Below, piece after piece: positions 1-64,000 of a DNA stretch of 64,000 bases. The DNA is from Oidiodendron maius Zn (lineage: Eukaryota; Ascomycota; Leotiomycetes; Myxotrichaceae). The stretch covers positions 1,302,001 to 1,366,000 of the forward strand of contig KN832875.1 of NCBI GenBank assembly GCA_000827325.1, in the 5' to 3' direction. Under the pieces are notes generated by a model. The model made no database searches and was not told where the DNA came from. It saw only the letters and a program-made list of their open reading frames with translations. The first letter of the stretch is position 1, and the number at the start of each line of letters is the position of its first letter. A program made the translations under genes and the position numbers.

Positions 1-299
1 CAGAACGCTTCTTGCTAGGGTCTTTTACAAGCGACTTGCACGCAGTCTGGAGTGACTTAGCTGCTTTAGCATCATTGATAGCAGTGCTTATAGCGGAGAG
101 GTCGGCGGTGGATATGGCAGCTATGCTATAGAGAGATTGGAAATTCTGCCTTCCATGGGGATTAAGCCACAAGTTCGTACCTACGTAGGCCTGCTTCCTG
201 TAGAACTTTGACGCGACCCATGGCAGCCATCATGGATAATTTGTTGCGCCCTGTTGTCAATATGCGTAGGAGATCATGCACATCGGCCTGAGATGCCAT
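1..299 (-). CDS. Partial gene, N-terminal HhH-like protein (unidentified)
   Basis: The 5' end of a gene runs off the left edge. A reading frame starts at an ATG at 299 (MASQADVHDLL...). Removing an intron at 126-180 (donor AG|GTACGA, acceptor CTATAG|C) joins AGL-R to S-IAAIS and keeps the frame open to the window edge. The segment around the junction (GRVKVLQEAGLRSIAAIS, then TADLSAI) looks like a helix-hairpin-helix type nucleic-acid-binding motif, followed by a Lys/Ala-rich helix. I do not recognise the family; only about 80 residues are visible. DNA-repair proteins with N-terminal HhH motifs are the kind of thing to consider, but this is inference. Confidence 0.5.
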
Positions 300-910
300 A
301 GCGACCGGCTTCGCAAGCAGCGAGAAGGACGTTGGATGTCTTCAAGTTGGGTGATGTCGCAGACGAGAGTAAATTTGTAGGTCTTCACATGCCTGGAGCC
401 AAGGGAAGTGGTGTAATGCTTAGTAAGATTGGGACTCTTAACTTTGCTGCACTTGCAAAGTACAAGGCCGGAAATCAAAACTCCATTTCTATGATACATT
501 GAAACTAAGCTGCCTCCCCGGACGAGAGCAAACAAGCCAATCCTTCCCACGCCATAATCTGATTTCCCCGCGCCTCCATACCGTAATTCCCCAACTTGTT
601 TACAGAAGCCCGGAATGGAACATTATCATGTAGGATGTATTAGGTTGGATATTATTCATCCTTTCTCCATCCGATGTGCTGCAAAATCTTGCAATATTAC
701 CGATCCCCTCGCTTGCTATGCAAAGAACCCAGTCTCAGTGATCCGGAACAGAGAAGAAACGCCAGCTGTGACCCGATAGGTTATGTAACAGTCCGGGGAG
801 AAAGGCACCGGTGCCTCGTAGTCTATATTGAAGGAGGTGTTCGATTTGAAGAACATGGGCATTGGAAATATTTTCATTGTGAAGAGCCATCAGATGTCGG
901 ACCTCTTATG
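300..910. other. Intergenic, 611 bp
   Basis: This lies between the 5' end of the partial gene at the left edge and the 3' end of NOT1, both on the minus strand. It should hold the NOT1 3' UTR and terminator and the promoter of the partial gene. A 97-codon open frame on the minus strand at 257-550 resembles no family and overlaps the start of the partial gene in another frame. Nothing else recognisable is seen. Confidence 0.4.
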
Positions 911-3900
911 CTATGGCAGAGGGCGTTGTACAAGAGCTGCAAATCGTTCCCCAATCTGCAAATACCGTTAGAACTTTGCCCATAGTAAAAAATATCACTC
1001 TTACCTCCGGTGTTGCTTTGATGAACGGCATCTCAAAGAATAGATATTTATCATTCTTGACGAGCTCAAGAATTGTGACGATAAGCCCCCATGGTTGTGG
1101 CCAATGCCCAAGGAGCCTCTCAAGCAAAATGCGAGTGACCTGCTGGCGAATATCTGACTCCTCCTGATCTGTGTGATCGGTGCCAAACAACTCAAGAAGC
1201 GCTTGGCCGAAATAATGAGTGTGGGCATTCGGAAATCGAAGCTGACTGACGATACTATTTAGGAAATAGTACCGAGCTTCAGGGTTCAATTCGTGCGCCA
1301 GCATGGAGAGGAGGGCGGCATCTGGTGATGTTTGGACGTACGTTGGGCCTCCTTTCCGCGCTGCCCTCGCAATAGATTGCGTACCAATGTACACAACGAC
1401 CGAATCAATCAGCCTTACATCCACATTGATAGGCACAAAGGCGAATGAGCTTTCTCGGCCCCTCTTCTTCTGAATTTCGTGTGTGATGACAGCCACAGTA
1501 TCTTCAGATGGCCCATTCTGAAGAGCTTGGTTTAGGACATCAAATAGTCCTGTCTCATGAAGCGGCGCCTCGACGTCATTCATATTCTCAGGTAAGTCTC
1601 TGATCTCCTCTATACGATCGATCTTCAGACCAGGTTGCAACGGGTCCGGTATCTTAGTATATGGAATCGGATTGGCATTCAGAATAAGATTCTGCAGCTG
1701 GACACAGTGGCTGGGTATATTGGCGCAGAGCTTGGAGTGATGAGCAGCGACAAAATTCGGATAGTCGTGCTGGAGCATGACGAGTAGCTTAAGCACACCT
1801 TGATACATCACTTTCGAGACTGGGGTGATGGTAAGTGGTTTGAGCGACTCTCCCACATAAGCGAATAAGTGACTCAAGAGATCGACATAAGGTTCGCATC
1901 CAGCTCCTTCAGGAAGTCTCATGAGGGGGGGCAAGAAATCACGGTGTGATACTAAACCCAACCAACCCAACATGAAGCCGGGGAAGTAAGACGGTCGGAG
2001 GTCTAGGAAGATTTGGGCACAAGCTAAGATGAAATCCCTCTGTTCATGCTCGCTGAAATCGCCTGCTTGTGCATCGAAGTCGCACAGTATAGTGGAAAAT
2101 AGTCGGAAAAAGGCCTTTTGGTTGAAGTGTTCACCACGAGTAATATGGTGGTGATTTAAAACCAGGACAATCACAGATAATATTGACTTGAGGAACGCAA
2201 TTCTATCGATCTTGACTTCTCCCTCGCGTTCAGGACCTTTAGCGAGCATGACAAGTAGCTTCCCTAGAGCGTCGATGGGGATGTACGCGTCGATAATAGT
2301 GCCGTTATTCTGAATGTGGCTTTCGAAGCGGTCCACAGATGAGTCGATAGACAAGCGCAGAAATAAGCAGAGATCGTCCCTGTTGTTGATAACTTGCTTG
2401 TTGTACACTTGTGAGATGAAGTTGAGCGACGCCTTGGCAGTAGCATTCGGGTTGTTGTAGAGATGGATCCACTCTTCAAAGACGTACTCCATCTGATCTT
2501 GACGGCCTGCAATGTACTCATATCCACCCCGATTAACAGGCTGCTGCAGGCCAGAGCTAGTGAGCTTCTGCTTGAGAGATTGGCCAACGTCTAGTGAAGG
2601 TTCATCCTGAATCCATTGCCATGCAACCTCTAAACTCTTTGCGAAGTCGGCGTATAACGCAATGGGTCTGTCATTGAGAAGGACATTGTCGAGGAGAGTG
2701 GTTAGGAACTCCAATGAGCCATCCTTTCGCTGCAACAATGCCTTAGATGTGGCTAAATCAACACGCTGCCACTCAATCATTTCTGCTCTAATCAAGGCAG
2801 TGACCAAAGGTACACTAAATAGAGCTTCGCTGGGCTGATGTGCAATGATCACCGCGACGCGATTAGCAGTACGGCCTCCAATCCGGCAGATATTCTCTAG
2901 AACATGCACCAAGCTTTCGATCACAAGCTCCTGCTCTGTGCCGGCAAATAATATTGAGCAGATGTGGTCCACTATGTAGATGTCGAAGGACTCGGGTCCC
3001 TGTGCACTTCTGATGATTAATCCATATAGGGCGTCTAAGACATCGAGGACAGGATGCGGACGAGGCAGGTCCATGTAGTGTTGTTCCGGTGCCTCAATTG
3101 CGACACGCTGTAATTCAGTAAGAGTCTTCTGCACTCTGTCCATTAAACCCCTCGGATCCATTGGGATAGCTGCGATTCTGCCGTTTGGAACACCGGAATT
3201 GGGATAGGTGGGTTGATGAGTGTTTATGTGCGGCATAGCAGGAGGCTCTGCAGGAGTGGGAAGGGTTGGTACCGAAGGATACTGCTCTTGCAGCATGTCA
3301 TTTGGCATGGGCCTCTGGTCTGCCGACGAGGCAATGTGCGTCGTGCCTCCCAAAGACGACACACGAGGCTGTCTGGCAAATTCATCATATATAGCCATTT
3401 GGTCTTGATTCAGACCATCGACGGAGGGTTGTAGCTTGAATGGACTGGGTATCGTCCAGGCCCATCGACTCAATGACGGATCAACATATGCTTCACCAGG
3501 CCTCGTTGCCCTGTGGTGTCGACGTGCTTCCAACTCTGGCTCAATCATGTCCTCAATTTCAGGCACGGCACGTTCCTCTGCCTTTTTCTCAACCTGGCTG
3601 CAAGCAACATCAAGATTAGAGTTAACACACATTATGATGGTACCTTCTGGCAGCCCCTGTGGTAACTCAGTTGAGAGTGCTCGAATGTAGTTTGTCATGC
3701 TTGCTCGCAGCGGTTCTTTAGAAGTCACTAAGGCAAGACTTCCAGCCGTCTTTTTAACCATGCTAATGGCTGCTGAACGTACACGACCTTCGTTCGGCTC
3801 GGTGGCAAAATCTTTGTGTATCATCTGAGCGGTTGAGATTGCCGCAATGGTGACAGAGCGCTCAACTACTGGGGAAATAATTTCATGAACAGCGCGCGTA

Positions 3901-6900
3901 ATTGCGCTGCGCACAATCTCTTGCAGGCGACTTTGATTAACCATATCATTAAGAGGCGGATACTGAAGCAAAGGACCTAGATCCGGTATTGAGGAAGTAA
4001 TATCCTGAGGAGAAAAGCGGCCGCTCGCAAGGCCACCACCCATACCGTTCAATGAAAGGTTGTCGAATCTATCCATCATTTCTGGTGCTATTGGTTCAGT
4101 GGACTCTTCAATCGGAGGAGCACGACTCATGATTTCGGACGAGGGCTCAATTGTCTTGTAGTCCAATTTCAGATCTTTGCAGAGAACCTCGATCTCGAAT
4201 TTTAGGTTAAGTTTGAGTTCGGCATGGTGGTACAGCTCTATAAGAAGATGAATGATATCCATGAGCCAAGGATTTGGAGGTTTGAAGACGGTTGACAACT
4301 GTCCTTGAACGAGCACCTTGCAGACAAACGGGATGACAATAACAAGTCGCTGTGTATCGAAAGCTTCAAGAAGAAGCTGCTTGAATGCAATGTTCTTGTA
4401 CTTAATCGGCTTGTCGCGAGCAAGAGTCATTGATCCAAGCCAACCCCCGAGATTTTTGAGATGGCTGCGTTCGGTGGCGGATTGCATGGTTGACTCGGCA
4501 TTCAACATCTTAAAAACACTGATAAATGTTTCGCGCAAAACCTCAGACCACAAAGACTTTTTGCCGAAGAGTTCCACAAGATCCAGATACAGCTTGTGAT
4601 AATTTGGTTGCATCTTCGCCCGCTCTTCAACGATATGCTCAGCAAACCACTGTTGGTGCTCATCGCCAATGACATCTCTCAACTCATTAAATTTGGCTTC
4701 AAGATTCTCACCCGTAATGTTATTAAGGACGAATAGGACTTTCTCCTGGGCCTCCCCACTGGGTTCTTCGCTGATGCCGGGAGGTGGGGGTTCAACGTTA
4801 ATAGACCTGAATGGAGGTGCAGTTGGCTCTGCCGCTAGCCTTTCATCTATGTTGCCATTGCCATGGGAGCCTCCATTCATCTCGTTCTGCCCACCGAGCC
4901 CGGAGCGTTGCATCTCTTCCTGATTATCACGGACTACCTCCTCAGCTTTGTTCCATGCTTCAGTTCCTCTCAACCCTGGAATCTGTAGTAGTCTTGTGCA
5001 GAATCCCGGCCACTCGCGGAAACGAGAGAAGAGTTGCATGAGAGCTTGTAGTCCGAATTTGTACATGGACTGTTCTGGTGGGTGATCTCGAACAGCTTCA
5101 AGGATCATACCGAGACCTATTTCTAGTGGAAGGTCTGATATGAGCTTATGCGAGATTATACCGCCAAATAGAACAGCAGTAGTTGCCAATGCCTCAAGTG
5201 GGTAGGTCCCGTAGAGCGTATATTCGTCGAAGAGTCCGTGAATCATGCAGGCGAAGACATCTTGATCTGACGGGTCTCGTGAATGCTTGTACCCATCGAG
5301 GGCCTCTACAACGGCTCGCACTTGGAGGTCTTCGCTGTACATACGCTTGTAGTGCTCCTCCATTTTATCATTTGCCTCCTTGGGCAGCGAATTCTTCTCT
5401 TTTCCATTGGCATCGATGATATCGTCAAACCCTTCACCATAATTAATAAGCCGAGGGTATGCAGTAATGCAAGCTCTTTGAACCACAATTAGCTCTTGTG
5501 ATGGCTCCTTGGGCAAAATGCTCTCAAGGATCTCCAGCAGTGCGGACACGGTCTTAACGGGAAGCATAACGCTGTGAAGCTGCTCGGAGTCCGAACGCTG
5601 GAATGCCAGTTCGTGTTGGGCTTTGATATTGAGGAAAGTAAGAAGGGATTGGGCAAGTTCCTGGTTTCGAGCGGAGTTGATACGTGCCCAGGTAGCAAGA
5701 TCCAATGAACCTCTAGCGTGGGCTAAAGCTGCCAAGTCTAGTCCAAACCCGTTGAGGAAGACGGTAAGATCATCAAGCCACTGGTGCCTTAGAGTATGGT
5801 CAAGGATAGTAGGTAGTTCCATGGGTGCCTTCGCATGAGCTTCCACAAGTCGCGCAACTACCCATGACTTCTCTTTGCGCCATAGGCCTTCGAGGACAAA
5901 GTCATAATTAGGATCAAACTTGAAGAGGAACCGATCGAAAAGGTTATTGAGAGTATCAATCGCCAGTTCAGGCCACGGCTTTGGAACACCAAAAGCTGAT
6001 ACTAAGAATATATCCAAGTTGGGTACCACTACCTCTTGGAATAATCGTTTGGCTTCTACTGTATCGGAGGCTGTTGGTGTTTGCAAGGCGACATGAAACA
6101 TTGCTGAAAGAGCAACAACTGAAACCAACGGATGCCTTATGCCTTGGGCGGCTCTTTCTTGAACTAGCTCACCGGAGCCGGCAAAATCGTTCATTGTATA
6201 TGAAGGTTGGAGGCCGGGGATCGTGGTTGCATCTAGTTGCTCTGGCGTCAAAGATGCAAAGGCACTGATAAAAGACAGTTGCGTCTCGGAGTGTTGCCAA
6301 ATGCCACCCCACATCCGCTGGATATCAATGGCTCCATCGGCAGCAAACTGTCGGAGAGCCTGAAAAAGGCCCAAAAATTGACCTTGAGTGATTCTTAAAT
6401 CGGGCCTGTCAAAGTGTTCTAGAACCTCCTGCCAATTCAGCTCTCGTGGAGCTTCCTTTCGAAGGGCAGTAGCCAGAACAGCTGGAGAAAAAGGCTGTGA
6501 TCGACTAATTGTAGTATAAATGAGCGCAGATGCCACCTGCTCCTCATCTAATCTCATGTTACCAAGACTTCGAAGGTAGTTTCTACATGTCTCCTCGTCG
6601 GACGTGAAGGAGGGCCCAATCCTTCGTATGGATAGTGCTAAAGGATTGGCATCGCTGAGGATCACTAGGAGGTAAAGAGCTGCAAGCAGTTCAGTTGGTG
6701 TACCTATGTCTTGTCCGTCAACGGTGTAGCGGTAATGAACCGCCAATCGGAGGTCATGCTTGGCTTGTTGGTCGAAGTCAGGGGGATGCTCATGAATAAA
6801 CCGGTCTATGACTGCGGCTAGAAAGGTCGGCGAGGGATCGTCGTAATCTAAGGGAGGGCGGCTAAGGTATTGTAGAAACGGCGCAAAATTTGCCGAGAGG

Positions 6901-7588
6901 ATGGCATCCGCTCGTTGAATGTTAGCAGTGATATGGTGGTCGGCTTATGGAACCCACCTTTTGTTTTCAGATCTTGTCTTGAGCTAGTCTTGAACGCTAG
7001 AGCTAGAACTGTCTTCTCGAGCGCATCTAGCTTGAAATGTTCCATGAATGTTGACAAATCGAAATCTCGGAACAGATCATCGTTCGCCGTTTCTATCGAC
7101 TCCGCAATCTTTCCCGCCTGATCGACATCACGAGAGACTTTGCGTACTTCATTCACGAGAATCTGGTAATTTCCAGAATTTGCGACCGACCGATTGATGC
7201 CAGGGAATATTTGGGGAGCATTGCCAACCACAAGACGGCTGAAGTATTTTTGAAATACTTCCATGCCGTGTTCATCGATCAGCTAAGATGCAAATGTCAG
7301 CGCGTAGTCCTCTATGAGCTGCTGGAGATACAATACCTTTCTGAGCTGCTCGGCCTGTTGCTCCCACTTTATGCGATCCTTGTCCTCTTTGATTGTGCTC
7401 AGAAGGAGGTAGACTTGGGCGACGACAATTCGGGTGAGCGAGTTGGATCCAGTTGGGCTGCTCGTACTAGGACTTGCGCCTGCACTGAGTGTACTGTGAT
7501 GGGAGCTGTGGACTGAATGACCGACCCCGGTCACGATGGTTTGCTGCGCGGGTGAAGGTGTGTAAGTCCCCCCTCTTGAGTTGACCAT
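911..7588 (-). CDS. NOT1: CCR4-NOT complex scaffold subunit NOT1
   Basis: Giant scaffold of the CCR4-NOT deadenylase complex, which shortens mRNA poly(A) tails and represses translation in the cytoplasm. I build four exons (7588-7337, 7282-6958, 6910-1005, 955-911), giving about 2,175 residues, the usual size for fungal NOT1. Each intron (54, 47 and 49 nt) restores family sequence: AEQLRK|LIDEHGMEVFQKYF, LKTK|ADAILSANFAPFL, and a final short exon IGERFAALVQRPLP after MPFIKATPE. The MIF4G (CAF1-binding) region is near residues 905-1130, the CAF40-binding DUF3819 helices near 1180-1330, and the C-terminal NOT1 domain ends with PWGLIVTILELVKN. The start codon is the first ATG before the conserved SLTRIVVAQVYLLL helix. 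The frame stays open upstream without another ATG, so an extra 5' exon is possible. It is divergent from the F-BAR gene across an 867-bp shared promoter region. Confidence 0.95.
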
Positions 7589-8455
7589 CGAAGATGCTTG
7601 AGTTGTTGCGCAGACCCACTCCCGGAGAGCTGTCTCTCGATCTCTAAAGACGAAAGAAGGCCTAACGGGGAGGGACGAGCATTGATGGGGGATGAGAAAG
7701 GGGTCAGAGGTGCGATTAGTAAGAGTCGAGGGTGAGGATGTGGCTGCTGGTATGGTGATCGATGAAAAGTGAAGGTGGTTGAAGTCGTGAATGAGGCTCG
7801 CTTCGGGCTAAACCACATTTAGAGCTTCGGATCACGCTTCAATTAGGTAAGCATTCCTGTCACGTTTATCATGAACTATCGGGTCTTGCGGTGTTTGAGC
7901 GTATGAAATTTATACATTATACGTTAGAGATTTCAGTTTCCGCAGTTGCCATATGCCTGGTTGACTAATTTGTATTATTTGCTATTAAAATACGTGAAAA
8001 AAATGGATTTATGTTCCTGGAGAGTAAGCTAGCATTCACTCGTCACACTTGATGTTATAATACACCCTATCTTAGACTGAGAGATAAATTGTGGCATACA
8101 ATTCTCTAACTCCATATTTGCACTCTTAAGGTTATACTTTGCGTGAAATTCTAGACTTGGGGGCACCTCCTATCCCTAACTGCACATCTTAGATTCATTC
8201 CCAGGTTTGCAAAGAGTCACGTGAACGAGTCGTTGCCGTGCCAACAGCCAAGCGCTCCCCTTCCCCAGAAGACAACAGATCTCACCGAGATGCTCGCCTG
8301 CTATTATCCTCCCCCATGACCGTTACTTCCTTTCCTAACCCCAACTTCATCCTCATACTTGCGGTGCGCCGCCGGTGAGAAGGGTAGCTGCGATTCGACC
8401 GTATCCCCTGACCGACTGACAAAATATACACGCAAGTTACAGGATAGCCTGCATC
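7589..8455. promoter_or_regulatory. Divergent promoter region NOT1 / F-BAR gene
   Basis: 867 bp separate two divergent start codons. There is one CACGTG at 8218-8223 (context GTCACGTGAAC) and a pyrimidine-rich stretch just before the F-BAR start, as is common in fungal promoters. No gene is seen. Confidence 0.5.
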
Positions 8456-11308
8456 ATGCCCTCGGCGACATCGGATGGGCCGTCGGTCTCTCTAAGCTTC
8501 GCAAATAACTTCTGGGGCAAAGATGATGCCGGGGTAGACCCTCTACTCTCGCGCATGCACAATGCGAAGCAGACTTGCGACGAAGTCAAGGCTTTTTACC
8601 AGTGTAGGTTTTCCTCAATTCTTGATCTTGCCTATTACTGACCGCGTTATAGCCAGAGCCGCCATCGAAGATGAGTATGCTCGGAAATTACTCTCGTTAT
8701 CACGCAAGCCCCTGGGTTCGCAGGAAAGCGGGACACTTCGAGCGTCTTTGGATGTCATGCGAGGAGAAGTCGAGCAGATGGGCAAGTCACACCAGAGCAT
8801 CGCAAGTCAAATGAAAACAGAGCTGGAAGAACCGTTGGCAGCATTTGCAGGGGCTATGAAGGAGCGGAGGAAGATTGTGCAAGGAGGGATTGAGAAGCTA
8901 TTGAAGACCAAAATACAGCAGACACAGCAGGTCAATAAGGTATGTTGATGCAATCTAGCGCAGAAAGAATCTAGCTAATTCTCCTAGACCCGAGATAGAT
9001 ACGAGCAAGAGTGCCTAAAGATTAAAGGGTACCTAGCACAGGGCCATATGGTCATGGGCCAAGAGGAGCGGAAAAACAAAGCAAAGCTGGAGAAGACGCA
9101 GATCAATCTGGCATCATCGAACACCGAGTATCAAAATGCGGTAAAGATTCTTGAGGAAACTACCGGACGGTGGAATCGAGACTGGAAGGCTGCTGCAGAT
9201 AAATTCCAGGATTTGGAAGAAGAGAGGCTCGATTTTATGAAGAGCAGCCTTTGGAGCTTTGCCAATATCGCCTCTACAGTTTGCGTTAGCGACGATGCGT
9301 CCTGTGAGAAGGTTCGTCTGTCTCTGGAGAACTGCGAAGTTGAGAAGGACATCGTCAGTTTCATTAAAGAACGAGGAACTGGCCAGGAGATACCCGACCC
9401 GCCTAAATATATCAACTTTTGTCGAGGTGATGTTGACTCTCAATCGGAAGCGTCGGAAGATGACAGCTATTCGGTTGCACAATTCCAGCGAACCATCAAC
9501 CCTGCCTATCGAAGCTCTTCACCTCAGCCCTCCACTTACCAGTCCCATCATGATCCGCAGTCTCCTCTTGTTCGAGATCTAGGGCAAGATGTTCAGACAC
9601 CACCAAGCCGCGATGCTACGTTGACTCCACAGAAGAGTCTACTAGACAGGACAGTACAGCCACAGACTGAATATCAACAAGCGCCAAGCAGGCTTCAATA
9701 TGAGCAATCTCAGCATGGGTCATTAGCCGCTGTACCCCACGATCCTTATCCGCAAGATGGTATGACAATGCTCTGCCGCACTGGGCCCCCGTCGGAAAGG
9801 AGTTCAGCGCACAGCCTTGTAAGACCGTCAAGCCGCGACTCGAACAGCGAATACTCCAACCCTACGTCCTTCTCAAGCCAAGAACCACCGAGTGGAAAAG
9901 CTTCACCTGTGAAACAGCAAGCACCAGAAAAACAAGTTCTCAAGAAGAAGAGCGGGTTTTTCCAGAGCCCGTTTAGACGAAAGAGTGTTAAAGAAAAGGA
10001 CCATCCAATGGCAGCAATGACACCTTCGAACCGAAATACCTGGTCAGCGAGGAGCAGCACAAATACCCAGAATTCCCCAACTCGGCCTCAGCCATATGGA
10101 CAAGCGTCTCAGAATATGATGATCACCGATCGACCAAGCGGCAGTCCTGAACCGGTCGATCCCCGAGCGAGTTTTCAGCTTAATGTAGGCAACAATGTAT
10201 TTGATGTTGCCACACCAGATAAAAAGAGCAGGACGATACAGAATATTTCGGGACAACAGGCAGAGGAGTTGGATCCGATAGCACAAGCTCTAGCTGAACT
10301 TAAGGGAGTGACGAAGGCCTCTTCAAGCAGAGTTTCAGCTGATAACTATCATGGCATTGCAACACCAGCTCCTGGGGCGAGTCCAAACCCACGACCTAAT
10401 GATGGTGCCTTGATGGCTGGCATGCGAGGTACTCCGCCGCCTTCATACGACCAACCAGGACAAAGACTGGGGCTTCCACAACCTGCATTCACCTCAAAGG
10501 CGATGCAGCAGACTCGACAGAAATACGTGGACCAGACTCAAAACATGTTCAATGCCCAAGGAAGATCGGATTCTCGGAGTGGATACGGCTCAAGCTCCCG
10601 TCCGGGTACACGGGGAAACGACATGCCCAGAGCTACCTCTCCAGCACCACCACGCAGCGCGTCACCTCGTCCTGGCATGCAAGTAGATACCAGACAAGGC
10701 TACCGTTCTGCATCTCCAAACCCGTATGGAGGTAGCCAGCGATCTCACACTCAATCTGTGTCGCCACAGAAGCGAGGCTCCGATCAAGCATATTACCGCC
10801 ATAATTCGCCAAATGATCGTGCAGTTTCGCCTGCACCCTTCCATGGGCAGCAGAGAGCGTCCAGTGGCCATGTCAATAATGAGATGGCAATGCAACTTGC
10901 TCCTGGTCCAGAGGAAGGTTACGGATCTCAAGGTCGCGCGAGTGGTAGGTCAGGAGGTGGTTCGTCTAGGCCGATAAGTTACTATGGGGGTCAAGGTGGG
11001 CAGCAAGGATCTCTTGGTTCTAGGCAACGGAGTAAGAGCGTTGCAGATGTTAGGCAGTTCACTAGAGATGGTCGACCCATCCTTCACTTCGGTAAGTCGT
11101 CAAGAATGTCATATTCACCAAACACTAACATATTTCAGCTCGAGCACTATACATGTACCAGGCTGCAATTCCTGAGGAATTGAGTTTCGCCAAAGGGGAT
11201 ATCCTCGCAGTTCTCCGGCTTCAGGATGACGGCTGGTGGGAGGCAGAGATTGCTGGGAAGAATGGGAGGCCGGGGCTGGTACCGAGCAACTACCTACAAA
11301 ATTGCTGA
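8456..11308 (+). CDS. F-BAR and SH3 domain protein, Cdc15/Imp2/Hof1 family (septation)
   Basis: A membrane-bending scaffold of the cytokinetic ring: the N-terminal F-BAR dimer binds and curves the plasma membrane at the septum and the SH3 domain recruits partners. Four exons, with introns at 8604-8652, 8940-8987 and 11092-11138, give 902 residues. The F-BAR domain occupies about residues 12-275 (VDPLLSRMHNAKQTCDEV, then AAIEDEYARKLLSLSRK, a family signature). A long Ser/Pro/Gln-rich disordered linker follows, with a basic KKKSGFFQSPFRRKS stretch. The last 60 residues are an SH3 domain (ARALYMYQ...ELSFAKGDIL...DDGWWEAE...GLVPSNYLQNC). The final intron precisely separates linker from SH3. Which of the paralogues (Cdc15, Imp2 or Hof1) it is closest to cannot be settled by eye. 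Confidence 0.93.
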
Positions 11309-11742
11309 AGATATGATCAATTTGTCAATCGATATTGTTTTGTCGTGTGTTTGTGCGTGTACGCGCGCTCAGGTTGGGACAAGAACCTCTCGGTCATGGT
11401 GCTCTTCGTTTGCATCTGGACTACTCTTTGTACATGAATGAGAATAGCTGTTGGATTGATGCGAATAACTACAAATTGAAATCCATTCTCGAAATGATAG
11501 CAATTCATGGCTAAGTGGTGTGAGTTTGGTAAAGTAGAGGGGGGCCTATTCAAAGAACGGCACAATATTTACTTGATGATTCTTATAACGGCTACCTATC
11601 TTTATGCGCGATGCTTCAACGGAATCCATGCATGTGATAAGCAACGTCATTCCAAGCTACCCGGCTCCAGGGCGCGACAATCCACAACCACCACCTCCAC
11701 ACTGCGGTCTCTTGGTCATAATGCCACGCAGTTTTAGCCACA
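11309..11742. other. Intergenic, 434 bp
   Basis: Tandem (head-to-tail) spacer between the F-BAR gene and seipin, expected to hold the 3' UTR of the first and the promoter of the second. There is a CCACCACCTCCAC stretch near 11690. No gene is seen. Confidence 0.4.
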
Positions 11743-13035
11743 ATGGTATAGTTTAACATTCCTGCCCAATTGCTTTCACAGATAAGGATAATTGCTTACC
11801 ATGACCATAGGATCTCATTCTGAAACCCATTCGCGTCGCGACATCGAAGCCGGCGCGCCTGACGTACCTGAACTCTCTCTTGTTCATGATAGCCTCTTCA
11901 ATCCTGTTTGGCCTAGCTGTAATTGCGTACATACTGTTTTACATTGAGTACATCCCGCAGATTGGCATTGAGCGGGTTGTGCATCTACAATATGGGTTTG
12001 TCGCCTCCTCCATACTGCACAGAGGCATTGCTATCGCTCTGGATATTGTAGAATGCTGAGATCTCCTGGCATAGTGACGGGCCTCACCCGTACGGCATAG
12101 CACTACTCGACTCCTCCATAGTCCACGACCAAGCCTACGATATCTCACTATCGCTGCACGTCCCTCGCTCTCCGACCAACCTTGCCGCCGGCAACTTTAT
12201 GCTCTCCCTCTCCCTCCTCTCGCCGACTTACATCCCGCCAGCGCCCTCCATCGCGCCGCCGAGCACCCAGAAACCCGCCCTCTCAGCCACCATCCCATCT
12301 TCCTCCATCCTCCTCACCTCTCGCCGTCCGGCACTCATACCCTATCGCTCATGCGTCGTCTCCCTGCCCGCGCGCATCCTCTCCATGCCGCTCTATCTTC
12401 TTGGCCTCAAGTACGAGTCTGAGGTGCTGGATATCCCCATGGCCGAATCTGCCACCTTCCAGCGAGGCTACAAGAATACCCCGGCGCGGGCCTTGCTGGA
12501 GATGCAGGCGAGCAGTGAGGTGCAGGTATACGACGTTCGAGTGCATTTCACGGCGCGATTCGCAGGTTTGAGGTGGCTGATGTATAACCATCGTATTATT
12601 GCGTTTATGATCTTCACGACGGCATTTTGGATCGCCGAGATGGTGTTTGCAGCGCTGGGTTGGCTGGCTCTGAGGACATATTTAATGCCAAAGGAGGAGG
12701 TGGTCAAAGAAGAGGAGCTTGAGAGGGTGAAAGACGAAGATAGTGATGAAATAGATTTGTCGGATGTGCCACGGACCTCCCCTCGTTCTGGCCAGCCGCT
12801 GAGAAGGCCGCCTGCAGTAAAGGATGAGGACACTGAAGATTCTGTGTTAGACGACACGGATATTCCACGAGTGGCTGGCGAACCAGATGGTGAGGAAGTA
12901 AAGGAAGAGTTGACTAGTGTGGTCGGCTCGGCAAGTGGGAGAGTAGATTCTGCCGTCGGGACAAGCTTCAGTGAGAGTAGTATCAGTGCAGGCCTAGCAA
13001 GGAGAAGGTCGAGGGGTGGTCACGTTGGAGATTAA
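11743..13035 (+). CDS. SEI1: Seipin (lipid-droplet biogenesis factor)
   Basis: An ER membrane protein that sits at ER-lipid droplet contacts and controls droplet formation. Three exons are inferred: the first contributes only the ATG, followed by introns 11746-11810 and 11996-12074, for 382 residues. The second exon carries the first membrane helix (SLLFMIASSILFGLAVIAYILFY), and the luminal beta-sandwich begins at VHLQYGDGPHPYGIALL, created by the second splice. The core continues through NLAAGNFMLSLSLLS and KYESEVLDIPM. The second membrane helix is at about residues 225-250 (IIAFMIFTTAFWIAEMVFAAL). A long acidic, Ser-rich cytosolic tail follows (residues 255-382), as in other filamentous fungi. 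It converges on the SR140-type gene with only 111 bp between stop codons. Confidence 0.9.
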
Positions 13036-13146
13036 TGATACCAACTGTAAAGTCGGTACGCTAATACCCTTGAAAGTAATTCTAGCACGAGCTCTAATGA
13101 GTGTAGAAGATGTTTTCATGACTATATATTATATGTAAAGGCCCAA

Positions 13147-15567
13147 CTAGTCTTCATCATCTGAATCCGCAAACATATCCACAGCTTTGGGACGCCGGCG
13201 GGCCTGCCCAGCTGGCGTCTCATCTGCCCTAGCTGGGGGAGGAGACAGCCTTTTCCCTTCGGACTCGGGCTCCGTAGTTGCAAACTGAGGCGGAAGCTCA
13301 TAGCCCTCGTCCTCCTCCATAGGCTCGCCATCCAAATCTTCTTCCATAGGTTCGCCATCGACGTCCTCATCCTCAGCCATTGGGACGCCATCGACGTCTT
13401 CTTCCATGGCATCGCCATCCACACCATCCTTTATCACTGGTTCCTCCATAGCACCCTCCTCTCCAACTTCCTTCGACACAACTTCAACTGCTTTCCAACG
13501 ACTCTTCCCTTTGTCTTGTATTGCCACCTCTTTCTCTTTTGCTTCACGCTCCTCCTTCGCCGTGAGAGGAGGATTATTAAACACTGAAACAAAATGTTCC
13601 TGGCTAGCCTGCGGGAAAACGCACCACCCCTCCCATAAGCTAAGAACGTTGCCGACACTCCTCTTCCACTTCTCTGCTCTCAGCCTACCCCAGTTCATCT
13701 TCCTCTCCATCCTGCCGAGCCCTTCAAATACCTGTCTCTGTTTAAGGGCCGTCTCGAAGAGTTGTCGATAACGCCAGGCGTGCCTCACGCCGCTGGTAGA
13801 CGACGAGGAGAGAATGTCACTGATAAGATATATCCCTATCAAGCTAGCTGAACTTGTATCTGATTTCTCTTCATCCTCATTCGCGGGTGCATCATCGCCA
13901 CTCATGTCTTTGTCCCTTTTCCGATCCGGGTTAGCAGACGTATACGTGAACGGCTTTTCTATATTAGAGACGATAGCAGCGACGACTTCATCGGCGCCTC
14001 GACCAGCGTGAGATATTGCGAAGGCCGTTACACGCGCTACGTCGCCTTTTCGAAGTTTACCCGTACTTGTGGGGAGCCGAGATAATAGGTATATTAACTT
14101 CGCCTTTTCGAGGGGATTAAGGTATGCCTTTCCATCATCCATGATGGAGCCTGGGTCAGAGGAAGCTACACCACCTTGGTGTTTTCTTGCACCTTCGTCA
14201 CCCGAGTCATCTTCGTCTGAAGAGTTGTACTCGGAATCGGAGACAAACTCGTCCAGTCTAGTGGCATATTCATAAGCCGGTGGCTGATCCGGTGCTTTCC
14301 AGGCCGAGCTGTCCTCGAACAAAGGTAGATACTTTCCTTGCCCGCGACGAGTTTGAGAGCCAGTAAGAACTTGCCAAAGTCGCCAACGGTACCACACACC
14401 TCCTGCACTTCGCGGATCCCACAACCAGGCCCACTTCTCTTCTCTTTGAACATCCGGCCGACTCATTAAAAGAGCCTCAAATTCCGGGCCGTGCGTCAGA
14501 AGCAACTCGATTACTTTGTGGATGAGCCTGAGCTCTTTGATATCTCGCGGGGAGTGGACTGGAACGTGGAGAGGTGGGCCGGTGCGGTTCATTTGCCCAG
14601 GCACTGGAGGCGCGTATGACGTTGGCGGGGCAAAGTTTCGTTGGTGCGAAGGCGGTGCATGGCCCCTACCAGCAGTAGGGAGGGAGACAGGCTTCGCACC
14701 GAACGGTTGAGATGTTGCGGACGTTCCAAGAGCTGGCGCGGAGCTAGAGATCGCAGCTGAGGAGAGATGTCTGTGCAGGTTTAAATAATATCCAAAGCCT
14801 AAATATCTGTTTTGCAGCAGGTTCACAGCGGCGTCAATATCATTAGCAGGTGTCTCCTTCGCCAGCGTAACAATCGCGGATAGTGATTTTCGTTCCGTAT
14901 AGCATCCTTGACCAGAAGAGGCCTGTATTTTTACAGCCTCTACTGTCAAGCTATCTGGTAGCAGGGCCTTGATAACGGCGGGTGAGGTTCCCGGGGGCAA
15001 CGAAGCCAATCTCAACGTTGGCTTGGCCAAAGCTCGGTCGTCCTCGCTCCTCAACGTCCTTCGCTCGTCCTCATCATCTGCCATCAGCCCTCTTGAAGGC
15101 GGAGAGTCCTGTCCGGAGTTATCAAAAGCTAACAACCCTCTCTCTTCGCGGCGCGGCGTCTGTTGATATCCTTCAAAAGCTCTCTTCTTCATGAGTGGTG
15201 GTCCCAGACTCCCGGGTCCACTTGTGGTCCCCAACCCTCTCCCTCTCTCCCCACCAAACCCTATTCCCCTACCGGAGGCAGGACCTGTCGGCGCACCAAT
15301 TCCTGTACCGAAATGTCTCTTTGGCACGCCACCACCGAGTCCTCCGTAGCCTGCAGCATGCCCACCCAAGGAGGGCCGGCCATCATCTTCATCGTCATCA
15401 AAGCTCTTCACGAAGTCCTCGTATACTGCCTTCGTTTCCGCCTCCTCTCTCAGTCTCTTTGCCTCGGCCTCGGCTTTCTGGCGCTCAAACAGCGATTTTT
15501 TCGTGGGGGCCTGCAGCTTGTCCTCAATGTCGGGGAAGTGCCGCGCCTTCTTGTCACCTGCGGCCAT
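13147..15567 (-). CDS. U2 snRNP-associated SURP motif protein, SR140 family
   Basis: Likely a spliceosomal factor of the U2 snRNP. It is a single exon of 806 residues. In order it has a charged N-terminus (LFERQKAEAEAKRLREEAE) and a Gly-rich linker. A degenerate RRM at about 180-275 (LRLASLPPGTSPAVIKALLP, ending GFGYYLNLHRHL) follows. A SURP domain lies near 340-400 (IKELRLIHKVIELLLTHGPEFEALLM...WLWD). A CID (RNA polymerase II CTD-interacting) helical domain spans about 470-680 (PLEKAKLIYLLSRL, then FEGLGRMERKMNWGRLRAEK). The acidic tail contains a small repeat in which GEPMEED and GVPMAED-like units recur four to five times (residues about 740-780). RRM-SURP-CID is the diagnostic order of SR140/U2SURP. 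The start is the first ATG, 408 bp from the divergent FAD oxidase start. Confidence 0.88.
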   Translation of the reverse strand: MAAGDKKARHFPDIEDKLQAPTKKSLFERQKAEAEAKRLREEAETKAVYEDFVKSFDDDEDDGRPSLGGHAAGYGGLGGGVPKRHFGTGIGAPTGPASGRGIGFGGERGRGLGTTSGPGSLGPPLMKKRAFEGYQQTPRREERGLLAFDNSGQDSPPSRGLMADDEDERRTLRSEDDRALAKPTLRLASLPPGTSPAVIKALLPDSLTVEAVKIQASSGQGCYTERKSLSAIVTLAKETPANDIDAAVNLLQNRYLGFGYYLNLHRHLSSAAISSSAPALGTSATSQPFGAKPVSLPTAGRGHAPPSHQRNFAPPTSYAPPVPGQMNRTGPPLHVPVHSPRDIKELRLIHKVIELLLTHGPEFEALLMSRPDVQREEKWAWLWDPRSAGGVWYRWRLWQVLTGSQTRRGQGKYLPLFEDSSAWKAPDQPPAYEYATRLDEFVSDSEYNSSDEDDSGDEGARKHQGGVASSDPGSIMDDGKAYLNPLEKAKLIYLLSRLPTSTGKLRKGDVARVTAFAISHAGRGADEVVAAIVSNIEKPFTYTSANPDRKRDKDMSGDDAPANEDEEKSDTSSASLIGIYLISDILSSSSTSGVRHAWRYRQLFETALKQRQVFEGLGRMERKMNWGRLRAEKWKRSVGNVLSLWEGWCVFPQASQEHFVSVFNNPPLTAKEEREAKEKEVAIQDKGKSRWKAVEVVSKEVGEEGAMEEPVIKDGVDGDAMEEDVDGVPMAEDEDVDGEPMEEDLDGEPMEEDEGYELPPQFATTEPESEGKRLSPPPARADETPAGQARRRPKAVDMFADSDDED

Positions 15568-15975
15568 TATATAGATCCCGTCATGCTCGTCGGTCGCGTG
15601 GTCGTTTGAAGGTGGCGCCGTGACAGGATTTAATATGCACGTTGGCGAGGACGTTAGGACGGTAATTTCGATGTCGTGTGCTGTAGGTTGATGGAAGTCG
15701 CGACAAAGCTTCTCGGTTGAACGTCTCTTTTACTCGGGTTTCCTTCCGTCTTGCCGGGAACATGGGGACCCCACCCTTCAGGCACATCTTATCAGAGTCT
15801 ACACAACACGCAAACGCCCTTTTCTCTCTTTTCTCTTTCCTCTTTCAAATTGTCCTTCCAGCCGTCCTGTCCTTTAAATTGTTTCCGTTTAAATAAGTTT
15901 ACTCGGCCAGTACAGTCTCTACTGCCCATCTCCAAGAAGCCCCCCACCTCTCTTCATCGTCCAGCACCCACCATC
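15568..15975. promoter_or_regulatory. Divergent promoter region, SR140-type gene / FAD oxidase
   Basis: 408 bp between two divergent start codons. The stretch nearest the oxidase is strongly pyrimidine-rich (CTCTCTTTTCTCTTTCCTC around 15822-15850), a usual fungal core-promoter feature. No gene is seen. Confidence 0.5.
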
Positions 15976-17274
15976 ATGCCCGCGCCGCCCTCCTCCATCC
16001 TCATAATCGGCTCTGGCGTCTTCGGCCTCTCAACTGCCTACTCCCTCTCTCAGAACCCCCTCTACGCAAACACGACCCTCACGCTCGTTGACCGCTCACC
16101 TTTCCCGGCCTCGGACAGCTCCAGCATCGATTCCTCACGCATCATCCGCGCAGACTACTCCGACCCCGCCTATGCGGCCCTTGGCGCCTCTGCACAGCGC
16201 GTGTGGCGGGATACATCCCCTGGGGCGCTTGGTGAAGGACGGTATAGTGAGAGCGGGCTGGTGCTGGTGGCAGATCCAGGCCGGGATGGGTACGTGCGGG
16301 ATAGTTTGGAGAACGTGAGGGGTTTATTGGAGGGTGGTGCGGTGCGGGAATTGAAGACCAGGCGGGAGATTGATGCTGTGGTTGGCACGGGAGGAGGGAG
16401 TGGACAGTGGGGATATGTGAATTGGAGGAGTGGGTGGGCAGATGCAGAGGCTGGGATGAGGTGGTTGAGAGCAAGGGTGGAGAAGACAGGGCGGGTTCAG
16501 TTCATATGCGCAGAGGTTGTGAGTTTGGTGAGGGAGGGAAAGAGGGTTGTGGGCGCGAGGCAGAGGGATGGAATTATAAGGAGAGCAGGATTAGTGATTC
16601 TGGCTGCTGGTGCGTGGACTGGACGTTTGGTCGATCTGAGAGGCAGAGCTACTGCTACTGGGCAGGTGCTCACGTACCTCGATCTCACGGCAGATGAGCA
16701 GGGGAAGTTAGGCAAGATGCCAGTGTTACTCAACATGAGTACGGGACTCTTCATCATACCACCAAGAGATAGGGTACTAAAAGTTGCACGCCATGCGTAT
16801 GGCTATTCAAACCCTACGAAGATACAGCACCCAGATGGAAGCGGAAACGTCATCGAAGTCAGTTTGCCTAGGACATCTATCGACGATCCTAGTCAGTGGG
16901 TACCGAGGGAAGGCGAAGAGGATTGCAGAGCTGCTTTACGAGAGATGATTCCTTCACTTGGCGATCGCCCTTTCACGAAGTCGCGGATATGTTGGTACAG
17001 TGATACGCCGAGAGGTGATTTCTTGATCACATATCATCCGGAACTGGATGGCTTGTTTCTTGCCACCGGTGGCAGTGGGCACGGATACAAGTTCTTGCCG
17101 GTAATAGGCGACCAGATTATGAACTGCATTGGTGGCGAGTGCCCTGCCGAGTTCAAACAGAAATGGGCGTGGCCAATGGAGACGATGGAGAACGTGGTCA
17201 CCGAAGATGGAAGTCGAGGTGGCCGCCCTGGCCTGGTGTTGCAGGAAGAGGCGCGAAAGGGATCGAGGTTATAG
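15976..17274 (+). CDS. FAD-dependent amine oxidase, sarcosine oxidase / fructosyl-amino-acid oxidase family
   Basis: A flavoenzyme of the MSOX/amadoriase family, which oxidises N-substituted amino acids or fructosyl amines and releases hydrogen peroxide; some members are peroxisomal. The single exon gives 432 residues, the usual length. The N-terminal dinucleotide-binding motif is GSGVFGLSTAYSL (residues about 12-24). Cys339 in RICWYSDTPRGDFLI sits where the family attaches FAD covalently. The C-terminal GGSGHGYKFLPVIGDQI is the second FAD signature. I chose the ATG at 15976 because it lies just before the beta strand of the FAD motif; the frame is also open upstream to an ATG at 15751, but that stretch is low-complexity. 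The C-terminus (ARKGSRL) resembles a weak peroxisomal PTS1 (SRL). The substrate cannot be told from sequence. Confidence 0.88.
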   Translation: MPAPPSSILIIGSGVFGLSTAYSLSQNPLYANTTLTLVDRSPFPASDSSSIDSSRIIRADYSDPAYAALGASAQRVWRDTSPGALGEGRYSESGLVLVADPGRDGYVRDSLENVRGLLEGGAVRELKTRREIDAVVGTGGGSGQWGYVNWRSGWADAEAGMRWLRARVEKTGRVQFICAEVVSLVREGKRVVGARQRDGIIRRAGLVILAAGAWTGRLVDLRGRATATGQVLTYLDLTADEQGKLGKMPVLLNMSTGLFIIPPRDRVLKVARHAYGYSNPTKIQHPDGSGNVIEVSLPRTSIDDPSQWVPREGEEDCRAALREMIPSLGDRPFTKSRICWYSDTPRGDFLITYHPELDGLFLATGGSGHGYKFLPVIGDQIMNCIGGECPAEFKQKWAWPMETMENVVTEDGSRGGRPGLVLQEEARKGSRL

Positions 17275-17948
17275 ACGTGAAGGTGTACAATCACAAGCGA
17301 AGAGCATAGTAAATATATCTATCGTGATCGAATTAGTCTATCTAAAGATCAATTCAAGGCCAGGCCGAAGCCACGTCTGAGCAACGATGTAACAGACTTT
17401 CGTCCGCAAAATCGAGAGTCACCATGCAGCATAAGTTCCCAGTAACAGTACTGCGACCACGATTAGACGAGCCAGCGAGACAAAAGTCTCTCTGCTGCTT
17501 TAAGATCTCGTTGCATCTTCTGATGCTCCTCTCTCGGAAACCAATCAGAAGGAAACCATGACCAATGAGCAAATAAACTCTGCGCGGAGAAGGAATTAAG
17601 GTGGCATCTTTGACCTGCACACATGCCTTTGCCGAAGGGGTGCCGCAATCTAAGTTCTTCCTGGGGACAAACATGCTAAGAACCAAATGTAGAGAGCCGT
17701 CTTGACCCTTCCCCAACCTGTACGCCGATGCAATGCAATGACAACGTTCGCATCCTAGTGACTGCCGGACGACGGTATGAGATGCCGTGCCGGTAATGGG
17801 GTTTTCGCCACTATGTGCTTTTGCTTTTGAGAGAAATGGTTCATGAACTCGTGAAATGAAAATACTCGTACAGCAGGGGGATGGAGCTTTTGTACAGTCG
17901 AGTGGAGCCGAATGATCAGACCGCTGATGCAATCTTGGAGGGACCAGA
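17275..17948. other. Convergent intergenic region, 674 bp
   Basis: It lies between the FAD oxidase and TBP stop codons. A 192-codon open frame on the minus strand (17354-17932) starts only 17 bp after the TBP stop. It has no recognisable domain and is best read as TBP 3' UTR. Confidence 0.45.
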
Positions 17949-18891
17949 TTAGACCTTCTTGAAGTCTAGAGTGATATTAGCAAGTGAATCATGAGCAGGG
18001 CGATATCTTGCGCATACCTTGAAGCACAGGGTAGATCATCTCGAAGGCTTGGTAAATCTCCTCCCGAACTTTCGCACCCGTCAAGACGATCTTGCCACTG
18101 ACAAAAATGAGCAGGACGATCTTGGGTTTGATCATTCGGTAGATCAAGCCAGGGAACAGCTCCGGCTCATACGAGCTGAAGTTATGATGGCGCGACGCCA
18201 GTCCCTCCAAGCGAATGGGGAACTTGATGTCACAGGAGCCAACGATGTTCTGGATCTTGAAATCCGTGAACTTCGCATTGAAGCCAAGCTTCTGGATGAT
18301 ACGGGCATACTTCCGCGACGCAAGCTTTGAATCATCCTCTGACTTTGCTCCAGTCACGACCATCTTGCCAGAAGCGAAGATGAGCGCTGTCGTCTTGGGC
18401 TCACGGATACGCATGATGACAGCGGCGAAACGCTATGAGGGTTAGCTACGAATCGCGGACGACAGAGCAAGACCGGCGTCAGCAAGTACCTTTGGGTTAT
18501 ATTCGGCATTTCTCGCATGCAGGGCGATCGTCTTGAGATCCAAGCGGCAATCAAGATTGACCGTGGCAACGATGTTTCTTTTACATGCCAGATAAGCCTC
18601 ATGTATGCAAGCTGTGGCTCAGGGTGATACATACTGCAAGGTAGGAACAATACCACTCGCGCCCTGAGTCGCGCCAGGAGTCGCAGCAGGCGTCGCGGGA
18701 GTCACCCCGTTGCCATTTGTGGCGGGACCTGCCTGCTGGAGACCACCATTCATTTGCTTCTGCACATTCTGCTTGTCCACCTCCGAGGGAGGAGTGAGCT
18801 CGCCAGCGCCACCTGGGAACGACAGAGAACCGGGCGCGATGAAGGTTTTAGCCTGGGCGGCATTGGACGGGTGAGTTTGTATCTGTTCCAT
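17949..18891 (-). CDS. SPT15: TATA-binding protein (TBP)
   Basis: The general transcription factor that binds the TATA box as part of TFIID, in the nucleus. Four exons (18891-18635, 18577-18490, 18432-18018, 17965-17949) give 258 residues. The Ala/Gly/Pro-rich N-terminus (about 80 residues) precedes the saddle core. Repeat 1 runs from [28 protein letters not shown] across intron 2 into [19 protein letters not shown]. Repeat 2 runs through [29 protein letters not shown] and ends VLQDFKKV, the last five residues coming from a 17-nt final exon. Introns are 57, 57 and 52 nt. Upstream lies an unusually long gene-free stretch of about 1.75 kb. Confidence 0.97.
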
Positions 18892-20642
18892 CTTGACTGA
18901 GGCGAGGCACGTCGGTCAGGAGACAGGCACGAGGGGGAGAGCAGCTCTGGAGGAGAGGAGTTGATGTTAGATCGAGGTCAAGGGAAGGGTGCGGCAGCTC
19001 GAGGGAGAGAACGACTCGAAGCGGAGGTCACGCGGAGGAGACGGGGAGGGAAGGGTGAAGCAAGCCAAGCCTCTGTTTGGCGATGGAATAGTCGTACCGT
19101 TTGTGGGAGAAAAACAAGTGAATGTCTCCCCTACAGTCGCTGCTCAGGCTTATATCTAACCGGCCTTCTTGGGTCGAGAGGTGCGAGGCTCCGACCAAAC
19201 GAGTAGAAGGTGCGATATGCGGTATGCGATATCGTAATTAATGTTTTTTAAGACTCTATTTGAGGAGGGGGATAGGCGCGCAGGTGATGGCACGTTGTCG
19301 TCGAGCGAAGGCGCTGTCGCGGAGACAGATGCGACGAGTCGCAAGTCGCAGGGGAGACACGGAGGCGGGCGGTGGAGAGCCGTTTGCACGCGCGCGGTCA
19401 CACCAGGCGGATGAAGGAGTGTATTTGCGCCGAGCGCACGTCTGAGGCCGATGAGACGAGGAGATAGGGGGAAGGTGAGAGATGGAGATGGAGATGGAGA
19501 TGGAAATGGCGGCGGAGATGGGAGAAGGTGCTGGCGAAGGCAACAACAGGATGGTGTTGAAATCGCAAATGAAAAAGTCCCGCCAATTTACGCGAGAAGG
19601 CTTCCAAAATTTCGGGGGGAGGGAGCGGCCTTCTTATATACTCCCGAGCCGCCGGCAATCAGGCAGCAATAGTTACGGGCTGAGGCAGCCAGCGATGGCA
19701 CAACCGACCCATCCCTTGCCGTATGGGGCCTAGCGCCACTCGCTACTGAAACTCGGCGTGCTCTGATGCCCAACCATTGAAGAAAAGGGGAAGATAAGGC
19801 TGCGCACCCAGCCCCACTCCTGCGCGCTAAGACTGCCTGGGTCTTGCTGCCTTGTCCTACTCCGTACTCGGCCGGGCGATCGGATGAGGTAAACACCGGT
19901 CACGTGGCTGACGTCTGCCTTCTGGCGAAAGTGGCTCAGTGAGAGGTGGATGATGGATGATGACTCTGTCCTTTTCTCGCACCACTCGTGAGCAATATCT
20001 CTTAGCCGGGTCGCTGAGGTGGGGATCTCTATTTCGCATCACGGCATCATCTGTGCTAGGAACGCTGTAACACACTCTTTGATACGAGAGCAGGTGTGAG
20101 GTTTACTGCATGAGTGACAAAGACGATAGAGATACACTCGCTCTCGCTCGCTTTCTCTTCTGCATCGTTCTATCTGCACAAAGAGGGAAAATACGCATCC
20201 GTCCATCATGAATATCTCCATCCTATCATCTAACGAATTATCTAAGCGCATAGTCTTAATTCCAAAGTCCTGCTCTTGTTTTGGGGCAACTTCGGCTGCC
20301 AGGAGAACCTCGATCCCTTACCATACCTTGTTTGTGCAAGGGACTCCCACGAGAGGCTAGATGCATGAAGACACATTCTACACATCACTGGTGATACTAG
20401 TAAATTCGAAGGACTCGAACGCTAATACTGCTCTACTACCCTCTCTGCTATCACATACGGCCATGCCCTATTACCCCCGCTCCAGACGCAATATTCCCTT
20501 AGCAACTGTAGTGCAACTAGAAATGATATCTGATACACTGCTGTTGGTACATTGTGTAGAGACCAGTATGCAATATTTATCTTGCAATGTAATTTATACA
20601 TGGTCTGCAATATCTCTATACAATAGATCCTAATCGCCTTCA
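18892..20642. other. Gene-free region, 1.75 kb (TBP leader/promoter and 3' flank of the next gene)
   Basis: Both neighbours are on the minus strand. A GATGGA hexanucleotide tract at about 19478-19506 (roughly five units) and nearby GGCGGCGGAGATGGGAG are the main low-complexity features. There is one CACGTG near 19900. Short open frames show no family resemblance. It may include a long, possibly spliced, 5' leader of TBP. Confidence 0.4.
19478..19506. repeat. GATGGA hexanucleotide tract
   Basis: About five tandem GATGGA units, the last degenerate (GGAAAT), lie roughly 600 bp upstream of the TBP start codon. It is a microsatellite-type repeat within non-coding DNA. Confidence 0.8.
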
Positions 20643-22574
20643 CTACAAGCTTGCGAGCCACGTTCCATATTTGTTACAATGGTCAACCTCGACCTGTTGT
20701 TGCGCTTGCTCATGAAGCCTATTCTTTGACAGCATCCTCCCTATAGATGCTTCCTCGTCATCTATAGCCAACGCCTCATCCCAGAGCTTAGCAAACTTCT
20801 CACCATGGATTTTCTCAACCCAGAAGAACTGTGCTAGCGTTTCTTTAATATCGTGCCGGGTGGAAAGCGGACTGTCCAAAATTATTCTTTCAAAAGCGTT
20901 TTTGGCCCATAATTTATTCACTTCGTCGGAGACAATTCCGCCAATCAGTAGGACTACCCACCAGCGAAATTCTGGAGTTATTGTCCTCTCTTCTATCATA
21001 TTCCCAAGTTCAACCCGCAGCGTGGTAGCAAACATATTGCATGTTGAAGCCCCTGGGAGAAGATCATTGAGAATGGTGACGAGGTACAACAGAACACCTA
21101 ACCGGCAGATCCGCTCAGCCTTATGTTCATAAACAGAATGTCGCGCGAGTTCCATACGGAGCAAGACATATTGCATTGAGGTAAGTTCGTCCCGCAAATC
21201 GAGAGGGTTGGTAGTCGTGTCACCAATATGGATGCTATTTAACGCTCTCGTTGCATCTTCAATCTTGCATAAAACCCAATTGAAATCGTTTCTGAAATGA
21301 ACAAGCCCATTGACTTTTTGAAACCCTTTGCTTTCATAGATACTCTGGGACTGGATGTCCAGGCCAATGACACAGAGATCGATTGGTTCGAAGTATGGTT
21401 CACTAAGCGCGTCGACCGATCCATAGAGATCATTACTATCGCATGTCAGCATATATTTGTTGCTTTTGACTTGATGCTGGCTACTACCGCAAAATTAAAC
21501 TATGCAACACCCAGTTTGACTCAAAACTTTTTAATCCGCCTCGGAGCCGAACCATTTGCTTCAATCCTTGCATATGCACCTCCCAGTTCTTATGATGCCC
21601 AGTAAGCTTCTTCAAAGACAAGTCAGTACGCAACGCAGTAAGTAGGCTGACTTCTTACTTCGGTATATGCTACCATTAGTACTATTAGAATGGTACTGTC
21701 AGCCACAACCGGGGATGGAGACCGCAACCTCTGATTGACAAGACGAATACATTCCTTCAGGTGCGCCACCGCCTTAGGTACCTCTTTCACTGTTAGCGTT
21801 TTGAGGCAAACTGACGAGAAAAGAATGGCATGAAATAGCGCCAGATCTTTAAATGCCATAGGCAAGAAATAATCTCTCATTGGATTATAGTCTGCATATT
21901 TCTCGATTGAATACAGTCTCTCATACGAGCATGTTGTGTCTATAGGAGACATTAGATCGAGACTGAATAAAATCGTCGAATTCTGAAGGCACTCACATTT
22001 GCTCAAAAGCTCGATCATATACGGCTGAATACGGAGAGGCAAGGAGTCGAATGGATCGAACGATGAGGGCCCGCGTATTACGTTGTGTGGCATAAATTGG
22101 TCTTCTGGGAGCTCTCCAAGAATCTGGTGATCTCCATATCCTCTAGTTGAGCTGTTCAGGCTGTTTTGGTCTTCATATGAAGAGCTTAGTGTTTCTTGCC
22201 TCGCCCTACGATGGCGGCGCATCACGTGGGATCGAATTTGTTTTCGAGCAAGAGCATCCGGATGTCCGGGCACGTCTTGACAGGCAATGAACTCATAAAG
22301 TGATGCCGTAGAACTCTTGCTGGTTGGTTTACGCCTCGTACTGCCAGTAAATAGAGAGTTGGTTTCTGAACTACTTTGGGTGTCTGCGACTAATTTCAAG
22401 TCAGTGAAATGTATGAATCACAATGTACTAACTCTTTTTTGGCCTTCCCCTTCGAGAGAAAGTCTTCATTTTCTCAGGTCCATTCTTCCATGACTGTATC
22501 AAGTCGTCACTGATGGGGTGGACTCCGGAAGACGGATTTATATCGAAGATCACTACAGTCGGATCGGCCGCCAT
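20643..22574 (-). CDS. Fungal transcription-factor-domain protein without Zn2Cys6 cluster
   Basis: Four exons (22574-22433, 22389-21659, 21609-21488, 21435-20643) give 595 residues, with introns of 43, 49 and 52 nt. The N-terminus has a basic RRGRPKK patch and the motif RKQIRSHVMRRHRRAR (around residues 95-110). That motif marks a group of fungal proteins which carry the Fungal_trans_2 (PF11951-like) helical domain but no zinc cluster. The third exon restores the family's hallmark NWEVHMQGLKQMVRLRGGL, and the fourth begins NDLYGSVDALSEPYFEP. No CX2CX6C pattern is present anywhere. It is presumably a nuclear regulator; targets are unknown. It is divergent from a short-chain dehydrogenase 477 bp away, which makes that gene a candidate target. 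Confidence 0.75.
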
Positions 22575-23051
22575 GCTGAAAACAATATGCTCCTTTAAAA
22601 ACAGTTCCCAAAAGAGAAGTTGATGGACTGGACAATGGGATCGATGAAGGAAGGCTCCGCATTATATATATTTGGAAGACGGCCATTTCGGACGTTAATC
22701 TAAAATTTGGCAGTGTTGGAGTCGTCGTAAAAGTTGCCCCTCACTAGCCCAATCCAGGAAACGCTGCTGAAAGTTAATTCGGCCGAGAAAGGAAAGGCGG
22801 CTTTCTCAAGTCTCAAAGGGTTGTTCTGATTGGTAGTACGTCCAATGCAAAGCGGATTAGAAGAGTTCAGTCGACTCGGCCTATGAAAGATGCGCCTTGG
22901 ACATTCGACAATGACAAGAATAGTTATATAATGGCACCGTTCTCCCTGGGGGAAGAAAGTGTCCTGTCACTTGGACAAGTGTTTCTTCTCATCGTTTTCT
23001 CCCAAGCCTATCCCTAGCCTCCTTCCTGTATCTACTCCTCCTATATCAGTC
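22575..23051. promoter_or_regulatory. Divergent promoter region, TF-domain protein / short-chain dehydrogenase
   Basis: 477 bp shared between two divergent start codons. TATA-like ATTATATATATT occurs at about 22660-22672 and GTTATATAATGG at about 22923-22934, each suitably placed for one of the two genes. No gene is seen. Confidence 0.5.
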
Positions 23052-24175
23052 ATGTCTGGTTCGTGGGGAAAGCCTCTTACTATACGAAGCGAGTTATCCC
23101 CGGCCTCGCCCACTATCACAGAAAAGAATATACCTGATCTTTCAAATAGAGTTCGTTCATCTATGCTGGCCGATATTCTCGCTGCTTGTACTGTACTTTG
23201 ACACTGAATCATTCAAAGGTCATTCTCGTTACTGGAGGCGGATCTGGAATTGGTCTTGCATTTTCCAAGCTTATATACTCCAAGAATGCTATTGTTTGGA
23301 TATCAGCCCGCACTGAAGCCAAGGCCAAGACCGCTATTGAAGAAATCAAAGCCTCCGCACCAAAATCTACTGGAGAGCTCCATTTCATCTTATTAGACTT
23401 TGCCGACCTCCCAACAATCAAGTCCGGCATTGAGAAGTTCCTGACTAACTCGCTCCGGCTCGACATTCTCATGAACAATGCTGGCGTAATGTCTCCGCCG
23501 GACAAGTCTAAGACTAAACAAGGCTTTGAACTGCAGCTGGGAACCAATGTCATTGGTCATCATGTCTCGACAGTGCTTCTCACACCTCTGATTCTAGAGA
23601 CTGCAAAGGTATCTCCGAAAGGAAGTGTTCGTATCATTTGGACAAGCAGCATCGGTGGAGTGAAGCTTTCCCCCCCTAACGGAGGCATATTGTGGGACGA
23701 TATCAATTACGAGCATACTACTAGCGGCTCCCACAATTTCGCAGCTTACGGTCAAAGCAAGGCTGGAAATATATATCAAGCTGCCGAGTTTGCTCGAAGA
23801 TATGGAAGTGCGGGTGTATTGACTGCAAGCGTACACCCAGGGTTGGTATCATCAAATCTGAGCCGAGATAACCGTTTTGAGCCCTTTTTCATGCTATCGG
23901 TATGGAATCTCGGATTGCACTTCAAGTAGAGTCAGTCTTCCGGCCTAACATTGCAATAGAGGATAATGGCAAAACCGGCAATCATGGGAGCATATACGCT
24001 CTTATTCGCGGCGTTTTCTCCAGAACTTGAGCAGAGGAACGGAAAGTACATCACACCGTGGGGACGTTTCATGGCACCGAGGGATGATATTATCAAAGAA
24101 ATTGAAGCAGGGGAGAGCGGAAACGGATATAAGCTTTTCGAATGGTGTAATGAGCAAGTCGAGGCATACATCTAG
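23052..24175 (+). CDS. Short-chain dehydrogenase/reductase (SDR), WW-oxidoreductase/retinol-dehydrogenase-like
   Basis: An NAD(P)-dependent oxidoreductase. Three exons (23052-23150, 23219-23899, 23960-24175) give 331 residues. The first splice joins NIPDLSNR to VILVTGGGSGIGLAFSK, the Rossmann TGxxxGxG motif. NNAGV follows at about residue 127, the catalytic Ser in WTSSIGG, and YGQSK as the YxxxK pair. The last exon supplies AIMGAYTLLFAAFSPE and ITPWGRF, typical of fungal SDRs of this group. The first intron has a weak donor (GTTCGT), and the second intron (60 nt) is supported by the continuity of the C-terminal region. The substrate is unknown. It shares its promoter region with the divergent TF-domain gene. 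Confidence 0.88.
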
Positions 24176-25432
24176 GACAGAGATGCTTCTCATTTTCTTC
24201 CTGTTCGGTAGTGTCGAACGACGAATGCGCAAACTGCTCCAAATTCAGCCCTTGATTATTATTTTCACAATTAAATGAAGAAGGCAACTGCACGCTTTAA
24301 CATTATATGCCACGCTTGATGAAGTATGAAACACTTGAACTTGTAAAATATTCCGCCGTTTTCGGACTAGAGAGGTATAACACAACTTGATATCATCACG
24401 AGATTTCGCCATGACCATTGTGATACATTAGTTAGGAGAAATATTTGGCAACAAACAGTAATATTTTACGCGGATTAAAGAGTTGAGCTGTTGCATAGTT
24501 GTGATTCGGATGCACCAACCTCCTCGGCAACTTCAGCGCGTGCCTGCCGGAAACACTAACATCAGCAAGCGCAATGACATCTCGGAACATTTACTCTAAT
24601 CAAGTGGATCCCATGTATGTTGCAGAATAAGTATGCTTATTCTGACTTTGTTGCGCTGAATTTCACTTCGCACCAATCCTGGAGTCGAGAATGTTTGAGC
24701 GGCAGTTTGATCGAAGACCCCTTGGACCCGCTCGGTTACAAACACGACCCCTAAGTCACCCGATTGAGCCTCACAGCACACTTCACGCATCAGAATATGG
24801 CCTAACCAATTGTGGTGTCCTTCTTCACTGGTGCGCACTCTGGAACGTGATATGCTTCTTTCTTACCGGAAAGCTTCTTTCCATGTCTTGGCAGGTCACT
24901 TTATGCGACGGTTGCTCCCTCCGCTTCTCTTCCTATCCACTGGCAGGGTGGAGATATGTCACCGGCCCGTAGACGTCTGGTGGCGGAATCGTCCGTCCAA
25001 ACCTTCAGACCCACAGTTATTCTTAGAGCATGGATGATCATCGTGCTCTTCGAACGGCGGATCCGTGTTATTCATGGTTTGCCGCAGTGTGTTCTCACGT
25101 TCGCTACCGTTGGCTGTGATGTTTTCTGAGTGGTTAGTTTGTCTCACATTTCCTGGTTTCGCTGGGTTCTTTTTTGCGGTCTGTGTCTGCTGTGATCAAT
25201 GAAATTGCCTTGGTATATTAAGACCCCCAACCGGCATGATTCTCCAAGTGCCAAACTGTTCCCTCCTTTCTGTTCACGTGCAGGTCACCCCTTTTTCATT
25301 GTGTTTAGTTGAGGTGAGTAGATTGGAAACATAGAGATATATGCTGACAATACCAAGCTGTGCTCTTAATTCACGTTCCTTTATCTCAATTTTACACGAG
25401 TTCTGAATTGGTCGCCGTTTTATAACTTCATC
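24176..25432. other. Intergenic, 1.26 kb
   Basis: Spacer between the SDR and the secreted low-complexity protein, both on the plus strand. Open frames here are short and overlap on both strands without family resemblance. There is a CACGTG near 25277 and a TATATTAAGA stretch near 25213. Confidence 0.4.
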
Positions 25433-26831
25433 ATGAAAAACTTTGGTTCTATCATGGCGGTCGCCGCCCTGTGTGCTAGCCTTGTCTCAGCCCGCGCCTT
25501 ACCGGTTGGAGATGGGATCATGGTTCGAGTTCCAGATCTAGATCTACATGGTAAGATTATTATCTATATTTGTGTTCTATCTAACAACCTCAGATCTTCT
25601 GAGACTGCCGGCACCGGCACCGGCAAAAGACCCTAAGAATAACAAAGAGGCAGCTGGGAAGGCTGCGAAGGCTGGGAAGGCCGGGAAGGCCGGCAACTCT
25701 GGCCATGCGGGTAATGCTGGTAAGAATAATCTTTGCATATCAGTTGTGGCTAGGCCTAACATTTTATAGGTAATTCGACAGCTGTTGGGGGAGTAAGCGG
25801 AGCCTCGAATGGTACTTCATCATCAAACAGCACTTCCTCAATTAGTAGTTCTTCAAACAGCACATCCTCAAGCAGTAGTTCTTCAAATAGTACTTCCAAT
25901 GCTGGAGGGAAGAAGGGCAAGGTGAGTATTCCTTGTTCTACACACTGTAGATATTAGCTGATGACAGTAGGGCGGCGGAAATGGTGGCAAGAAAGGCAAC
26001 GTGAGTTGACGGCTTAATCGCTATATCGCTCAGCCAGCTAACGTTGACATAGGGAGCGGCAAAAGGGAGCGATAATAACCAGGGTGGAAATGGGAACTCC
26101 GGTGGAAACAACGTGGTCACCATCATCGAGGGCCTAACTGGAATCAACATAGGCGCTGTTCGTCACCGAGATCTCTCGGCGCTCGAGACTAGGAAAGGGA
26201 AAAAGAAGCACGGTGGTAAAGCAGCTGGTGCTGCTGCTGCTGCTGCTGCGGCCGCTGGAACGGTTGCGGCCACAAATGGAACCATTAGTGCATCTTCGAA
26301 TTCAAGTTCAAACGCCGCCGCCGCCTCTGCTGCCACTGATTCTGCTGGTTCAGTCAATGCTGCTAGTTCTTCTGATGCTGCAGGTTCTAATGGTAATGTA
26401 TGTAATCAGACGGAAACACCAATCGAAGATTTTGCTTACGACCTCTAGGACTTTATCAACCCAGCCGCAAATGACGGATCTGCCGGAATCGCCGCCGCAG
26501 TGAGTCTGCTCCATTACTCCATGTCTCACCGAAGCTAATACTGTTCAAGGCTCTCGCGGCGTCGGCCGTTGCTGCAGGACCTGATGTTGCTGAAACTGCC
26601 GTTCCAAGTAAGCCATTTTTTTAACTTCAATAAGATAGGTCGTATTTCATGGGGTGGGATTGTATGCGGTTCAAAAGCTACACTACTATATCATCTATGT
26701 GCTAGCAGGGGCTAATCCAGGATCGTCTAGCCGCTGCCGCTGGTGCAAATTCCGGCCAGGGAACAAACGCTGCAGGTGGACAAGGTGGTAAAGGCGGTGC
26801 AAAGGCTGGTGCTAAGGGAGCTGGGAATTAA
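25433..26831 (+). CDS. Secreted Ala/Gly/Ser/Asn-rich low-complexity protein (eight exons)
   Basis: No family is recognised. The N-terminus is a clear signal peptide (MKNFGSIMAVAALCASLVSARA). The rest is low-complexity: (K/G)AGKAGKAG repeats, three Ser/Asn/Thr-rich units (SSSNSTSS-like, with many potential N-glycosylation sites), a short ordered stretch (VVTIIEGLTGINIGAVRHRDLSALETRKGKKKHGGK), a poly-Ala run and a Gly-rich tail. I infer introns at 25551-25593, 25720-25769, 25922-25970, 26001-26052, 26398-26448, 26500-26549 and 26608-26730. The exons then sum to 981 nt (326 residues). Exon 4 is only 30 nt, and exons 6 and 7 are 51 and 58 nt. The last acceptor is the least certain, because earlier AGs at 26708 and 26720 give other frames. 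A cell-wall-associated or extracellular matrix role is a guess. Confidence 0.65.
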
Positions 26832-28827
26832 ACTAAGATATAAAGGAGGCGCGTGATGTAAAGGCATAGGCACTAGGATTTTACTAGTGTCCGTTTCTCA
26901 AGAGTACCGAGATGTACCCGGGAATATTGAAATGAATATGAATACACCGGGAATGAATAGACTTGTTTTGATAAACCGGTCTATAGTAACATACATTATA
27001 ATGACTTACAACTTGCCTTTAAACAATCATGCATGCAAAATAAAGTAAGTGGGTTGAAATCAACACGCTCGCACCTGACCAGGCTGATTAAAAGGGGTCT
27101 CGCTTCTTTCGGGGCTTCGCCAAGCACCGACCTAGGAAGGCACAGAGTTTTGACATCTATGTTCGGCCGTGGTTGAGCAAATTGCACGGGCCTTCTCGAA
27201 CATCAATTGGTTTCACACTTCAGCACGGTTTCCATGTTGTTCCTGGATACTCGAGATCGAGCAAGATGGCTACTCCCATAACTTCTTGTCGTGCGCACAG
27301 CACGTGTGATGATCAACTCTTCGCTTTGACTAAGTAGACATCACTGCCAACCAGGTCTCAAAAGCCCAACGACCAACGCTGAGCTACGAGCAACTCGTGG
27401 AACCAGCTCCAACGTCGTAGGTACGAGTGGCGTTCTCCTTGGGTCATGAACTCGGAAACACGGCCGTGCAGACAAAATAGACCAAACTCCACTCACACTT
27501 CATCCAATGTAACAATAACCATCAAATGACCATCGAACCCGACAAGGACCATTGAACAATCCCAAGATCGCAAACCCATCCATCCACTCATCAAACAAAA
27601 CCCCATCCACCAATCCCCTCCCAATCTGGCACCCCCCCTCACGTGCCTTCCCTCAGCTCAACCCCCCACCTTCTGTTCCCTCTACAGCATGTATCTGCAG
27701 TGCGAGAATCCGTGCCTTGCTTTAGGCAGGAAGGACGGGTGCCCGTACCTACAGCAGGCTAACCTAGGCACATATCCGCTTCAACCCCCAATGGCAAAGC
27801 CTGCCGCCGAGGCACCATAAAATTTTTCCGGGTTCCGGCGTGTGGTGTGGTGGCCTTGAGGAAGGGCAGCCGTTGGGTAAAAGTGCCGGGCCTTCCGAGG
27901 AGAGTGGATGACAGGTGGTTTGGTTCGGTTCAGCACATGACTGTACAGTACGGAAGTAGAAAAGTTTTTCCGACGCTATCCGCATCTAAAAAAAGTCACG
28001 GGAGTTGGGGGGCGCACGTGCATGCGTGCGCGGGAGATCAGACGGATCCCGTACAGGAATAGGGCGAGGTGAGGTAAGAATGGTGCGTTGCCTATTCCCG
28101 ATCAAGCACCATATATAGTAATCTGCTCAAAGTTTGGATCACAGTAAGCACGAAAATTACAGTACTCGCACGAGATGAGAAGCAGCGAATCTTGGCGAAG
28201 ATTGTTATTTTCCATTTCTTGCTAGTTTTCAGCTGTATCAGGCCCTGCGCCGCTAGCTAGCTACTTTGGATAGATAGTAAACTCATTCTCGTTCCATTCT
28301 CATCTTAAAACACGTCTCCTTAACCCCCTCTCTTGTATAATATAAGGTATACACGTATACAGACGACAGAAGAACCAACCCAGAGAACAAGAGAGCAAAG
28401 CCGCCCAACGCCAAGAATCCCAACGCCTTGGCCCCTCGCGCGGTGTAGTATGGATAGATAGATGCAGGAATGGGGAGAGTCGCCGAAAAATAAATCATCA
28501 AAGGGTTCTTTTTTTGCTCCGACTTTTCCTCCCTTTTTGTTGCCCGGCCGTAGTTTTGGTAGATCGCTCTTTTTCGCTTCTCTCGGGTTTTGTTACTCTA
28601 GAAATCGTACAGTGGTATGACGTAATCGGGGACGGTAGATGAGTAGGGACGTATTTTCTGTCGTTCTCGGGCGAAGGGGCGATTATAGGATGATAGGTGG
28701 ATAAGTAGCTAGTAAGCACAGTTGTATCTCCGGAGGTGAGATTGCGGGCCGAAACGAAATAGAAGCAGAAGAGGTGAGAGGGGTGGGGGGGAGGTGTGGA
28801 GAGAGAAGGGGGTGGTTGTCTCCTGGA
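26832..28827. other. Gene-free region, 2.0 kb (convergent)
   Basis: It lies between the 3' ends of the secreted-protein gene and the GDS1-type gene. Many short open frames are present, none with family resemblance. It contains C-rich and homopurine tracts around 27,600 and 28,740-28,810. No tRNA-like box was noticed. The 3' UTR of the GDS1-type gene probably occupies the right part. Confidence 0.35.
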
Positions 28828-30074
28828 CTAAAAGTCGTCGAGCATGGCGTCCAGCTCCTCGAGCTCAATGATCTCCGGGCTGCGCGTGTCCCAGTCCATC
28901 GCGCTGCTGATGCGTTCCCATGGGTCGCTCGACTCCTCAAAGCTGCGCTTCAGCGTCGCCAAGGGCAGGGTAGGCTTCATCGCGGGGCTGCTCACAAACA
29001 CCGACGTGTTCAACACGTTCAGCGCTCGTCCTTCGCCGAACAGCGCATCGGGGTCCAGGGTCCGGGCCGGGTGGTCCTCCATCTCGGATGGCACACCGCC
29101 GACCAGCAGGCTCCCGCCCAGGCTGCGCTTCTGCATCCCGCGCGCCGTTTGCGTGAACTCTTTCTCGTCCTTCTCGAGGGGCGGTGACGTCGCGCGGTTG
29201 TTCCGAGGGGCTTCACGGCGCCCAGAGAAGGAGCCGGTGGGCGTCGGCGGGGTCAGCAGGTCCTGGTCGTCGAGCTCCGGCGAGGACAGGTCGACCTCGG
29301 GCGACGGGGACAGCTCCCGCCTGCGCTCGGCGTCGGCCTCGTCTGTTCGCGATGGGGTGGTCGAGAGGGCCGGGGAGATGATGGCGCGCTGCGCGAACTG
29401 CATGGTCGACGGGTCGGGGATGGGCTGGTGAGGGTAGGTGGTGAGGTAGAAGTACGTCCGCCGGGGGTGTACGGTCTCGAGCTCCTTGGCGATGGGGCAG
29501 GGCGCCAGCGCGGTCCAGGGCCGCTTCAGGTACGAGGAAAGTCGGGAGGAGATGATAGCAGAGGGGTTCGCGGAACTGGAGTCAGAAAATATATTAGCAG
29601 TCGTTGCTTGCACCGTGCGGCGCCCGTAAGAGGTACTCACGTCTCGACGATCTTGACATTCGGCGACAGCACGGCGGCCAGCTCCTTCACCAGGTGCGGC
29701 CGATTGCCCGTCTTCTGTAATTGTATGATGACGCCTTCGACGATCTCGTCGTTGATGCCCTCCAGGTCGATCTCCCTCGGCATCACGTCGTCGCACTCGG
29801 GCTCGTCGCCGTCGGCGCCGGGCGACGGGGGCGGCGTGTGTTCGTACTTGACGGGGTCGCGCTTGGGAGGCGGCGACATCGAAGGGGCGTCATCATCGTG
29901 GGAGCGCTTGATCTTTTTCGAGGGCGGATGGTGGTGATGGCCCTCAGCAGCAGCGTCGGCCGCAGAGGCAGAAGGCGGTGAGAGGCGTGCGGCCGCCCTC
30001 TCAGCGTGGGTGACGGGGAGATGGATGCCCAACGACGGCAACGAGAGGGATTTCCGACGGGTATTGTAGGGCAT
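28828..30074 (-). CDS. GDS1: GDS1-family winged-helix protein
   Basis: Two exons (30074-29641 and 29575-28828; intron 65 nt) give 393 residues. After a basic N-terminus with a nuclear-localisation-like SKKIKRSHDDD and a Pro-rich acidic segment, a winged-helix domain spans about residues 105-190 (IVEGVIIQLQKTGNRPHLVKE, then SANPSAIISSRLSSYLKR). It ends with PRRTYFYLTTYPHQPIP, characteristic of the fungal Gds1 group. The intron splits the helix so that VKIVET continues as SANPS. The C-terminal half is disordered, with acidic/Pro-rich motifs and a final acidic helix (EIIELEELDAMLDDF) that looks like an activation or interaction segment. In yeast GDS1 is linked to mitochondrial and nitrogen-related growth phenotypes; the molecular role is unclear. 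The start is the first ATG preceding the conserved MPYNTRRKSL. Confidence 0.8.
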
Positions 30075-30866
30075 GGCGACGGGGTCGGAGGGATCGCGCG
30101 ACCATAAAAGGGGCTGAGGAGAGGAAGGGAAGGGCGTCGATGGAGATGGAGATGGGCGATGGGTGATGGGAGATGGAAGACGGAGGAGGCGGGCGTGACG
30201 GGCGATGCGGCGGGAAGGGGGAAGGGGGAAGTGATGGTTGTGTGGTGGTGGTAGGTAAGTGGTACAGTAGTGGTTGTGGCGGCGGTTGGTGTTTGCCTGG
30301 GTTTTGATTTGGGCGGCTTGCGACCGAGGGAGGCGAGGGCGACGGCCAGGGAGGAAGAGCGCGAGTGTTCCTGCGCGGCCGATCGGTGTGTCGAGTGTGG
30401 TACAAGGCGATGGCCAGTAATAATACGGCACGCGAGGTACTGCGCGGTATCCCAGCTACCCAGCCAGGAAGTATCGTCGTCGTCGTGGGATGCCTCTGGG
30501 ACAGAATGCGATGCCGTCGAGGTGCTGACGGTGGACGGCCGAGCGTTGCGACCAGCCAGCCCCTTTCGTTGCGCTGAGTGTCGGGGAGATTCGTTTGATG
30601 ATGCGGCCGGGGGATGATGTAACTGCGGTCGCTGTGGAGTGGATGTGGATGTGATGTGTCTATGGGAGGGCCATAGCTCCAGAGGGGAGAGAGGGTAATG
30701 CTATGGGTAATGGGGATAATGATGATATAGATGACGGATGAGGATGGGATTGTGGTCACAAAAACCCAAAGAGTTAGCACAGCACGTAGTAAGACGACGA
30801 TGGTCGGGAAATGATCATAATAGTTATAATAATTAAGTTCATAATTTCATTAGAGAGAGGATTTTA

Positions 30867-30886
30867 GGGGGGGGGGGGGGGGGGGG
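30867..30886. repeat. Homopolymer run of 20 G
   Basis: An uninterrupted G tract flanked by ATTTTA and TGAGAGAGC, about 0.8 kb upstream of the GDS1-type start codon. Confidence 0.9.
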
Positions 30887-31626
30887 TGAGAGAGCAAACA
30901 CTACTGCAATAGAGTACACGAGAGCAGCTGCAGAAATGCTGGAAAAAGCGGGAACCTGGAAGTGGAAAAAGAAGGCCCCTTGCCTAGCTACACGCCGTAA
31001 ACCTGAGTAGGCGGAAATCCCAGCGCCATCCCATGTCTTCAGTGTCTCCCATGTCTCCCATTGTCTCTGCGCCCGTAGCTGCTAAAGCCTATGGAGACAG
31101 AGAGTTAGTGAGCAGAGTGTTAGTAAGAAGGGGGCAAAAAAAAAAGGAACCCCTGTGGTGGTGGGTCGCACTTTTCTGGGTCCTCTTTTCTTTGTCCCTT
31201 TCCTTCTTCCGATCTCTTTTGGGGCGCCCTAACCTCGTAAGAAGAGAGGGGGGGGGCCTTCATAAGACAATCATGGTGTGAAAGAGGGAGATGGATTCTC
31301 CATCAGGCTCCTCCTCCCCTCTAGGGCTGGGTGATGTTTGCTTGCCGGCTTGCCGCCATTCTCCCTCTCGTTCTCAACGTCGTCGCCCCGTATGTTTTTG
31401 CTCCTCTTTTGTCCCTCTCTCATCTTCATTAAGATTACTATAATATATCCCCTTCTATCACATTGATGCCCGTCGCAGCGCGAGCTAAGGAAAAACCCGA
31501 CACGTCCTTCGCACGCTCACCCCGGTCTGGCTCTCACCGCCGAGACATCACGGTAGAAGGAAGTCTTACATGCGCTCGCAGGTACGGCCCTCCAGCATAT
31601 TTCATGCACAACATGCTTGGACTATT

Positions 31627-31666
31627 CCCCCATCTACATTCCCCCATCTACATTCCCCCATCTACA
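31627..31666. repeat. 14-bp tandem repeat, three copies
   Basis: The unit CCCCCATCTACATT is repeated head to tail about three times, the last copy ending in CAG. It is non-coding. Confidence 0.8.
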
Positions 31667-32060
31667 GCGACATGGACTGCATCTACCGACATCATTCGCA
31701 TTGCGCTCTGGCCTCTACCGTCAAGGGTCCTACTCTTAACCCTCTCCGCCCTGGATACCTTTCGACCTCTCCTTACTGTAGGTATAATGCTCTGCCAACA
31801 GGCGGTATGCAAGACAGCCCACGCCCTCAGAAACACCCTTCAAGTCTAGACCCAGCCGCCTCGCGCGGATCCTCCTGCACGACGGAAGGATGATGGCATG
31901 TGAGGGGGTGAATGACACAGCTTCTCCCTCTCTCCCACCATGTATTTCCACGGACCGACAAGCTGTGACGTGAGTTGCCGCAAGGGCTCTCGGGAATAAG
32001 GCAGCAAAACAATCGACATGGAACCTACTGTAAACTACGTAAGGCATGTATGCTGTATTT

Positions 32061-32128
32061 CACGTGACAATGTTGTTCTATTATCACGTGAAAATTATGC
32101 AGGGTGAAGGTCTATTGTGTGTCACGTG
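32061..32128. promoter_or_regulatory. Cluster of three CACGTG motifs
   Basis: CACGTG occurs at 32061-32066, 32085-32090 and 32123-32128, each preceded by T or GT (TTCACGTGAC, ATCACGTGAA, GTCACGTGCT). This is the core bound by fungal bHLH factors such as Cbf1- or Pho4-type proteins. Which gene it would serve is unclear, as the nearest downstream plus-strand start is 2.3 kb away. Confidence 0.4.
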
Positions 32129-32324
32129 CTACAAAAGATTTATATATCACTTGGCTGATCAATATCCTATACCCTTTCCATCTCTCCGGTGGTTGAGGCG
32201 TTCTGAAGACAGAGCTTTCTGTCTACCGCTGAACTCATGATGCCATCCGGATTTACATGCTCTAGAAACGCCTCTCACCCCATTCTTCAGGCTCTATCAT
32301 CTCTCCCCAAGACCACAACAGGAT

Positions 32325-33673
32325 CTAGCCGACTCGTTGACTGATCTGCTCACACTTCTTCTGCCAACGGTCTATCCATGCCCTCTCTTTGCCATTAGCA
32401 GCCGAGCTGTGACTTTCCCATTGCTCGACCGACCATGACTCCCACGCATCCTCTTCCGTGGGTCCATGCCTCTTCTGTTCATGTTCATCACTCTCCATCC
32501 ACCACTCGATCCACTCTCGGTCTACTGACTGGATATGGACAGCCTCGACCGACGGCTTATACCCATCGCTTGGATAGGACCCGAAGCCGGATTCCAGATC
32601 GGAGCCATAGAGCTGAAGGTCGGTCTCACGCGTGCGCTGCCGAGACTCGTCGCGGTCGCGTTCGGCTCGGAGCAAAGCTCTCGTGCAATCCATCTCCTCT
32701 TGGAGGACGCGATGGTCAAAAGACGTTCGCGCAGGTGATGTGATGCCCTTGGTAACTCGTTGCTTGTACTTCATCTCCTCGATGGCATAGTCCTCCCAAG
32801 ACTCTACCTGCTCTTGAGCCTTTCTGAAAGTCTCCTCTCTCTTTTCATATCCTTTATAGCTTCCTTCATAGCTTCCGCCTGCTCTATCGTAACGCACTGT
32901 GCGAATTCACTCGTCGCTAGGGCGCCGATGGCTCCTTCACGCTTTTCTTCCCCACCATGGCCTACCTGAGACCCATCATCACTGTATCCTAGGTCACGTT
33001 CCAGCAAGTTGTTTGCCGCCATAAGTGGCTTCATGTCCCCGGCCATATTCCGCACTACGACTTCCACCTCTGCGATGGTACGATGAAGATTCGTCTCCAA
33101 TCCTTGTTTCACCTGCGGAGACAGGTCCATGACACCGGAGACATATTCCTGCATTTTAATGCCGACGTCTGGATCGACATTCCCTGCAGGATACACGTTC
33201 AGTCGTCTTATCTGGTCGAGAGCGCTGTCTTTGGCTGTATAAATATCCTCCAGTTCCGCCATATCTCGTCGATATTCCTCTAGTCTGCTCTCACAGTAGA
33301 AGAGTCTGTGCCACAGGGATATTATAGGCCTTGTTAAGGTCATAGCCAAACGCACCTCGCCGTTTGCACCCTCAAATTGGAATATCTCTGGGTCCTCCAA
33401 AGCTAAAATTGGCTCTGCCCGAGTGGCTTTATCCTCGTTGCTCATGCTCGGCATGGATGAGATAACCGATGGATATTTGAAGGTATTGTTTGCGAGACTA
33501 TTGAGTGCCTCTAGCTCGCTGTCGCTCCCGCTGGCGGACCCCGTTTGCCTTTGACCAGGATTCTGGAGTTCTTGCGTTTGGACCCCTATGTCTGTAAGGA
33601 CCTACCGGGTCGTTTGACTAGTGGGCACTCGTTCGCTAGGTTGTTCGCTCTTGCCATGAGGTTTTGATAGCAT
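32325..33673 (-). pseudogene. Decayed coiled-coil protein gene (uncharacterised family)
   Basis: A run of protein-like sequence in two frames. From an ATG at 33673 (MLSKPHGKSE...) the frame meets an in-frame TAG at 33602-33604, then continues in the same frame through LQNPGQRQTGSASGSDSELEALNSL into the main block. That block includes RAEPILALEDPEIFQFEG, LTRPIISLWHRLFYCESRLEEY and LERDLGY. It ends at a TAG near 32804 after a helical RERRLSERLKSR. A second frame overlaps and carries on with VESWEDYAIEEMKYKQRV and a Trp/Glu-rich tail (EWIEWWMESDEHEQKRHG) to 32325. So it has one stop and one frame change relative to a continuous protein of about 440 residues. A cryptic intron could explain the frame change (donor CAG|GTAGAG), but no good acceptor was found. 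If the start is instead the ATG at 33454, the 5' stop is irrelevant. The function is unknown; the N-terminal part is a predicted coiled coil. Confidence 0.5.
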
Positions 33674-34445
33674 TTGATGCTGATTGAACTGAGTTTTCTT
33701 GCACAGCGCTGTCGCAGGGGGAAGGAGCGGTTATCCTAGCTAGTCTCTTCATGGTTCAGTCACTATTTAATTCCATTAGTGAGTGTATTCATTGGACATC
33801 ATATTGGATCCTTGTCTTGCAGCCTCCAAAAGCCCAGAATTTGGCAGGAATCAAGATACAGTGACGATGACCGGTGTGGAATTTGATGAATTAATTCCAA
33901 GCTCCGGGACAAATACGCGTCTTCTCAAGGATAAGTACAGAGGAGAACCAAACGCTGTGTCAGACTCCCTTGTTTTTATTGGAACAAAGAAGACGACTCT
34001 CCAGGTCGGTTCCAAATCCGTACCAATCTTGAGTTCGCACCTTTATGGAAGCATGTTTTTGTTCTCGAATCATGATATATTATGATAACATATTGTACTA
34101 CAGCACGCCAATTCCCGATGAAAGAATCCAATCGGCACTTCCAAGGAGATACCAAGTTGTCCGCGTTTCTCTATTTGTCTCTATTTTTATCAAAGCGATT
34201 ATCGGCATATTTTACAAGAACACACAGGTTGATCAATAAATGTCTGGACTGCCCTTTTCCTATCAATATGGAGAATTACGACACAAAGCAGGGTTGTTTT
34301 ACTGGACAACACAAGATTCAGTACCTGTGGATGGGTGCAATCAGCAGTGAACCACGAGCTCTACTATAATCATCTATTTCGACGATTCCGCTCAATCGCG
34401 AACGCACTATCTCTATTACAATCATCAGCATTTCCTCTAGCAAAA
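33674..34445. other. Intergenic, 772 bp, AT-rich
   Basis: It lies between two divergent, apparently decaying genes. It is notably more AT-rich than the flanks between 34,050 and 34,250. A short plus-strand frame (33783-34085) shows no family resemblance. Confidence 0.35.
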
Positions 34446-35494
34446 ATGTGTCGTAGTCGCATGCATTTGTGGATCAATTGTGGACATACAACCTTTGACC
34501 GTCGAAGATGCGCTGACAGACCATTTTGCAACCCTCAAGTCGATCCCAGAGCAGTTACACATAGCTTCTGCCCTTCCTGTCGTGATAATCCACTTATTGT
34601 CCCGTCCTATACGCAATCGAGACGGGCAGATCAAGCAGCACGACAGCCCAGAAGAGACAATGATTACCTAGCTGGCTTCCGAAGAGCACCGCACGCCCCC
34701 GAAATTCCAGGGCCACAGCCGGCATATCCGCACTCTATTTCTGATCCATGTTTTGTGGCGCTGCAAAACCACCCTCAAAGAATGAATGAGCTAGAAAATA
34801 GATACCAGCTCAGTATGCAAGGTCTTCAGACTCGCAGAGCAAGCCAAGAACTTAACATTGATCGGCTTGATTCTTTGCACCGCTCATTGTGGATTTTAAC
34901 CGAAGGTATGTTGCTCAGCTAGAATATATAGAGGTACTCGAAAGGATCCCAGGCCAGCGAGACCCCACGGTTACTTCACCCATGAACAGAAATGCCCTAA
35001 ATCAAAACTCACTGCAGAGACCGCCAGGATTTAACCTGCATGATCTTGACCCACCAGGATTTGATCTGCCAGACCTGGATAGACCGGGATTCGTAGAGGA
35101 GGAAAATAGTATCTCAGAATTCAATTTGGAGAGGGGGAGCTTCCAAGTGTTTGATTTGGAGGCAGAGGCCTTCCCAGAATTAGAACAACAGGGGCCACGT
35201 CCATTCCCCAATGAAGCATGTCCGCTTCATAACATGCCAGAGAGGGAGCCAGGTAACGCGTCCAGAATATTAGCCTCTGTTTCGCTCGAGACCCTCTCTG
35301 CAGAAGAGAGAAGATGCACCATCTGCCTTCAAGATATTGGCGATGGTGACGACGACTCTCCCGTCCGGCTTCCTTGCTTACACGTATTCGGAGATAGGTG
35401 TATCAAGAGGTGGCTGGAGGAAGAAGGAACCGCGCTCTGTGTCGATATGACTATAGTAATATTCTATGGAGGCGAGAAGATGATCTCTAGGTAG
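34446..35494 (+). CDS. RING-finger protein, apparently truncated within the RING
   Basis: Two exons (34446-34905 and 34953-35494; intron 47 nt, donor GTATGT, acceptor CCCAG) give 333 residues. The N-terminus has a Cys/His pattern (MCRSRMHLWINCGH...CADRPFC...FCPSC) seen in a group of fungal RING proteins. The middle is Pro/Asp-rich with a short repeat (PPGFNLHDLD, PPGFDLPDLD, RPGFVEEE). The RING starts at about residue 278 (CTICLQ...LPCLHVFGDRCIKRWLEEEG), giving the first Cys/His ligands of a potential E3 ubiquitin ligase. It then reads TALC VDMTI and stops after 16 more residues. In another frame the DNA continues as CRYDYSNILWRREDDL, which looks like the genuine end of such a domain. A TGTG dinucleotide gain near 35441 would account for the frame change, and one of the last two zinc ligands is also not evident. 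It is therefore probably non-functional as a RING or recently decayed. Confidence 0.6.
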
Positions 35495-36673
35495 GTGCTT
35501 CTGAGATGAAGGTGAGTTTCGAAGGGCCAATTTTCTTGCAAACTGGTACTCAGCCCAGATTTATACGATCGTAAGTATGTAAATTGAGCAGAATAAGGAG
35601 GTATATTCCATACTTCTTCGGGGAAGGACAAGAAGAGTCAAGAATACAAATCACATTCCGATACCAAAATTTTTGCCTTCTGCCGTTCATGAACATATGC
35701 ACCTTAACTCAGATAATTGAGTATCTCTGCTCCTTACTGCAGATAGGACACAGTAAACCAGGAAGTAATAACAATACTTGATTTATTTATACTCATAACG
35801 ATCTCTGCCAAAACAAGGACGTTTTCCGCCTCACCCAAATCCCACACGACAAAGCCTATTGCATGGAACTCCAGCGCGTCATAACTATATGCAATCATGT
35901 GCAATCAATTCTAACACCCCTTTCAATTTCCGCCAATGAAAGCCTTGGGTTGCGGTATACATCCTTCTAATATATCCATCGACACGCAGAACTATTAGTA
36001 GAAGCGCGACCCACATTAGTAGACGGACAACAAGATAGGTGGGGCGTGGACGTCAAAGAGAGCGTATGGTAACTTTCCATCTCACTGGCGTAGCCCTATT
36101 CCATATGCCATCTCTGACTCAAGGGCGGGTATCAATGAGGTCAGAGAGTACGAGCCGGCTGGAGCCAAAAAAAAGGATTGCCGATATGAGACGTCATGAC
36201 TTTTAAAACTTTTCCTCGGGCACTTTTTTGCTTAGGGGGAAATTATTCGTAACTACGAGGGCGGTCATTTGGCGGCCCTGGAATTATGCTGTCCTGAATT
36301 GGGTCAGCACTTGTTCTGAGGCCGAGAGCTTTGGGGTCATGAACGTACCTGGATCGCGCCGTCGACGGCAAGAAGCGCCTTGACTTTTGGGAGTTTGCGC
36401 GCACGATTGATAAGGAGGGAATAAAACAGCGATTTGGAAACCTTCGAAGATCAAGAAATCGTAAACTATGCCTAAGGAGCGAGCTTCTTTGTAAACCAGA
36501 GTTTGGTGGGGATCATAAGTGCTATGTGTGGAGGTATGGAGATGTCGGCAGTCTTAGGGATGGCCCCTTGTCCTAGACTCAAGGCAGTCAATCTATGCAG
36601 CGTTAGATACTGTAGTAAGATTGTGGAAGAAGGAGGATGGGAGAACAAGGCAGTGAAAGAGAAGTATGGCTAC
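35495..36673. other. Intergenic, 1.18 kb
   Basis: AT-rich and without a convincing coding region; short plus-strand frames at 35584-35781 and 36503-36688 have no family resemblance. Confidence 0.35.
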
Positions 36674-36997
36674 CTAGAGGCGCCTTAGTAGGCGTTTGGC
36701 CGGCTTTGGCTGAGGAATCTTTGTCCACTTGCTCCGGGTGAAACTCTTGTCGTTGCCGTGCTCGTCCCTGACGACCTCGAGGTATCTATAGAATTTGAAC
36801 CGGCCAATCTTGGTCTCATTCGAGATGTCCCCTCTGAAAGTCGCCGTCTTGGTAGTCCTTTCCGCGCGCTGGGTTATCTTCTTGGCGTCGGACGTAAAGC
36901 CACGCTTCGCGCGAGACTTCTTGGCTGGGACCACGGCCCGTTTGCTTTTCCCGTCTAGAGTCGGCATGGCTGAACTCCTTGTACTGAACGAGGGCAA
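36674..36997 (-). CDS. Small basic hypothetical protein (candidate)
   Basis: A 107-codon frame (MPSFSTRSSAMPTLDGKSKR...). It is rich in Lys/Arg (about a quarter of residues), with SKRAVVPAKKSRAKRGF near the N-terminus and a more ordered IGRFKFYRYLEVVRDEHGND segment toward the C-terminus. I do not recognise a family. The composition would suit a nucleic-acid-binding or nuclear protein. Another minus-strand frame (36816-37181) overlaps it, and an upstream exon cannot be excluded. It is kept because the sequence looks protein-like and not random, but it could be spurious. Confidence 0.3.
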   Translation of the reverse strand: MPSFSTRSSAMPTLDGKSKRAVVPAKKSRAKRGFTSDAKKITQRAERTTKTATFRGDISNETKIGRFKFYRYLEVVRDEHGNDKSFTRSKWTKIPQPKPAKRLLRRL

Positions 36998-38532
36998 TGA
37001 TTTGTTTTACTGTGTCACAGTTCCTTGACGGTCGGAGAACTCCCTGTGGGCGTCTGGTCGCCCGTCGCTCGATATGGTGCCTTGAGGTGCTATCGTGACG
37101 GACTCGGTGCGTGGAGATCGCCCGCAGCTGATACTTGGGATACTCCAGTGTAATTGCTGATGGTGAAAGAGATGTTAACAAGATTTTGGGGGCGTGGAAG
37201 GTATATTGCGGGGGTTGTAGTTTGGATGGCTAAAGAAACTAAACTCTGGAACCGGGCATTTTGGAGGTGCTACGCTGGACAGTATCAATTATCCATGCCG
37301 CCATACCTAGGGCACTAGCTCTATGATGGCCCATCCAGCCATAATCCTAAACGGGAAGGGGCGTTCGAGCGGGGTCAAGAATCGGACGTTGGAGTCGCAT
37401 CGCTGCTCGCGATCATGATATGCGAAGGTATTTCAGTGTGTTTTGCCGACTACTCGGCAGGACCCAACTCAGTCCATTCAAGGAAGTTGCTAATATACTT
37501 ATATCAAAACTAGTTGATGTAGCCAGATTTTGAAGGCAAACAGTACGAAATCTAAATTCCGGGTGCGCTTGCCTCGTGACGACAAAATGCTCCATCGCCG
37601 AGGGGTATCTCGGTCAACGTATATCAGGCAAACTCTCTGGATCACAAAAGCTCATGATAACCAGTGGGATGCTTGAAGGGAAGTAGAGTAGCTAGATGGT
37701 TCAAGGGGAGAATATAACTGCATCTAGTCGCAATTGCAAATGGTCTTCCGAAACTATTCGGTTCCTAACCTTTTTAGGGCGCACAATCAATTTCTCCCAT
37801 ATAAGTACCCCTTTGTGCAGTTTTAGCACTCGTAACAGGAAACTCTTCTTGCTCTCGCAGCGTTGAGAATATTCCTGGACTGCCATGTCGTTCAAATCGC
37901 GATCCACCGCAGCTCGCTTGTATATATGGAGTCGTGAGTGGATGGGGATACTTTTCTTGACCTGCCTAGCTATTCAGGGGTATATCTTGCACTGACCCCA
38001 CCTTGCGCTACAGAACTTTTTCTGCAATTCTACCAGCTCTGTATACATCTTACAACGCACGTAAGAGTGGACGAAGTAACATGGTGTTACTGCGTGAGAG
38101 GAGCATCAGATAAATGTCAGGTGTCAGAATATCAAGTCCTTAAGCCGAGGATTTTTGGATATGATGTCACCAAGCAAGACATAGAAGAAGTATATGCGGC
38201 GGCCACCACGAAGCTCTCGTTTCCACATCAAACTGTTCCAGGTGATAAACAATATCAAGCTCTCACCAGATCCTAACAGTTGCTTTGGATATTCCCCCAG
38301 CAAGTCGAAGGCCATGTTCGCACGGCGGAAGCGTTCCGCTCGGCATTCCGCATCCCCTACTCCCAGGCTCGCTCCCGAGAGTGAACGGCTTTGGAGCTTG
38401 AGTGCGGGGCAATAAATGGCAGGATCAAGCTTGATGACGATTTTATCATTTGTTTATATTCCTCTGTCCATGTCCTGGCTCCTTTTTGTTCATATACTTG
38501 ACTTTTCATACTGTTACAACACTCCGTAAATC
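36998..38532. other. Intergenic, 1.5 kb, upstream flank of hmgA
   Basis: No convincing gene. A plus-strand frame at 37938-38276 (112 codons) and a minus-strand one at 37701-37907 show no family resemblance. The last 200 bp before hmgA carry the CGG/CCG palindromes described separately. Confidence 0.35.
38326..38350. promoter_or_regulatory. Candidate Zn2Cys6 operator upstream of hmgA
   Basis: CGGAAGCGTTCCG (38326-38338) is a palindromic CGGAA-N3-TTCCG site (CGG-N7-CCG). It is followed two bases later by CGGCATTCCG (38341-38350, CGG-N4-CCG). They lie about 185-207 bp upstream of the hmgA start codon. Inverted CGG triplets are the usual target of Zn2Cys6 dimers. The same 10 fixed bases recur between fahA and the CYP504 gene. 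Confidence 0.55.
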
Positions 38533-39947
38533 ATGCCCGTCACGAAATTCACTATTCCTGAGAAATACAAGTACCAGAATGGATTCGGGTCATACCACGA
38601 GTAAGCTCCTCTTAACTGAAGACCTGCGGCTCCCATCTGACCGTCGCCAGATCCGAGGCCGTCGTGGGTGCTTTACCCATAGGTGCCAACTCGCCCCAGA
38701 AGCCTCCCTACGGTCTCTACGCCGAAAAGCTCTCCGGGACAGCCTTCACGGCCCCCCGGCACGAGAACCAGCAGTCCTGGCTATACCGCGTCCTCCCTGC
38801 GGCAGCACATGCCCCTTTCAAGCCATGCGAGGCCTCTTCGTATGAGACGAATCCTGAAGGAAATAAAATGCACCAGATCCCCAACCAGCTACGGTGGGAC
38901 CCGTTTGATTTGGATGAGAATGTCGACTGGGTTCACAGCTTGAAATTGGTAGCGGGAGCTGGAGATCCGACGCTGAAACATGGGATTGGCATCCTCATCT
39001 TTGCCGCCGGGAAGAGCATGAGCAAGAATGAGGCATTCTACAGTGCAGATGGAGATTTCTTGATCGTCTTGCAGCATGGAGTACTGGATATCCAAACAGA
39101 ACTGGGGCGTATCCTTGTCCGTCCAAACGAAATCTGCGTCATTCCACGAGGAGTGAGATACAGAGTTGAACTGCCGGCTGGACCAGTGAGGGGATATATC
39201 CTGGAGCTATATTCGGGCCACTTCCAGCTTCCGGAGCTTGGGCCGATTGGGTCGAACTGCCTGGCCAATGCTAGGGATTTCCAGGCCCCTGTTGCAGCAT
39301 TTGATGAAGACACTACCGGAACATACGAGATAATATCCAAGTTCAGCGGCCATCTGTTTACTGCGACCCAAACACACACTCCATTTGATGTTGTTGCTTG
39401 GCATGGGTTGTACTACCCATACAAGTACGACCTAGGCAGATTCAATACCATCGGTAGTATTTCTTTCGACCATCCAGACCCAAGCATCTTTACTGTTCTG
39501 TCAGCTCCTTCAGATCACGTCGGCACAGCTATCGCAGACTTCGTTATATTTCCGCCCCGTTGGTTGGTCGGCGAGGATACTTTCAGGCCACCGTGGTACC
39601 ACCGCAATACCATGTCCGAATTCATGGGCCTCATCGGTGGGGTGTATGATGCCAAAACAGGTGGTGGGTTCCAGCCTGCAGGAGCAAGTCTCCATAACAT
39701 CATGTCTGCCCATGGCCCTGACGCCGGAAGCCATGAAATGGCCTCAAATGTCGAGCTCAAGCCAGCCAAAGTTGGGGAAGGTAGTATGGCCTTTATGTTT
39801 GAAAGTTGTTTGATGGTTGGCGTGACAGAGTGGGGATTGAAACAGTGTAAGAAGGTGCAAGAAAATTATAACGAGCATAGCTGGACACCTCTGAAGGCAC
39901 ATTTCAAGATTCCCGACGGTGTCGCCAGGGTTAGTAACTCGGTCTAG
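38533..39947 (+). CDS. hmgA: Homogentisate 1,2-dioxygenase
   Basis: A non-haem Fe(II) enzyme that opens the ring of homogentisate to maleylacetoacetate, the central step in phenylalanine, tyrosine and phenylacetate breakdown in the cytosol. Two exons (38533-38600, 38651-39947) give 454 residues, the usual length. The 50-nt intron joins the start [20 protein letters not shown] to [16 protein letters not shown]. The iron-site region [18 protein letters not shown] followed by [12 protein letters not shown] supplies the His and Glu ligands, and the later [10 protein letters not shown] segment matches the region of the third ligand in the human enzyme. An inverted CGG operator candidate lies upstream. 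fahA, the last enzyme of the same pathway, is 10 kb downstream. Confidence 0.96.
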
Positions 39948-41086
39948 CAATAACGACTAGTGCACGTACATAACTGTATTATGAGAACACGAATGAAGAC
40001 TTGATTCTGGCAGTTAAGCAGTATACATCTCGGATGACACTCGACCTGATTATAATTCTTAAGCTTTTCTATTGAACTCATCTTGGAGCTTGTAAAAGGA
40101 AGTTCGTTGAACTCCCACTTTTCTTACAAAGCTCCCCTTATTCTGTAACTCTGCATTGGTAGACAAATAGCCCCGAGCCAAGCCGTCATGGGCTCCTGTT
40201 ACGACCAAACCGATCGACCGGCACACTGGTTCAGCTACGCGGGCGGCGCTAGGATTCTAGAATCGCATATATATCTACACAGGCTCCACGTCTAGGGACG
40301 AGCAACTATTTTGGGCATCTCTTGGCAGTTAGTGCATGGTGAGTGCCTACATTAGTTACCCACCTTGGGCACAGTAAATCTTGTGATCGATAGCCCTATC
40401 ATAGCATGGCGTTTGTCGCTGGGAGGTGGCGCCGATCTGGCGGTCAAATTATGGATGGCAGTTCAACCTATTCCAGCCAGATTATATTTCAGCACTTTCT
40501 GAATATAGTGCGAGACACGAGCAACACTCACTCTCGCCATACACCAGCCTCACATTTGGAAAGCGGCCGGAGGATATGTTGTACAGATCACGCAACGCTG
40601 TCGAGGGGGACAACGGATGGTTCTTATTCCAGCGTTACCCTCGAATTTCTATTTTTGAGGCCCAGTGGTTTTTGTGTCGCTGTTTGAGACGCATGTTGCA
40701 GTTAAGCTTCCTGGCCCAGCGGGGAATGCAAGTTTAGCCTCGGGTCCAAGCATGACGGCGGGATCTGCAGGCCACCGGGCTACTAAATCTGCTGCAACAC
40801 CAGGCATGGCAGCACGTCACCCGCAAAGCAGAATCTCGGGCGGAGAATTATAAATCAGCACGGTGTTATCTTAATGACCGACTAACTCCGTCATATCGTG
40901 GGTAAACAGTAGTGGGGACGGGATGTATAAATTGGACGCCGCGTCGCTCTGTGTCTGGGTGGGAGGTCGACCGCGAAAGCTGGAACGAAGGATCACAAGA
41001 GTTCCACGAAAGATTATAATAAACGAGGATCGCTGGAGAAAACCAGAGTGCTAGACAAAAATTGAAGTCCAAATAAATACCACAAT
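39948..41086. other. Intergenic, 1.14 kb
   Basis: Between hmgA and the aldo-keto reductase, same strand. A plus-strand frame at 40426-40737 reads YISALSEYSARHEQHSLSPY and later DNGWFLFQRYPRISIFEAQW. This looks more protein-like than chance but matches no family I know; it may be a relic or an exon of an unrecognised gene. Confidence 0.35.
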
Positions 41087-42348
41087 ATGGCCGCAACAGA
41101 GATGCCTGAACCCCTCCGGGTGTCCCTCGACAGTACCAAGGTGGAGTATGTGAGGCTAGGAAAGAGTGGGCTGAAAGTGTCAGTCCCCATCCTTGGAGCC
41201 ATGAGCTTTGGAGATCCCGGGTGGGGGTCGTGGGTTATCGACGAGGAAAAGGTAAAACAACTTCCTACTTCTATCAGATGGTTTTGAGAGAGTGCAAACT
41301 TACGAAGGATATGGTTGTAGGCCTTGCCTCTGCTGAAAGCGGCATATGACCGAGGTGTAAATACTTGGGACACGGCAAACGTCTACAGCAACGGAGTCTC
41401 CGAAAAGATCATCGCCAAAGCGATTAAGCAGTACAACATCCCGCGACACAAGCTGCTCATCTTGACAAAGTGCTACGCTGCCGTTGGAGAGGGGACGTCC
41501 AGCCGTGTGGGCAACTACCAAAGCGATCTTGGAAAGAGCAAAGACTACGTGAACCAGTATGGTAAGCTCACTCATTAGATCTGTAACCATGGAGAGAAAG
41601 CGAGAAATCTCACACAAATAAAATAGGATTATCCCGCCAGGCCATCTTCAATGCTGTCGCCGCATCACTCAAGCGTCTAGAGACGGATTACATCGATCTC
41701 CTCCAAATTCACCGCTTTGACCCCAATACTCCCATAGAGGAGACAATGGAGGCCTTGCATGACCTGGTGAGGAGCGGGAAGGTGCGCTATATTGGAGCGA
41801 GCTCGATGTGGGCAGTCCAATTCGCTCAGATGCAGTTCGTTGCGGAAAAGCATGGCTGGACCAAGTTTATCAGCATGCAAAATCGATACAATCTCCTCTA
41901 TCGGGAGGAGGAGAGGGAGATGAATCGATTTTGCAACGACACTGGTGTGGGCCTAATTCCTGTAATAACCCTCCTTACCTGGCATTTTATTTCCAACACC
42001 TGCTAACAATCGGCACAGTGGGCTCCGCTTGATCGTGGAAACCTAGCACGTCCGTATGACCAGTATGGCAAGACCGAGAGAAGCAAACCCGACCCCGAAA
42101 GCGGCCTGAGGGAGGTCGACGTCAAGACCATCGCCAGGGTGCAGGAGCTGGCTGAGAAGAAGGGCTGGAAGATGAGCCAGGTGGCGTTAGCGTGGGTTAA
42201 CAAGAGGATCAGCAGTCCCATTATAGGATTCAGTTCGGTCGAGAGGCTGGAAGAGGCTTGCGATGTCCGGGGGAAGACACTGACGGACGAGGAGGAGAAG
42301 TACTTGGAGGAGCTCTACGAGCCTAAGAAGATCATGGGCCACTCGTAG
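41087..42348 (+). CDS. Aldo-keto reductase
   Basis: An NADPH-dependent oxidoreductase of the aldo-keto reductase superfamily (AKR, voltage-gated-K-channel-beta/aryl-alcohol-dehydrogenase-like branch). Four exons (41087-41251, 41321-41561, 41627-41961, 42019-42348) give 356 residues. The fold signature [20 protein letters not shown] opens the barrel. The catalytic region follows: [18 protein letters not shown] with Asp and Tyr, Lys in LLILTKCY, and His in [39 protein letters not shown] and the NADPH-binding [21 protein letters not shown] complete it. It resembles aryl-alcohol dehydrogenases in the YNLLYREEE motif. It sits between hmgA and fahA, so an aromatic aldehyde or alcohol substrate is an attractive but unproven idea. 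CGGAATTCCG lies 3' of it at 42437-42446. Confidence 0.9.
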
Positions 42349-43310
42349 AATGTGTAAGGGGATTGGAGATGACACCAGTACCAATGACGCGAGAGAATGT
42401 ATGGAAAATACTTGCTCCATAGGCGGGACAAACATACGGAATTCCGTGGTCGCGTTTTTACATGCTTGCGTTGTCCCCGTGAGAGTGTTCACCTAGGTAG
42501 GTACCTTCCTCCTTGCATATGAAGACTATACTCCTACTGGATAAGGGAGAGATCATGTGACAGGTTTGTGCCTCTCGTTTGCTGCAACACGAATGGACTC
42601 AAGCAGGAGGGTCTGTATTACCGCTGCACTTTCCCCTGGCCGCGCCCTCATATTATCCCGACTCCTCGTTTGCCACATCCCGTGCCGGTGTGCAGCAGGC
42701 AGCCAGACCCCCACTTGCACCTGAGAAGCATCTTGCAATGGAGTATTTACCATTCTGCTGAAGCCACCGAATAGCTGGGCAGATAGTCGTATGTCTTGTC
42801 TATTCCAAGAGACGCAAACAAGGCGATCCGCGCTAGTACCCCATATTCTGAAGCTCTCCCCGCATTTTTGACGACAGATAATGGCACTCCCACAAACGGA
42901 TACGGCGCGTTTTCAATGGGACGTGCCTTGGTGGCCTAACGAGATGCCGGTCTGAACTTATTACAATGAGGCTTGTGCGGCTATCAACAGGCAGCATGGA
43001 GGCAAGTCACGCGACTCCCAAGTGATCTCACACACGAACCCCGCATTTGATGACCACTCATCCATTCCCGTCATGCTGTTTCCCCCTTTCCTCCTCCCAC
43101 CACCACCTGCATCCTTCTCATCTGGTACCTGATCCCATCCATCATCTCCATCAATCCATCGTTCCATCTCCATCAATCCTCACTCTGCCACCCAGACCCA
43201 ACAGCTCTCTAGAGCCTCATATCACTTCCCAGCTCCATCTCACGTCGCTGTCTCGTGAGAACCCCCTGGTACTTCGAATCTCCGTTCCACGTACCCCCAA
43301 GCACGCCATC
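42349..43310. other. Intergenic, 962 bp
   Basis: 3' flank of the aldo-keto reductase and promoter of the small protein that follows. The last 250 bp are C/T-rich (CATCCTTCTCATCTG..., CCATCTCCATCAATCC...), typical of a fungal leader. No gene is seen. Confidence 0.4.
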
Positions 43311-44180
43311 ATGTCTGCTGAAGCTACCGCCAATCCCCTTACCAAGGTCGACTCTGCCGTCCAAGGTCTCTCGTCGAGCCCTCCCAAAGATGGAGCCAAG
43401 CATCGAAGAGTGAGCTCGAGCGCCGCTGGGGTAATGAACATAAATGACCTCGGTACGTCGTCTCATCCTCGCTGACGGCCACCGACCGGCACCTCCGGAC
43501 AAGGCATCCCCACTGGACAAGGCTGACGAGTGATGTGATATAGAGAAAGATGGAATAGACCTACAGATTGCCAAAGAGACACAAAAACTGAACTGGTATG
43601 CAATCTCTCACTATTCTCATCACGTCATCACTCTCTCCCAATGTTACCACGCACTCGTGGTTCACGTTGAGAGATATCTATCATTGATCCTTAGCTGACG
43701 GACTACATGTGCAGGCGGATTAACAAGTCCCCATCGACGCTGGAAGAGCCAGAAAAATCGATGCTGAAGAAGATGCTGACAACACCACCTGTAAAGAAGA
43801 TTGACCTGCACTTCCCACTGGGACTTGAAGTAACGGCAAGGAACCTAAAAGGAGTAACCGTCAAAGATGCATTAGATGCAATCTATAAGCAGTACCGGAA
43901 GAAGGTAAAGCTCCACTCCTCTCCTCCCCTTCCTTACATGAAAACACCTCGTCTGGCGGCGAGAGACTTGCATACAAGCGAGCATCGACCTACTGTATAA
44001 CAGAGACACTACTAACCTATGATTGCACAGGCGGATGATGAACTCGAGAACCCCGTTCTAGCAGGCTTCGAATGGGACAAGGAGGAATCATGGACTCGGC
44101 TCATTGTCCACTGCAAAAAGGAAGGTGCCCCACAGCCCAAGAAGAAGGGCAAGAAGGGTCAAGAAGGCGAAGAACTTTAG
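43311..44180 (+). CDS. Small hypothetical protein, DUF6699-like
   Basis: Four exons (43311-43452, 43544-43595, 43715-43904, 44031-44180) give 177 residues; the 52-nt exon 2 and the others join in frame. A disordered N-terminus (HRRVSSSAAGVMNINDL) precedes a compact domain with DLHFPLGLEVTARNLKG and VTVKDALDAIYKQYRK, then AGFEWDKEESWTRLIVHCKK, and a Lys-rich tail. The VTVKDALDAIY helix is reminiscent of the DUF6699 family found across fungi, whose function is not established. Assignment is by resemblance only. It may well be expressed, given the consistent splicing and coding appearance. Confidence 0.7.
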
Positions 44181-44796
44181 GTTTTCCTTCGAAGACACTA
44201 CCGCTCGAGTACTTCTATCCCGTGATAGACCAGAGCCCAATGGATGAATTTGCTAGCTGGCTGGCGCGGCTTCGATAAGATATTGATACTTGCAACCCCG
44301 GTAGGCTTGCCACATATATAATGGAAGGAGAGTTCTAGCCGACGCTGTCTTAGGCCGGTGCACCAGACTGGCGAAATAGACCTCTTTGCTAGAAATTGAC
44401 AAATCTCCTCTCCTCATGGCTGCGATCGACTTCGTGATCCTTGCGATTATGGCTGGACCTCGTCTTCGAGTGTAGAATGTGATTTTGGCTTAGTGGTTCC
44501 CTTGGATCCGAGTGAAAGGCGTCTGCGAACGGAATGCCATGTCTGAATTTGGAGATGTGTGTTGTGAAAACACTGTGCGCGCAAATGCAAAATGGCCCCG
44601 CCCCAAAATCTCACGAATCCCGAAACAGCAGTTGTAGCCGACATAGCTCCACTCTTGAATTTGCTGCCCAGCGCAGCTCTCAACAAGAAACATGTCAAAA
44701 GATGTAGGCTATACAGGTACGGCAGTTGTGCTGTAAATTATATTTCTTCGTTTCCTTGTTGTTCTGAAGTATCCCACCGCCGGGATCAACTCCGAA
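44181..44796. other. Intergenic, 616 bp
   Basis: Between the DUF6699-like gene and the DAO-type oxidoreductase. A frame from 44592 (MAPPQNLTNPETAVVADIAP) could be an upstream exon of the oxidoreductase, but the only donor that keeps frame (GTCAAA at 44693) is weak, so I did not join it. Confidence 0.35.
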
Positions 44797-46248
44797 ATGG
44801 ACGAGCGGGTTGCGATACCTGTTATGCTTCCACAAGCTAATCCGACTATCAGCTACTGGCAGGATCCCCCAGATGTGGATATCGCAAACTACCTCAGCAG
44901 TGAGAATGTGCCAGAAATCACAGATACGGTGATTATTGGAAGTGGCATCACAGGGGCTTCGACCGCTTATGGTCTACTATGCAGCGGGGGGACAGCAGAG
45001 AAGCTGGTAATGCTCGAAGCACGCCAAGCATGTTCGGGGGCTACAGGAAGGAATGGTCTGTTCTATAGCACAGGTTCTTTTGCCATACAAGACTGAGACA
45101 CTCACAGAGTAACAGGCGGGCATACCAAAGCAGCCTCCTACCACACGTTCCTCGAACATGTTTCCTCGCATGGTATAGCAGAAGCAGTGAAAATCGCAAG
45201 ACTGGAATATAACACGATTAAGTCGCTACACACCTTTGCTCGCGAGCAAAATATAGACTGCGACCTCTTCAGCGGTGACACTGTGGATATCTTTTACGAC
45301 AAAGAGCAGTGGCAGAGGTGCCTAGCCTCTATCGCAGCGATGCAAAGTGCGATGCCAGAGGATTTAGATGGCGCGGCGAGATACCAGTTCTGGAGTGCAG
45401 ATGAAGCGAAAGAAAAATTTCACATGCGCGGAGAGGTGTGCATAGGCGCCGTGAGCTATGAGGCGGGGAGTCTGAGTGCGTATCGATTGGTGATCGGCAT
45501 ACTAAAGTTGTGTCTGGGTATGGGTATGGAGCTATACACGAACACGCCAGCGAGGAAGATTGAGCAGATGGAAGGCCATTGGAGAGTTCAGACGAATAGG
45601 GGGTACATAAATGCCCGAAGGTTGATATTGGCCACAAATGCGTATACAGGATTTCTGTACCCGAAATTCCAGAAAGTTATTGTACCTTTGAGGGGTCAGG
45701 TAACCGCTCACAGGCCAGGTCGGAATATGCCAAGAGAGGGCTTGCAGACAACATACTCATTTGTCTATGCTGGTGGGTTTGATTACATGATTCCCCGACC
45801 GAAGGGAAAGAGATTTGAAGGCGATATCGTGATTGGAGGTGGCCTAACTAAAGGAACAAATAATGGCGTTGATGAATTTGGCACCACAGACGATTCAGGC
45901 ATGAGTATTGAGATCAGCAAGTACTTAACAGAGGCCACATCTCGATTTTTCGGCTCCGCGTGGGGAGAAGACGATAAAGAAGGGAGGGTAAGAAAGGAGT
46001 GGACAGGCATTATGGGGTATTCGAATGACGGGTTCCCCTTTGTCGGAAAAGTTCTTGGTGATAAGGACTTATGGATCGCAGCGGGCTTTCAAGGCCACGG
46101 CATGGTAATGTGCTTCCTCTGTGCGAAGGCGCTCGTAATCATGATGTCTGGGGAGGAGGAAAGCCTAAACACTTGGTTCCCAGACTCCTTCAGGGTAAGT
46201 GAGGAGAGGATGGCAAAGAAGTTTACTGGAATTTGTGTGTCGGACTGA
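44797..46248 (+). CDS. FAD-dependent oxidoreductase, DAO (D-amino-acid oxidase-like) family
   Basis: A flavoprotein of the DAO superfamily, fungal group related to gamma-glutamylputrescine oxidase (PuuB-like). Two exons (44797-45055, 45116-46248) give 463 residues. The N-terminal PTISYWQDPP segment is typical of this group. DTVIIGSGITGASTAYGL is the GxGxxG FAD-binding motif (about residues 49-66), and ARQACSGATGRNGGHTK is completed by the 60-nt intron. The C-terminal WTGIMGYSNDGFPFVGKV and WIAAGFQGHGMVMCFLCAKA are the second FAD contact and final helix. The substrate is unknown; amines or N-substituted amino acids are plausible. It stands upstream of, and on the same strand as, the Zn2Cys6 factor. 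Confidence 0.85.
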
Positions 46249-46387
46249 TTGACTGGAACTATTTAATATGCACCAGTAGATTGCTCCTGTGACTGTAATG
46301 ACAAGAATGGTAATCCACGGAGTTTTAACTCAAGGTCCTCCTTTCAAATGGTGCCAAATTGGGTTCTGTTAAATATCCAGTCATTTA

Positions 46388-46855
46388 TCACAGCATCGTG
46401 TATCCACAGATGAAATGAAGAATCGTTGCCGTGGAAGCCCCTATCACCATCCCCCTATCTTTCTTGCCAGATCCTATTACCACGTCCGCAGCCTGCACGA
46501 GCGAAGCCGTGAACAAGAGTATCGCAACAACTGGCTCCTTGTACCAGAAGGGCAAAAGTCCAGCGACCACGCCAAACGGGATGGCACGCACAGCATACAT
46601 GCGCGCATAGAAGAGCTCGCCGGGAGTGACTTGACTCGACTGGGACATCACAGCGGGCTGGAAGAGAGCTACGAGCCCCCCGGTAGCTCCCGCAGCCGAT
46701 GCAATTAGGTTGAGCACTGGAAATACCGGATGCATGGCCCTCATATTGAGTTGGAAACTCGAGGTAGATATGGACTGAGCAATACGGAGGGCAAAGAGCA
46801 GGTGTCGGGAAGAAAAGGAACACGAGCGTACAATCGATGTTGCGGAGATTGGCAT
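46388..46855 (-). CDS. Small four-helix membrane protein, DUF4267-like
   Basis: 155 codons without an intron. Hydrophobic segments are VLNLIASAAGATGGLVALF, the region around AIPFGVVAGLLPFW, VVAILLFTASLVQAADVV and GASTATILHFICGYTML, suggesting three or four membrane spans with short loops. The pattern resembles the fungal DUF4267 family (small integral membrane proteins of unknown function, often beside metabolic genes). The true start may be the internal Met at the MRAMHPVFPV segment, which would remove a polar N-terminus. It is divergent from the Zn2Cys6 factor with only 96 bp between start codons, so the two probably share control. Confidence 0.7.
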   Translation of the reverse strand: MPISATSIVRSCSFSSRHLLFALRIAQSISTSSFQLNMRAMHPVFPVLNLIASAAGATGGLVALFQPAVMSQSSQVTPGELFYARMYAVRAIPFGVVAGLLPFWYKEPVVAILLFTASLVQAADVVIGSGKKDRGMVIGASTATILHFICGYTML

Positions 46856-46951
46856 GTCCTCCAGCCTTGCGCCGCTTAATCACCACTTACATAACGCCAC
46901 CGCATTTCTCAGGAAATCGACGGCTTCCCGCAGTCCCCGCATCTGGAGTGC
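46856..46951. promoter_or_regulatory. Short divergent promoter, membrane protein / Zn2Cys6 factor
   Basis: Only 96 bp separate the two assigned start codons. It is GC-rich (CCGCATTTCTC, CGACGGCTTCCCGCAG). If the Zn2Cys6 protein starts at the internal ATG at 47093, or the membrane protein starts internally, the promoter would be longer. Confidence 0.4.
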
Positions 46952-49532
46952 ATGAACCCCCGGGTTCCATCGTCCCCTCGCAGTCTGTTTTATGTTGAAT
47001 CAGATGTCTCCAATGTGATAATGAACATTCTGGAAAGCCAGGTTACTGATCTCAACTATCTTGCCGAGTCGCCCCTTGCAATCTCTGGCGAGATGAACGA
47101 CCAGCGCCAGTCCAGTGCGGAAAGCCCCGATGCTGCTCCAAATGGCGGAATGAAGAGAAAATCCGATGAATCGAACTCCTCCACAGCTCCACAAACGCGA
47201 ACCAAGAGGAACCGTTACATTTCAATCGCGTGGTGAGTTGGATCGGAACAAAAATCTGTCCTCGTCTCTATGGCTTGTCTGCTAACACTGCTCACAGCAA
47301 CGAATGTAAACGCCGGAAGATCAAGTGCAACGGAAATACGCCGTGTCAACGATGTGGAAATTTGAACCTCCAGTGCCAGTATGCCCCGAACTGCTGCGCA
47401 AATGGCTTCAGAGAATCGGAGGAGTTTCGAAAGATGACTGCGCAAATGCAGTCTCTACAGGAACAAGTTGACAATCTGTACGCCAACCTCAATGCCCTGC
47501 GCAATGGCGACACAATGCGCTTGCCGCCCCCCTCGGAAAGGTCGTTGTCCGTATCGCAACCTTCAGCTGCCCAGTCTATCTCCCCAAGTACCAGATACCG
47601 ACCTCCACCTCAGCATCCTTCCTTTAGAGGCCCAACCAGTTCAGCTTTCAGCCTTGATGTTGCGAAGAACACCCTTCAAAATATGGGGTATCAGCCGCTT
47701 GGCGTAGATGAAGGCCCCATCAGCCAAGATCCAACACCGAATGCATCTCCTCCTGCGATGCAGCCGCCCTTGCACACTTCTGGTGAGAATCCGTCTCGAG
47801 ATCCTATCTGGGCGTTCAGCAAAGAAGAGATGGTTCGGCTTTGCCACGTATATGAAGAGGAGATGGGCCTCATGTATCCGGTGCTTGATATCGAGCAAGT
47901 AATCATAAACGGGACAAATTTATACAACTTTATAGAAGCAGCGACAAGGACAGGCCTCGCAGATCCATCAAATCCCAAGGGAATCAGTGATATTCAATCT
48001 TGCATTCTCAAGATGGTCTTAGCTATATCTACGGTCGTTGAGGGCGACGGCCGCAGCGAGATTGGCTACAGGTTATTTGAGAGCGTAAAGGGTGTGGCCG
48101 ATCGAAGTTTGCATAGTGAAACTATCGATATAAGAAGCCTGCCTTTTCTGGCCCTTATTGTAGGTCACCCTTCTTATGTCATCGCACTTGGCCACATTTT
48201 ATTGACGGCCGAAGCCATCCATTTATTGTCTTTTCTGCTATTTAAAATGATTATACTAATTTTCTATTTAGGCTATTTATCACTTTCACTGTGATGAAGA
48301 GGCTTTGGCTTGGCGGATTATTGGGCAAGTAGCTCGTATGTGCATTGAACTAGGGCTGCACAGACGAGACTCCCTATTTAAGACCGTAACGGATGAAGAA
48401 GAGCGGGCGAGTGTTGTAAAATTATTTTGGTCCGTTTACGTGCTTGACAGGCGTTGGAGCTTCGGCACAGGCCTACCATTTGCAATGCAGGATGCTGATA
48501 TTGATCCTAACTTACCCGAGCCGGTAAGTTGTTTCGTTCTACAAGTCTATCCAGAAACTAATCAGAATATAGGCGATTGGCATTCCATACCTCAGTGTTA
48601 TGATTGCATACTCCCGCATTGGATCAAAAGTCTGGCGCTCTGTTGCTTCCTCAGTTAATGAAGCTCCTGTCACCGCGCTAAAGATCGAGGAGGTTGGATT
48701 TATTGACTACCAAATCCTTCAATGGCAAAAGTCGATTCCTCCTGAGCTTCAGCTTCCTACCTCAACTTCCTCTCAAGCCCCTTCTCGGGCTATGCATCGA
48801 CTCCAAATTCTCCTCTATCTCCGCGCCAATCAAATGCGTATACTGGTTTATAGGCCGGTCCTCCACAGCGCCAATTCGATCCAAGACAATTTGAACTCTG
48901 CAGGTATTGTCGTTGAGCTGGCACGGAATACCATCCGCGCACTCTCGCACCTCAATCAAACAACAGATATATATCGTGCACAGCAAGTGTGCTTCAACTA
49001 TTTCTTAGTTTCTGCTTTGGCAGTCATATTTCTCGCAAGCTGCCACGCACCTGTGCACTTTAGTGCAATGTGCAGGGACGAGTTCTATATGGCACTGGAC
49101 CTGGTGAAGGGCTTTAGCAGCAAATCTTTTGTTAGCAAACGACTCTGGAAAACTATAAAGGGACTCAAGGAAGTGGGTCCTAAATTAGGACTTTCACCGG
49201 ATGGCATTAGCAATGGCATGAATAGCAACATGGAAGATCCACATTCTTCTGCCGCTTTGGCAATGGCTGGCCTTGCTGGCCACGAAATATCGACGCTGCC
49301 TAGCGCGTACGCACAAGATGGAATGGCAGGGGATGGAAATAGTCCGATGAATGGGTTCCAAATGAGTCATGAGATGACAAATTTATTTGAAGCGGCGTTG
49401 GGAAATGGAGCTCTGAATAATGGGACAAATGGAGGATATACTCCAATGGGTGGCGACGGATTAACGGGTATTACGAGTAATGCTTTGGGGGGTGATGAGC
49501 AGCTCTATCAGCGGATGAGAGATCTCTTCTAG
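46952..49532 (+). CDS. Zn2Cys6 transcription factor, candidate regulator of homogentisate catabolism
   Basis: A nuclear DNA-binding regulator. Four exons (46952-47232, 47298-48159, 48272-48523, 48573-49532) give 784 residues. The first splice builds the zinc cluster ACNECKRRKIKCNGNTPCQRC, followed by NLNLQCQY. A coiled coil follows (MTAQMQSLQEQVDNLYANLNAL). The fungal_trans middle-homology domain is at about residues 260-560 (AIYHFHCDEEALAWRIIGQ and CIELGLHRRD, then VYVLDRRWSFGTGLPFAMQD). The C-terminus is Asn/Gly/Met-rich. An ATG at 47093 (MNDQRQSSAES) is an equally good start. The gene converges on fahA with 136 bp between stops. In Aspergillus a Zn2Cys6 activator (HmgR) controls hmgA/fahA and lies beside them; whether this is its orthologue is inference from position and type. 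Confidence 0.88.
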
Positions 49533-49668
49533 ATGTGAGCTCATTCTATGATATATAACGATGGTTGGTTTCCGGGTTCCTGTCTGTATAATTACAGGAA
49601 AAGGTGCACACAATCATACAAGCCATCAAGTTTGCTAATATATATATGTTTTATGTAACGCAAACCAT

Positions 49669-51021
49669 TTATGTGAGCACAACAGCACTCTTAATAGTGC
49701 CAGTACATTCTCCAAAACCTACATATGCTCCTGGCTCACCTCCACAAATACCTCTAATGGTGATTGTATCACCATCTTTTAAGAACTTCCTCACTTCCAT
49801 CCCAGCCAACATTATATCTTTCTTTCCTGCTTGATTCATCTCCAACATACTGCCTAGATCTCCTTCACCTGTCCCACTAATCGTCCCACTGCCCAATAAA
49901 TCTCCAGTGGCCAAAGGACACCCTCCAATGCTGTGATGAGCGATCATTTGGGTAAAGCTCCATAGGAGGTTTTTCCCATTCGTCTTTGAGATCGTCGTGG
50001 TGTTGCCCTCTGCCGTCGTTAAGTCGACCTCTAGATTAATATCATACACAGTATCCTCCCTATCCTCCTTCAAATAATCCAAGATGGCCGTCTCGTTCGC
50101 CAACTTCGGTGCACGGAAAGGCTCCAAAGCATCAGCGAGTACCACCCAGGCCGAGATCGTGGTGCCAAAGTTTTTAGAATTGAAGGGGCCGAGGGGCACG
50201 TATTCCCACATCTGGATGTCCCGTGCAGACCAGTCATTCATGAGCACGAAGCCAAAGATCGAGTCCGCTGCTTTCTTGATAGGGATGGGTTCGCCCATTT
50301 CATTTCCGTTGCACATGAAGCAGCCGAGCTCCAGCTCAATGTCTAGACGACGGCAGGGACTGAAGGTAGGAACTTTGGGGTCGGCTGTCGGATCGAGGAG
50401 AATTTGTCCATTTGGTCGGCGAATTGGAGTCCCCGAGATGACGACAGATGAGGCTCGACCGTGATAGCCAATTGGAACGTGTTTATAGTTTGGCTGCAGA
50501 GCGTTGGCAGGACCTCGGAACATGGTACTACAGAAAATTAACAAGAGACTAGAGACTCGGAGACGAGTAGCTTACCCAACGTTAAAAGCATGATTCAGGC
50601 CTGCGTAGAAGTCCGTATAATCTCCGATCTGCATAGGCAGGTGTGTTTTCGTCTCATGCTTTGGCAGCAGTGCTGATTTTTTAAGCCCAGCGTTATCCTT
50701 GAGAATATCCGGGTGGGAAGTGGCATCTGAGAATATTTCTTGCAGATATTCTCTGACTTCCCTGTGGACTGGTCTCCCGAGGGCTGCGAACGCGTTTAGG
50801 GTAGGCTGGGAGAGGACCGAGAGATGATCCTTGAAGGAAGAGAGCGCGGAGAAGCCGTTTCCGGCAGCAAACGCCCTTAGATCGAGAACATAATCACCAA
50901 TTGCCACAGCTGGTCTTTTTTCATTCTGCGAATCTCTGCTAGTTATAATACCGAATGGGATATTGCCCAACGAGAAATGACTGTCTGCGGAGATAGATAG
51001 CCAGGAACGGCTAGGGGCCAT
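49669..51021 (-). CDS. fahA: Fumarylacetoacetase
   Basis: Cleaves fumarylacetoacetate to fumarate and acetoacetate, the last step of the homogentisate pathway (cytosol). Two exons (51021-50576, 50527-49669; intron 48 nt) give 434 residues. Metal and catalytic residues known from the mouse/human enzyme are in place: DYTDFYAGLNHAFNVG (Asp and His), LDIELELGCF (two Glu), and LMNDWSARDIQMWEYVPLGP (Asp). The intron falls at FNVG|TMFRGP. I chose the ATG at 51021 (MAPSRSWLSIS); an in-frame ATG 57 bp upstream would add a hydrophobic MKLQLPIIYIFI stretch that the family lacks. It is divergent from the CYP504 gene across 585 bp with an inverted CGG site. Confidence 0.96.
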
Positions 51022-51606
51022 GGCGGAAATGGTTCTACGGTGTATGAAAATATAGATAATAGGTAGCTGTAGCTTCAAACGGATGTGCGGAGAATAAATT
51101 CAAGTGATCTTGAACATGAAGCTGGTGACGATATAGAAATTCAAGAAGTAGTCGATCTCGGGTTCACAGCTGTACGAGAGATAATGCCGAGCGGGGCGGG
51201 GCGGGGTGGAAACAGGGACAGTGCGGAATGTTTCCGGCTTGGAGTTCAGCACTGTCTTAAATTCGTCTCATCATCATGCAGAGACATTTATCCAGTCAAA
51301 CACACATCAGCGTGATACAAGTCCGTATTCGTTTACGTGACATAATCGTCTGCTCTAGACACTGCCTCCCCTCAAATCCCCGCAAGGGAGAAGACGGAAA
51401 TGCAAACGGAAAAGCGCCGCCGTTCATTCCCTATCCACTTTTGGAGGCAAGATGATGGTGCTGAGTACTGCTGATTATAATACCCTCCTACTGTTTCAAT
51501 AGAGCTTACATTCGTATTTATTTCTGCATATCATCTTTGTGTAACGTCACGCCGTATTTTCCAATCCTCTTGAGGGCTTCGTACCTCAAGATCTGCTTGT
51601 TCCCTG
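51022..51606. promoter_or_regulatory. Divergent promoter region fahA / CYP504
   Basis: 585 bp between two divergent pathway genes. It contains CGGAATGTTTCCG at 51224-51236, a (G/C)GGGGCGGGGCGGGG tract at 51191-51206, and two direct CGGAA repeats 12 bp apart at 51395-51399 and 51407-51411, followed by GCGCCGCCG. A TAATACC/TATAATA-like stretch near 51475-51485 may serve the P450. The site arrangement suggests one bidirectional control region. Confidence 0.6.
51224..51236. promoter_or_regulatory. Candidate Zn2Cys6 operator between fahA and CYP504
   Basis: CGGAATGTTTCCG shares all ten outer bases (CGGAA-N3-TTCCG) with the site upstream of hmgA. It lies about 203 bp from the fahA start codon and 371 bp from the CYP504 start. 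Confidence 0.55.
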
Positions 51607-53303
51607 ATGGCTTACCAGCTCGCTGGTCTGGTCTTCCTCGCCGTCATATATACCGTCATCAAATATGTGAACAGCACAGACACACCAAAGATTAAGAATA
51701 TTCCGGAGATTCCTGGTGTTCCTCTCTTTGGTAACCTCTTACAGTTTGGTAACAACCATGCGAAAGTAGCTGGAGAATTGGCCAGTAAATATGGCCCGGT
51801 CTTCCAGGTCCGGCTCGGAAATAGGGTGTGTGATATCGTGATGAATCATATAATGCGCGTCTATTAACTTCAGATAGCGAATAATATTCGCAAATACATT
51901 TGATTCCGTACGACACCTCTGGATCACTAACCAGTCTGCTCTGATCTCGCGTCCGACTCTCCACACCTTCCATACTGTTGTCTCCAGCTCTCAAGGGTTC
52001 ACTATCGGCACATCACCTTGGGACGAGTCTTGCAAGCAACGCCGAAAAGCTGCAGCGACTGCACTTAATAGACCTGCAGTGCAGTCCTACATGCCCATTA
52101 TCGACCTGGAATCCAATGTCTCTATCAAGGAGTTGCTAGAAGATAGTGAGAATGGGAAGAAAGACGTCGACCCTATTGGATACTTCCAACGCTTCGCTCT
52201 TAATACTTCTCTGACATTAAATTACGGTTCGAGGATTAATGGAAAGATTGACAATGAGCTCTTGAAGGAAGTTGTTGACGTGGAGCGCGCAATTAGCAAC
52301 TTCAGATCCACTAGCAACAATTGGCAGGATTATATCCCCCTGCTAAGATTGCTACCGGGATCAAGCACTGAGGCCAACGACTGGCGAGAAAGGCGAGACA
52401 AATACCTCACCTTCCTGTTGAACAAGCTCAAGAGCCAGATTGCGGAAGGAACTGATAAGCCTTGCATTACTGGCAATATCCTGAAGGACCCAGAAGCAAA
52501 ATTGAACGAGAGTGAGTCTTGAGCTTGCGATACTAGCTCAAATCTAACTATTGGTAGATGAAATTAAATCCATATGTCTGACTATGGTCTCAGCTGGGCT
52601 CGATACTGTCCCTGGCAACCTGATTATGGGAATTGCGTATCTTTCCTCGGTTCATGGCCAGGAAATTCAACAAAGAGCTTATGATGAGATTATGAAAGTA
52701 TATCCTGACGGAGATGCATGGACCAAGTGCCTTGTCGAAGAAAAAGTCCCCTACGTAACGGCACTGGTTCGAGAAGTACTGCGATTTTTCACGGTGATAC
52801 CAATTTGTTTACCTCGTGTGAGTATTAAAGATATCAAGTACGAAAACGCAGTTATTCCGGCAGGAACTACATTTTACATGGTATGCTCCCACTCTGCCTT
52901 AGTTCAAAATAGAGTCTCACGACATTAGAATGCCTGGGCTGCCGATTATGACGAGTCACACTTCAAGGATCCTGGCACATTCTCTGTCGAGCGCTACTTG
53001 GAGAACCCCGAAGGGTCCGGCACCCCACACTACGCATATGGTGCTGGCTCTCGTATGTGTGCCGGCTCACATCTCGCCAACCGGGAACTCTACACTGCGT
53101 TCATCAGATTGATCACGGCATTCCGTATTGAGCCCCCAAAAGACAGCAGGGATATGCCGATCCTGGACGCACTTGAGTGCAATGCTGTCCCGACGAGCTT
53201 AACCACAGACCCAAAGCCATTCAAGTGTGGATTCAGAGTCAGAGATCCGAGGAAGCTGGAACAATGGATGAACGAGAGTGAAGAGAGGACCAGGGACTTG
53301 TAG
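51607..53303 (+). CDS. Cytochrome P450, CYP504 family (phenylacetate hydroxylase type)
   Basis: An ER-bound monooxygenase. CYP504 enzymes of Aspergillus hydroxylate phenylacetate at position 2 (PhacA) or 3-hydroxyphenylacetate at position 6 to homogentisate (PhacB). Four exons (51607-51825, 51878-52511, 52558-52880, 52929-53303) give 516 residues, matching the family. It has an N-terminal membrane anchor (GLVFLAVIYTVIKYV) and IPEIPGVPLFGNLLQFG as the proline hinge. The I-helix reads MVSAGLDTVPGNLIMGIAYL, a variant (AGLDT) typical of CYP504. The ExxR motif is in ALVREVLRF, and the haem loop is YGAGSRMCAGSHLANRELY with Cys as axial ligand. The first acceptor is AGATAG|CGAATA, restoring RIIFANTFDSVRHLW. 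Whether it is the PhacA or PhacB type cannot be decided by eye. Confidence 0.92.
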
Positions 53304-53898
53304 ATAGGAACACTTGCATTCATCTTGTTGCCTGCATTTTCGGTTGCGAATCTTGTAAGGCTTACGAGTGCCTTCTGGCTGTTTATATTCAGTACAATTT
53401 CAATTAGCGGATCATTTGAGCTGCTTTCCGCTCGAATGTCCTCTCGTATGAGCAGAAGAATGGCGACTTCCACCACATGGAGATTTGAGTCGAGTGCATC
53501 AACCGCTCGCTTCTCCTCTTCCGGAAATAGGGGCATCACACAAGGTAAGTATAGATAATACCACCATTATCCTTTCCAGCACGAAGATATACGTACCTAC
53601 CGTTGTATCACATGATGCGACTTCCGAGTATTATCATATCTACGACATGTGATATAATGTCCACTTAGCATGATACGCAGCCAGTTCCTCTGGCGACACA
53701 AGCCACAGTCACCCTAGCCGCAAGGGTCGACGTCATCTCGGGCAAACCTGCGCCACAAGCGCTCATTATCAACTACCCCTCTCTTGCACCCAAACATACT
53801 TCAGCCAAACCTGCCTACCCCACCACCACTGCTCAATTGTCATCTTTAGAAATATTCCTCCAAGAGGTCGCATACGCTGAATCATAAATTCCTTCATC
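53304..53898. other. Intergenic, 595 bp
   Basis: 3' flank of the P450 and promoter of the RRM protein. A 149-codon frame on the minus strand (53090-53539) overlaps the P450 end and has no family resemblance. The last 170 bp are C/A-rich as in fungal leaders. Confidence 0.4.
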
Positions 53899-54851
53899 AT
53901 GTCTGCCGCCAGTACAGTTAACGTCAAGAACATCAGCTCCAAGACGAGCGAGCAGGAAGTCAAAGACTTCTTCTCTTTCTGGTAATTTAATCTCAGAAGG
54001 CTGCATGCAGGGAAAATGCTAATAATTCCCCAGTGGCAAGATAGCCAGCATCAAGATTACTCCCGAGGGTGACACGCAAAATGCCACTGTAGTTTTCGAA
54101 AAGGAGACAGCCGCGAAGACTGCTCTTTTACTCGACCACACCCAACTCGGTGCTACTCAGGTTGAAGTGAGCAGTGCTGCCGGCGTGAGTGCAGAGGAGG
54201 GAAATCACTACGCTGCCAGAACGGAGCGTGATACAGATGAGATCAGTCAGGAGGAGAAGCCACGGAGTCGCATTATCGCTGAGTACCTGGCTCACGGCTA
54301 CGTATGTTCTAGTACTCTTTATCGAGCGATGCGTCACTAACTTTCTTCCAGGTGATTGGTGATCAGGCCACGCAACGCGCCATTGATCTCGACCAGAAGC
54401 ATGGAGTGTCCAGCAAATTTCTCCAGACACTCCACAACATCGATCAAAAGTACAAGGTACCACTTCCCCATCAGTCCATCTAGGGAGCTGCGCGACTAAC
54501 CTCTAATTGCCCCAGGCTACCGAGAAAGCCAGAGCCGTGGATCAGTCATACGGTGTTTCGCAGAAGGCTAGCTCCCTTTTTTCTGGATTGAACTCCTTCT
54601 ACGAAAAGGCTGCGGGTACAGAAACTGGCCAAAAGGTTGTCAACTTCTACACTCAAACATCTCGTCAAGTTCAAGATATCCATGCCGAGGCACGCCGTCT
54701 TGCGCATATCAAGAAACAGCAGCTTGCGGCCCAGAATGCTCCTCACACCACACACGAGGTTGCTGAGCAGGACACGAACGTCGTGGGTTCGACCACAGTT
54801 GATCCTCTTGTGCCAGAGGATTCCAAGCCTGAGAAGGTTACATATGCGTAA
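53899..54851 (+). CDS. vip1: RRM protein of the VIP1 family
   Basis: A fungal protein with one N-terminal RNA-recognition motif, annotated in relatives as 'actin cytoskeleton protein VIP1'; its real role is poorly defined. Four exons (53899-53981, 54034-54301, 54352-54456, 54516-54851) give 263 residues. RRM residues 4-80: TVNVKNISSKTSEQEVKDFF (RNP2 strand) and CGKIASIKI built across the first intron, then NATVVFEKETAAKTALLL (RNP1 strand). Next comes the conserved IIAEYLAHGYVIGDQATQRA, then HGVSSKFLQTLHNIDQKY and a long helical region (VNFYTQTSRQVQDIHAEARR). The C-terminus is acidic. All introns are about 50-60 nt with standard ends. Confidence 0.88.
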
Positions 54852-55137
54852 TTGTCAGTGGAATGAAAAACGAGGGTCTCTTTTGTCATTGCGAAGGGAA
54901 GGTTATTAATGATAGCTTAAATTTGTACAAATGCTTAGCCACCGATATCAAATACGGCGATTGCTGCAAGTTGATAACCTCACCAAATTGAACGAGGGTT
55001 TCTAGGAAAGCACCAGTTGGGCCATTACCGCCGGATCAAAATAATCTTGACCAGATCACTTTCACATCAGAATTTGTAGGTATGTTCTTATATATTACAG
55101 GATGGATGGAACAGCAGTAATCTCATTCGCGAAGAAG

Positions 55138-55439
55138 TTATATTTCTTGCATTTCCCCAGACACATTCTTATACTTCTTCTTCGACAGCTCTTCCAAGTG
55201 TGAATCAAGTTGGCCTTCAGGATTAGAAGCGAGCTCCTATTTTATATAGTCAGTTTTCGTACCATCCTAGAAGCAGTAGCTGCATCATAGTGTGATCATG
55301 CCTTCATTTGAGCCTCGCTCTCTTCCTTGCTTTTTGAGTCTTTGTTCACCCCATGAGCATTTGAAGGTGGTTCCCGTTGCTGTTTGGGGGCCTGGCGTTC
55401 TGGGGGTGGTGATTGACCAGCCATCTGATTTTCAGACAT
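55138..55439 (-). CDS. Small hydrophilic fungal protein, 78 residues, with a GC-AG intron
   Basis: Exon 1 (55439-55302) encodes MSENQMAGQSPPPERQAPKQ and a charged linker ending ESEAQMK. The frame would stop two codons later if unspliced. Removing 55301-55237 (donor AAG|GCATGA, acceptor ATATAG|GAG, branch-like ACTGAC 18 nt before) continues it as ELASNPEGQLDSHLEELSKKKY and ends SGEMQEI. The N(A/S)NP-x4-LE pattern is a recognisable feature of a widespread family of tiny fungal proteins of unknown function. Removing the 65-nt intron gives 237 nt of coding sequence. It is divergent from the Ser-rich protein gene (482 bp apart). Main doubt: the donor is GC and not GT, with weak downstream match. 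Confidence 0.6.
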
Positions 55440-55921
55440 CTTATCTGTGTTTACTAGAGAACTAATTAGATTATCAGGATATGGCTATTTTCAGATTTCC
55501 TTTCCGAGAGTCGCTAGGACTTATCATCGCTCAGGGCGATGAAGAGGGATGATTTGGTTCTGAAACTTGCCTTCTGAGTGGAATATTTAACAATATTTGA
55601 ATGTTCCTAACTGATGATGAGAATTTAAAGAAAATAGACCGCATCAGGGCCGAATCCTATCTATATAACGAATTACCTCCCCGCCACATCCCCACTAGCT
55701 ATACGTCATAATAAGAAGCCGGCGAGGCTACCAGATTTTCACGTGATTTCCATATCCGGCACCAGGAGTAATTTGTATGCTTAGTCATTCTCCTACGGTA
55801 ACCACCAACCAAACATCAGGCTGAGACTTATTATGCCAGAACGCGTTTGTCGCGATTTGGTTTCAGAACATCTCTTTCCTCCATTACTCTCTCAAGTCTG
55901 TCATCGTGCTACCTCAATAAA
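55440..55921. promoter_or_regulatory. Divergent promoter region, 482 bp
   Basis: Between the small hydrophilic protein and the Ser-rich protein. It has one CACGTG (55740-55745, TTCACGTGATTT). No gene is seen. Confidence 0.45.
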
Positions 55922-57081
55922 ATGGCTCCTGATCTGAATTCTGTGCCACCCTCTCCTCGACCCGCAGCGTCTTCCCCGCATATCTCCTCCCGCACGGCTT
56001 CAAGGAGAGCTTCGCAGCAGATGGGACCGCCTCCTCTGCCCCCTTCTTCGCCTTCTTATAATATCTTACCTTCAAACCAAAATGCCGTCAATCAGGCCTC
56101 TTCCCCCATAGCTTCGCCAACCATTCCACTTTCAATGGCCGCTGGGATAGGAGATAATACTGGAGTCGGGACTGGCCCAGGTCCCCTGAGGCACCCTCGC
56201 CCTATGACAGCTGCAGACCTTCACTTAGAATTGGAGAAGGAGCAGGAGGCTGTTGTATGTTCTGGAAGCGATTTTGGCAGATCAATGCTAAATATAACCA
56301 GGTCAATCGGTTAACACGGGAGCTTTCGATGTTACGAGCAGCACAGAACGCGTCCGTTGTCTCAAACGCATCCTCCACCTCCGCAGGCCTCCCCGACTCA
56401 GCTGACCATAGCGCACATCACCTCCTCTCCGGTCCCTCACACCCAGCCCCTTCCCAGCGACGGCATCACCGCTCCTCATCTAGCACCAGTACCCGCAGCA
56501 TCACTGGTGGGATAGTTGCCAATTTAAATACCACCGTTGGCCAAATTGCCGGCAGCACATCAGGCGTGGCTCCAGACCGTAGTCGAGGAAATTATCCCCG
56601 CCATGAATCCGTTCCTCAGTCTCAGTCCTTAAGCCGGCAAAACTCCGTGAGCGGGTCGAGGAGGAGCGGAGCCAGCAGCCCAGCGCCTTTGAGCTCTGCC
56701 CATTCAAGCTATCAACACGCCGATCATTTCTCACATCTATACCAGCCACGCCCACACCCCCCTAACCGCGAGCCATCCAGTGGAAGTGTGCCGCAATTTG
56801 GAATGGGGGAGAGTTTGACGAGTGTACAAACAACTGGTCGATACGAGGAGGCATCTTACCACAGACACGAACTAGAGGCAGTAAAGAGGGAGAACGAGGC
56901 ATTGAAGAGAAAGATCAAGGAGTTGGAGCGGACTCTGCGCGCCAGACGACAGAGCGATGCCAGTCGGACGAGAAGTGAGAGTGTAAGCACGACAGCCAGT
57001 GTAGGGCCGCGAGATGCAGCGAGTGGAATTGCTCGTGGGCGAGAGAGGGAAAAGGAAGGCGACGATGACGCCGCTGTCTAA
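55922..57081 (+). CDS. Ser/Pro-rich protein with C-terminal coiled coil (uncharacterised)
   Basis: Two exons (55922-56254, 56302-57081; intron 47 nt, acceptor ACCAG) give 370 residues. The N-terminus is Ser/Pro-rich (DLNSVPPSPRPAASSPHIS). A helix spans the splice site (LHLELEKEQEAV|VNRLTRELSMLRAAQNAS), then a long Ser/His/Arg-rich disordered middle. A strong coiled coil lies near residues 305-335 (HELEAVKRENEALKRKIKEL, then ERTLRARRQ) and is followed by an Arg/Ser and acidic tail. I recognise the general type (a conserved hypothetical of filamentous ascomycetes) but no function. Leucine-heptad spacing suggests dimerisation. Confidence 0.75.
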
Positions 57082-57360
57082 ACATGCTTCCTTGGAGCTA
57101 AGGGACACGTGTTATATGAACGATTATAATGATAATGAATGGGTTTCTTACGAGAGTGGAGTGAACGGATGGGTACGAGAAAAATGGCGTTTCAATGTTC
57201 TCTTCGGCAAATTACACTAGCTTCTCTACTGGGCATTTAGTTTCTTCCAGAAAAGTTTGAGTGCCGAAAGGCTTTTTAAGAATTGATATTTGAGCTGTCG
57301 TTAACAATTGTTCGATACATCCTCGACTTTTCTTTGATTGCTTATATATAGAAGATGTCA
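57082..57360. other. Intergenic, 279 bp
   Basis: Convergent 3' flanks of the Ser-rich protein gene and the candidate small membrane protein. Nothing else is seen. Confidence 0.35.
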
Positions 57361-57642
57361 TTAAACCGCAGAAAGTTTGCACAGGTAGTTAGCGCTAACC
57401 CTTTCTAACTTGGAAATGCAAGTGAAAATACTTAAACCAAACATACCGCTACCACCAAGCAAGGACAGGTTGTAGGAATCTCTGTGGTTTCTGCATGCAG
57501 TTTCCTCTCCATGGTTACGCAGATGCGCCAGCACGGTGAGAAAGAAGGCGAAGCAGACACCAGCCATGAACGTAAAGCCCAAGAGCCAGATCGCGAGAGC
57601 GCTGAGACGATGTAAATGTACCTTAAACGGAAGAAGCTGCAT
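57361..57642 (-). CDS. Small membrane protein candidate (3' end uncertain)
   Basis: A 93-codon frame starting MQLLPFKVHLHRLSALAIWL, with a strongly hydrophobic segment (LAIWLLGFTFMAGVCFAFFL) and then a polar stretch ending NLSLLGGSG. A strong donor (GTATGT at about 57451) follows LLGGS, and a GCTAAC branch-like element lies downstream. The true last exon may therefore be different and the listed stop at 57361 may be inside an intron. No family is recognised; it could be a signal-anchored small protein or spurious. Confidence 0.35.
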   Translation of the reverse strand: MQLLPFKVHLHRLSALAIWLLGFTFMAGVCFAFFLTVLAHLRNHGEETACRNHRDSYNLSLLGGSGMFGLSIFTCISKLERVSANYLCKLSAV

Positions 57643-58157
57643 CTGGACACCAGATCAGGTCAACCGAGGTTTCAAAGTTTCCCTATTAAGAAAGAGCAAT
57701 CAGTAGCAGAGCCATTGTGGCGGGCAAATGGAACCGAGTGCGCGCAAGAGCCAAATCATAGTATAAAATCGGTGGAATTGAATTGAAGGTATTGCAAGTG
57801 ATCGATCGTCTCTTCTGTGACAGGATCTCGCTGGCATCAATGTGACTGGATTCAATCACTATAGCCTAGTTAGTAGCAAGACTAGGTATTATCTTTGGTC
57901 GAGTTGGGGAAAGCAAAACGGAAAGAAAGTGCAAATCTCCGCATCTAGCAATAATACACGCCAATCAGAGACCCACCCAAGAGCGCCGTTTGGGTATCAT
58001 CCATCTCATTGGAACGCCTCCAGGTCTAAGCCTTCACCATAACACCGTGCTAAGCAACATATCCCTAAAAACTATTTTGCGAATCCGAACAAATGGACAT
58101 AACCTCTGCTCTGATCACTGCATGAACAAATAAAAAGTGCGGCATTGTGACCGACTG
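57643..58157. other. Intergenic, 515 bp
   Basis: Between the candidate small membrane protein (5' side) and the 3' end of the poly(A) polymerase, both on the minus strand. It would contain the promoter of the former and the terminator of the latter. No gene is seen. Confidence 0.35.
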
Positions 58158-60613
58158 CTATGCTAGGGCAGCGCCATAAAGCGTGTCGTAGATATGCCTA
58201 AGGTGGTCGCGTTGCATCTTAAAACTCTTGTAATTTCCGGCGAGTATGCAGCTAAGTAGACATTCATCTTTGCGCATGGGGGAATATTGCAATTCACCCA
58301 TTCGAGACTGTAAGCTATTGTACGCCTGCGAAAAGAACTCACGAATAGTTGCAGTATTCGAAGAGCCACCGGAGATATCGTTTTCTGGGTTATTTGGGTC
58401 GATGATCGAAAATTTATGCTGCACGCCGCTTCTGTAGACGGAATTTCCAACTAGAGCCTACTGCACCATCAGCAAAGAACATGAAGAATATGAAGTAATG
58501 TTTACCTTGGATACATATCCAGGAGGATCGAACTGAATTGCCGTTTTGTCAACGTCGAACTGGTTACCGTACAAATCGAGAAACTCCATAAAAATCTCGC
58601 CTAGGTGATGTTCAGGTATCATGCTGCGAGATTGAACCTGCGGCATATTTTGTAAAAGGCTGACAACAAGACAGGTAACAGAGAAACCACCGATACCACC
58701 GTTGACTGGTTCATTGAGACCCCTCATTGCTAAGAGGTGCTTGATAAGGGTGACAAGAACTGGCATAGCAGGATATTGTGACTTCCAGTTCTGGAATGTT
58801 GTATTGGCGACCAGACCAGTCGTGTTCTCAAACGAGATGTCAACCTTGAGACCAGTAATTCTATCAATGTACTTAACGAGCGGAACCTTAGCTTTAAGGA
58901 TCATATCAACGGTGCCGAAGATAGACAAGTTGCTCTTTCTAATAAAGTCTGCAAAGCGCCGAATGTCTCTTGAGTTTTGACCGAGGACTTTGCGTCCCGT
59001 TCGCATATATTCATCTGATACACAGACGAGGTCCATATCAGCAGTGGGGAGGTACAACCGAGCCGGAAAAGAGCCAAAACTGTGGATGTCCGCATTCGGA
59101 AAGGCTTCCTTGAGTTTAAATCGCAAGTTATCAACTAATTTGGTGCGAACGAAGTCCTCAAACTCTCTGGGCCTGACATACTCGTAGAAATCGATAATCT
59201 CCTTATGTAGCCTGTTGAAATGATTATTTCGAGGGTCACTTGCAGTGCAAAGCAATTAACTCACCAGACGCCCATAGATGCGGTATCGGAATGGTCCTTG
59301 ACATGCCATGGAGTGGCCATCTCACCCGTAGAGGGCTTCCATTCCTTCAGAATCTGGCCACCAACTTTCGGTGGCTTGCCTTTGGTCATCTTATGAATTA
59401 TTGGTGGTGGGTTAAGAATCTCATCTCGAACATTACGCTTCCGGCCACCTAAGTTAGGGTCGAGTCTGGTATCCAGTGCGCTCGAGTCTTGCTTAATCTC
59501 GTCATAGACATTGCGCTTGCGGCTTCCTAAGTTATCATCCCTTGTGAGGTCCAGCGTTCTCCTACCGTCCGAGACCATGTTGGCAATGTCATTAAGAGGA
59601 GCTTGGACCTTTTGTGACTTCGCCGAGAGAGGCCCTTGGCGTTGCTGTAGAAGTGCCCGTGGGCCGCTGGGCGCTCCTGCAACACCCATGCCGGATGGCC
59701 CGGGTTCCAGGTCCTCTTTATCGTCTGAATCTTCTCCAAAGTCCAGGGAAATAAAATCGCCAGGCTCAGTATCAGTTTTAGCCTTTCCTGAGCCAGTTGA
59801 AACACGGGCCTTTCTAATCAACTTAAGGACATCTTTCTTCTTCTTCTGCGACTCGTCTGGTGGTGGCAGCACAGTGTACGGATCAGGATTGGACCATTTG
59901 TGTGTGTTGTTTCCATCTCCAATTTGGAGTTCAACCTTGGCCCGCTTCTTTGCTGGTTGGTCATCGCCATCTTCATTGTCAGACATGTCCATCTCTGCTT
60001 CATCGCTATCCGAGAGGTCTTCGGCGCGCCTGTATTTAACTTCGTTGCCATCGTCTGCCTCCATTCCGGGCATCAATTCCGGCGTGGGAGCGCGGTTCCC
60101 TCTTAGGAACTCACGATTGGAAGCCATTCTAGGCCCGCCTCTTCCCCGATGCCCTGGTCCACTGCGCTGACCACCGTTTCGCGGGTGCGGTCGACGGCTC
60201 GCAGGGTCGTCGGGTCTGAAGCCTCTGTTATTCTCTTGTCCGTGACCGTGATGGCGGGGTGGTGAGGCAGGCCTCCAAGAGTCGGTCTGCCGCGAGGAGA
60301 TGGACGGAGGGGCATCGTATCGGAAGCTAAACCCACTGCTGGGAGGACGATAGGCATCTCCTTGAGGGCGACCAGGCGCGTTGGATGCCGGAATAGCAGG
60401 GCCGTAGTTATCACGGTTGTATCGGGGAGGCGATCTCGGGCGGTACGAGTCTCTAGAGTCAAAACCGCGTCCAAACTGATACATGGGTTGTGCGGAGCGG
60501 TCTAGTCGCTCTTGTCGCGGGAAGTAGTTCTCGTGGAGAGGAGGGCCAGGGCGATACGAGTCAGAGACGGGTTTCGGAGGAAGTCCCGGCGGAAGTGGAG
60601 GGAGTCTCGACAT
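58158..60613 (-). CDS. TRF4: Non-canonical poly(A) RNA polymerase, TRF4/Cid14 family
   Basis: Catalytic subunit of a TRAMP-like nuclear complex that adds short A tails to aberrant RNAs and directs them to the exosome. Three exons (60613-59265, 59211-58506, 58457-58158; introns 53 and 48 nt) give 784 residues. The first half is disordered, Arg/Gly/Pro-rich (SRQTDSWRPASPPRHHGH, GHRGRGGP) and acidic. The catalytic domain begins at MGVW|LHKEIIDFYEYVRPRE. The nucleotidyl-transferase signature reads HSFGSFPARLYLPTADMDLV (GS then DxD), with the third Asp in KVDISFENTTGLV. NEPVNGGIGGFSVTCLVVSL, the PAP-associated domain, and VQHKFSIIDPNNPENDISGG (nucleotide-recognition motif) follow. The long RG-rich N-terminus is usual in filamentous fungi. 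Confidence 0.93.
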
Positions 60614-61307
60614 GTTGTCGAGGCGTTGAGGGTCTTGGGGTGTAGGTAGTGGGAGGATGGGGGTGAGGAAGTTGTTATGGTTGTCGCGAAAATTTAGAAA
60701 ATGGATCTCGCGATTTCCCAGGACAGGAACTCGCGGGCCAGATAGCGCTAATCACCACGTGATTCCCATTCTGCCAGCTCCAGCAAGATGGATGGCGCCG
60801 CCGAAGGTGAGCGTCTCAATTGACGTGCTGAAATAATTGCCTTGGCTGGTTATGGCTTGTCTTGATCCTGTAGAATGCTCTATATTCCATAGGTTCAATC
60901 ATGCAACGCTGAATTCGAGTTTCGCCCGCATGTGATCAGAGAGCTGGACCGAGGCGAATACCGTAGGGCAGTTTAAGGTGGATGGCCACGAGCCTCCACC
61001 ATCATCGGATGTCATGCTCGACTGACAAACTTCTTGTCCCCCTTTTCTCCGAGCACTTCTTCTATCATTCCTTCTCATATAACTCCCTCTCTTCTACAGT
61101 AAACCGCGTAATTACACTGGGAATGGTTCGTCTTTCATGATCGTCGCTCTGACGCCTCGCGATAGGATCGCATACCATCATCCTGCCTGACTTGGCGCAT
61201 TTCTCGCAATGACGTTGTAGATGGCGGCAATTGTACGTGCCGCGTACGCCACCGAGCCCTCTGAACAGAGCTGACTTCTTCGCAAGGAAACACCTTGGTT
61301 GGATTCA
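60614..61307. promoter_or_regulatory. Divergent promoter region, TRF4-type / Pex-type genes
   Basis: 694 bp between two divergent start codons, with CACGTG at 60756-60761 (ACCACGTGATT). A short spliced frame beginning MDGAAEG at 60788 reads briefly but cannot be extended into a credible protein. Confidence 0.45.
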
Positions 61308-63032
61308 ATGTCGTCTCCCTTAAAGCCCAGGAGGGATGGCGAGGGCGAGCCCATCTCAATCGCCGACCCGAATCCTCCAACCGTGGCGTCCTTCTCGCCG
61401 GTAACCCTTTCGCATGCCGTCTCTGCGAACAAGCAACGCTCCACAATCTTAGTGCATCAGAAGTCGCCATTGTTAATAGCTACTCCTCCGCAGATTACTC
61501 GCGCGTTGGCATACTCGCATCCCTTCCTGCTACCCCTCAATAAGCTCGTGGGCTTGCTCACATGGACAACCGGGGATCCTTGGGAGAGCTTCCTGCTCTT
61601 GGCGAGCTTCTGGGGTATAGTCTTATATGGTGATGCGGTGATGAGATGGGCGGGCCCAGTGATGATTGTTATCGCCCTGATACTAGGCATGTACTCGCGA
61701 CGATACTCCCCGCTCTCTTCCACTGGGTGGACGGGTGAGAAAGGGCAAAAGAAGGGGCACAAAAGGGCGGAGTCTGAGGTGACGAATACAAAACACCAAA
61801 AGACCCTGGATGAGATTGTCGACTCTTTGAAGGAATTCACATCGAGATGCAACGTACTTTTGGATCCGCTCCTAGAGTTAACAGACTTTCTCTCCACCCA
61901 ACAAACCGCAACTTCTGCGACAACGCGCCCTGCTCTTACCACCCTTCTTATCCGAATCCTCCTCATCACGCCCTTTTGGATCATACTCACACTCCCGCCA
62001 ATCCAAATCATAACCGCTAAACGGCTAGTGCTTGTTGGGGGGACGTTATTCCTGACGTACCACTCGAAGCCGCAGCGAGTATCAAGAGTCATCTTATGGA
62101 GGTCTGGGACTGTACGCCAACTATGTGCGGCTATCACAGGCCTTAATTTTGCAGGTGTGCATGCCCCGTCGTCGAATGGGTCTTCCGCCAGCCCCATAGT
62201 TCATCGCCGGAAATCAGCGTATCAAGAAGAAGCTTCTCTAGCCGCCAACCTGGCTGTAAGTGCTGCATCTAGAAGGAGACCAGATGCCCCAGGTGTCCGT
62301 TTCACTTTCATATTATACGAAAATCAGCGAAGATGGGTCGGGATAGGCTGGACAACATCTTTGTTTCCATACGAGAGATCAGCGTGGACTGATGAGCACC
62401 TAAACTCGGCTCCATCGAAAGATACCTTTGAATTACCTGATGTAGAAAATGGGCTTGCTAGATGGCGATGGGTTCAGGGAAGTAAGTGGCTTGTTGAAGG
62501 AGCAGGCGAATTTGATGAGGGCGGCTCAAAGCCCAAGTCGGGTTCCGGTGGCGGGCAGGGCTGGATATATTATGATAATAAGGTTTGGATTACTTCTTCC
62601 GTTGTATGCAAAATCCTTTACGCTAACTTCTGATAGTGGAAAGATGGGCGCCGTGGCCAAGATGGGTGGGGAAAGTATACGAGAAGGAGAAAATGGTATA
62701 GAGACGCCGAACTGGTCGAAATATCTCCCAGCACTGAAATCACGCCCTCACCGACACCTACAATCAACTCCAGCCCAGAACCCACACCAGCTCCTAACCC
62801 TACGTCCGAACCCGCGCATGAATATGCAGAGAGTGTCAGAAGCTTTGACAGCACGAAGAGCGTGAAGAGCACGCACAGCAAAAGCTCGGGTTTTAGACCC
62901 GAAAGTTTGAAGCGAAGCTCTTTGAAGAGTCGAACAAACAGCTTCACTACAGAAAGCGATGAGGAGAGGCCTCCTCGACCACGACATACAGATTGGGGAA
63001 TTGGTGATGACGCCCGGATGGGCCTAGAGTAA
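61308..63032 (+). CDS. Peroxisomal/ER membrane protein of the Pex24/Pex30 (dysferlin-domain) family
   Basis: Related proteins (yeast Pex28-32, Yarrowia Pex23/24) shape ER-peroxisome contacts and control peroxisome size and number. Two exons (61308-62582, 62637-63032; intron 54 nt) give 556 residues. Two hydrophobic regions are seen at about 65-125 (FLLPLNKLVGLLTWTTGDPWE, then WAGPVMIVIALILGMYSRRY) and about 215-250 (LLIRILLITPFWIILTLPPI). The dysferlin-like segments begin with VRFTFILYENQRRWVGIGWT and FPYERSAWTD, and continue through WRWVQGSKWLVEG. They end with GWIYYDNK|WKDGRRGQDGWGKYTRRRKW, which the intron splits and the splice restores. The C-terminus is Ser/Pro-rich and ends DARMGLE. The start is the first ATG (MSSPLKPRRDG). 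Which Pex number applies cannot be decided by eye. Confidence 0.85.
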
Positions 63033-63262
63033 ACCAAGTCTGCAATCTATATCAAGAATACACTGATCTGCCCAGCTTGGCCTTTAAATTTCAATTGTTA
63101 CAATTCCATGGCAATAGACTATGACTGCTATGTGCCATCTGCTCCCGAACAAGCTCCATGCCAGAATCCGCTTTCCGCAAAATGCAGTATCTATCATTCC
63201 TTACGCCCATTTTAGTATGTACACCGCAATCCCGTTGAGTTGCCACTCCGACCACATAAACC

Positions 63263-64000
63263 TTATGCCCCCCTACTAGAGAAGATCTCCATAAGTCCAA
63301 AACAGCCGTAAAACAACGCCAAGGGGTATGCCACCAGCCCTCTCATTGCCCGCATCCTGCCCACCGCACAAAACATGGCCGAGCTGCTATAAGTGCACCA
63401 AATAATTGCCGAACTCGTCAGTACGTAGCCTAGCATCCCATCCATTGGAATCACGATCCCCACCAAGCTTGTAAGAACGAGCGGTAAGAGGCAGTAACCA
63501 AGAACTGAGGCGCTGCGCGGGAATGTAAGAGTAGAAGATAGGTGTGAGGAACCGGCACTCGGCGAGTGGTCGTGAAGGGCGGCTGCTGAGGAGGGATCAG
63601 AGGCATTGGGTGCAGGTGACATGAGAGCCAGTATCCAGTGGAGCGAGGTGGTGCCTAGGAGAGCAAGGCCGTAGATATATCCGAAATGGACTTTCCCCGA
63701 TAACAAAAGGAAGGTTCCAAAGAGGAGGAAGAAGAGAACGGGTCCTGCAAGATCAGAATCATCCATAATATGTTGGTCTATTTGCGCGAGGGGGTTGAGC
63801 ACTGCTAAAGTCTGTGGCATGGCACGATGGTCAGCATGTCTTCGCGTTTTTGAGTAGGATCGCAAAGACCTTGGTCTGGATATGCGCGAAATTAACACCC
63901 AACTCCTCCAGCAGCGGCGGTTCCCCATCATATCCTTCTGTGCCAAATGCTGCCAACCATCCTGTTCTTAGCCCTCCTTGCTCACCCATACGCCCACTCA
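63263..64000 (-). CDS. YIP1: YIP1-type Golgi membrane protein (5' end beyond window)
   Basis: A Yip1-domain protein of ER/Golgi membranes that binds Ypt/Rab GTPases and helps ER-to-Golgi vesicle transport. Two exons are visible: 64000-63870 (from upstream, includes GLRTGWLAAFGTEGYDGEPP and LLEELGVNFAHIQTK) and 63811-63263, joined by a 58-nt intron. The last exon starts TLAVLNPLAQIDQHIMDDSD, the YIP1 signature. Membrane spans are VLFFLLFGTFLLLSG, YIYGLALLGTTSLHWIL, GYCLLPLVLTSLVGIVIP, a segment around GYVLTSSAIIWCTYS, and YPLALFYGCFGLMEI. The frame is open beyond MGEQGG to the window edge, so this is not the true start; homologues have an extra N-terminal Gln/Tyr-rich region. Confidence 0.9.

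Follow-up and report, generated by a model that had tools for sequence, protein, structure and literature searches.

The cluster of catabolic genes on contig KN832875.1 of Oidiodendron maius Zn raises the question of whether the palindrome CGGAA-N3-TTCCG, which lies before hmgA and again between fahA and a divergent cytochrome P450 gene, is a regulatory element of homogentisate breakdown, and which protein might read it. The window referred to throughout is the whole stretch of 64,000 bases that was analysed.

Gene content of the cluster

The fungal nature of the window shows in its intron-bearing genes, its Zn2Cys6 cluster and its Fungal_trans domain. The genes lie in the order listed below, with a gene for a Zn2Cys6 regulator placed between hmgA and fahA.

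38533..39947, plus strand: hmgA, homogentisate 1,2-dioxygenase (Pfam HgmA_N 1.4e-117, HgmA_C 2.9e-74)
about 41087-42348, plus strand: aldo-keto reductase
43695-43997, plus strand: stretch matching DUF6699
44737-46245, plus strand: FAD-dependent oxidoreductase (DAO match), upstream of the Zn2Cys6 regulator
47021..49532, plus strand: Zn2Cys6 regulator, 761-residue model (Zn_clus 1.4e-09, Fungal_trans 6.9e-19)
49669..51021, minus strand: fahA, fumarylacetoacetase, in two exon stretches (Pfam FAA_hydrolase 4.5e-36, FAA_hydrolase_N 1.5e-32)
51607..53303, plus strand: cytochrome P450 with introns (Pfam p450 on three exon stretches)

In the spliced model, hmgA has a single short intron (38601-38650) that begins 68 bases into the coding sequence. 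The fahA and P450 genes are divergent and share an intergenic region of 585 bases. The P450 product, assigned here to the level of the P450 family, was called CYP504 in the preliminary description and may be a phenylacetate hydroxylase. A scan of 38 ORF stretches, which were chosen ORFs and not every frame, revealed no recognisable hppD, hmgX or maiA. Scans of a P450 exon and fahA against a prokaryotic collection, and of hmgA and fahA against a viral one, returned no encoded relative, a result that is uninformative on fungi; peptide patterns in those scans matched 59, 5, 1 and 0 stretches. Elsewhere in the window there is a second gene for a DAO-matching FAD-dependent oxidoreductase (15721-17271), and a Fungal_trans_2 match on the minus strand (21626-22417), a second possible transcription factor, lies near a short-chain dehydrogenase gene on the plus strand (23150-23926).

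Position and rarity of the palindrome

Two exact copies of the palindrome, to which no strand is assigned, are found in the window.

38326..38338: palindrome CGGAAGCGTTCCG (CGG-N7-CCG), hmgA promoter
51224..51236: palindrome CGGAATGTTTCCG (CGG-N7-CCG), fahA/P450 divergent promoter

An exact scan for the pattern CGGAANNNTTCCG returned these two matches and no others among the 64,000 bases, against a mean expectation of 0.08, and confirmed the preliminary description, which had placed both 13-mers here and noticed no third. At least two copies were seen in none of 100 shuffles. Together with its neighbouring bases the hmgA copy reads GCGGAAGCGTTCCGC, with six-base arms. Measured from its centre, it stands 201 nt before the hmgA start codon of the spliced model (ATG at 38533), which bears out the earlier estimate of about 0.2 kb. 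The other copy, measured likewise, stands 209 nt before the start codon of fahA (ATG at 51021) and 377 nt before that of the P450 gene (ATG at 51607). Since the pattern reads the same on both strands, a mismatch scan of one strand covers the two. No site with one mismatch occurs in the window (null mean 1.95 in 20 Markov sequences), and the 24 sites with two mismatches compare with a null mean of 25.75 in the same 20 sequences, so that the palindrome is not surrounded by a halo of degenerate copies. Before the regulator gene and the aldo-keto reductase gene the window scan gave neither an exact nor a one-mismatch copy. Extrapolated from the window to a genome of an assumed 35 Mb, the chance expectation is about 44 copies.

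Sharing of the palindrome between the two promoters

The preliminary description had reasoned that ten fixed positions are expected about once per million bases and that two copies in these promoters were unlikely to be chance. Such odds are too generous, because the motif was picked post hoc and recurring palindromes are as common in shuffled sequence. The window contains 1007 gapped palindromes with 5+5 bases and a spacer of 0-15, with 38 kinds recurring, and 30 shuffled windows gave a mean of 38.6 recurring kinds (sd 5.3); recurrence within the window is therefore ordinary. CGGAA-N3-TTCCG is the sole recurring kind with an arm that starts with CGG, and shuffled windows contain on average 0.27 such kinds.

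The test that we judged fair is that of sharing between the hmgA and fahA/P450 promoters, not of recurrence across the window. The hmgA promoter was bounded at 38050-38532 for comparison with random pairs, or at 38033-38532 for the shuffles and the dyad test, and the fahA/P450 promoter at 51022-51607, a range that takes in the first base of the P450 ATG. CGGAA-N3-TTCCG is the only 5+5 palindrome common to the two. When the promoters were shuffled with dinucleotides preserved, any common 5+5 palindrome appeared in 18 of 4000 trials and one with a CGG-starting arm in none of 4000. Among 20,000 random pairs of window segments matched to the promoters in length, a 5+5 palindrome of any kind is shared by 0.47% and one of the CGG-arm kind by 0.02%. 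The bare dyad CGG-N7-CCG ranks 82 among the 16,658 dyads of the two promoters, and was set aside as insufficient by itself to serve as the signal, CGG dyads this extreme being found in 185 of 3000 random segment pairs (6%). Wider homology of the promoters as a duplicated element was rejected on alignment scores that are ordinary among random segment pairs, the best local alignments being matched by 34% and 8.7% of 1500 pairs under two scorings. On the 3' flank the match seems by eye to extend over 14 bases, with a score that 10% of 20,000 random pairs reach. Within the window, the presence of a common element in both promoters above chance is supported for the 5+5 palindrome, the bare dyad being unexceptional, and the palindrome has the form looked for in a Zn2Cys6 site, with inverted CGG triplets at equal spacing (CGG-N7-CCG) in two pathway promoters.

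Neighbouring and related sites

Three further sites with inverted CGG triplets lie close to the palindromes or to genes of the cluster, again with no strand assigned.

38341..38350: inverted CGG with a 4-base spacer, CGGCATTCCG, abutting the hmgA palindrome
42437-42446: CGGAATTCCG, spacerless, 3' of the aldo-keto reductase gene
51407..51419: second CGG-N7-CCG of the fahA/P450 intergenic region, CGGAAAAGCGCCG, with one CGGAA half and two mismatches, found post hoc

The first two had been put forward as relatives of the palindrome. Their coordinates are correct, and their value as supporting sites was rejected: the window has 10 occurrences of inverted CGG with an N4 spacer, these two among them, and the one at 42437 lies at the 3' side of its gene. 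CGGCATTCCG does contribute a third CGGAA-type half-site to the hmgA promoter (TTCCG, 38346-38350). CGG-N7-CCG occurs 17 times in the window, and four of these start with CGGAA, as was found post hoc, namely the two palindromes, the site at 51407 and one at 47331 inside the regulator coding sequence; another, at 33040, carries the TTCCG side only. Half-sites of the CGGAA/TTCCG type number three in the hmgA promoter, five in the fahA/P450 promoter and none in the aldo-keto reductase promoter, with 2.0 per kb in the window as a whole; two of these necessarily come from each palindrome, and among the five the half-site at 51024-51028 stands directly before the fahA ATG. A G-rich run, CGGGGCGGGGCGGGGTGG (51192-51209), has three matches to the CreA-type motif SYGGRG (51191, 51196 and 51201) and stops 14 bases short of the second palindrome. 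A heat-shock element, GAANNTTC, was also considered and rejected, its 12 matches in the window falling in neither promoter.

The Zn2Cys6 regulator encoded within the cluster

The splice model of the regulator has introns at 47233-47297, 48160-48271 and 48524-48572, and alternative in-frame ATGs are present at 46952, 47093 and 47150. The product combines a six-cysteine zinc cluster with a fungal transcription factor domain. The cluster, CNECKRRKIKCNGNTPCQRCGNLNLQC, is accompanied by a basic region, KRRKIK, and is followed by a 19-residue linker and then a heptad repeat, in which the run M-M-L-V-L-L-L was traced by eye on the spliced model in steps alternating between four and three. The nearest zinc clusters of solved structure are those of Put3 (1.2e-05), Hap1, Lac9 and Gal4. 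Zinc cluster, linker, heptads and Put3-like nearest structures would together suit a dimer on two CGG triplets, and the earlier proposal of a Zn2Cys6 dimer as the binder is sensible to this extent, given that a Zn2Cys6 protein with heptads is encoded between the two promoters; which protein binds was a guess. None of the regulator features predicts a spacing of seven bases, and proximity is its sole link to the sites. The regulator at 47021-49532 is the first candidate for binding the palindromes, at about even odds. A literature search with peptide words from its zinc cluster gave no match.

Comparison with known systems

Inverted CGG triplets are recognised by Gal4 (CGG-N11-CCG), Put3 (CGG-N10-CCG) and Ppr1 (CGG-N6-CCG). 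The palindrome resembles these sites in having an inverted CGG pair at fixed spacing before metabolic genes, and differs from them in its spacing of seven and its constrained inner AA/TT. We know of no named regulator with CGGAA-N3-TTCCG as its exact site.

The Aro80 sites of yeast ARO9, ARO10 and ARO80 are likewise connected with aromatic amino acid breakdown, a Zn2Cys6 binder and a 7-bp spacing, but the available text describes CCG repeats (PMC7947893), whereas the triplets are inverted here. Of the 17 occurrences of direct CCG-N7-CCG in the window, none falls in the hmgA promoter and one falls in the fahA/P450 promoter, within the G-rich run, and an Aro80-type direct-repeat site was rejected. 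The yeast-type consensus, WRCCGWSATTTRCCG, has no match in the window. This test covers the direct orientation only; triplet pairs in different orientations are also mentioned in portions of the same paper (PMC7947893), and these would still be compatible with an Aro80-like binder. The AmyR/InuR sites, CGG-N8-(C/A)GG and CGGAAATTTAA, share the CGG/CGGAA half-site of a fungal Zn2Cys6 protein, but are given in the text available as direct repeats at sugar genes (PMC5468973), in contrast to the inverted repeat ending in TTCCG. The Cat8 site is given in an available part of another paper as CCGGN (PMC9245043).

In the tyrosine clusters of A. fumigatus and P. marneffei, as in the window, hmgA and fahA are clustered with a Zn2Cys6 regulator, there HmgR, according to the portions available (PMC3203155, PMC4374905, PMC3914699); those clusters differ from the window in hppD, hmgX and maiA, which were not recognised here among the ORF stretches scanned. 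By the same partial accounts, HmgR is a Zn2Cys6 protein that activates the cluster in A. fumigatus (PMC3203155), and tyrosine-induced expression of the cluster in P. marneffei requires it (PMC4374905). An RSAT-predicted HmgR site is mentioned for P. marneffei and is not spelled out in the text available (PMC4374905).

Proposed function and alternative explanations

From the sequence, the palindrome appears a credible regulatory element of an ordinary kind. In our preferred reading, to which we give a probability of about 0.65, a single dimeric Zn2Cys6 activator of homogentisate (phenylacetate/tyrosine) breakdown uses both copies as upstream activating sites. Each zinc cluster would read one CGG, and selectivity would come from the spacing of seven bases (CGG-N7-CCG) together with the AA/TT inside it. 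Bound some 200 bp before the start codons of hmgA and fahA, the activator would couple their induction to an aromatic inducer, and the nearly equal distances of 201 and 209 nt to these start codons support this. The second site would also serve the divergent P450 gene, which is perhaps co-induced. We infer the binding, the activation, the inducer and the identity of the binding protein. Data from P. chrysogenum bear on this reading from two directions in the text available. Phenylacetate raises five homogentisate pathway genes 6.6- to 90-fold (PMC2657799), and a MEME search on seven phenylacetate-catabolism genes gave motifs below the cut-offs of its authors (PMC2657799), which counts against the reading.

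That a palindrome picked post hoc simply happens to be common to both promoters, with no regulatory role, is improbable at roughly one chance in four. Recurring 5+5 palindromes are plentiful (38 kinds against 38.6 in shuffles), CGG dyads as strong turn up in 6% of random segment pairs, and the promoters have no significant longer similarity, all of which would be expected of coincidence; against it stand the rarity of CGG-arm sharing in promoter shuffles (0/4000) and in random pairs (0.02% of 20,000), and the choice of the gene pair, which was set by biology and not by the motif. A site for a general regulator of carbon or nitrogen control, stress or housekeeping zinc-cluster type, rather than for a pathway switch, is the least probable of the readings weighed here. 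The fahA/P450 promoter does match HGATAR twice and SYGGRG five times, with three of the five in the G-rich run, and the hmgA promoter matches them three times and twice, but GATA and CreA-type matches abound, numbering 183 and 255 across the window, and the palindrome is confined to these two places in the window.

A variant of the preferred reading keeps the element and changes its reader: an HmgR/Aro80-type Zn2Cys6 protein encoded elsewhere would bind, and the regulator in the window would serve something else. In its favour, the accounts available give HmgR as the regulator of the tyrosine cluster in both A. fumigatus and P. marneffei, with 40% identity to the Aro80 of yeast (PMC3203155, PMC4374905), and the spacing of seven is that of Aro80 sites (PMC7947893). 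The near absence of direct CCG-N7-CCG from the two promoters (none in one, one in the other) and the lack of the yeast-type consensus in the window speak against such a binder, which we consider possible though doubtful.

Significance

The preferred reading, that of activating sites for one dimeric Zn2Cys6 protein, can be narrowed: among fungi of this group, CGGAA-N3-TTCCG may serve a phenylacetate/homogentisate regulon as its cis-code, read by the in-cluster regulator and distinct from HmgR/Aro80. We propose this tentatively and think it rather unlikely; if true, homogentisate breakdown would have a second switch with wiring of its own. A literature search, which leaves many papers beyond its reach, found no description of CGGAA-N3-TTCCG or its dyad, so that the specific sequence is without a description found, while the kind of element is already known and ordinary. 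A paper of 2026, available in part, tabulates the HmgR binding site as N/A (PMC12941744), and with a precisely defined candidate site lying next to a candidate regulator the question becomes open to experiment. According to the partial texts available, the homogentisate pathway leads to pyomelanin (PMC3203155) and diverts phenylacetate from penicillin G (PMC2657799), and these connections give the pathway a practical interest even though the element is of an ordinary kind.
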